A DNA stretch of 35,101 nucleotides, taken from the NCBI GenBank assembly GCA_020445315.1, contig JAGRGW010000020.1:1-35101 (forward strand). Reading direction: 5' to 3'. The notes below the pieces were generated by a model. The model saw only the letters and a list, made by a program, of their open reading frames with translations. It did not search any database and was not told the origin of the DNA. Every line of letters starts with the position of its first letter. Positions within the stretch are counted from its first letter, which is position 1. The DNA comes from Gammaproteobacteria bacterium (GTDB taxonomy: Bacteria; Pseudomonadota; Gammaproteobacteria; Chromatiales; Chromatiaceae). A program made the position numbers and the translations under genes. Positions 1 through 35,101 of this stretch are shown here, piece after piece.

Positions 1-2
1 AG

Positions 3-1190
3 ATGTCCACGATACTGACCGCCACTATCGTCCTGTTGTCCGTTGTGCTGATCGTCTACCACCATGCGATCTATCCGTTGCTGCTGCAGTGGATGGGGCG
101 TCGCCGCAAGCCCGACAGCCCGGAGCCTTCACCCGCGATCCGGGATCCGGACGCCGATCTGCCAGCCGATCTGCCATCGGTCACGGTAATCATTCCGGCC
201 TACAACGAGCAGGATTTCATCGCCGACAAGATCCGAAACATCGGCGCCATGGATTATCCGCCCGAGCGACTGGCAGTCAGACTGGTCTGCGACGGCTGTT
301 CCGACAGAACGGCCGACATTGCCCGTTTGACTGCCATGGAACCCGAATGCCGGCACCTCGATTTCGACATCATCGGATTCGCCGAGAACCGTGGAAAAGT
401 GGCTGTGCTGAACGATTCGGTGCTGCAGGCCACGACGGATATCGTCGTGTTGAGTGACGTGTCGGCGCTGGTTTCGATTGATGCGATACAAAAACTGGCC
501 CAGCACTTTGCGGACCCGCGGGTTGGCGTGGTCAGCAGCAACTACCAACTGCTGAATCCGGGCTCGTCCGGCGAGGACGTCTACTGGCGTTACCAGCGAC
601 AATTGAAGCAGAACGAATCCGTGCTGGGTGGCCTGCTCGGCGCTCACGGGGCCTTCTACGCGTTTCGCCGGGCGTTGTTCCAGGTCTTCGAGCCCGACAC
701 CATCAACGACGACTTTATCCTGCCGATGCGAATCATCGCGCAGGGCTACCGCGGTGTTTACGCCCCGGACGTCAACGCGCTGGAACTCGAGTGCGCCAGC
801 GACCAGCTCGACACCCATCGCCGACGGCGCATCGCAGCAGGAAACCTGCAACAGCTTTTGCGCCTGCGCGAGTTGCTGCGACCGCGCTACCGCGGCGTCG
901 CGTTCGCGTTCGCCTCGGGCAAGGCGCTGCGGGTGCTGATGCCCTGGCTGATGCTGATCGCCCTCCTGGGCAGCGTTTACCTCGCGCCGGAATCCTGGCT
1001 GTTCGCACTGCTCGCCGCCGGCCAACTGTTTCTTTACGGGCTCGCCGCGGCGACCCACCTGGCCGGTGAAACGTCGGCTGGAAAGCTGAGAAAAGCGTTG
1101 TACTACCTGGTGCGCGGTCATGCTTCCAGCCTGGTGGGCAGCATTGCTTACCTGTTCGGCTGCTGTCGTCACGGCTGGCAACGCGGTTAG
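3..1190 (+). CDS. Membrane-bound family 2 glycosyltransferase (SypQ-like)
   Basis: Predicted processive-type GT2 enzyme that adds sugars to a lipid-linked EPS precursor at the inner membrane (395 aa). Visible: an N-terminal membrane helix at about residues 5-25; the nucleotide-sugar fold starting VTVIIPAYNEQ near residue 60; LVCDGCSDRT in place of the usual DDGSTD; NRGKVAVLND; a DxD-like VLSDVSA; NDDFILPMRI at the acceptor/base position; and two or three C-terminal hydrophobic segments after residue 305. The ATG lies two bases inside the window, so no ribosome binding site can be checked. It is followed 40 bases later by a sugar-phosphate transferase; the same pair ends the Vibrio fischeri syp locus as sypQ and sypR. 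The GT2 family is clear. The sugar and linkage cannot be told. Confidence 0.88.
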   Translation: MSTILTATIVLLSVVLIVYHHAIYPLLLQWMGRRRKPDSPEPSPAIRDPDADLPADLPSVTVIIPAYNEQDFIADKIRNIGAMDYPPERLAVRLVCDGCSDRTADIARLTAMEPECRHLDFDIIGFAENRGKVAVLNDSVLQATTDIVVLSDVSALVSIDAIQKLAQHFADPRVGVVSSNYQLLNPGSSGEDVYWRYQRQLKQNESVLGGLLGAHGAFYAFRRALFQVFEPDTINDDFILPMRIIAQGYRGVYAPDVNALELECASDQLDTHRRRRIAAGNLQQLLRLRELLRPRYRGVAFAFASGKALRVLMPWLMLIALLGSVYLAPESWLFALLAAGQLFLYGLAAATHLAGETSAGKLRKALYYLVRGHASSLVGSIAYLFGCCRHGWQRG

Positions 1191-1230
1191 CACATGGCGA
1201 ATACACCCAGGATTTTTCCGGAGACTCCCG

Positions 1231-1866
1231 ATGTACGATGAGATGAATCCCGTCACCGCAAGGGCCAAGCGCAGTTTTGACATCGGCTTTGCCTCGCTCG
1301 GACTGCTGGCGACCCTGCCGTTGTTTCCCCTGATCGCACTGGCGATCAAGCTCGACTCACCGGGCCCCGTGTTGTTCCGCCAATTGCGCATCGGACGGGC
1401 CCGAAGCGACCGCACGCTGTTGTTCGAGATGATCAAGTTCCGGACCATGCGGGTCGATTCGGAAAAGCAGACCGGGGCGGTTTGGGCGACCCGGGGGGAC
1501 AGTCGGATCACACGTGTCGGGCTCTTGCTGCGCAAGACCCGGCTCGACGAACTCCCGCAGCTGGTCAACGTCCTGAAAGGCGACATGTCGTTGATCGGCC
1601 CACGCCCTGAGCGCCCCGGCTTCTATCGCCGGCTCGAACACGCAATCCCATACTTCGCCGAACGTACCTATGGCGTCACGCCGGGCATCACCGGCCTCGC
1701 GCAGATCAATCAGGGCTATGACACCTGCCTGGATGATGTCCGGTCGAAACTCGGGTACGACCATCGCTACGCGCTCGCCCTCGCCGACCCGAGAGCCTGG
1801 CTGCTGATGGACCTCCACATCGCCTGGCGCACGATCTGGGTCATGCTGACCGGTCGTGGTCAGTGA
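1231..1866 (+). CDS. Initiating sugar-phosphate transferase (bacterial sugar transferase family, SypR-like)
   Basis: Predicted enzyme that moves a sugar-1-phosphate from a nucleotide sugar to undecaprenyl phosphate, the first committed step of EPS repeat-unit assembly (211 aa). It has the family order: basic N-terminus, one hydrophobic segment at about residues 15-37, SPGPVLFRQ, KFRTM, then TRLDELPQLVNVLKGDM and SLIGPRPE. The N-terminal multi-membrane domain of WbaP/WcaJ is absent, so this is the short PglC-like form. The open frame runs upstream to 1120, but ATG 1231 is preferred: GGAG lies just upstream and the first residues then match family N-termini. The 40-base gap after the GT2 gene suggests co-transcription. 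Confidence 0.9.
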   Translation: MYDEMNPVTARAKRSFDIGFASLGLLATLPLFPLIALAIKLDSPGPVLFRQLRIGRARSDRTLLFEMIKFRTMRVDSEKQTGAVWATRGDSRITRVGLLLRKTRLDELPQLVNVLKGDMSLIGPRPERPGFYRRLEHAIPYFAERTYGVTPGITGLAQINQGYDTCLDDVRSKLGYDHRYALALADPRAWLLMDLHIAWRTIWVMLTGRGQ

Positions 1867-2015
1867 TTCGGCTCAGCCGTCCAGCCACGCACCGCCCGTT
1901 CAGATCCGATCACGATGTGTGGGTCGCGGGTTGGCGGAACGGTACCTGCCGGCCCCGCGTGCAGCAGATTCCCCTGCCGGACAGCGGACCCCAAGGTGAC
2001 GACGACGCAGACCAC

Positions 2016-2044
2016 TTCCACGCAAGCACGGACGCCAATACTAT
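2016..2044 (+). promoter_or_regulatory. Possible sigma-70-type promoter for the GNAT-C39/RimK pair
   Basis: TTCCAC at 2016-2021 and TACTAT at 2039-2044 are separated by 17 bases in an otherwise GC-rich gap (1867-2071). Transcription would start near 2051, which favours ATG 2072 over GTG 2048 for the next gene. The -35 match is weak. No sigma-54 promoter or enhancer dyad is seen here, so this pair is probably outside the EPS regulon. Confidence 0.35.
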
Positions 2045-2071
2045 ATTGTGGTGCCCGTGCGAAAACGCGGC

Positions 2072-3259
2072 ATGCCGATTCCTGTTCCCCACCCTTGGGA
2101 TTCACCTGCGCCCGTGCCAAGCAAAGACTTTGTCGATCCACCCGTTTCCTTGGCGGGCTCCGGTTTCCGTCGCGCCGCACTATCGGATCTCCACGCACTC
2201 GCTGAGATCGAGCGGCTCGGTTTTCCAGGGGACCGCATCAGCCGCCGGCAGTGGCGGTACCTGCTGACGAAGGCCCATGCCGACACGCTGGTAGCAGATG
2301 GCGACAACGGCCTGGGCGGTTACGTCTTACTGCTGTACAACCGGGGGACATCGGTCGCCCGCCTGTACTCGGTCGCGGTTTCGCAGCAGGCTCGTCGACC
2401 TGGCCTGGGGCGCCGGCTGGCGCAGATCGCGGAAACCGTCGCCAGGGAGCGGGGCCGGGCCTACTTGCGACTGGAGGTTCGCCGCGACGACGCGGCTTCC
2501 CTGGGGCTGTTCGAGGGTTTGGGTTATCGGCGCTTCGGCGTGCTCGACGACCACTACGAGGACCACATGCAGGCGATCCGCCTGGAGAAGCTCCTCAAGC
2601 CGGACCTCGGCTCGACCCAGGCTCCGATACCCTTCTACGAGCAGACCCTCGAATTCACCTGTGGTGCCTCCTGCCTGATGATGGCGATGAAGGCATTGCA
2701 ACCCGACCTGGTCCTGAATCGGACCTTGGAACTCAGGCTGTGGCGCGAGGCCACGACCATCTTCATGACGTCAGGACATGGCGGATGCGGGCCTTTCGGC
2801 CTGGCCCTGGCCGCCCATCGGCGGGGTTTCGGAGTCACCATCTACGTCAGTGATTCGGAGGTACCGCTGGTCGATTCGGTGCGTAGCCCGGAGAAAAAGG
2901 AAGTCATGCGCCTGGTCCACCAGGACATGCTGGAAGAGATCCACACCACTGGTATCTCCGTGCGCTATGAAAACCTGCCCCTGGAGCAAATGGAGCACTT
3001 CGCCACGCAAGGAGAAATCCCACTGGTATTGATCAGCTCGTACCGCATCTACGGCGAAAAGATGCCGCATTGGGTGGTGGTGGTCGGAATCGACGAGCAC
3101 TTCGTGTACGTGAATGATCCGTTCGTCGACTACGATGAGGGCGAGACACTCAGTGATTCCATCCACATCCCGATACCCTGCCGCGAGTTCGCCCGCATGG
3201 CGCGTTACGGGCGCTCGGGATTGCAGGCCGTCGTCTTGTTGCGCAGGCCGGCTCTATGA
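2072..3259 (+). CDS. GNAT acetyltransferase fused to a C39-like (papain-fold) peptidase domain
   Basis: Two-domain cytoplasmic protein (395 aa from this start). Residues about 28-170 are a GNAT N-acetyltransferase with the acetyl-CoA loop ARRPGLGRRL and the closing SLGLFEGLGYRRFG. Residues about 180-390 are a C39-like cysteine peptidase domain (DUF3335 type), with a likely triad of Cys197 in FTCGASCLMM, His333 in MPHWVVVVG and Asp349 in VYVNDPF. This fusion is known to accompany RimK-like ATP-grasp ligases with an RLAN N-terminal domain, as here 69 bases downstream. The inferred job is to acetylate and cleave or transfer a small peptide made by the ligase; this is untested. The frame also offers GTG 2048. 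ATG 2072 is chosen because of the promoter position; neither start has a good ribosome binding site. Confidence 0.8.
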   Translation: MPIPVPHPWDSPAPVPSKDFVDPPVSLAGSGFRRAALSDLHALAEIERLGFPGDRISRRQWRYLLTKAHADTLVADGDNGLGGYVLLLYNRGTSVARLYSVAVSQQARRPGLGRRLAQIAETVARERGRAYLRLEVRRDDAASLGLFEGLGYRRFGVLDDHYEDHMQAIRLEKLLKPDLGSTQAPIPFYEQTLEFTCGASCLMMAMKALQPDLVLNRTLELRLWREATTIFMTSGHGGCGPFGLALAAHRRGFGVTIYVSDSEVPLVDSVRSPEKKEVMRLVHQDMLEEIHTTGISVRYENLPLEQMEHFATQGEIPLVLISSYRIYGEKMPHWVVVVGIDEHFVYVNDPFVDYDEGETLSDSIHIPIPCREFARMARYGRSGLQAVVLLRRPAL

Positions 3260-3328
3260 CCACACACTGGAGGCGAAGCAACCGCTCCAAATGCGACAGC
3301 AGAAGTCTTCCTGTCAGAGAACAGAAAC

Positions 3329-4801
3329 ATGGCTGAACACATCATCATTGTCGACAAGGCATCCGACTGGCCCGACGAATTCCCACCGCTGCCCGTGGTG
3401 GCCGCCAAGGACTATCTCGCCGGCACCAATCACTCCTCCAGCGCCAATCTGCGCGTCATCAACCTGTGCCGCAGCTACCGCTATGGGCGGCTTGGCTACT
3501 ACTGCTCGCTGCTCGCGGAGGCCAGGGGCCACCGGGTCATCCCCTCGGTGCGAACGATCCAGGACCTGAGTCGGCGTTCCATCTATGGCCTGATGACACG
3601 GGAGCTCGACGAGCAGGTAGAGGCGGCGATCAGCGGCCAGGGCCTGTCGCCGGATACCGATCACCTGCGCGTGTGGGTATTCTTCGGCCAGTGTCCGTTT
3701 CCCCAGCTGAGCGGCCTGGTCAAGCAGATATTCGACAGTTTCCGTGCGCCCCTGTTGCGGGTCGACTTCAAGCACAAGGGAGGCTGGCGCATCACCGGCG
3801 TGCGGGCGGTTTCCTTCAAAGCGCTGGAGGCCGAGCAGCGGCTGCTGTTCGCCCAGTCCCTCAAAGGCTACCTGAGCCGCCCGTGGCGCAAGCAGAAGGC
3901 GGGCTCCTCGTTCAAGTACGAACTGGCGATCCTGCACGACCCAAAGGAGAAACTGCCGCCATCGGACAACGATGCCCTGAAACGCTTCATTGCGGCAGCC
4001 AGGGAACTGGGCATGTCCGCGGAACTGATTCGAAAGAAGGACTACGGGCGTATCGCGGAGTACGACGCCCTGTTCATCCGCGAAACCACCTCCATCGACC
4101 ACCACACCTTCCGCTTCTCGCGTCGCGCACAGAACGAAGGCCTGGTCGTCATGGACGATCCCGACTCCATCCTGCGCTGCACCAACAAGGTGTTTCTCGA
4201 AGAACTGCTGCGCGCCAACCGTGTCTCCACGCCACGCAGCCTGATCCTGCGCAAGGGGCAGGAGAAAGACCTGCACAAGCAGATGAGCTTTCCGATGATA
4301 CTGAAGATTCCGGACGGCTCGTTCTCGCGCGGCGTGTACAAGGCCGAGAGCAAAAAGCAGCTGCGCGATATCTGTCATCGCCTGTTCAAGGAGTCGGACC
4401 TGATCCTGGTGCAGGAATACATGTACACCGAGTTCGACTGGCGCGTCGGCGTGCTCGACCGGGAACCCCTGTTCGTCTGCAAGTACCTGATGACCAGCGG
4501 ACATTGGCAGATCTATTCGCATGAAAAAGGCGACGAGACCGAAAGCGGGGGCTTCGAGACCCTGGCGGTGGAGGATGCACCCAGCAAAGTGCTGAAAACC
4601 GCCCTGCGGGCAGCGAACCTGGTCGGCGACGGACTCTACGGCGTCGACCTGAAACAGACGCCAGACGGCGTGTTCGTCATCGAAGTCAACGACAATCCGA
4701 GCATCGATTCCGGCGTCGAAGACCTGAAGCTCGGCGACGAACTGTACCGCAAGGTCATGGCATCGTTCCGGCGGCGCCTGGATCAACAGCGGACGAAATA
4801 A
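3329..4801 (+). CDS. RimK-like ATP-grasp ligase with RLAN-type N-terminal domain
   Basis: Predicted ATP-dependent carboxylate-amine ligase (490 aa) that forms a peptide-like bond through an acyl phosphate. The first half (about residues 1-200), with RSYRYGRLGYYCSLLAEARG, resembles the RLAN domain found before RimK-like ATP-grasp modules. The ATP-grasp domain fills about residues 270-485: FPMILKIPDGSFSRGVYK (ATP lysine and glycine-rich loop), LVQEYMYTEFDWRVGVLD, and the metal-binding VFVIEVNDNPSID near residue 455. It is far longer than ribosomal S6 modifier RimK (about 300 aa), so true RimK function is unlikely. Its partner is the upstream GNAT-peptidase fusion. The substrate is unknown. Confidence 0.85.
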   Translation: MAEHIIIVDKASDWPDEFPPLPVVAAKDYLAGTNHSSSANLRVINLCRSYRYGRLGYYCSLLAEARGHRVIPSVRTIQDLSRRSIYGLMTRELDEQVEAAISGQGLSPDTDHLRVWVFFGQCPFPQLSGLVKQIFDSFRAPLLRVDFKHKGGWRITGVRAVSFKALEAEQRLLFAQSLKGYLSRPWRKQKAGSSFKYELAILHDPKEKLPPSDNDALKRFIAAARELGMSAELIRKKDYGRIAEYDALFIRETTSIDHHTFRFSRRAQNEGLVVMDDPDSILRCTNKVFLEELLRANRVSTPRSLILRKGQEKDLHKQMSFPMILKIPDGSFSRGVYKAESKKQLRDICHRLFKESDLILVQEYMYTEFDWRVGVLDREPLFVCKYLMTSGHWQIYSHEKGDETESGGFETLAVEDAPSKVLKTALRAANLVGDGLYGVDLKQTPDGVFVIEVNDNPSIDSGVEDLKLGDELYRKVMASFRRRLDQQRTK

Positions 4802-4817
4802 CGCTGCTGGGTGATGA

Positions 4818-4847
4818 TCGCCCCCGCGTCACGGTGCAGGGGGGCGA
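4818..4847. terminator. Hairpin between convergent genes (possible bidirectional terminator)
   Basis: TCGCCCCC (4818-4825) pairs perfectly with GGGGGCGA (4840-4847) across a 14-base loop, just after the RimK-like stop and across the stop codon of the convergent minus-strand gene. There is no T-run on either side, so it is not a classical intrinsic terminator. Confidence 0.3.
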
Positions 4848-5542
4848 ATCCGCCGCCGACAGACGGCCATCCCCGCGCATCCGGCGACCACGAGCGCCAG
4901 GCTCAGCGGCGCCGGGACCGACCCGGGCGGATCGAAGGTATACCGCAGTGCGACCTCTCCGGCGTATGAACCGGCATGATGCGCGTCGAAACTGGCTCCG
5001 CCCTCGAGATCGACAACCGTGTCGATATAGACCGTGCTACTGGTGGTGATCGCGAAGGCACCGATTCCGACGAACCACAGTGCGTCCGCACCGGTAAAGG
5101 TCAGCGTGTCGACCAGCGAGGCATTGATCGGCGCGGTCACGTCGCAAACTGACTGGAAACTGAACGTGCACTGGGCGTCGTTGCCACCGAATGCGCTCGC
5201 CAGTGTGCCGATCGGCAGATCCGTCAGGTCGAAATAGATCTCGAGCGGTCCGCCGACCGAGACACTCGGCTCCAGTTCCGGCGACTGGCCGACCCCTGCC
5301 AGGCGAATCGTCGACGCAAACTGCGCATCGATGGCGATGTCGACCTGGTTGAGCTGGCCGAGCGAGGCATCGAAGTAAGGGAACGTCATCGATGCACCAC
5401 TGCCGGTGAAAAACTGCCCCCGCGGGATGGACGATTCGAACGACTCGTCGAATTGACGACTGAAGTTCGTGACCACGCCTGCCGCAGCAGGACCCGTCAA
5501 CGTGAGCAGGAAGACGGCGACGACGGTCTGGCGATTCTTCAT
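4829..5542 (-). CDS. Secreted protein with PEP-CTERM-like C-terminal sorting signal
   Basis: Small exported protein of unknown function (237 aa). A signal peptide covers residues 1-21 (MKNRQTVVAVFLLTLTGPAAA). The body is rich in Ser, Thr, Gly and Asp and looks like an extracellular beta fold. The tail is tripartite: VPAP near residue 209, a hydrophobic segment (LSLALVVAGCAGMAV), then CRRRIR. That is the layout of PEP-CTERM/VPLPA-CTERM signals cut by exosortases. Such proteins are usually scattered through genomes that make EPS and can become surface- or EPS-associated. No exosortase gene is in the window. GGAGG just before ATG 5542 supports the start. It is divergent from the sypA-like operon; no sigma-54 promoter was found facing it. 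Confidence 0.75.
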   Translation of the reverse strand: MKNRQTVVAVFLLTLTGPAAAGVVTNFSRQFDESFESSIPRGQFFTGSGASMTFPYFDASLGQLNQVDIAIDAQFASTIRLAGVGQSPELEPSVSVGGPLEIYFDLTDLPIGTLASAFGGNDAQCTFSFQSVCDVTAPINASLVDTLTFTGADALWFVGIGAFAITTSSTVYIDTVVDLEGGASFDAHHAGSYAGEVALRYTFDPPGSVPAPLSLALVVAGCAGMAVCRRRIRPPAP

Positions 5543-5735
5543 GATTCCTCCCCCGACCTTGTTTTTGTTGTTGCCTGGCTGGTCATTTCAGCTCAAGCAA
5601 CGGCAACTGGCAATGACCATCAACGGGGGCCGGTCGCGAACCTACCGGTCAGGTCGGCCAGCCGGATCTCCGTGAGCGAACCGGCGTGCGCACCCATTCG
5701 CTCGACGGCGCCTACCAGGCGTCGTCATGAGCGAT

Positions 5736-5760
5736 TCGCAACTCGCGTTGCAGGCTGCAA
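5736..5760 (+). promoter_or_regulatory. Composite enhancer (LuxO/SypG-type UAS), copy 1
   Basis: Two overlapping dyads. The downstream one is TTGCA-GGC-TGCAA at 5748-5760 and exactly fits the known LuxO motif TTGCA-N3-TGCAA. The weaker upstream one, TCGCA-ACT-CGCGT at 5736-5748, starts 12 bp earlier. The strong dyad is centred near -107 relative to the predicted sigma-54 start, a normal distance for an enhancer-binding protein. Its likely binder is the sigma-54 response regulator at 25800-27224. The 5543-5884 gap also holds the candidate IHF site and promoter listed next. Confidence 0.7.
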
Positions 5761-5802
5761 CCCGCAACCGGGCAACGGCGTCACCCATTGGCAAATTCTC
5801 CT

Positions 5803-5815
5803 TAACATGTTGTTT
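5803..5815 (-). promoter_or_regulatory. Candidate IHF site between enhancer and sigma-54 promoter
   Basis: On the minus strand AAACAACATGTTA matches the IHF consensus WATCAA-N4-TTR with one mismatch. It sits in the only AT-rich stretch of this gap (about 5800-5832), between the enhancer and the -24 box, where a DNA bend would help looping. The short motif makes chance matches common. Confidence 0.35.
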
Positions 5816-5834
5816 TTATGAAGAATTAAAAGTT

Positions 5835-5850
5835 GGCACGTCGTCTGCTA
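5835..5850 (+). promoter_or_regulatory. Sigma-54 (-24/-12) promoter of the sypA-like operon
   Basis: TGGCACGTCGTCTGCT has GG at 5836-5837 and GC at 5848-5849 with exactly 10 bases between, against consensus TGGCAC-N5-TTGCW. One core base differs (CTGC for TTGC). The predicted start is near 5861, giving a 24-base leader containing GGAG before ATG 5885. Confidence 0.85.
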
Positions 5851-5884
5851 CGTCTCCAGCCTAACCTGTCCGGAGACCCTGTCG

Positions 5885-6229
5885 ATGAAGCTCGAATTCA
5901 AGACCTACGACGATGCTGAACTGCTGATCCTGCTGAGCGGTGAATTCGATGCCGCTGGCACCACGATCATCAGGCCGGAACTGGAACGGATAACCGCGGA
6001 ACCGGGTCCGGTCGATGTGATCGTGGATATTGGTCAGGTCTCGTTTCTCGATTCCTCCGGCATCGGAGCGATCGTTTTCCTGTTCAAGCGTCTGCGCATG
6101 CAGAACCGTCGACTGCGCATCCGCTCAGCCCACGGCCAACCCGCCCAGTTGCTCGAGTTGCTTCGAGTCCACAAGGCCATCCCGGTCGAACTGTCTCAAC
6201 CTGCTGAGGCAGCACCATGCCCCGCCTGA
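5885..6229 (+). CDS. STAS-domain anti-sigma-factor-antagonist-like protein (SypA-like)
   Basis: Small cytoplasmic partner-switch protein (114 aa). One STAS domain spans about residues 3-105 with the phosphorylation loop FLDSSGIGAIVFL; the Ser residues after Asp are where RsbV/SpoIIAA-type proteins are phosphorylated. In Vibrio fischeri, SypA is a STAS protein needed for biofilm formation and its phosphorylation is set by SypE, a kinase/phosphatase. A SypE-like protein is encoded at 24268-25806, so the pair is probably complete here. It is the first gene after the sigma-54 promoter, has GGAG upstream, and overlaps the next gene by 13 bases. Confidence 0.88.
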   Translation: MKLEFKTYDDAELLILLSGEFDAAGTTIIRPELERITAEPGPVDVIVDIGQVSFLDSSGIGAIVFLFKRLRMQNRRLRIRSAHGQPAQLLELLRVHKAIPVELSQPAEAAPCPA

Positions 6230-7047
6230 CGCTCGCCGCAATCACACTTGGCTCGGTTGTGCTGAACGGTTGCGCATCGATGAACTGGCCCGAGCATGGC
6301 GCCGGGGGCATGGCTGAACAGGCCCTCGGCGGCCTTGTCCCCGTTCAGGCCGACCAGCCACTCACGCCGGAACATGGCCTGCGTTTCGACATGGAACTGG
6401 CAGCACTCCACTTCGATTCGCTGGTCATGGACGGCGCGGAACTCTGTTTTCCCGCTACCGTGGTCCAGCTGCGACTGCGTCAACAACGCATCGCCCGTGA
6501 GCTCCAGGGAGGACTGACCCACGATGCGGCGAACGACCTCCTGGTTCAGCGCCAGATGCTGAGCCGGCTGGAACGGCAGCTCGACCAGGTTCGCCAGGCC
6601 GACGTCTGCGTTATCCCGACCGTTGCCGGCGAAGTCACGCCGGGCGGTGTCGCCCAACGGGTCGACGAACTCCTGAACGCCGACAACCAGTTTGCGTTCG
6701 GCTCGTTCGAACTCAATCCGAAGTACGTCGGCCGCCTCGCCGAGGCAGCCGCACTGCTGCGCGACGCACCGCATTATCACCTCGAGATCACCGGGCATGC
6801 CGACGGTATCGGCAGCGCCGATCACAATCGCTCGCTGTCGCTCGACCGGGCCCACCAGGTCAGCCGCTACCTGAACATCATGGGAATCCCCGGGGAGCGT
6901 ATCCGGATAGCGGCGGCCGGCTCGGATTCACCGTTGTTCGCCGGAAACGCCCCGGAACAGCGGCTCGTCAACCGCCGCGTCAGTATCAGCCTGATTGAGA
7001 CCGCCAACGACCCGTCAATCGCCAGCCATCGCGGAGAAAGGCAATGA
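6217..7047 (+). CDS. OmpA-family outer-membrane lipoprotein (SypB-like)
   Basis: Predicted peptidoglycan-binding lipoprotein (276 aa). The N-terminus is a lipoprotein signal, with lipobox VLNGC placing the lipidated Cys at residue 19. A middle region of about residues 85-125 is helical (LRLRQQRIARELQ). The C-terminal OmpA-like domain (about 155-262) has ITGHADGIGSADHNRSLS and LDRAHQVSRYL, the usual peptidoglycan-contacting motif. The start at 6217 has GAGG seven bases upstream. It overlaps the STAS gene by 13 bases and the export gene by 4 (ATGA), so translation is likely coupled. The position matches sypB, between the STAS and export genes. Confidence 0.87.
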   Translation: MPRLTLAAITLGSVVLNGCASMNWPEHGAGGMAEQALGGLVPVQADQPLTPEHGLRFDMELAALHFDSLVMDGAELCFPATVVQLRLRQQRIARELQGGLTHDAANDLLVQRQMLSRLERQLDQVRQADVCVIPTVAGEVTPGGVAQRVDELLNADNQFAFGSFELNPKYVGRLAEAAALLRDAPHYHLEITGHADGIGSADHNRSLSLDRAHQVSRYLNIMGIPGERIRIAAAGSDSPLFAGNAPEQRLVNRRVSISLIETANDPSIASHRGERQ

Positions 7048-9167
7048 ACACGCTGAAGCACCCGTTTTCCAGACAGCTGCTGCTTGCCATCGCCTGGTTG
7101 CTGTCCGGCCTCACCGTCGCTGCAGCAGGGGGTGCCGTCCAGGTCGGTGACGTGATCCGGGTGTCGCTGCCCGGCGAACCGGCACTCGACAAGACCTTTG
7201 CCGTCGACCGGCAGGGCCGCATCCATCTGCCCGAGGTTGGTGCGATCAACCTGGCTGGACTCGACGAGGCCGCGATGGCGTCGAAGGTCCGGGCCACGCT
7301 GGCCACCGCGTTCCGCGATCTCGCCAATCTCGACGTCTACATCCACGAGCGCAAGCTGTTGATCAGCGTGACAGGCTACGTCCAGCAACCCGGTGAGGTC
7401 CTGCTGCCCGCAGGTGCCGGCATCCAGATGGCACTGCGCGCGGCTGGCGGGCTCCGCAAAGGCGCGCAGCTGGACAAGATGCAGCTGAAGCGTGGCAGCC
7501 AATCCACGGCTTTCGATTACAAACGCTATCTCGACAGTGGCGACACGGATCTGCTGCCACCCTTGACATCACTCGACACCCTGTTCGTGCCGGCATCACC
7601 GATGATCGGCAATATCGAGGTCGATTTCGACCAGGCGAAGATAGCCGACGCTGGTGACGCGGCTACCGACCGTGCCGCCATCAAGGTATTCGGTGAAGTG
7701 AACCATCCGGGCAGTTTCTCGCACAAGGCCGATATCAGCCTGGTCGACCTGCTGATGCGGGCCGGCGGTGTCACGCGGCATGCCAGCGTCGACCAGATCC
7801 GCGTGATCAGCAATGGCGAACCGGTACTGTTCAACCTCAAGCGCTATCTCGACAGCGGCGATACCGGGCTGCTGCCGGCCATCATCCCCGGCGCGACGGT
7901 TTTCGTGCCGCGGCAGGACGAATCGGTCAAGTCAGGTGCCAACACGGTGTATATCATGGGCGAGGTGTTCAAGCCGGGCGCCTACGAAAGCCCGGCCGAT
8001 GCCTCGTTCATGGACATCCTGGCCAACGCCGGTGGCCCGACGCGTTTCGCCGAATCACGGCAGATCCGCATCATCCGCGCCAACGGCCAGGTGGCTTCAT
8101 TCGATCTCGCGGGGTTCACCGAAGGGATGCGTCGCGGCATCGTGCCCAACGTGCAGCCCGGGGACGCGATATTCGTCCCCGAGAAGACCGATGTGAACGA
8201 AAAGTCCTGGCTCAAGGTGGCGCCCAACCGCGCCGTCCGCGTACTTGGTGAAGTCGAGCGACCCGGACGCGTCGAGTGGTCCGACGAGATGTCGCTGATG
8301 GACCTGCTGGCCCATGTCGGTGGTCCGCGCGGCGGTGCCGACACGGCCAATATCGAGATCGTGACGCCGACCGCCGACGGCGGAACCCGGGCGATGACAT
8401 TCGATCTCGATGCCTTCATCCGGCGGGGCGGCGGCGACAGTGAACTGCCGAAGATCGTTGCCGGCAGCACGATCCGGGTGCATGACCTGCCGGAAGACCC
8501 GACCGACAACAAGTCACAATGGGTCCGGCAGTCGTCCGACAGCTCGATCTACGTATTCGGCCAGGTCGGCGCACCGGGACGCTATCGGTTTACCGACGAC
8601 ATGCACTTTCTCGACATCCTGTCGGCCGCCGACGGCCCGACCGGTAGCGCCGACCTGCACAACATCCGCGTCAGCCATCGCGACGGCAAGACCGCCCGCG
8701 TCAGCCGCCTCAACCTGGCGTTGTACTTCGAGACCGGCGACGAAAACCTGCTGCCGAAAGTCCGGACCGGCGACACCATCTATGTCCCGGAACGTGACCG
8801 CAGCTGGCTCGACCAGCCCAAAGAACAGACCATTCGGGTCCTCGGCTCGGTCAACAAGCCCGGACGCTATGCCTTCGACGACAGCATGACGCTGCTGGAC
8901 CTGCTGGCCGAGGCAGGCGGCCCGAGCGAAGACGCTTACGTCGAAAAGATCACGATCGTCAACCTGTCGTGCTGCCGCAACCAGGCACGCACGTTCGACC
9001 TGGTCGAGTTCAGCAAGACGGCGGACTTCAACAGGCTGCCGGTCATTCGCGCCGGCGACACGGTCTATGTCCCGAACGAGGGCCAGAGCGTATTCGAAAA
9101 GGCCCGGGTGGCCATGGACGACGTGTTCAAGATCATCTCGATCGCGTCACTGCTGGGGGTCCTGTAA
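7044..9167 (+). CDS. Polysaccharide export protein (OPX/Wza family) with six SLBB repeats (SypC-like)
   Basis: Predicted outer-membrane or periplasmic channel component of EPS export (707 aa). A Sec-type signal ends near AAAGGA (residue 30); there is no lipobox Cys. The Poly_export domain (about 32-103) begins VGDVIRVSLPGEP. Six SLBB-type repeats follow, near residues 104, 212, 301, 397, 501 and 596, each with a core like VLGEVERPG and ending in a (G/D)G(P/G)-type turn. E. coli Wza is about 380 aa with two such repeats, so this protein is unusually long. The C-terminus (KIISIASLLGVL) is short and hydrophobic rather than a clear Wza-like barrel helix. It is coupled to both neighbours by 4- and 1-base overlaps. 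Confidence 0.88.
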   Translation: MNTLKHPFSRQLLLAIAWLLSGLTVAAAGGAVQVGDVIRVSLPGEPALDKTFAVDRQGRIHLPEVGAINLAGLDEAAMASKVRATLATAFRDLANLDVYIHERKLLISVTGYVQQPGEVLLPAGAGIQMALRAAGGLRKGAQLDKMQLKRGSQSTAFDYKRYLDSGDTDLLPPLTSLDTLFVPASPMIGNIEVDFDQAKIADAGDAATDRAAIKVFGEVNHPGSFSHKADISLVDLLMRAGGVTRHASVDQIRVISNGEPVLFNLKRYLDSGDTGLLPAIIPGATVFVPRQDESVKSGANTVYIMGEVFKPGAYESPADASFMDILANAGGPTRFAESRQIRIIRANGQVASFDLAGFTEGMRRGIVPNVQPGDAIFVPEKTDVNEKSWLKVAPNRAVRVLGEVERPGRVEWSDEMSLMDLLAHVGGPRGGADTANIEIVTPTADGGTRAMTFDLDAFIRRGGGDSELPKIVAGSTIRVHDLPEDPTDNKSQWVRQSSDSSIYVFGQVGAPGRYRFTDDMHFLDILSAADGPTGSADLHNIRVSHRDGKTARVSRLNLALYFETGDENLLPKVRTGDTIYVPERDRSWLDQPKEQTIRVLGSVNKPGRYAFDDSMTLLDLLAEAGGPSEDAYVEKITIVNLSCCRNQARTFDLVEFSKTADFNRLPVIRAGDTVYVPNEGQSVFEKARVAMDDVFKIISIASLLGVL

Positions 9168-9877
9168 TGCCGATTCCGGATCACTACCTGGAACTCGAGT
9201 CGATCTATGTCGCAACACTGGCGCGCGGCATTCGTTCTCTCGCCGTGGCTTCGGCCGTTCCCGGAGAAGGCGTCACCTCACTGATCGCCGCACTGACCCA
9301 CCGCAACCTGCATGCCGGCCGCTCGACCCTGGTGGTCGATTTCAACCTGTTCCGGCCTGGCGTACAGAGGCATTTCGGTATCGGAAGCGCACTTGCTCAG
9401 CAAGGTCTGCTGCCGGCTCCGGCAACCGTGCAACACGATCGTTCCGACGCCAGGCTGGCCGTGCTGTATCCCCAACCGGATCGTACCGCCCTGCTGCACC
9501 TGCGAGAGCCAGGCACGATTGAGCAGCTCATCGAGGACTGGAAAAAGGAATTCGACACTATTCTGGTCGACACGTCGCCGATCAACGCCATCAATGGCGC
9601 CAACCTGCCCGGCGAACGTGCAGCCGCTGCCTGCGATGGCAGCGTGCTGCTCGTCCTGTCCGGTCGCACCACGGAAACAATGGCAGAGGCCACGGCAAAG
9701 AAGCTCCTGGCTGCGGGCGCCAATCTGCTCGGGATCGTGATGAATGATCGCGAACAGCCATCGCTGCTGACGGAAATGATCCGTGAGATTGACCGGCTGA
9801 GACCCATGCTTCCGGCCGTGGCCGACTGGCTGCAGCGAAAAGTGCTCAGTACACCACTGCTGCGCCTGGAAGTCTGA
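9167..9877 (+). CDS. Degenerate Wzc/CpsD-type ATPase (SypD-like)
   Basis: P-loop protein (236 aa) of the family that controls chain length with Wza-type exporters. The start overlaps the export stop as TAATG. The fold is recognisable: SLAVASAVPGEGVTS (residues 24-38) at Walker A, STLVVDFNLFRP (53-64) at Walker A', and TILVDTSP (131-138) at Walker B. Walker A lacks the catalytic Lys: PGEGKST has become PGEGVTS, with Val36. Walker A' reads DFN rather than DAD. No C-terminal Tyr cluster is present and there is no membrane segment. By family knowledge it should not work as a normal BY-kinase; a structural or nucleotide-sensing role is inferred. Confidence 0.82.
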   Translation: MPIPDHYLELESIYVATLARGIRSLAVASAVPGEGVTSLIAALTHRNLHAGRSTLVVDFNLFRPGVQRHFGIGSALAQQGLLPAPATVQHDRSDARLAVLYPQPDRTALLHLREPGTIEQLIEDWKKEFDTILVDTSPINAINGANLPGERAAAACDGSVLLVLSGRTTETMAEATAKKLLAAGANLLGIVMNDREQPSLLTEMIREIDRLRPMLPAVADWLQRKVLSTPLLRLEV

Positions 9878-9884
9878 CCACGCA

Positions 9885-9913
9885 GTCTCGTCGCGAACCC
9901 CACGACGGGAGAC
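9885..9913. terminator. Imperfect hairpin between convergent EPS operons
   Basis: GTCTC-GTCG (9885-9893) pairs with CGAC-GG-GAGAC (9903-9913) with a two-base bulge. It lies in the 121-base gap between the sypD-like stop and the convergent hydrolase gene. There is no U-tract, so termination is uncertain. Confidence 0.25.
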
Positions 9914-9998
9914 GGGGGGCAGCACCCTGCGTCGATTCAGCGTCGCGGCCAGGCTTGAAATGAACGTCTATGGGAAGTCGGGGACGTTGCCCTTACCG

Positions 9999-12425
9999 TC
10001 ACTGTCCTGCCGCAGGCGTAGCCAGCCGCACGATCCTTTCGCGCCATGCATCGAACTGCGCATCGTCGAGCTTTTCAACGCCCGACCACCGGCCGGGTAC
10101 GGCCTCTCTCAGCTCGTCCAACAACGCTGCCGCAGGCCGCCCCGTCCGGGCAGCCTGTTCGAGCCAGAGCAGCCAACGCAGGTCGGTGATACCTTCGACG
10201 ATATCGAACAAGCGGACATCGAGGTCCGCGACGTCCGGGCAGGAAGTCGCCGCCGGGAACAGGAACTGGACATCATCTTCGCGTCCATCGGTCGGATCGA
10301 ATGGATCCGCCGTGGGCATGCGCGCGTGCCACTGCAGGTAACCCGCCGCACCGACGCGCCACAGGTAGAAGCCCGATGCCGCGCGCCAATTGCGCAGGTT
10401 GTACAGCCAGGGCGTCACGCCCTGCTTGCGGATAGACTGGATGTCATCCGCGTCCACGCCGAACCCGTCGTTGACCAGCGCGATGTCAAGGTCGTCGAGA
10501 AAGCGTCGATCCCCGGGATCGTTGAGGTGCGCGGCCAATATTGCCGATGGCGCGTAGGCACGGCTGTACCGACTGACACGCGAAAGCGGCTCGTCGCGGC
10601 CTGCATTCGATGGCTCATCGGCGATCGACCACGCAATCGACGACTGGTCCTGCAAAGTCGTTTGCTCGCTGAGCCGCGCCATGACCTCGACCGTGTTCTC
10701 AAGCCCGACGCTCTCCAGCAGGCGTTTGACCGGCGCGTACGCCAGGAACGGCGGCATGAATCCGACGGCCGCCACGGCATCGACTTCGTTTACCAACAGT
10801 TGTTCATTTGTCGTGGAACCCGGTGTGATCAGTCCTGGGGACACCCCGCTGAGGCCCAGTCGTCGCAGCTGATCGAGATCACAGCGCCAGGCGGATGCGG
10901 CTGCATCACCCAGTCCTTCGAACCAGGCGAGATGCACCGGACGTTCGAGATAAACCCCGACAGGACGATCCGCTGCCGGCAGCCGAACATCCGGCACGGT
11001 CACGCCAAACGGCTTCCGGTATTCGACGTCGTCGAGTTGGACGGACAATGCACCCTCGTAACGTCCTGCGGGTGCGTAATCCGGCACATCGACCTGTACG
11101 ACCAGCAGTCGCGCAAATCCCGCTGGCGCAGGTGGCGGCGGCCGATCGCCCCTGAGGTGTCGTTGCACCGGCACCAGCAACGTGGACTGCAGGGAGCTAC
11201 GGCGCAACCGCCACTGCGCCCAGCGCAACGTCGCCGGCAACGGGTTCCCCTGTTGCGACGGCGGTTCGAGTCGAACAATCGGTACGGAGTGATGCCCGCC
11301 GGTGTGCAACTCGAAACCCAGGGTCGTCGTGGTCGCACGCGCCGCGACCCGATTCGAACGCTGCACAACCAGGCCGCCGGCGTGCGCGGGCTCGGCGTTG
11401 CCCGAGACTCGCCAGTTCTCGCGCCACCAGCGTGCGCGGTCGGCCTCGACCTGGTCACGCGCACGGTAGTCAGCGTACGACTCGGCCAATACCGCCGACA
11501 GGTAACCGGCCTCGGGCATGTCACCCTCGAAATCCAGGGTCAATCCATCGGCGCCTACGTTGACGACAAAACTGATTCGGCCACCGGGCTGTTCACCGAA
11601 CAGGCCCCAGGCATCGGCAGCGCCATCGTATTCGCGTTCACGACCGGCAAGATAGACCTGCTCTATCCAAGACGATGCCGTATGCTGCCGAGTGAACACG
11701 CTTTGTCCGTTGGCGGAAATGGTCCGCTTCAGGGGGTGTGGCAGGTACTCCCATTCGCCACGGTCCTGTATCCACAGCGTGACGAACCAGGTGCCGCCGG
11801 GTAGCGGCAGCCGGAGTCGCTCGATGCCGCGCAGGCCGTCGGTCGTCAGGCCCTCGACGGCGGCCTGCCGCCCGCCCCGATCACTAGCCCTGAGCGACTG
11901 ACCTTCGAGACCGTCGAACGACTCGTCCAACCGTTGGAAACCCGGCCAGAGCGCGCTGCCTGGTGGGCCCAGGTCCCAGCCCACGGCGCCATCGGGCAAC
12001 CCGGCCGACCGGGTGATGAGCGGCTCGTCGATCTCGACGTTCGCCCCGGATTCACCGGCAAAACAGATGACCTGCCTCAGACCCTCGACATCCAGCAGAC
12101 GTCCGCCGGGGGTGCGCAACCCCAGTAGCGGGACCGACAACTCGAACGGCCCCGGCGGAATGACGCGCTCGATGTTGACCCGATCGGCATAAGTGGGCCC
12201 GTCCCGGTCGTCGATACGGATCACGATTATCCTTGGCCCGTCGTCCCGGTTGTTGCCCGTGACGACCAGGCGGTCGGATGGCGCGACGTTCACGGCACCG
12301 GAGAAGGTCAGCACCTGCCGCTGCGCCTTGGCTGTCGCGACCCCGAAAGCCAACAGGATGCAAGCGGCGAGGCCCGACAGGTAGACGGCAACACGATGCG
12401 TAAGATCGCGATGGCGGCGGCTCAC
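9999..12425 (-). CDS. Exported glycoside-hydrolase-like protein (GH123/DUF4091-like)
   Basis: Large secreted protein (808 aa), last gene of the minus-strand EPS operon. A signal peptide ends near residue 35 (LLAFGVATAKAQ). The N-terminal half is beta-rich. The C-terminal half (about residues 490-750) looks like a TIM barrel, with SIADEPSN, in which Asp603-Glu604 could be the acid pair used by GH123 enzymes, and LYNLRNWRAASGFYLWR followed by GAAGYLQWH, typical of DUF4091-type barrels. Inferred role: trimming or releasing the EPS outside the cytoplasm. It starts at GTG 12425, four bases after the pyruvyltransferase stop. The enzyme class is moderately sure; the substrate is unknown. Confidence 0.65.
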   Translation of the reverse strand: MSRRHRDLTHRVAVYLSGLAACILLAFGVATAKAQRQVLTFSGAVNVAPSDRLVVTGNNRDDGPRIIVIRIDDRDGPTYADRVNIERVIPPGPFELSVPLLGLRTPGGRLLDVEGLRQVICFAGESGANVEIDEPLITRSAGLPDGAVGWDLGPPGSALWPGFQRLDESFDGLEGQSLRASDRGGRQAAVEGLTTDGLRGIERLRLPLPGGTWFVTLWIQDRGEWEYLPHPLKRTISANGQSVFTRQHTASSWIEQVYLAGREREYDGAADAWGLFGEQPGGRISFVVNVGADGLTLDFEGDMPEAGYLSAVLAESYADYRARDQVEADRARWWRENWRVSGNAEPAHAGGLVVQRSNRVAARATTTTLGFELHTGGHHSVPIVRLEPPSQQGNPLPATLRWAQWRLRRSSLQSTLLVPVQRHLRGDRPPPPAPAGFARLLVVQVDVPDYAPAGRYEGALSVQLDDVEYRKPFGVTVPDVRLPAADRPVGVYLERPVHLAWFEGLGDAAASAWRCDLDQLRRLGLSGVSPGLITPGSTTNEQLLVNEVDAVAAVGFMPPFLAYAPVKRLLESVGLENTVEVMARLSEQTTLQDQSSIAWSIADEPSNAGRDEPLSRVSRYSRAYAPSAILAAHLNDPGDRRFLDDLDIALVNDGFGVDADDIQSIRKQGVTPWLYNLRNWRAASGFYLWRVGAAGYLQWHARMPTADPFDPTDGREDDVQFLFPAATSCPDVADLDVRLFDIVEGITDLRWLLWLEQAARTGRPAAALLDELREAVPGRWSGVEKLDDAQFDAWRERIVRLATPAAGQ

Positions 12426-12429
12426 CGGT

Positions 12430-13650
12430 TCAACACGCGGCCAGGTTCACCTTCTGCACGGGCACGAGCGGCTCGGTCCGGGTGGCAATCGACAAGGCAT
12501 CGTCGAGGTACTCGAGTGATTCCCGGCGTAGTGAAGCGATCGCGCTGTTTGCCACCGAGAAATCCAAGTCACCGGGATCACACACAGGCTGGCCGATACC
12601 GCGTATCCGGCCCTCGAGACCCATGATCCGCAGGATGGAGTCGATACGTGAGTGATTCGCCGCCTGGTACGGGTTGTCGTAGCGACGAAACGTGTAGAAA
12701 GGACGGTTGAACAGGATCGAAAACGCGGTCCCGTGAAACGAATCCGTGCAGACAAAAGCCGCCTGCCTGACAAGGTCGACGAATTCCCTCGGCCCGACGC
12801 CGGACAGGTACTCGAAATCGCTTTCGGCACTTTCCGTGTCGCGCGGGTGCACGGGCACCATGACGGGCCTCAGACCCAGCGACCGGGCGATAGCCAGGGC
12901 ACGGTCGCGCATGTAGCTGTCGGATTCCAGGAAATAGCAGAGCAGATACGGTCCCAGGCGACGTCCAACCGATTCACCGAACTCCGCCCAGTCGCGGGGT
13001 TCGACGAGAAAGACCGGATCCAGGACGACCGGCACCTGGCGCCCGGTCAACTCACCGATTACGGCCGCCCCGGCGGTCTCGCGCACTGACAGATGCGGGA
13101 TCTCGAGCAGGCGCTGGCGGATCCAGTCGCGGCTGCCCGGTGGAATCTCCGACACGCCGAAACTGGGCGCATAGGCGATTCGCTGGTGACGCTCGGCGAA
13201 TCCGAGGTAGTACGTCGAGTCCTCGTGATGCGCAGTCGGATGCCAGACCTGGTCACTGCCGACGATAAAGGCGGCACAGGATGGACGATCGGCCTGCAGC
13301 TGAGCTTCGTCGAAATAGGTCTTCCTGCCCAAGCGGAGAGAGCCTGAAAGGAATTGCGCGAAGCGGATGTTTCGTTCCTGCCTGTAATCAACGTCGCGTG
13401 AGCCTGTCCGACGATAGGACCGCAGGTACGAAAGGGTACGCGACGCCACCGAACGCAGTACGGTACCGCGCAAGAAGCCGCCGGCCCCGGGCGATGCGTC
13501 GGGCTTCCGCCCCGAGTCGTTGTACGGGTCGTAGTCGATGATCTCCGGTTCAAAGCCGAGACGCGCCACCATTTGCTGCATGGCGAACAACTGCAGGTAG
13601 GTGCCGTAGTTGAAATAGCGGGGGAACGAAACGATACCGATTTTCTTCAT
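12430..13650 (-). CDS. Polysaccharide pyruvyltransferase family protein
   Basis: Predicted enzyme adding a pyruvate ketal from phosphoenolpyruvate to a sugar of the EPS repeat, which gives the polymer negative charge (406 aa). Family features: IGIVSFPRYFNYGTYLQ at the N-terminus, FIVGSDQVWHP in the middle, LDPVFLV, and TDSFHGTAFSILFNRPFYTF near the C-terminus, all typical of the PF04230 family. The start ATG overlaps the stop of the upstream GT2 gene by 4 bases, so translation is probably coupled. It is part of the four-gene minus-strand operon read from the sigma-54 promoter at 15788-15803. Some family members act outside pyruvylation, so the exact reaction is inferred. Confidence 0.88.
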   Translation of the reverse strand: MKKIGIVSFPRYFNYGTYLQLFAMQQMVARLGFEPEIIDYDPYNDSGRKPDASPGAGGFLRGTVLRSVASRTLSYLRSYRRTGSRDVDYRQERNIRFAQFLSGSLRLGRKTYFDEAQLQADRPSCAAFIVGSDQVWHPTAHHEDSTYYLGFAERHQRIAYAPSFGVSEIPPGSRDWIRQRLLEIPHLSVRETAGAAVIGELTGRQVPVVLDPVFLVEPRDWAEFGESVGRRLGPYLLCYFLESDSYMRDRALAIARSLGLRPVMVPVHPRDTESAESDFEYLSGVGPREFVDLVRQAAFVCTDSFHGTAFSILFNRPFYTFRRYDNPYQAANHSRIDSILRIMGLEGRIRGIGQPVCDPGDLDFSVANSAIASLRRESLEYLDDALSIATRTEPLVPVQKVNLAAC

Positions 13651-14636
13651 ATCGACGGTGTCCTTGGAGGATGCAATCGGAAACGCCGGCCGAACAGCAA
13701 GTGCCGCGCATCAACGGATGCGGCATGCAGTGCCCGCCGGGAGGGGTGAATCGTGAAAGCGCGCAGATGCTCGACGAGCGACCGGGCGTATTGCCCATGC
13801 TCGCGGTGGTGCTGCGCGCGCGCGGCGGCAAAACGGGCCCGTGCAATTCGAGGCGCCACCGGATCCGCCGCCGCCATGGCGGCGTAGCGGTCATAGATGA
13901 TGTCCAGCGCGGCAAAACGGGCGTCGGATTTCGATGTCTCGGAACCCACACGTACCCGGTAGGTGGCGCTCGGCGCGTCGGTGAAACCGACGCTGCCCTG
14001 CGCGGCCAGCCGCAACCACAAGTCCCAGTCTTCGGCCGACGGCAGGCTCTCGTCGAACCCGCCGATTCGCTGCAGGACGTCGCGTCGGACCATGGCCGTG
14101 CTGGTGCCGACGGGATTCTCGGCGAACAGCACGGCTGCCGCCCGCGGCAGCAGGCGATAGCCCGACTCGCTGTACGCGATCCGGCGAAAATGCTGCCAGG
14201 CGTCGAAACCGGCACCCAGTTCGTTGCTGCTTTCGTCGACCTGCCGGTAGTTGCCGAAACTCAGCGTCATGGTCGGATACTGCCGATGAAAACGCAGCTG
14301 GCGTTCGAGTTTGCCCGGCATCCAGACATCGTCGGCGTCGATGAACGCGACCAGTTGGCCCCGCGCCCGGTCGATGCCCAGGTTGCGTGCGCCTGCAGGA
14401 CCAAGGTGCGACGTCCTGAGCACGCGCAGACGCGGTTCGGTTTCAGCCGCCTGCTGTAACCATGGCCAACTGCCGTCGGTCGACCCATCGTCGATGACCA
14501 CGACCTCGATAGCTTCGAGGCCCTGCCCGAGGACGCTTGCCAGCGCGTGCGGCAGGTAATCCAGGCAATTGAATGTCGGCACCACGACCGACACGGTCGG
14601 TACGGCTGCCGCGGAGAAACTCTGGCGGACCATCAA
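13647..14636 (-). CDS. Family 2 glycosyltransferase
   Basis: Soluble GT-A fold glycosyltransferase (329 aa) acting on a lipid-linked EPS intermediate at the cytoplasmic face. Motifs: VSVVVPTFNCLDYLPHAL near residue 15, VVVIDDGSTDGSWPWL, and the metal-binding FIDADDVWMPGKLERQ near residue 95; LPSAEDWDLWLRLA gives the ED region. There are no clear membrane helices. It overlaps both the upstream GT4 gene and the downstream pyruvyltransferase gene by 4 bases (ATGA type). The family is sure; donor and acceptor are not. Confidence 0.9.
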   Translation of the reverse strand: MMVRQSFSAAAVPTVSVVVPTFNCLDYLPHALASVLGQGLEAIEVVVIDDGSTDGSWPWLQQAAETEPRLRVLRTSHLGPAGARNLGIDRARGQLVAFIDADDVWMPGKLERQLRFHRQYPTMTLSFGNYRQVDESSNELGAGFDAWQHFRRIAYSESGYRLLPRAAAVLFAENPVGTSTAMVRRDVLQRIGGFDESLPSAEDWDLWLRLAAQGSVGFTDAPSATYRVRVGSETSKSDARFAALDIIYDRYAAMAAADPVAPRIARARFAAARAQHHREHGQYARSLVEHLRAFTIHPSRRALHAASVDARHLLFGRRFRLHPPRTPSI

Positions 14637-15745
14637 ACCACCCGGGGCCGCTGACTGGCTGGCAGCGCGAGCCCGGAGACCTCGTGCGCAAAGGCCTGCT
14701 CGAAATGCCAGTGATTCTGCAGGACCCAGGCGCGCGCACGCTTGGCCTTGGCCGCGAGCAGGGCGCCGGAGGTCTGCAGCACGTCTTCGACCGCCGCCTC
14801 GATCGCTTCCGGTGTCACGAAATAGCGCGTACCCAGGTGCCAGTTCTGTTCACTGCGCCAGGGCAACAGCATGCCGCGATCGCGCGTCACGAGTTCGTTC
14901 ATGGGGGCCGCGTCGGTCGTAACGACGAAACCGCCATGCAGCATGCCCTCTAGCAGGATGTGGCCGAAACCCTCGACCTCCGACGGTGCGAGGACGACAC
15001 CGTTACGGGCCCGTATGTCCGCCAGGGCCTCGTCATCGATGTCCCGCCAGACCCGGACGTTGGCCGGAACCGGCGCGACCATGTCGACATCATCGATGAC
15101 CAGTTGCAACTCCGGCCACTCGGGATGTCGTCGCCAGGCTTCGACGACCGCCTGCGCGCCCTTCTTGCGGTTTCTGCCCGCGACGTGCAGGAAGCGCCGG
15201 AAGCGATCGTGCGTGTCGCCGACAGCATTCACCATCGGCACTGCCGGACTCGAAAAGCCCAGGAAACGCGCGTTGTCGTGATGTGCCTGGAAGATCGTCA
15301 GCGCGGCCAGCGACTTGCACAAGACGGCATCGAGATGATCGAAGAAACACAGGTGCTGCGGCTTGACCCATTCCTGGTTCGGGATAAGCCAGTTGACCCG
15401 GGAGGCGGCAATCCAATCGACAGCCGGGGTCTCGAGGTGGATCTGCAGATCCACGGCCACCTTGTTACGACGCCCCCAACGGATCTGCGCCGTGTTCGCC
15501 AAGTCCACCAGCCCGGCGGGCAGCAGCGACTTGATGCGTGCCAACCGCAGACTCCGTTGTGTCTTCGCCACGCTCCAACCCGGCAGGAGTTCACGGATCA
15601 CCCGCCAACCCTGTCGTTCCAGCCGTTGCTGGAGCAGGTCCGCATCGACACGCAGACCACGGCCCGAGTCCCAAAACAGGAGCCGGGCGACAGGTTGGGT
15701 GGCCGCCGAAAGGTAACTTACAGTGGCAGTTTCGGTCGTTTGCAT
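14633..15745 (-). CDS. Family 4-type (GT-B) glycosyltransferase
   Basis: Predicted glycosyltransferase (370 aa), first gene of the minus-strand EPS operon. The C-terminal donor-binding half has LHVAGRNRKKGAQAVVEAW and APSEVEGFGHILLEGMLHGG, the E-x7-E pattern of GT4 enzymes. The open frame extends to 15991, but ATG 15745 is chosen: the extension would run through the sigma-54 promoter and enhancer, and its translation is Arg-rich and unlike a protein. The predicted transcription start near 15777 leaves a 32-base leader. The ribosome binding site is weak. Confidence 0.85.
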   Translation of the reverse strand: MQTTETATVSYLSAATQPVARLLFWDSGRGLRVDADLLQQRLERQGWRVIRELLPGWSVAKTQRSLRLARIKSLLPAGLVDLANTAQIRWGRRNKVAVDLQIHLETPAVDWIAASRVNWLIPNQEWVKPQHLCFFDHLDAVLCKSLAALTIFQAHHDNARFLGFSSPAVPMVNAVGDTHDRFRRFLHVAGRNRKKGAQAVVEAWRRHPEWPELQLVIDDVDMVAPVPANVRVWRDIDDEALADIRARNGVVLAPSEVEGFGHILLEGMLHGGFVVTTDAAPMNELVTRDRGMLLPWRSEQNWHLGTRYFVTPEAIEAAVEDVLQTSGALLAAKAKRARAWVLQNHWHFEQAFAHEVSGLALPASQRPRVV

Positions 15746-15787
15746 ATCGGTCGTCGCTCGCCGTGTTGTCGTTGTGCCCAGCGGCAG

Positions 15788-15803
15788 AGCAAATCCGATG
15801 CCA
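15788..15803 (-). promoter_or_regulatory. Sigma-54 promoter of the minus-strand EPS operon
   Basis: Read on the minus strand, TGGCATCGGATTTGCT has GG and GC 10 bases apart and an intact TTGCT -12 box. The predicted start is near 15777. The strong enhancer dyad is centred about 86 bases upstream. This promoter and the plus-strand one at 15962-15977 flank a shared enhancer. The whole 15746-16080 gap is taken up by these elements. Confidence 0.82.
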
Positions 15804-15844
15804 GCCCCAAAGGCCGCAATCCCGAGGCAGATTCGGCGCGTTGC

Positions 15845-15869
15845 ACGCAGGCTGCGTTGCAAGCTGCAA
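15845..15869 (+). promoter_or_regulatory. Composite enhancer (LuxO/SypG-type UAS), copy 2, shared by divergent operons
   Basis: Strong dyad TTGCA-AGC-TGCAA at 15857-15869, preceded 12 bp upstream by ACGCA-GGC-TGCGT at 15845-15857, itself a perfect inverted repeat. This is the same two-dyad arrangement as at 5736 and 20089. It lies between two outward-facing sigma-54 promoters, about -86 from the minus start and -125 from the plus start. Confidence 0.72.
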
Positions 15870-15961
15870 CACGCTTGCCATTCCGCGACTGCAAACTGCC
15901 GAAGCCAGCCCACAAACCGGCCTGGTGCCTTGTTGGCGGCTGTTATCCAGGCTTTCACGAC

Positions 15962-15977
15962 TGGCATGCACCTTGCT
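15962..15977 (+). promoter_or_regulatory. Sigma-54 promoter of the flippase operon
   Basis: TGGCATGCACCTTGCT has GG at 15963-15964 and GC at 15975-15976 with 10 bases between, and a full TTGCT -12 box. The predicted start is near 15988, giving a leader of about 93 bases before ATG 16081. Confidence 0.82.
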
Positions 15978-16080
15978 CGACCTCGCGCCAACAGCGCGCA
16001 GCGAGCACGACCATGCCGAAACTTCCATCAAGACGACACCACAGACCCGCCAGCCTCGCCCCGACAGAACGGACATCGTG

Positions 16081-17508
16081 ATGATCCGTCTCACACTGCC
16101 CGCGCCGTTGCGGCAGCACGCGTTCTACGCACTTGGCATCGTCGTCATGAAAGGCGTCTCGTTCTTTATGCTGCCCTTCGTCGCACGTCACCTCTCCCCC
16201 GACGAATTCGGCCGTCTCGAGATACTGACCAGCCTCGGTGCGGTGGGCGGCATTGTCGTCGGCTTCGGCCTGCTGAACGCCCTGTTCCGTTTCGCAGGGA
16301 TGGCTGGCACCGAGGCCGACCGCCACCAAATCGTCGCCGAGTCATTCGGTCTCAACCTGGTCATCGGCGCCACAGCGCTGGCCTGTGGCCTGGTGCTGAC
16401 TGACAGCATCGCGCAGGCCCTGCCGGGTGGCGTGGCACGGCACCTCGTGCAGGCCACCCTGGTCATGGTTGCGCTCGAAGCCTGTATCGCGATCCCGCTG
16501 GGCTGGCTGCGAATGGAAGAGCGTGCCGGCGTATTCTTCGCGTTGAACAGTAGCAAGGCCATCGTGCAGGCCCTGCTGGTCGTGCTGTTCCTGCGCCAGG
16601 GAAAGGGCATCGATGGCGTGATCGAGGCCGGGCTGATCGCGACCCTGCTGCTGTCCGCCGTGCTGGCCTGGCTGCAGTGGCGCGACACCGGCATACGTTT
16701 TCGCATTTCAGGGCAATGGCAGATGCTGCGCTACAGCCTGCCGCTGGTTGGCAGTGGCCTGCTCGGCTTCGCCCTGACCGGGCTCGATCGCTGGGTCCTG
16801 GCGGATGCTGTCGGGCCCGGCGAGATGGCCAGCTACGCCATCGCGGCAAAGTTCGCGATGCTGGCCGCGCTGTTGCTGCAACCCTACCTGATGTGGTGGT
16901 CGCCGAGGCGCTTCAGCGTGCTGCAGGAGACCAACGGCACCCAAAGGGCCGCGCTCTACGCCACCACCGGCAGCGTCCTGTCTTTGCTGATCGTTGTCGC
17001 CGTTGGCCTGACCGCACCACTGGCGGTGGCCTGGATGTTTCCGCCGGCCTATCACGACGCGATGCGCTACGTTCCCTGGCTCGTGCTGGTTATGGCGATA
17101 AAGGACTCGGCCGAACTGCTCAACCTCGGCTGCTACACCGGCAAGACCACCCATGCCCAGCTGCTGATCAACCTGGGCGGCGCCATCGTCGGCGTATGCG
17201 CCATGCTCGCACTCGTACCGCTGTGGGGTGCCTGGGGTGCAGTCGTGGCCATGGCCCTCGCCCAGACCCTGCGCCTGCTGCTGTACGTGGTCATCAGCCA
17301 ACGCCTGCTGCCACTGCCCTACCCGACCCAGGGCCTGGCCCTGATGACACTGCTGACACTGGCAGCGCTCTGGGCGGGCGGACAGATCCACGACGACCTG
17401 GCGCGGGGGCTGCTCGCGGTACCGGTCATCGTGCTGATGACGATCGCCGCTCGCCGGATGCGAATGCTTCCCTGGCGCCCAGACCGCGCCGGCTTGACGG
17501 CGGCCTGA
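16081..17508 (+). CDS. Oligosaccharide flippase (Wzx/MATE-like)
   Basis: Inner-membrane transporter (475 aa) predicted to flip the undecaprenyl-linked EPS repeat to the periplasmic side. It has about 12 to 14 hydrophobic segments over its whole length. Family signs are an N-terminal GIVVMKGVSFFMLPFVARHL and LSPDEFGRLEILTSLG, the 'acts as a layer-adding exporter' N-terminal pattern of polysaccharide biosynthesis proteins, and MASYAIAAKFAMLAALLLQP in the second half. ATG 16081 is used; the frame runs far upstream but overlaps the promoters. The ribosome binding site is weak (GGA only). It is the first gene of a three-gene operon; the next starts one base after its stop. Confidence 0.88.
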   Translation: MIRLTLPAPLRQHAFYALGIVVMKGVSFFMLPFVARHLSPDEFGRLEILTSLGAVGGIVVGFGLLNALFRFAGMAGTEADRHQIVAESFGLNLVIGATALACGLVLTDSIAQALPGGVARHLVQATLVMVALEACIAIPLGWLRMEERAGVFFALNSSKAIVQALLVVLFLRQGKGIDGVIEAGLIATLLLSAVLAWLQWRDTGIRFRISGQWQMLRYSLPLVGSGLLGFALTGLDRWVLADAVGPGEMASYAIAAKFAMLAALLLQPYLMWWSPRRFSVLQETNGTQRAALYATTGSVLSLLIVVAVGLTAPLAVAWMFPPAYHDAMRYVPWLVLVMAIKDSAELLNLGCYTGKTTHAQLLINLGGAIVGVCAMLALVPLWGAWGAVVAMALAQTLRLLLYVVISQRLLPLPYPTQGLALMTLLTLAALWAGGQIHDDLARGLLAVPVIVLMTIAARRMRMLPWRPDRAGLTAA

Positions 17509-17509
17509 C

Positions 17510-18988
17510 ATGGAAAACCGGCAGCGCATCTCCCAGGTCGTGGCAGCGACGGCCTTCTGCCTGCTGATCGCCGTTGCCTGGCGATCCGTCCCGCATCCCG
17601 TTGTCGGCCTGGCACTGTGCCTGGTGCCGCTGGCGATTATTGGCGTCCTGCGCGCACCTTTCCTGGTCGTGCTGATGTTCGTCATCTTTTCGTTCTTTCG
17701 GATCCACGAGGCGTTCCCGCAACTTTATTCGCTGCGTATTCCCTTGATCCTGGCCGCGGCCTCGCTGGGCGTGCTCGCCTGGCACATTGCGATCACGCGT
17801 CGGATCACGCCTTACTGGCGACCCGAATTGACGCTGTTCGCCGTGTTCTTCGTCCTCGTGACCATCGGTGTCCTGCTCGCGGTCAATCGCTCGGTCGCGA
17901 TGACTACCTACACGGGTGTCTACATCAAGATCGCCATCATGACGCTCGCCATCGCCTGGATGACGCGGAAGTCGCGCGACTTCGCCCTGGCGTCCAGGCT
18001 CATCGTACTGGCGGGGATCGCGATCGCACTGGTGGCGCTGCACAACCAGGCCAACGGCATCGGCCTGGTCGAGGGGACCCGGGTCACGATCGGACGCGAC
18101 ATCCGCTCGAACCTCGGCGACCCGAACGACCTCGCCCTGGTGCTGATGTTTCCGATGGCATTTGCCGTCAGCCTGGTCATGACCCCCGGCATCGGCAAGG
18201 TCACACGCATCATCGGCTTCGCCGGTGTCCCGCTGCTGTTCTCGGCGGTCATCGCGACCCAGAGCCGCGGCGGCCTGCTCGGCATCATGGCCGTGTTCGC
18301 GGTATTCGGCTACCGCCGCATCCAGTCAAAGACACTGTTCTTCACCATCGGCGGCCTCGCCGCGTTCGTACTGCTGGCACTCGCGGGCATCTCCGAACGC
18401 GCGTCCGGCGGCGCAGCCGAGGAAGGCATCGACGAATCCGCAATGGGACGTCTGTACGCCTGGCAGGCCGCATTCGGCATGGCGCTCGCCCGGCCGTTGA
18501 ACGGGGTCGGCCTGGACAACTTCTATCACAACTACTACTTCTATTCGCCGCACTGGGACGGCAAGAACCACGCGGTCCACAGTACCTGGTTCGGGGTCAT
18601 GGCAGAGACCGGCTTCCTCGGCCTGATCGTCTTCGTCGCGATGATGACCATGCTCGTGCGCGCCGCCGTGCGCTCGCTGTCACGGATCGAATCCGCCAGC
18701 GACAAGGTGGCACCTTCCGTGCACGCCTCCTCCCAGGCTGTGCTGGCCGGGATCGTTGCGACACTCGTCTCCGGTACCTTCCTGACCCAGGGCTTTACAT
18801 GGCCCGTTTATATCCTGGCCGCACTGGTTGTCGCCGTCGCCCGCTGGGTCGACATCCATCTGGGTTCCGCTGAAACACCAATGGACGCCAGCACGCAGAG
18901 CACGCACACCCCCCTGGCATGGCAAACACAAAATCTCCCGGAACAACCACAGGCAAGCTGCAAGCATGAACCCGGAAATGACAACTGA
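17510..18988 (+). CDS. Wzy/O-antigen-ligase family membrane protein (EPS polymerase candidate)
   Basis: Inner-membrane protein (492 aa) of the O-antigen ligase/polymerase family, predicted to join lipid-linked repeats in the periplasm (SypL-like position). It has about ten to twelve membrane helices. The long periplasmic loop between about residues 290 and 355 contains MGRLYAWQAAFGMALARP, GVGLDNFYHNYYF and HAVHSTWFGVMAETGFLG; the last matches the family's H-x-x-(Y/W)-x-x-x-x-x-E-x-G pattern. The cytoplasmic tail after residue 450 is hydrophilic and Gln/Thr-rich. It starts one base after the flippase stop, and its 3' end overlaps the next gene by 23 bases. Confidence 0.88.
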   Translation: MENRQRISQVVAATAFCLLIAVAWRSVPHPVVGLALCLVPLAIIGVLRAPFLVVLMFVIFSFFRIHEAFPQLYSLRIPLILAAASLGVLAWHIAITRRITPYWRPELTLFAVFFVLVTIGVLLAVNRSVAMTTYTGVYIKIAIMTLAIAWMTRKSRDFALASRLIVLAGIAIALVALHNQANGIGLVEGTRVTIGRDIRSNLGDPNDLALVLMFPMAFAVSLVMTPGIGKVTRIIGFAGVPLLFSAVIATQSRGGLLGIMAVFAVFGYRRIQSKTLFFTIGGLAAFVLLALAGISERASGGAAEEGIDESAMGRLYAWQAAFGMALARPLNGVGLDNFYHNYYFYSPHWDGKNHAVHSTWFGVMAETGFLGLIVFVAMMTMLVRAAVRSLSRIESASDKVAPSVHASSQAVLAGIVATLVSGTFLTQGFTWPVYILAALVVAVARWVDIHLGSAETPMDASTQSTHTPLAWQTQNLPEQPQASCKHEPGNDN

Positions 18989-20042
18989 CACACTCGCGCA
19001 GGCGGCCAGCTCGCACACTGACCGTGATGCCGGCGCACGCCCCCGTATCTTCACGACGTTCGGCGGCGTCCGAAATTTGCTGGAGAGGCACGCCGCTGGA
19101 GACTGGAACGGCCACGCCGTCACTGTCTTCGACAGCGCGCATGAGCAGCACCGGATCTTGTGGCGCTATGCATGGTCGCGACCCGGTGACCTGTTCGTGT
19201 TCAACGGCGAGGCAAACCTGGTATCGGCCGCTTGCGTGTTAAGACGCCTGATGCCAACTGCACGCGGCCGCATCGTCGCCGCGGACATGGTGCTGCGTAA
19301 ACCGGAAGGCGCCGTCGCCCGTCTCAAGGCGCGGATACGCCGCAGCCTTTGGCGCAGGGTAAACCTGTTCCTGCACTATTTTCGGGACCTACGCTGTTAC
19401 GAAAGCCATTACGGCATCGGACCCGAAAGAAGCCGCTACGTGGCGTTCAAAGCGAACGTGTTCAGCGACGCGCTGAAAGCGGCAGAGGCCCCACAGCGGG
19501 ACGATGGTGCATACGTCTTCTCCGCCGGCCGCTCCCTGCGCGATTACCAGACGCTGCTCGAAGCCGCCAAGCTGACCGACCTGCCCTTCGCGATACTGTT
19601 TACGTCGACCGCCGACTGGGCCGCACACGGTACATTTGTCGATATCCGGGACCTCCCGCCCAATGTCCGCCTGGTTGCCGACGACGGCGGCAAGGCCGGT
19701 TGGCTGAGGGGACTGAAGGAGGCGCGCATCGTCGCCATTCCCACGCGCCCTGAGTCGATCTGCGCCTCCGGCATCGGCACCTGCCTCGACGCCATGGCAC
19801 TGGGCAAGCCCGTCGTCATCACGCGCGGCCCGGGTGCCGACGACGTCCTGACCGACGGGCAGGCCTGCTTCGTACCGCCACGGGACGCGCAGGCACTCGC
19901 CTCTACCCTCGAAAAACTGTGGCACGACGACGCCCGTCGCCGGGAGATCGCCTCGCGAGGCCACCGCTATGCCATGCAACTGGGTGACGAAGAGGCGCTG
20001 ATGGCACGCATTCTCGAAGCCTCGCTGGCGGCGTCGATGTAG
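18966..20042 (+). CDS. GT4-like glycosyltransferase
   Basis: Predicted GT-B glycosyltransferase (358 aa), last gene of the flippase operon. The C-terminal half has YVFSAGRSLRDYQTLLEA (start of the donor domain), IPTRPESICASGIGTCLDAM, ALGKPVVITRGPGADDVLT and a closing helix typical of glycosyltransferase group 1. The usual E-x7-E pair is modified. ATG 18966 overlaps the upstream gene by 23 bases; ATG 18978 is an alternative. Neither has a strong ribosome binding site, which fits coupled translation. Confidence 0.8.
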   Translation: MNPEMTTDTLAQAASSHTDRDAGARPRIFTTFGGVRNLLERHAAGDWNGHAVTVFDSAHEQHRILWRYAWSRPGDLFVFNGEANLVSAACVLRRLMPTARGRIVAADMVLRKPEGAVARLKARIRRSLWRRVNLFLHYFRDLRCYESHYGIGPERSRYVAFKANVFSDALKAAEAPQRDDGAYVFSAGRSLRDYQTLLEAAKLTDLPFAILFTSTADWAAHGTFVDIRDLPPNVRLVADDGGKAGWLRGLKEARIVAIPTRPESICASGIGTCLDAMALGKPVVITRGPGADDVLTDGQACFVPPRDAQALASTLEKLWHDDARRREIASRGHRYAMQLGDEEALMARILEASLAASM

Positions 20043-20052
20043 CGCCTGGGAT

Positions 20053-20070
20053 CCGCCACCGGCGTGGCGG
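20053..20070 (+). terminator. Hairpin after the flippase operon
   Basis: CCGCCAC (20053-20059) and GTGGCGG (20064-20070) form a perfect 7-bp stem with a 4-base loop, 10 bases after the glycosyltransferase stop. No T-run follows, so it could be a Rho-assisted or mRNA-stabilising structure. Confidence 0.35.
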
Positions 20071-20088
20071 CCCACATCGCAGGGTTGT

Positions 20089-20113
20089 TCGCATACCGCA
20101 TTGCAAATTGCGA
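20089..20113 (+). promoter_or_regulatory. Composite enhancer (LuxO/SypG-type UAS), copy 3
   Basis: Strong dyad TTGCA-AAT-TGCGA at 20101-20113, with a LuxO-like AT-rich centre and one mismatch to TTGCA-N3-TGCAA. It is preceded 12 bp upstream by TCGCA-TAC-CGCAT at 20089-20101. Next to it is an 8-bp inverted repeat, GCGAACGG-CA-CCGTTCGC, at 20110-20127. The strong dyad is centred near -117 from the start of the operon that encodes its presumed binder, which implies autoregulation. Confidence 0.66.
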
Positions 20114-20156
20114 ACGGCACCGTTCGCGCGCCGGCAGTGTCGTCTGCGCGACAAGT

Positions 20157-20169
20157 TACCCTGTTGATT
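20157..20169 (-). promoter_or_regulatory. Candidate IHF site
   Basis: On the minus strand AATCAACAGGGTA matches WATCAA-N4-TTR with one mismatch, and lies between enhancer copy 3 and the sigma-54 promoter. It is suggestive only because copy 1 has a similar site at the same relative place. Confidence 0.3.
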
Positions 20170-20197
20170 GATAAAGGATATTTGGAAGCCGATAATC

Positions 20198-20213
20198 TGG
20201 CATACAGTCTGCT
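20198..20213 (+). promoter_or_regulatory. Sigma-54 promoter of the sensory/regulatory operon
   Basis: TGGCATACAGTCTGCT has GG at 20199-20200 and GC at 20211-20212, 10 bases apart; the -12 box is CTGCT. The predicted start near 20224 leaves a 22-base leader with GGAG before ATG 20246. Confidence 0.8.
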
Positions 20214-20245
20214 CTTGTCCCGCCGAAACCGGTTGGAGAGACCCC

Positions 20246-21190
20246 ATGTACGTCAGTTGTCTGAATTCGCATCACACGGAAAGGCGCGGGTACCGTGCCG
20301 CGCCTGCGACAGTTGCAGGACGCGGCCGGCCCGGCGCACGGGATTCCTGGCAGCGTCTGGTCCGTCTGGTCCGTCTGGTCCGTCTGGTCACCATCAGTCT
20401 GATCGTTGTCGTCATGAGCACATCGACCGCCAGCGCCGGCCAGGTGTTGACGTTCGGCGTCGTACCGCAGCAATCGGCCAGCAAGCTCGCCCGCCTGTGG
20501 ACGCCGATCGCGCAATATCTCGGCGAAACGACCGGCCTCGACGTCCGTTTCGCCACGGCACCGGACATCCCCGAGTTCGAACGGCGCCTGGCCCGCGGCG
20601 AGTACGACCTGGCGTACATGAACCCTTATCACTTCGTGGTGTTCAACGAAAAGCCCGGCTATCACGCCCTGGCCCATGCCAGCGACAAGCGGATTCGGGG
20701 CATCATCGTGACGCGCAAGGACAACCCGATTACCGAACTGCAGGCGCTGGACGGCCAACGCCTCGCGTTCCCCGCTCCCGCTGCCTTTGCCGCGAGCATC
20801 CTGACGCGCGCCAAGCTGGTCTCGCTTTCGGTGGCGTTCGAACCGGTCTACGTGTCGTCGCACGACTCGGTCTATCGCGCGGTCGCCCAGGGCCTGTTTC
20901 CGGCCGGCGGTGGCGTCATGCGGACATTCAACAATGTCGACCCGGCCATCCGTGAACAACTGCGAGTGCTCTGGACGACCGACGGGTTCACCCCCCACGC
21001 GATCGCCACCCATCCCGAAATGGCCGACACGGTAAAGGCCCAACTGACCAACGCGCTGGTCGGCATGGCGCAGGACGCGAACGGCCGCGACCTGCTTCAG
21101 GCTATCGGCCTCAAGGGATTCGAGGCTGCCGACGATGCCGCCTGGGATGACGTTCGCCACCTGCAGCTGAACCTGCTGGGCGACCTGTGA
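20246..21190 (+). CDS. PhnD-like periplasmic phosphate/phosphonate-type binding protein
   Basis: Periplasmic substrate-binding protein (314 aa) of the phosphate/phosphite/phosphonate (PhnD) family. After a long basic N-terminus and a hydrophobic segment (about residues 49-60) there is an AxA-type cut site (STASAGQ). The mature part has VLTFGVVPQQSASKLARLW, YDLAYMNPYHFVVFN and ALDGQRLAFPAPAAFAAS, all typical of PhnD-like proteins. No permease or ATPase gene is nearby. Instead a membrane hybrid kinase starts 19 bases after the stop, so it probably feeds a ligand signal to the kinase. ATG 20246 has GGAG upstream; the frame also extends to 20168 without support. The N-terminal region contains four RLV repeats. 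Confidence 0.85.
   Translation: MYVSCLNSHHTERRGYRAAPATVAGRGRPGARDSWQRLVRLVRLVRLVTISLIVVVMSTSTASAGQVLTFGVVPQQSASKLARLWTPIAQYLGETTGLDVRFATAPDIPEFERRLARGEYDLAYMNPYHFVVFNEKPGYHALAHASDKRIRGIIVTRKDNPITELQALDGQRLAFPAPAAFAASILTRAKLVSLSVAFEPVYVSSHDSVYRAVAQGLFPAGGGVMRTFNNVDPAIREQLRVLWTTDGFTPHAIATHPEMADTVKAQLTNALVGMAQDANGRDLLQAIGLKGFEAADDAAWDDVRHLQLNLLGDL
20354..20389 (+). repeat. Four exact copies of a 9-bp tandem repeat (CGTCTGGTC)
   Basis: CGTCTGGTC is repeated four times without error, in frame, encoding RLV four times just before the hydrophobic core of the PhnD-like protein's export signal. Gain or loss of units would keep the frame but change the basic n-region. Confidence 0.95.
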
Positions 21191-21209
21191 TCAGGGCAAT
21201 GGCCCAACC

Positions 21210-24200
21210 ATGAGCTTCCGCCTGAAGACGATCCTCGGCATCGCGCTGATCGAGGTCATCCTGCTCATCGTCCTGGTGACCATGAGTCTCGGCTACCTGT
21301 CAGACTCCAACGAAAAGCAACTGAGCTACCGGGCCAACAGCATCGCCCAGTTATTCGCGAAATCGGTCCAGGATGCCGTGCTGTCCTACGACCTCGCCAC
21401 GCTGGACAGCCTGGTCCAGCACCTGCTGACCGACCCGGAGATCGTCTACATCCGCATCGCCAATAACGACCAGGTCCTGGCCATGGGCGGTGACGAACGC
21501 CTGCTGAACCAGGACAGGACACAGGATGAACATCTGTCCGAGGTCGAGGATGCCGTGTTCGATGTCGAGGTCAATATCGGGGAAGCCGGGCAGCGCTACG
21601 GCACGGTTGCGCTGGGGCTCTCGACCGGCGTCATCGACGAGCTGATCGGGGAAGCACGGCGGTATATGTCGAGCATAGCGCTGGGCGAAGTGCTGCTGGT
21701 CGCGCTGTTTTCGCTGGCGCTGGGCACCTACCTGACGCGGCAGCTGCGGCAGCTGGAGCTGGCCAGCACCTCGATCATCGAACACGGCCCCGGTCACCAG
21801 ATTCCAGTCCAGGGTAACGACGAGATCGCGCGCACCCTGCGCGCGTTCAACGACATGTCGGCCAGCCTGGCCATGTCGTCGAGCGAAAGCGAACGCACCA
21901 AGGAGGCCTATCGACAACTCGCATTCATCGCCTCGAGCAACGAAGCCATCGCCAAGGCCACGCTGAATGCCTGCCTCGACGGGATCGTGACCATCGACGC
22001 CAAGGGTCACATCGTCGAATACAACGGTCATGCCGAGCAGATCTTTGGCTGGACGCGCGCGGAAATGATTGGCACCAACATGGCGGAAAGGCTGATCCCC
22101 GCGACAATGCGCGATCAACATAACGCCGGCATGGCGCACTACCTCGCGACAGGAGAAGGCCCCGTATTGAACAAACGCCTGGAGCTTCCCGCGCTCGATC
22201 GAAACGGCGAACAGATCACCATCGAGATCTCGATTGCACCGATGACGTCACAGCACGAACCGCTGTTCACGGCATTTATTCGCGATATCAGCCAACAGAA
22301 GGAGGCAACCGAGGCGATCGAGCAGGCCAGGCTGGCGGCGGACCAGGCCAACCGGGCCAAGTCCCGCTTCCTGGCGACGATGAGCCACGAGATCCGCTCC
22401 CCGCTGAACGCCGTGGTCAACATGAACGAGCTGCTGCTGGAATCGCCGCTCGACGAAAAGCAGCGGGAGCTGGCGCGCATCGCCCACGAGGGCGGACTTA
22501 CCCTGATGTCGTTGATCAATGACATCCTCGATTTCAGCCGGATCGAGTCGGGGAAACTGCTGCTGAACGAGCACGCCATGCCGATCAAGCAGGTCGTGCA
22601 ATCGGTGGTCGAGCTGCATTCGGGCATCGCCTACCGCCGGGGTATCTGCCTGCAGGCCGTCATTCCGCCAGCGCTCGATCGACAGGTGCTGTGTGACGAA
22701 ATGCGTTTCCGCCAGGTCATCACCAACCTCGTCAGCAACGCCTTGAAGTTCACCCATGCCGGTGGTGTCGTCTTGCGCGCGGCACTGGACGGGGATCCGG
22801 GCTTTTTCTGTGTCAGCGTCAGTGACAGCGGTGAGGGTATCCCGACATCCCGTCACCAGGAGATTTTCCAGGAGTTTCACCAGCTGGAAGATGAAAACAG
22901 CCGCCGTTTCGCTGGCAGCGGTCTCGGGTTGGCCATCACTCACCGTCTCGTTGGCTTGATGGGCGGCGATATCACCGTGCAGAGTCAACCGGGCCTGGGC
23001 AGCACGTTCACGGTACGCCTGCCACTGAAGGAAGTGCCGGACGCAGTCGCCGTGACTGTCGATCCGCCGGGCTGTCTCGACACCGATGCCGTATTGTTGA
23101 ACATTGACAATCCGGTACTACGCACGGCGTTAATCGACTTGTGCGAGGCCTGGGGCATCCCTGCACTGACGCCGGAATTCGAGGCCGCGCGGATCCAGTC
23201 GGATTGGCGACACTTCACGATGATCGTCGACGCGGACCCGAACGGTGAAGCATTGCCGATGCACCAGCTCAAGGCGCGACAGATTGCCCCCGCCGGTCAA
23301 TGGCGCTATGTCACGGTGGCGCCACTGGAAACCGGCGCATCCACCAAGGCCCCCGGCTACGCTGCCGTATTGCGCACGCCGATTCGAGCCGAGTCACTGA
23401 TCCGGTTCGTCTGCCATCAACCGTGCAACAGTTGCATTGACCAACCCCGGCCGATCGTTGCCAACGAACAGCAACGCTCCGGCATTCGAGTACTGCTGGT
23501 CGATGACAGTGATGCAAACCAGGCCGTTGGCCGGGCCCTGCTGTCGCGGCTCGGCTGCAACGTCGAGACCGCCGACGACGGCCAGGCTGCGATCGAGCTG
23601 GCAGCGCGCCAGCGATACGACATCATCTTCATGGACCTGGCGATGCCGCGCATGGACGGCATCGAGGCCACGGAAATTATCCGCGGCCAGCATGGACCAA
23701 ACCAGGCAACACCGATCGTCGCACTGACGGCCAATGCCTTTGCCGAGGACCGCGCCAGCTGCCTGTCCAGTGGAATGGACGACTTTCTTGCCAAGCCGAT
23801 CGACCGCGCCGAACTGCAGGCCATCGTCACCCGCTATCAGACGCAGAAGGTCGAGGAGACAGTGCCACGCACATCGGTCGAATCAGCGCCACAACCGAAG
23901 CCGCCCAGTAGCGACGATGCACCGGAACTGGTCGATCGGGAGACACTGCAAAGACTCACCCGCGACACCTCGCCCGAGGCCGTCCGCGAAATCCTCTCGA
24001 TCTACCTGGGTGAAGTGACGCAGCGGATACCCGACATGCTGTCGCAATGCCAGCGGGGCGACATCGAAGCGCTTGGCAGCGAGGCGCACGCACTGAAGAG
24101 CAGTTCGGCCAGTTTCGGTGCCGCACACCTGGCGGCATTGGCCCGCGATATCGAACTGGCTGCCCGCGAGTCGCGATTGGACGATCTCGAGCAGCTGACG

Positions 24201-24275
24201 GCCGACCTGGCCACAATTGCCGATGCCTCGGTCGAAGCACTTGATCGCTACCGGGAAGGCCTGGGCGATGGATAG
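21210..24275 (+). CDS. Hybrid sensor histidine kinase (TM-sensor-TM-HAMP-PAS-HisKA-HATPase-REC-HPt)
   Basis: Inner-membrane phosphorelay kinase (1021 aa), the SypF/RscS-like part of the system. Order: membrane helix 7-32; periplasmic region about 33-152; second helix about 153-175; HAMP-like linker; PAS about 255-375 (DGIVTIDAKGHIVEYNG); HisKA with phosphoacceptor His393 in FLATMSHEIRSPLNAV; HATPase with NLVSNALKFT, VSDSGEGIP and GSGLGLAI; a degenerate receiver-like region about 620-740; a true REC with Asp809 in IIFMDLAMPRMDG; and an HPt domain with His960 in EAHALKSSSASFG. The His-Asp-His chain is complete, so the next acceptor should be a separate REC protein, most likely the regulator at 25800 or the REC of the SypE-like protein. 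Its stop overlaps the next gene by 8 bases. Confidence 0.92.
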   Translation: MSFRLKTILGIALIEVILLIVLVTMSLGYLSDSNEKQLSYRANSIAQLFAKSVQDAVLSYDLATLDSLVQHLLTDPEIVYIRIANNDQVLAMGGDERLLNQDRTQDEHLSEVEDAVFDVEVNIGEAGQRYGTVALGLSTGVIDELIGEARRYMSSIALGEVLLVALFSLALGTYLTRQLRQLELASTSIIEHGPGHQIPVQGNDEIARTLRAFNDMSASLAMSSSESERTKEAYRQLAFIASSNEAIAKATLNACLDGIVTIDAKGHIVEYNGHAEQIFGWTRAEMIGTNMAERLIPATMRDQHNAGMAHYLATGEGPVLNKRLELPALDRNGEQITIEISIAPMTSQHEPLFTAFIRDISQQKEATEAIEQARLAADQANRAKSRFLATMSHEIRSPLNAVVNMNELLLESPLDEKQRELARIAHEGGLTLMSLINDILDFSRIESGKLLLNEHAMPIKQVVQSVVELHSGIAYRRGICLQAVIPPALDRQVLCDEMRFRQVITNLVSNALKFTHAGGVVLRAALDGDPGFFCVSVSDSGEGIPTSRHQEIFQEFHQLEDENSRRFAGSGLGLAITHRLVGLMGGDITVQSQPGLGSTFTVRLPLKEVPDAVAVTVDPPGCLDTDAVLLNIDNPVLRTALIDLCEAWGIPALTPEFEAARIQSDWRHFTMIVDADPNGEALPMHQLKARQIAPAGQWRYVTVAPLETGASTKAPGYAAVLRTPIRAESLIRFVCHQPCNSCIDQPRPIVANEQQRSGIRVLLVDDSDANQAVGRALLSRLGCNVETADDGQAAIELAARQRYDIIFMDLAMPRMDGIEATEIIRGQHGPNQATPIVALTANAFAEDRASCLSSGMDDFLAKPIDRAELQAIVTRYQTQKVEETVPRTSVESAPQPKPPSSDDAPELVDRETLQRLTRDTSPEAVREILSIYLGEVTQRIPDMLSQCQRGDIEALGSEAHALKSSSASFGAAHLAALARDIELAARESRLDDLEQLTADLATIADASVEALDRYREGLGDG

Positions 24276-25799
24276 GATCCGGCTGGAGTCGCAAGGCGCC
24301 TGCAGTCTCGAACGCGTCAGCGAAGTACGACGACTGCTCGACACCGTCAGCATGGCGGCGGGGGCATCGGCGTCTTTGCGGGCGCGGCTCACGACCTGCT
24401 TCAGCGAGGCCGCGACCAACATCGTTCAACACGCGTCACCGCCGGCCACCTCGCTGCTGGTCCAGCTGGGGCAGAATCACCGCGAGTGGTGGCTGGCGTT
24501 GACCAGCAACGGGGGCCACCCCGGCGACACCGCCCGACGGGCGACCGATGCCACGGCTACGCACGGTCGTGGCCTCATGATCCTGGACGAGCTGGCCGAC
24601 GAGTTCAGCGTGTCCCGCGTGGGTCCGAACCTGGTCCGCACGCAGCTGCGATTCACACGCAGTGACCGCGACAGCCTGCCCCGCGTTCTCGTCGTCGAGG
24701 ACGATCCTGCGCTGCGCGCGCTGTACCGGCACTACCTGGAAGACGATTTCCTGGTCACCAGTTGCGCCGACGGTTCCGAGGCGCTCCGGGAGATGCGACG
24801 AGAGTCGTTCGACGTGTTCCTGTCTGATATCCATATGCCGGACATGGATGGTTTCACCCTGCGTCAGAAACTGCTGGACGATGCCGAGACCGAGTTGGTG
24901 CCGTTCCTGTTCCTGACCGGAGAAAACGACACGGCAACGCTGGCACTTGCGCAACAGATGCTCATCGACGATTGCCTGTTGAAGCCGGTAGACCGTCCAC
25001 GGTTGATCGCGGCCATCGAAAGAGCCATGCTGCGCAAGCGGCAACTGTTGCAGCGACTCGGAGGGCGGCTGGTGCGCAGCATCGGCGGCGTTGTACCCGA
25101 AACGCGGCTCGACAGCTCACCGGCCTGGCACGTAGCCAGCGGTTCACGTGGGAGTGGCGAGGGAGGCGGCGACCTCATCATCGAACACCGAATCGGCGAT
25201 ACACGCATCGTCGTGGTCGCCGACGTCATGGGCCATGATGCCCAGGCGAGGTTCTTTTCCCTGAGTTACAGCGGATTCATTCATGGGCTGTTCGCGGCCA
25301 CTCGCGAACCTCTCGCTCCGCACGTCATCATGGGCGCACTATCCGACGCGATCAGTCATCACGGACTGCTGCAGGCCTCGATGTTGACCTGCTGCGTCCT
25401 GGTGCTGCACCCCGGTGGATGCATCGAATTCTGTACCGCCGGCCATCCGCCGCTGCTGCACCTGACCTCGTCCAACGTTGAGCCGTTGTCGACCGGGGGC
25501 GCGTTGCCCGGCCTGTTTGACGGGGCCACCTACCGATCTTCGTCGGTCATGCTGCAACCGGGCGAGCGACTCGCCGCCTATACCGACGGCCTGTTCGAGA
25601 GTGCGGCGACTGTCGCAGGCAGGGAGCAACTCGAAGAACAGGTCCTGCAGGCCATCCGTGACGCGGCCCGGCTGACCGTTCGCGACGCCGTTGACAGGGT
25701 CATGCACACGTTCGACGCGTTCGCGTCGCCATCCTCGCGCGATGACACCACACTGGTCATAATCGAGCCCCGGTCATCCACGCAACAGGCAAACCGCAG

Positions 25800-25806
<7 letters not shown>
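24268..25806 (+). CDS. RsbW-like kinase / REC / PP2C phosphatase protein (SypE-like)
   Basis: Three-domain regulator (512 aa) with the same architecture as Vibrio fischeri SypE, which phosphorylates and dephosphorylates the STAS protein SypA. Residues 1-130: HATPase of the RsbW type, with N-box Glu47 and Asn51 in [13 protein letters not shown] and GRGLMIL at 100-106. Residues 138-258: REC with Asp187 in [13 protein letters not shown]. Residues about 285-505: SpoIIE-type PP2C with [36 protein letters not shown] and [10 protein letters not shown]. The G1 box reads SNGG where Asp is normal, so kinase activity may be weak. ATG 24268 has GGAAGG upstream and overlaps the kinase gene; longer starts lie deep in that gene. 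It overlaps the next gene by 7 bases. Confidence 0.9.
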
Positions 25807-27214
<1,408 letters not shown>

Positions 27215-27224
<10 letters not shown>

Positions 27225-28072
27225 ATCAGTTCCGACCACCGCCCGGCCACCTTCAGGCGGTCACGGGTCATGACCCACAACTCGTCGGAACCGGCCGCGA
27301 AACGCATGATTTCGTCGAAGCGCTCGGCAATCTTGCCCAGGCCGGCGAGGTATACGTAGGTATCCGGCGACTGGATCAGTTTCCAGATCGACGCCGCGTG
27401 CGACTCGGTCGCCGCGGCCAACGTGTCCGCCTCGCTCGCCAGTGGTTTGCTGATGACACCGCGGAAAGCCTGGAACGATGGCTCATCGTAGTACAGGGCC
27501 AGGTCGTCCTCTTCGTCGTTGCGGTAGAGCAGGTCCATACCGCTGCGGGCACCGTAGTACAAGCGTACCTGGCCCGACCAGCCGCCACGCTGGCGGTAGA
27601 TTTCCTGGATGAAGCTGCGGAACGGTGCGACACCGGTGCCGGTACCGATCATCAGGATGTTTGCGGTCTCGTTGCGTGGCATGCGGAACGGGCTGCGATA
27701 GGGCCCGGTCAACGTGATCGCCTGGCCCGGGCCGGCGTCGCACAGGTAGTTCGACGCGATGCCCGGGTACGACTCGCCGCTGATCTCGTCGATGTCGAAA
27801 CAGCGTCGCACCAGCAGCTCGATTTCGGTATCGCCACGACTGTCGACCGACTCGCCGGCAATCGAGTAGCGCCGCATGTGGTACCTGTTGCCGAACGGAT
27901 GCGGACCGGGGACGACCACGCCGACACTCTGGCCGACACCGACACGGAACGAGGGATCCTCGACGCGCATGCGGATGCGCCGCACCTCGGCCAGGTCCAC
28001 GCGGCTGATACGTACGCTGTCGGTCACGATGGCCTCGCTGACGGGGCCCAGTTCGTTGATTCGCTCTTGCAT
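27215..28072 (-). CDS. Plant-type ferredoxin-NAD(P)+ reductase family flavoprotein
   Basis: Soluble FAD enzyme (285 aa) that moves electrons between NAD(P)H and a one-electron carrier. The FAD domain (about residues 20-140) contains [11 protein letters not shown], the RxYS flavin motif, and a plant-FNR-like long loop; the nucleotide domain has [32 protein letters not shown] and [14 protein letters not shown]; it ends near an aromatic residue (WSELIYS), as in plant-type FNRs. It is the last gene of the nifJ-rnf run, 3 bases after the small Cys-rich gene, with GGGAG before the ATG. Context suggests it links the ferredoxin pool or the Rnf complex to NAD(P)H. There is no fused 2Fe-2S domain as in NqrF. 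Confidence 0.87.
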
Positions 28073-28075
28073 GCT

Positions 28076-28321
28076 CTACTCCCTGCCGATGGCCTGGACG
28101 CCGGGTATGTCCGCCAGGCTCACCGTCGTTGATTGGGTTTCGGATCCCGGCGTGCTGCAACTGCCCCCCGAACAGGAACAGCCCCCACCGCAACCGGGCT
28201 CCGGACGAAATGGCCCCAGTGCCGGGTGGTCGTTGGCGAAACGCCTGTAGCGGTGCTCGACGTACTGCCACCCCGTCAGCACGGCAAAGATGACGCCGCT
28301 GGTCAACAGGAACTCGATCAT
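28076..28321 (-). CDS. Small single-helix Cys-rich membrane protein in the rnf cluster
   Basis: Not recognised as a known family (81 aa). Residues 3-20 form one membrane helix, followed by a basic stretch (EHRYRRF), then a Gly/Cys/Ser patch with Cys at 44, 48, 50 and 55 (CGGGCSCSGGSC), then a polar tail. A metal or Fe-S site is plausible. It sits directly after rnfA, where rnfB or, in nqr operons, nqrM might be expected. NqrM is also a small one-helix protein with four Cys that helps build the iron site of NqrDE, relatives of RnfE and RnfA; sequence identity is not claimed. ATG 28321 is preferred to GTG 28330 because GAGAAGG then lies at a proper distance. Confidence 0.7.
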   Translation of the reverse strand: MIEFLLTSGVIFAVLTGWQYVEHRYRRFANDHPALGPFRPEPGCGGGCSCSGGSCSTPGSETQSTTVSLADIPGVQAIGRE

Positions 28322-28334
28322 GGTTTGCACCTTC

Positions 28335-28916
28335 TCATGCGCCGAGCCCGGCGAAACCCATGAACGCCAGCGACAGCAGGCCGGCCAGCATCAGGCTCAT
28401 CGCTGCGCCCTGGCTGACGGCCGGTACATCGGCCAGTTCCAGTTTTTCGCGCAGCCCGGCCATCAGCATCAGGGCCAGCGTGAAACCGGCCCCCGCTCCG
28501 AGCGCATAGACAACGCTTTGCACGAAGTCGTACTCCTTGGCCGTCTGGAACAGGGCCAGGCCCAGGATGGCGCAGTTGGTCGTGATCAGTGGCAGAAAGA
28601 TACCGAGACTGCGGAACAGCGACGGACTGAACTTCTTGATGAACATCTCGACCAGTTGCACGGCCGAGGCGATGACGGCGATATAGCAGATCAGCCGCAG
28701 GAACATCAGGTCGAGCTCGCCGAGCACCCAGTTGATCGCGTAGGCCGACATCGAGCTGACCAGCATGACGAACAGTGTTGCCAGACCCATGTTCCAGGCC
28801 GTTTCCTTCTTGGACGAGACACCGAGAAACGGGCAGATGCCCAGGAACAGCGCCAGCACGAAGTTGTTGACGACGGCGGCATTCAGAAAGATGAAACCCA
28901 GTGATTCACCCTGCAT
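28335..28916 (-). CDS. rnfA: Electron transport complex subunit RnfA
   Basis: Six-helix inner-membrane subunit of the Rnf ferredoxin:NAD+ oxidoreductase / ion pump (193 aa, the same length as E. coli RsxA). Clear motifs are VVNNFVLALFLGICPFLGVS, with the Cys of the buried iron site, and LPLITTNCAILGLALF, with the second Cys. ATG 28916 is chosen over GTG 28925 because AGGAGG lies nine bases upstream of it and would touch the GTG. The start overlaps the end of rnfE by 11 bases, so the pair is translationally coupled. RnfA and RnfE form the inverted-topology heart of the complex. Confidence 0.95.
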   Translation of the reverse strand: MQGESLGFIFLNAAVVNNFVLALFLGICPFLGVSSKKETAWNMGLATLFVMLVSSMSAYAINWVLGELDLMFLRLICYIAVIASAVQLVEMFIKKFSPSLFRSLGIFLPLITTNCAILGLALFQTAKEYDFVQSVVYALGAGAGFTLALMLMAGLREKLELADVPAVSQGAAMSLMLAGLLSLAFMGFAGLGA

Positions 28917-29565
28917 GAGGTGCACCCTCCTGTTGCAGCAAGCGCTGGTCGCGACGCTGCTTCAGCCAGGCAAACAGCAGCAGCCAGGCCCCGAGCACGA
29001 AGAACCCGCCCGGCGGCAGGATCATGACGACCCACGGCTGGAAATCCGCGGGCATGACGGCGTAACCGAGCAGCGTGCCGTTGCCGAGCACCTCGCGTAC
29101 CGTCCCCAGCGAAAGCAGCGCCAGCGTGAACCCGGCCCCCATGCCGAGGCTGTTGACCAGCGTCGTATGCAGGCGCTGCTTCGACGCGTAGGCCTCGGCA
29201 CGACCGAGGATGACGCAGTTGGCCACGATCAGCTGAATGAAGGCACCGAGCGCGTTGTACAGATCGAGGCTGATGGCCTGGATCGCGTAGTCGACGACGG
29301 TGACGAAGGTCGCGATGATGACGATATAGCTGGCGATGCGAACCTGCTTCGGGATCAGGTTGCGGATCAGCGAGATCAACACGCTCGATGCCACCAGTAC
29401 GAACGTCGTCGCCAGCCCCATCGCAATAGCATTCATCGTCGAGTTGGTCACGGCCAGCACCGGGCACATGCCCAGCAGCATGACGAACACGGGATTCTCT
29501 TCCCACAGCCCGCGCAAGAAGGTATCGAGGCTGAGTTTCTCGGTCTGGTTGGGTAGCCCGGCCAT
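28906..29565 (-). CDS. rnfE: Electron transport complex subunit RnfE
   Basis: Second six-helix core subunit (219 aa), homologous to NqrD and paralogous to RnfA. Seen: ENPVFVMLLGMCPVLAVTNS and LIVANCVILGRAEAYASK, giving the two conserved Cys of the shared iron site, and NSLGMGAGFTLALLSLG. The tail is basic and soluble (LKQRRDQRLLQQ). The open frame runs upstream to 29889, but ATG 29565 matches the family N-terminus and forms a TGATG overlap with the rnfG stop. Confidence 0.95.
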   Translation of the reverse strand: MAGLPNQTEKLSLDTFLRGLWEENPVFVMLLGMCPVLAVTNSTMNAIAMGLATTFVLVASSVLISLIRNLIPKQVRIASYIVIIATFVTVVDYAIQAISLDLYNALGAFIQLIVANCVILGRAEAYASKQRLHTTLVNSLGMGAGFTLALLSLGTVREVLGNGTLLGYAVMPADFQPWVVMILPPGGFFVLGAWLLLFAWLKQRRDQRLLQQEGAPHAG

Positions 29566-30257
29566 CAGTCCGCCCCCCCTTCGTTGGTTTGGGTCCTGAT
29601 ACGATCCAGTTCGCGCTGCAACAGCGGTGCGGCGCGTTGCAGACTGCGGTTGATCGCGTTGGCGACGGCAACCGACGAGATCGTCGCACCGGCGATGGCG
29701 TCGACCTGCCAGTCGTGCGTCTTCCTGCCGTGCTTGACGGCGACGATGGTGTTGGCGAGGCCATCGCCGGCGCCGTTCAGGCGTGCATCGAGCGTGTCGA
29801 AGTTGGCCAGAAAAGCGGGATCGAATGCGATCTTGTCGCCGAGCCCCGGCGTCTCCGTCATCTTCAGGATCTTGATACCGCGCACACATTGGCAGGACGG
29901 GTCGTAGCCATACAGCAGCTTGACGATGTCCTGGTAGCCCTGCGCGCCGGCGGCCAGCGCCACGCCCTTCAGCTCACCATCACCACTATAGGCGGCATAG
30001 ATCACCTCGCCGTCGCTCCCGGACGTTGCGAGACCGCTGTCCGTCAGCACCCAGTCGCTGCGCGACGTGGCACCGGGCACGACCTGGAATACCGCCTGTT
30101 CGATGGCGACCCGCTGGTTCTCGGCGATGATCGGCTTTGTGAACTGGAACACCAGGACGACGAGCAGGCCGGACAGCATGGCGATCGCACCCAGTGTTCG
30201 GACCATGCGGAAACCGAGCGTATTCTGCGCCACCGGCGTTGATGCGATGTCGCTCAT
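29565..30257 (-). CDS. rnfG: Electron transport complex subunit RnfG
   Basis: Periplasm-facing flavin subunit (230 aa) with one N-terminal membrane helix (about residues 22-42) and an FMN-binding domain. AIAGATISSVAV contains Thr192, the residue that carries covalently bound FMN in RnfG/NqrC proteins. GIKILKMTETPGLGDKI is the other family signature. An extra Cys pair, SCQC near residue 122, stands out in the periplasmic domain. It overlaps rnfD by 4 bases and rnfE by 1. Confidence 0.94.
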   Translation of the reverse strand: MSDIASTPVAQNTLGFRMVRTLGAIAMLSGLLVVLVFQFTKPIIAENQRVAIEQAVFQVVPGATSRSDWVLTDSGLATSGSDGEVIYAAYSGDGELKGVALAAGAQGYQDIVKLLYGYDPSCQCVRGIKILKMTETPGLGDKIAFDPAFLANFDTLDARLNGAGDGLANTIVAVKHGRKTHDWQVDAIAGATISSVAVANAINRSLQRAAPLLQRELDRIRTQTNEGGAD

Positions 30258-31336
30258 GAGGCACCCCCGGTCGATCCGGCACGTGTTGCAGACCGTTCGC
30301 GCCCCTGCTCACCATAGACACGCGGCTGAGTCCACGACGCAATCAGCGGCGATGCGGCGTTGGCCAGCAGGATCGCGTACATGACCCCTTCCGGCAGGCC
30401 ACCGAACAGGCGGATGACGACGGTCAGGACGCCGATCAGTCCGCCGTAAATCAGCGCACCCCGCGCCGTGACCGGCGATGCGACCATGTCGCTGGCCATG
30501 AACCACGCACCGAGCATCAGTCCGCCCGAGAACCAGACGAAGAATGGCGACGGAAACAGGTGATCGTCGACCAGCCACAGCGGCGTCGCGACCAGCGCGG
30601 CCCCCGCCAGCACGCCGAAAGGGATACGCCAGTCGAGCATGCGCCGGGCCGCGAGGTACAGCCCCCCGGCCAGGATCAGCAGTGACGAGGCCTCGCCGGC
30701 CGAGCCCTCGATATTGCCGAACATCAGGTGGAAGGTATCGATGTTGATGTGTTGAAACTTCTGCAGCGCCAGCGGCGTGGCCCCGGTGAACCCGTCGATG
30801 TTCAAGGCCTCGATCCAGGCATCGACCGGGACCGGCTGCATGAACGGCAGCGTGAACGTCGACGGGATGAACTCGCTGAAGCGTCCGGGCGCGAACGCCG
30901 GCGTCCAGGTCGTGATCGCGACCGGGAATGCGGCCTGGACGAAGGCGCGGCCGATCAGGGCCGGGTTCATGACATTGAAACCGAGACCACCGAACAATGA
31001 CTTGCCGAGCGCGACCGCGACGAAAGCCGCGACTGCCGCCATCCACAAGGGGAAACCGGGTGGCAGTGTCAGCGCCAGCAGGATACCGGTGATGACGACG
31101 CTCCAGTCCTTCAGCGTGTTGCCGCGACCGGACAGCGACGAGAACAGCTGTTCAGTCGCCATCGCCACTGCCGTGGTCGTCAGCACCAGCGCCAGCGCGC
31201 TGATACCGAACTGGTAGACCGAGAAGGCGACGATCGGGAGCAACGCGTAAACGACGTTGCGCATGATCACGTCGACGGTCTGCGGTCGTTTCAGGTGCGG
31301 CGCGGTGCGGATCTCGACAGGCTTGTTACTGAACAT
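30254..31336 (-). CDS. rnfD: Electron transport complex subunit RnfD
   Basis: Inner-membrane flavin subunit (360 aa) of the NqrB/RnfD family with about ten helices. Thr187 in GFTGATPLALQ is the covalent FMN site, at the same number as in characterised RnfD proteins. GFPLWMAAVAAFVAVALGKS and NVMNPALIGRAFVQAAFP are the expected conserved stretches. The longer frame starts with TTG 31342; ATG 31336 is preferred because GAGG lies about eleven bases upstream. The gap to rnfC is 10 bases. Confidence 0.95.
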   Translation of the reverse strand: MFSNKPVEIRTAPHLKRPQTVDVIMRNVVYALLPIVAFSVYQFGISALALVLTTTAVAMATEQLFSSLSGRGNTLKDWSVVITGILLALTLPPGFPLWMAAVAAFVAVALGKSLFGGLGFNVMNPALIGRAFVQAAFPVAITTWTPAFAPGRFSEFIPSTFTLPFMQPVPVDAWIEALNIDGFTGATPLALQKFQHINIDTFHLMFGNIEGSAGEASSLLILAGGLYLAARRMLDWRIPFGVLAGAALVATPLWLVDDHLFPSPFFVWFSGGLMLGAWFMASDMVASPVTARGALIYGGLIGVLTVVIRLFGGLPEGVMYAILLANAASPLIASWTQPRVYGEQGRERSATRAGSTGGAS

Positions 31337-31346
31337 GGCCAACCCC

Positions 31347-32702
31347 TCAACCCGCCAGTGCCGTCTGCTCCCGGTTGATCGCCTTGGCGATCCGGAAGTA
31401 CTGGGTCAACGGAATGTTCGACGGGCAGACATAGGCGCAACAGCCGCACTCGAAGCATTGGTCGAGATGATAGTCAGCGGCCATCGTCGCGTAGTCGCGC
31501 TTGCGCGCCAACTGGCCCAGCATCGACGGGTTCAGGTGCATCGGGCAGGCCTCGACACAGCGCGAACACTTGATACACGGGTACACCTGGCGACGCGACT
31601 GGTCGGCATCACCCTGCGCATAGACGACAATGCCGGACACACCCTTGGTGATGGGCACATCCAGCGATGCAACCGTCATTCCCATCATCGGGCCACCGAG
31701 GATGACCTCGTTGGCCGTTTCGTCGGCCTGCGCCTGCTCCAGCAGGAACGAAACCGGCGTACCCAGCGGCACGAGGTAGTTGCCGGGTTTACGCACACCT
31801 GGCCCCGATACCGTGATGACACGCTCGATCAGCCCCCTGCCCCGCGGCAACAGTTCGCCGATCTGCGCCAGCGTACCCACGTTGTAGACGACGACGCCGA
31901 GATCGGCCGGCAGACCGCCTTCCGGGATCTGCCGGTCCAGCAGCGCCTCGACCAGCATCTTTTCGGCGCCCTGCGGGTAACGGGCCTGCACCGCGTGTAC
32001 CGAAACCATGTCGCCTTCCGCCAGCCGGTCGCTGATGGCACCGACGGCATCCATCTTGTTGTCCTCGACACCGATCAGTGCCTGCACCGCACCGGTCGCA
32101 CGCATCATGAGCCGGACACCGCGCAGCAGGGCGTCGGTCTGTTCGAGCATGACGCGGTGGTCGCAGGTGAGGTACGGCTCGCACTCGCAGCCGTTGACCA
32201 GCAGCGTGTGGATCGGAAGGTTGCCCGGCGGCTGCATCTTGACGTGGCTCGGAAACGCAGCCCCGCCCAGCCCGACGAGGCCGGCATCCTTGACCGCCTG
32301 CACGATGTCCTTGCGCGTCAGGCTGTCGACATCGACCTCATCACCGAACAGGACCTCCTGGCTCGATGCCTGGTAGACATCGATGACAATGGCCGGCGAC
32401 TTCGGGCCCTCGGCCGTCGGCCACAGCTCGATCGCAGAAACGCGGCCAGTAGCCGGTGCATGCATCGGCACCGACACGTGCCCGTCGGCCTCGGCGATCG
32501 GTTCGCCGCGCACGACCTCCTGGCCGACATGCACGATCGGCCTGGCCGGTGCGCCCTTGTGCTGCGACAACGGTACGACGACCCTCGGCGCAAACGGCAG
32601 GCGGCGTATGGCCTTGCCCGCCGTCTGCTCCTTGTGATCGACCGGGTGGATACCACCGTGGGAGAAGGTGCCATCGGCGCGGAAGAGGTTGAGCAGGTTC
32701 AT
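31347..32702 (-). CDS. rnfC: Electron transport complex subunit RnfC
   Basis: Peripheral cytoplasmic subunit (451 aa) that binds FMN and NADH and relates to NqrA and the 51-kDa subunit of complex I. N-terminal GTFSHGGIHPVDHKE; flavin/NADH region with GLGGAAFPSHVKM and LLVNGCECEPYLTCDH; two C-terminal 4Fe-4S motifs, CIKCSRCVEACP and CFECGCCAYVCP. It lacks the long Ala/Lys-rich C-terminal extension of E. coli RsxC. ATG 32702 is chosen over a frame that runs to 32876 through repeats; GGAG lies eight bases before it. A 247-base gap full of inverted repeats separates it from nifJ. Confidence 0.95.
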   Translation of the reverse strand: MNLLNLFRADGTFSHGGIHPVDHKEQTAGKAIRRLPFAPRVVVPLSQHKGAPARPIVHVGQEVVRGEPIAEADGHVSVPMHAPATGRVSAIELWPTAEGPKSPAIVIDVYQASSQEVLFGDEVDVDSLTRKDIVQAVKDAGLVGLGGAAFPSHVKMQPPGNLPIHTLLVNGCECEPYLTCDHRVMLEQTDALLRGVRLMMRATGAVQALIGVEDNKMDAVGAISDRLAEGDMVSVHAVQARYPQGAEKMLVEALLDRQIPEGGLPADLGVVVYNVGTLAQIGELLPRGRGLIERVITVSGPGVRKPGNYLVPLGTPVSFLLEQAQADETANEVILGGPMMGMTVASLDVPITKGVSGIVVYAQGDADQSRRQVYPCIKCSRCVEACPMHLNPSMLGQLARKRDYATMAADYHLDQCFECGCCAYVCPSNIPLTQYFRIAKAINREQTALAG

Positions 32703-32820
32703 AAGGCACGCTCCGCGTCGTGAAGAGGGCAAAGGGCCGAGGGCCGGGGCACACGGGTCACGGACCGCGGGCCGCGGGCCAACTCTCTGTGCGGCCTTGT
32801 TGTCCGCCGCGGCGCACCCA

Positions 32821-32891
32821 CCGTCATTCTCGCGCAAGCGGGAATCTCCCGATCGTCGTGCACTGGATTCCCGCATTCGCGGGAATGACGG
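32821..32891. repeat. Large inverted repeat, dispersed REP-like element
   Basis: Left arm 32821-32847 and right arm 32865-32891 (27 bases each) are inverted copies with a few mismatches around a 17-base spacer. Each arm also contains its own short hairpin (such as CCCGCATTCGCGGG). Sequence of the GTCATTCCCGC / GCGGGAATGAC type is common as dispersed intergenic repeats in beta- and gammaproteobacteria. GC-rich GGGCC/GGCCC tracts flank it on both sides. Confidence 0.75.
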
Positions 32892-32927
32892 GAAGGGTTT
32901 GGCCCGAGGCCCCCGGCCCGCGGCCCG

Positions 32928-32954
32928 AATGAACGGATCAACGATCCGTTCATT
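32928..32954. repeat. Perfect 12-bp hairpin across the nifJ stop codon
   Basis: AATGAACGGATC (32928-32939) and GATCCGTTCATT (32943-32954) pair perfectly around a three-base loop. The nifJ stop codon (32950-32952, minus strand) is inside one arm. No U-tract follows on the minus strand. It could protect the nifJ mRNA end or partly stop transcription before rnfC. Confidence 0.8.
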
Positions 32955-35101
32955 GGTACTTCTCCGCCCGCTTCATCAGCTTCTCCGCGTCTTTCTCGTC
33001 GGCCCGCCATGGCGTGCCGGGGTGCAGACAGCCGGCCGTGCACTTCTCGGCGGCCTTGACGAGGTCCCGGTACGGCGAGCCCTGCGGGTCGATGACGACG
33101 GCCTTCTTGTCGTCGTTGTACCGGAAGGTCTTCGGCGCGATGTCGGTGCATTCATCGCAGGCCGTGCATTCGGGTGTCTCGAGCCAGACCGGTTCGTACT
33201 CCCACGGCAGGTTGGCGGCCGCCGGCAGCCCGGCAGGCACATCGCCCACGCCAGTGGCCGGCTCGGCCAGCAACGCGGACGCATCACCCCCATTGGCCAT
33301 GGCCAGCAGGCCGGCCGTGATCGAGCGCGCCATGTCGGCGCGGGTCTCGGCCCTGACCTGTTCGACGTCGACCTCGCGGTTCATGCCGACCAGCGATTTC
33401 AGCTGCTGCCAGAACTCGCGCCGTTCCTCGGTCGAGCGCACCAGTTCCTGCGCAACCAGCACGCGCATCAGCCGGTTCTTCGTATCGGTCGCCCACAGGT
33501 ACGGGAACCTGCCCTCGCGGTCGTTCTCGTCCAGGTCGATGAACTCGGCCAGCGGCACCATGTCGTCGTGCCAGGTCTCGGGAGGCGCCTTGCGGAAATG
33601 CTTGCGGAAGCGACCCTCGGTCAGGGCGAAATCGGCGAACGTCAGCGGCACCGTGATTCTGCCCTCGGCACCGTCTTCCTGCTGGTAGCTGATCGTGTAC
33701 TCCGGCCAGTCGGCATCGAGTGCCGGGTTGCCCTCGATCGTGCAGGCATCCTCGAACGCCACCCCGGCATCCGGGTCGTAGCGGAACAGCGGGTAGGCCC
33801 GCGACTCAACCGCCAGCTTCGACTGGTGCTGCGACATGGCATCGCCGACACCATGCTCCGGCTGGCACACCGCGTAGATGTTGAACAGTGCCGGCCGGCG
33901 GCTGTTGAGGCCGTCGATGTAACCCTCGAGCAGGTGCGTCGTGTGCGACATCGAGCCCTGCAACACGAACGACGTCCGGTGCGCCATGCCGATCAGGCCC
34001 ATTTCCTTGCGGATCTCGGTCTTGCCCTTCCAGGCCTTGCCGTACGGCGACATATCGGCGACTTGGCCGACGAAGCCCGATGTGCAGGCCTGACCACCAG
34101 TGTTCGAATAGACCTGGGTATCGAGCACCAGCACCTTGATCGGCATGCCCGAGGCCAGCGCACGCGACAGGTTCTGGAAACCGATGTCGTACATCGCGCC
34201 GTCACCGCCAACCGACACGACCGGCGGGCACAGCCGCCACTCCTCGTCGCTGAACTGCTTCCAGTCGAAATAGGTGAAGAAGCTGTCGTGTTCGGCCGCG
34301 CTGTACTTGCCGTCGAGTTCGAGCTTCGCCTGGCGGATCGCCTTGAAGCCCTCGGCCATCTTGCGCATATGGCCCTCGAAGATGCCCATCGCAACCGACG
34401 GCGAGTCCTGGAACAGGTGACTGGCCCACGGGAACGGGTACGGGTTGTACGGGAACGTCGAGCCCCACACCGACGTGCAGCCGGTCGCGTTGATGATGCC
34501 CATCTCGGCACGACCGTTACCTGTCTTGCCCTCGGTGTACTGCCACTTCAGGTAGCGCAACTTTTCCAGCAGCTGGGTGACCCGGCGCAGCCACTTCTGG
34601 TCGACCGGCTGCGCGCCGCCGGCCAGCTGACCGGACAGGTCCGACAGCGTCAGGTCGCCGTCCTTGTGCGCGTCGACCGCGGCGTCGATGCGGGCCACGT
34701 TGGACAGGTCCATGCCCTCGGCCAGTTTCAGCCGGACGTGGGTCTCCAGGCGATTGACCAGGTCGTCGATCTCGGCCAGGTGACGCTTGACCCGCGGCTG
34801 CATCAGCGCGGTGACGGTACCGGTAAACAGGTGAATGACGGTCTTCTCACCGCAACCCATGCAGGCGCCATCGCCCGACTGCAGCGACTGGTAGTTGTGC
34901 TTGTCGAGCAACAGGGTCTCGAGCGCGCCGATCTTCTCGTCGAGATCATCAATGCGGATGAATCCCGGGTCGGTCGTCGGCAGGTCGAGCCAGAAATCCC
35001 AGTCGCGTTGCATCTTCGCGACCGCGTCCTGCGTTTGCTTCTCGGCGACCAGCGCCTCGTCTTCACAGACCTCGATACACTCCATGCAGCCCTTGCAGGT
35101 A
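32950..35101 (-). CDS. nifJ: Pyruvate:ferredoxin (flavodoxin) oxidoreductase, C-terminal part; 5' end outside window
   Basis: Oxidises pyruvate with CoA to acetyl-CoA and CO2, reducing ferredoxin. The gene runs off the right edge in frame, so only the last 722 or so residues are seen. First is a 4Fe-4S motif (CKGCMECIEVCED), then the proximal-cluster start CMGCGEK, and the thiamine-diphosphate domain with VVSVGGDGAMYDIGFQN and YSNTGGQACT. The C-terminus carries an added ferredoxin-like module: CTACDEC, then TFRYNDDKKAVVID, then AEKCTAGCLHPG. This is a single-cluster ferredoxin pattern beyond the end of typical NifJ. Reduced ferredoxin would be the natural electron donor for the Rnf complex encoded next. 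Confidence 0.93.
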   Translation of the reverse strand, partial: TCKGCMECIEVCEDEALVAEKQTQDAVAKMQRDWDFWLDLPTTDPGFIRIDDLDEKIGALETLLLDKHNYQSLQSGDGACMGCGEKTVIHLFTGTVTALMQPRVKRHLAEIDDLVNRLETHVRLKLAEGMDLSNVARIDAAVDAHKDGDLTLSDLSGQLAGGAQPVDQKWLRRVTQLLEKLRYLKWQYTEGKTGNGRAEMGIINATGCTSVWGSTFPYNPYPFPWASHLFQDSPSVAMGIFEGHMRKMAEGFKAIRQAKLELDGKYSAAEHDSFFTYFDWKQFSDEEWRLCPPVVSVGGDGAMYDIGFQNLSRALASGMPIKVLVLDTQVYSNTGGQACTSGFVGQVADMSPYGKAWKGKTEIRKEMGLIGMAHRTSFVLQGSMSHTTHLLEGYIDGLNSRRPALFNIYAVCQPEHGVGDAMSQHQSKLAVESRAYPLFRYDPDAGVAFEDACTIEGNPALDADWPEYTISYQQEDGAEGRITVPLTFADFALTEGRFRKHFRKAPPETWHDDMVPLAEFIDLDENDREGRFPYLWATDTKNRLMRVLVAQELVRSTEERREFWQQLKSLVGMNREVDVEQVRAETRADMARSITAGLLAMANGGDASALLAEPATGVGDVPAGLPAAANLPWEYEPVWLETPECTACDECTDIAPKTFRYNDDKKAVVIDPQGSPYRDLVKAAEKCTAGCLHPGTPWRADEKDAEKLMKRAEKYQ

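Follow-up and report, generated by a model that had tools for sequence, protein, structure and literature searches.

A small cysteine-containing membrane protein encoded behind rnfA and tied to one Rnf lineage: a candidate accessory factor

The window, i.e. the whole 35,101-nucleotide stretch of gammaproteobacterial (Chromatiaceae) DNA that was analysed, encodes directly behind rnfA an 81-residue protein, ORF81, which is a real conserved gene tied to one Rnf lineage. ORF81 is most probably an uncharacterised, lineage-specific accessory protein of Rnf that would resemble NqrM in action, although the sequence comparisons do not identify it as NqrM. In the preferred reading, to which we assign by analogy a probability of about 0.5, it would be a dedicated accessory protein delivering iron or a [2Fe-2S] unit to RnfA/RnfE.

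ORF81 starts with an ATG at 28321, 13 nt past the rnfA stop, and the gene for an FNR-like flavoprotein reductase (FNR) starts 3 nt beyond its end. A sequence-only reading had described an unrecognised 81-aa protein with one membrane helix and cysteines at positions 44, 48, 50 and 55. The ORF at 28076-28321 and the exact cysteine positions were confirmed, and neither Pfam nor NCBIfam yielded a family for the product at E ≤ 1. The following features were located in and next to the gene.

28076 to 28321, minus strand: ORF81, candidate accessory/maturation protein of the PFOR-linked Rnf complex (from homologues, lineage counts, dN/dS and sequence)
28256 to 28318, minus strand: membrane helix of ORF81, residues 2-22, with Trp18 kept in 18/18 aligned members (alignment and AlphaFold2)
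28157 to 28195, minus strand: Gly/Cys tail of ORF81, residues 43-55, GCGGGCSCSGGSC (sequence and 18-member alignment)
28328 to 28334, minus strand: GAAGGTG, ribosome-binding-like, between the rnfA stop and the ORF81 start (read from the sequence)

AlphaFold2 returned a single confident helix (residues 2-31), both for ORF81 alone and with 18 aligned sequences, and gave the Cys tail low pLDDT values, under 60 for the single sequence and under 50 when the alignment was supplied. A PDB search at E ≤ 1 found no relative of ORF81, nor of one NqrM. All four cysteines lie in the Gly-rich tail, C-terminal to the helix. In the 18-member alignment of ORF81 and its closest homologues (type 1), Cys50 is invariant, Cys48 is nearly invariant and Cys44 is missing in four members; the first cysteine is likewise missing in 4 of 28 members of a larger type-1 set. 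The number of cysteines ranges from 3 to 5 with variable spacing in type 1, and a helix followed by at least three cysteines is constant in ORF81-type products.

The genes around ORF81, assigned by Pfam/NCBIfam and, for rnfA and rnfE, also by motifs, are as follows.

27215 to 28072, minus strand: FNR-like flavoprotein reductase
28335 to 28925, minus strand: rnfA, with a start further inside possible; Fe-site motifs LGICPF and TTNC
28906 to 29595, minus strand: rnfE, which probably starts further inside than listed; Fe-site motifs LGMCPV and VANC
29565 to 30257, minus strand: rnfG
30254 to 31342, minus strand: rnfD
31347 to 32876, minus strand: rnfC, ORF as listed, with the N-terminal ~60 residues outside the RnfC match
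32950 to 35085, minus strand: C-terminal part of pyruvate:ferredoxin oxidoreductase (PFOR) with a ferredoxin-like C-terminal domain, running off the contig

The full order of the cluster is rnfB-PFOR-rnfC-D-G-E-A-ORF81-FNR, and in this genome it is split over two contigs: the contig of the window ends inside PFOR, and contig C528 carries rnfB (7235-8110, named RnfB by NCBIfam) and, behind it where the contig ends, the start of PFOR (G000:C528:7235-9655, L146). Read alone, the window would wrongly suggest that rnfB is missing. A long RnfB is encoded directly upstream of PFOR in 17/17 type-1 stretches reaching that far, the genome of the window included, and rnfB also directly precedes the oxidoreductase gene in all three type-2 stretches (see below) fetched for the purpose. 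Of the 54 fetched clusters, 43 show the oxidoreductase on the stretch itself, the remainder being mostly cut by contig ends.

Homologues of ORF81 were found in 19 of 56 related genomes (own, genus, family and class). Genomes with an RnfA at least 71% identical to that of the window are exactly the same 19, and the other 37 are without ORF81; the next RnfA group shows 56-63% identity, and canonical RnfA proteins are lower. The stretches fetched around the 18 other homologues (L033-L050) all have the gene 3' of rnfA, although in L046 and L048 it was missed by the local search of the stretches and came from other searches. In the six of nine gene pairs with unsaturated dS, dN/dS was 0.17, 0.11, 0.13, 0.09, 0.28 and 0.22; the three saturated pairs include both that involve the gene of the window. 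First-order Markov shuffling, repeated 6700 times, produced an ORF with a transmembrane segment and three cysteines, starting at most 300 nt 3' of rnfA, in 28 cases, so that the real occurrences exceed chance.

With a profile of the type-1 family (alignment A1, from which the truncated G021 was left out), 14 of the 369 genomes of the class gave matches at E ≤ 0.001. Eleven of these are strong matches, every one of them linked to rnf genes; the three weak matches are G136, which is a type-2 cluster, and two that are probably due to chance. Three matches were obtained among 294 genomes of a phylum sample, namely the window's own genome, G652 (with rnfE-rnfA directly upstream) and one weak match containing a stop. 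Weak profile matches at G070:C8, G347:C89 and G473 were rejected as chance on account of in-frame stops, the first two also being without Rnf genes nearby, as were Streptomyces matches from a scan of named genomes (L021-L024), whose stretches contain no Rnf gene matches.

Type-2 clusters, in which RnfA is 56-63% identical to that of the window, carry another large oxidoreductase-like gene between rnfB and rnfC, its product sharing 26-31% identity with PFOR. A small protein with a helix and cysteines is encoded 3' of rnfA in eight of the nine type-2 clusters of the 56-genome set, and the ninth stretch stops 207 nt past rnfA. When compared as profiles, the type-1 and type-2 proteins matched over their full length (96.6%, and 97.9% with more sequences), and Trp18 is invariant in both alignments. 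In the type-2 stretches (L058-L066, L101 and L125-L132), NCBIfam names only a PorA-like part of the oxidoreductase. A malate dehydrogenase gene was seen 3' of type-2 clusters L101 (NCBIfam) and L127, L128 and L130 (by eye).

Since some of the clusters above had been located via ORF81 itself, the gene was also counted starting from RnfA alone in the 369 genomes of the class, with the lineage defined by an RnfA identity of at least 58% and G170 excluded as canonical. Among the matches listed, a small helix-plus-cysteine protein is encoded 3' of rnfA in 25 of 30 lineage clusters, 21 of them recognised by the A1 or A2 profile and four by DNA pattern only (G135, G282, G239 and G200:C5). No such gene adjoins rnfA in the other five (G351, G365, G070, G086 and G334), so that ORF81 is not strictly required in this lineage. 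In a set of fetched clusters partly chosen for having it, the gene is present in 48 of 54 (47 by script and L046 by another search). None of 14 canonical rnfABCDGE clusters has an adjacent ORF81-type gene, three script matches there being the ferredoxin domain of RnfB itself, and none lies within 300 nt of nqrE in two nqr clusters. An RnfA tree was built from 69 rows, L046 and L125 (partial RnfA) being left out; in it, the canonical clusters fall on one side of a branch with 98/100 support. On the other side, carriers of the small protein group together with scattered non-carriers, several inner branches being weak; because of this scatter, the non-carriers look like separate losses or replacements.

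RnfA and RnfE together hold a buried [2Fe-2S] site. The earlier statement that both proteins of this cluster keep both cysteine pairs proved correct, as each contains two intact Cys motifs (listed above). Of 71 rows, 69 have an RnfA with both motifs, the other two rows being partial; RnfE likewise has both in 69 of the 71, and of the remaining two, one stretch is without RnfE and the other is L092 from genome G116. In the latter RnfE (L092 8379-9032), the second Fe-site cysteine is a threonine (VVNTLIL); the genome is a single contig, and the ORF81-type protein is kept. The Fe-site cysteines of RnfA and RnfE are also kept in the five lineage clusters that are without ORF81 among the matches listed.

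Judged from sequence and gene order, NqrM (DUF539, PF04400) is the best analogue of ORF81, having the same layout and a similar place. Both are of the same length class, with one N-terminal helix followed by a Gly/Cys tail, both genes belong to an operon for an Rnf/NQR-type pump, and the target sites (RnfA/RnfE for ORF81 and NqrE/NqrD for NqrM) are homologous. Unlike NqrM, ORF81 has a conserved W..V and an HPE-GP linker between the helix and the cysteines, and its gene adjoins rnf genes, 3' of rnfA, whereas the NqrM gene lies beside nqrF/apbE. Kostyrko et al. are said to have found in 2016 that one cysteine (Cys33) among the four of NqrM is essential; the first cysteine of ORF81 would presumably correspond to it. 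According to the part of a review that we consulted (PMC12174285), NqrM seems to be needed for inserting the buried [2Fe-2S] centre into NQR. The genome of the window has a separate true NqrM, beside nqr genes on contig C229; NqrM was found in 6 of the 56 and 44 of the 369 genomes, and among the five lineage clusters without ORF81 among the matches listed, only that of G086 is in a genome that has NqrM.

The evidence does not place ORF81 within the NqrM family. The profile search against NqrM (DUF539) that the sequence-only reading had proposed as a check gave, in its Pfam part, no match at E ≤ 10 (HMMER filters on) for any of 18 family members. The GSCGG motif, present in 35/35 collected NqrM sequences (which were picked by a CGG-like pattern), is absent from ORF81, which has GCGGGCSC. 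Profiles of 28 type-1 sequences and the 35 collected NqrM were then compared with hhalign. With untrimmed alignments, type 1 matched NqrM at 93.8% over 59 columns, compared with 3.7 and 3.3% for the N-termini of RnfG and RnfB, respectively, as controls, and this score was reached by 0/129 shuffles of both blocks, 2/130 of the Cys block and 0/130 of the helix. The untrimmed type-2 set gave 83.3% over 23 columns against NqrM and 26.8% against RnfB, and a first, smaller comparison with NqrM had given 79.6%, over the helix only. When gappy columns were trimmed, the type-1 value fell to 61.6%, with 193/200 tail shuffles and 2/200 shuffles of both blocks scoring as well; the trimmed type-2 set gave 21.8% (shuffles as good, 18/200 and 165/200) and the trimmed joint set 92.0%, over only 15 columns (0/200 and 1/200). 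The type-1 similarity being high untrimmed and weak after trimming, what likeness there is to NqrM is suggestive and varies with the way in which the alignment is treated.

In the proposed mechanism, ORF81 would act as an accessory protein of the Rnf lineage whose operon is arranged as rnfB, a 2-oxoacid:ferredoxin oxidoreductase gene and rnfC-D-G-E-A. The helix would hold it next to RnfA/RnfE, with the tail facing the cytoplasm, a topology suggested because an Arg/His-rich stretch follows the helix. The Gly/Cys tail, predicted to be unstructured alone, may bind either iron or a nascent [2Fe-2S] unit, which it would pass on to the four-Cys intramembrane site of RnfA and RnfE, a task attributed to NqrM in the case of NqrD/NqrE. 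This delivery role is partly supported by the lineage link, the fixed place 3' of rnfA, the intact Fe-site cysteines, the NqrM-like layout and the untrimmed profile similarity to NqrM, and in these respects the earlier reading of ORF81 as a candidate NqrM-like Rnf maturation factor is supported. A necessary factor is not supported, given the lineage clusters without the gene (5/30 among the matches listed) and the canonical clusters of the same genomes, of which 0/14 have an adjacent copy. On the sequence evidence, further points against the delivery role are the failure of all 18 members to match Pfam NqrM, the weakness of the trimmed similarity and its independence of the order of the Cys block, and the missing first cysteine in 4/28 members. 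The five clusters that have no such gene beside rnfA yet keep the Fe-site cysteines, and G116, which keeps the protein despite the threonine in its RnfE, also count against it.

Among the alternatives, the one that survives best, though we think it rather doubtful, is that ORF81 is a permanent small subunit beside RnfA/RnfE that docks or wires PFOR or RnfB, its Cys tail being a redox or structural metal site. The strict link with the lineage having an oxidoreductase gene between rnfB and rnfC would fit such a subunit, as would the mid-operon position of the gene, 13 nt past rnfA and 3 nt before FNR. However, such variation in cysteine number and spacing (3 to 5 cysteines in type 1) is not usual in an electron-transfer cluster, 5/30 lineage clusters among the matches listed are without the gene, and the known entry subunit RnfB is present in all 17 stretches reaching it.

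ORF81 might also be a general iron handler for an operon rich in Fe-S proteins (RnfB, RnfC and PFOR) rather than a factor for the RnfA/RnfE site, which we regard as unlikely. The model here is the FeoB-associated Cys-rich membrane protein (PF12669), which, like ORF81, is small and has one helix and a Cys-rich tail. PF12669 was matched by 2/18 type-1 proteins (best E 0.63) and 2/8 type-2 proteins (best E 0.0038), but these matches are weak and below the curated cut-off. Unlike PF12669 proteins, ORF81 is linked to rnf genes in all examined clusters carrying it, and its gene adjoins rnfA, not rnfB or PFOR, in every one of them.

A small redox- or metal-sensing protein that controls the stability or activity of its Rnf appears more improbable still. 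The variable Cys tail would suit a sensor, and a paper on Clostridium ljungdahlii (PMC9124969) describes rseC as an Rnf membrane partner affecting expression; ORF81, however, has no sensor-like domain, and nothing supports this role directly. RseC (PF04246) is, like ORF81, a membrane protein linked to Rnf, but it is larger and has two helices according to that paper, and no Pfam match connects the two. RseC was found in 44/47 genomes with an RnfA/NqrE match versus 0/9 without one among the 56 related genomes, which is remarkable given that descriptions of this protein mostly present it as a regulator. Because it occurs in genomes both with and without ORF81, RseC may serve Rnf in general.

A reduced RnfB, encoded at the position that rnfB occupies in rnfCDGEAB operons, is hardly a credible identity for ORF81: a helix followed by CxxCx4C-like cysteines in some members (G019 and the type-2 set) and the absence of rnfB from the window itself had invited this reading, which fails with rnfB on contig C528 and was dropped once rnfB was found directly upstream of PFOR on longer stretches, a full-length copy lying there in 17/17 type-1 stretches reaching it, and ORF81, at 81 aa, shows 3% profile similarity to the RnfB N-terminus (alignment A4, two of 11 RnfB rows left out), whereas RnfB comprises a helix, an Fe4S domain and ferredoxin domains. 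A split NqrF composed of ORF81 and FNR was also dropped, because FNR is present in only 12/18 family stretches (some of which end at a contig edge) and because two clusters (L122 and L123) have FNR 3' of rnfA without ORF81.

Returning to the delivery reading, ORF81 may help the Rnf pump to acquire its iron, as a factor that has not been named before. Full-text literature searches yielded two papers that mention both Rnf and NqrM, and among the titles listed none was on an Rnf maturation factor. The consulted part of the review cited above (PMC12174285) names a [2Fe-2S] insertion factor for NQR only and leaves the Rnf route unexplained. The gene immediately 3' of rnfA, which is conserved, bound to its lineage and codes for a Cys protein with a single helix, is a concrete target for deletion. 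If the reading is right, it would explain why Rnf operons of this kind would require ORF81 for heterologous expression, and it would tie Rnf to 2-oxoacid:ferredoxin oxidoreductases within one operon. A tentative extension, which could easily prove wrong, is that every Rnf/NQR lineage relies on a small membrane factor of its own to load the [2Fe-2S] centre that lies between the two half-subunits: NQR on NqrM, the oxidoreductase-linked Rnf on ORF81 and its type-2 counterpart ('RnfM'), and canonical Rnf on another, perhaps RseC.

The operon plan of the ORF81 cluster is the same as that of rnf2 in the Solemya velum symbiont (rnfBCDGEA, with PFOR between rnfB2 and rnfC2), as described in an excerpt of PMC4287430; unlike in the ORF81 cluster, a small gene after rnfA is not mentioned in that excerpt. 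A PEP synthase gene was seen 3' of several type-1 clusters (L095 by NCBIfam; L094, L096, L100, L115 and L116 by eye), a neighbourhood that suggests that the type-1 Rnf feeds reductive pyruvate synthesis. On the plus strand of the window, positions 20168-27224 encode a phosphate/phosphonate-binding-like protein, a hybrid histidine kinase, a SpoIIE-type response regulator and an NtrC-type regulator, and this set converges with the FNR gene, the ends overlapping at 27215-27224.
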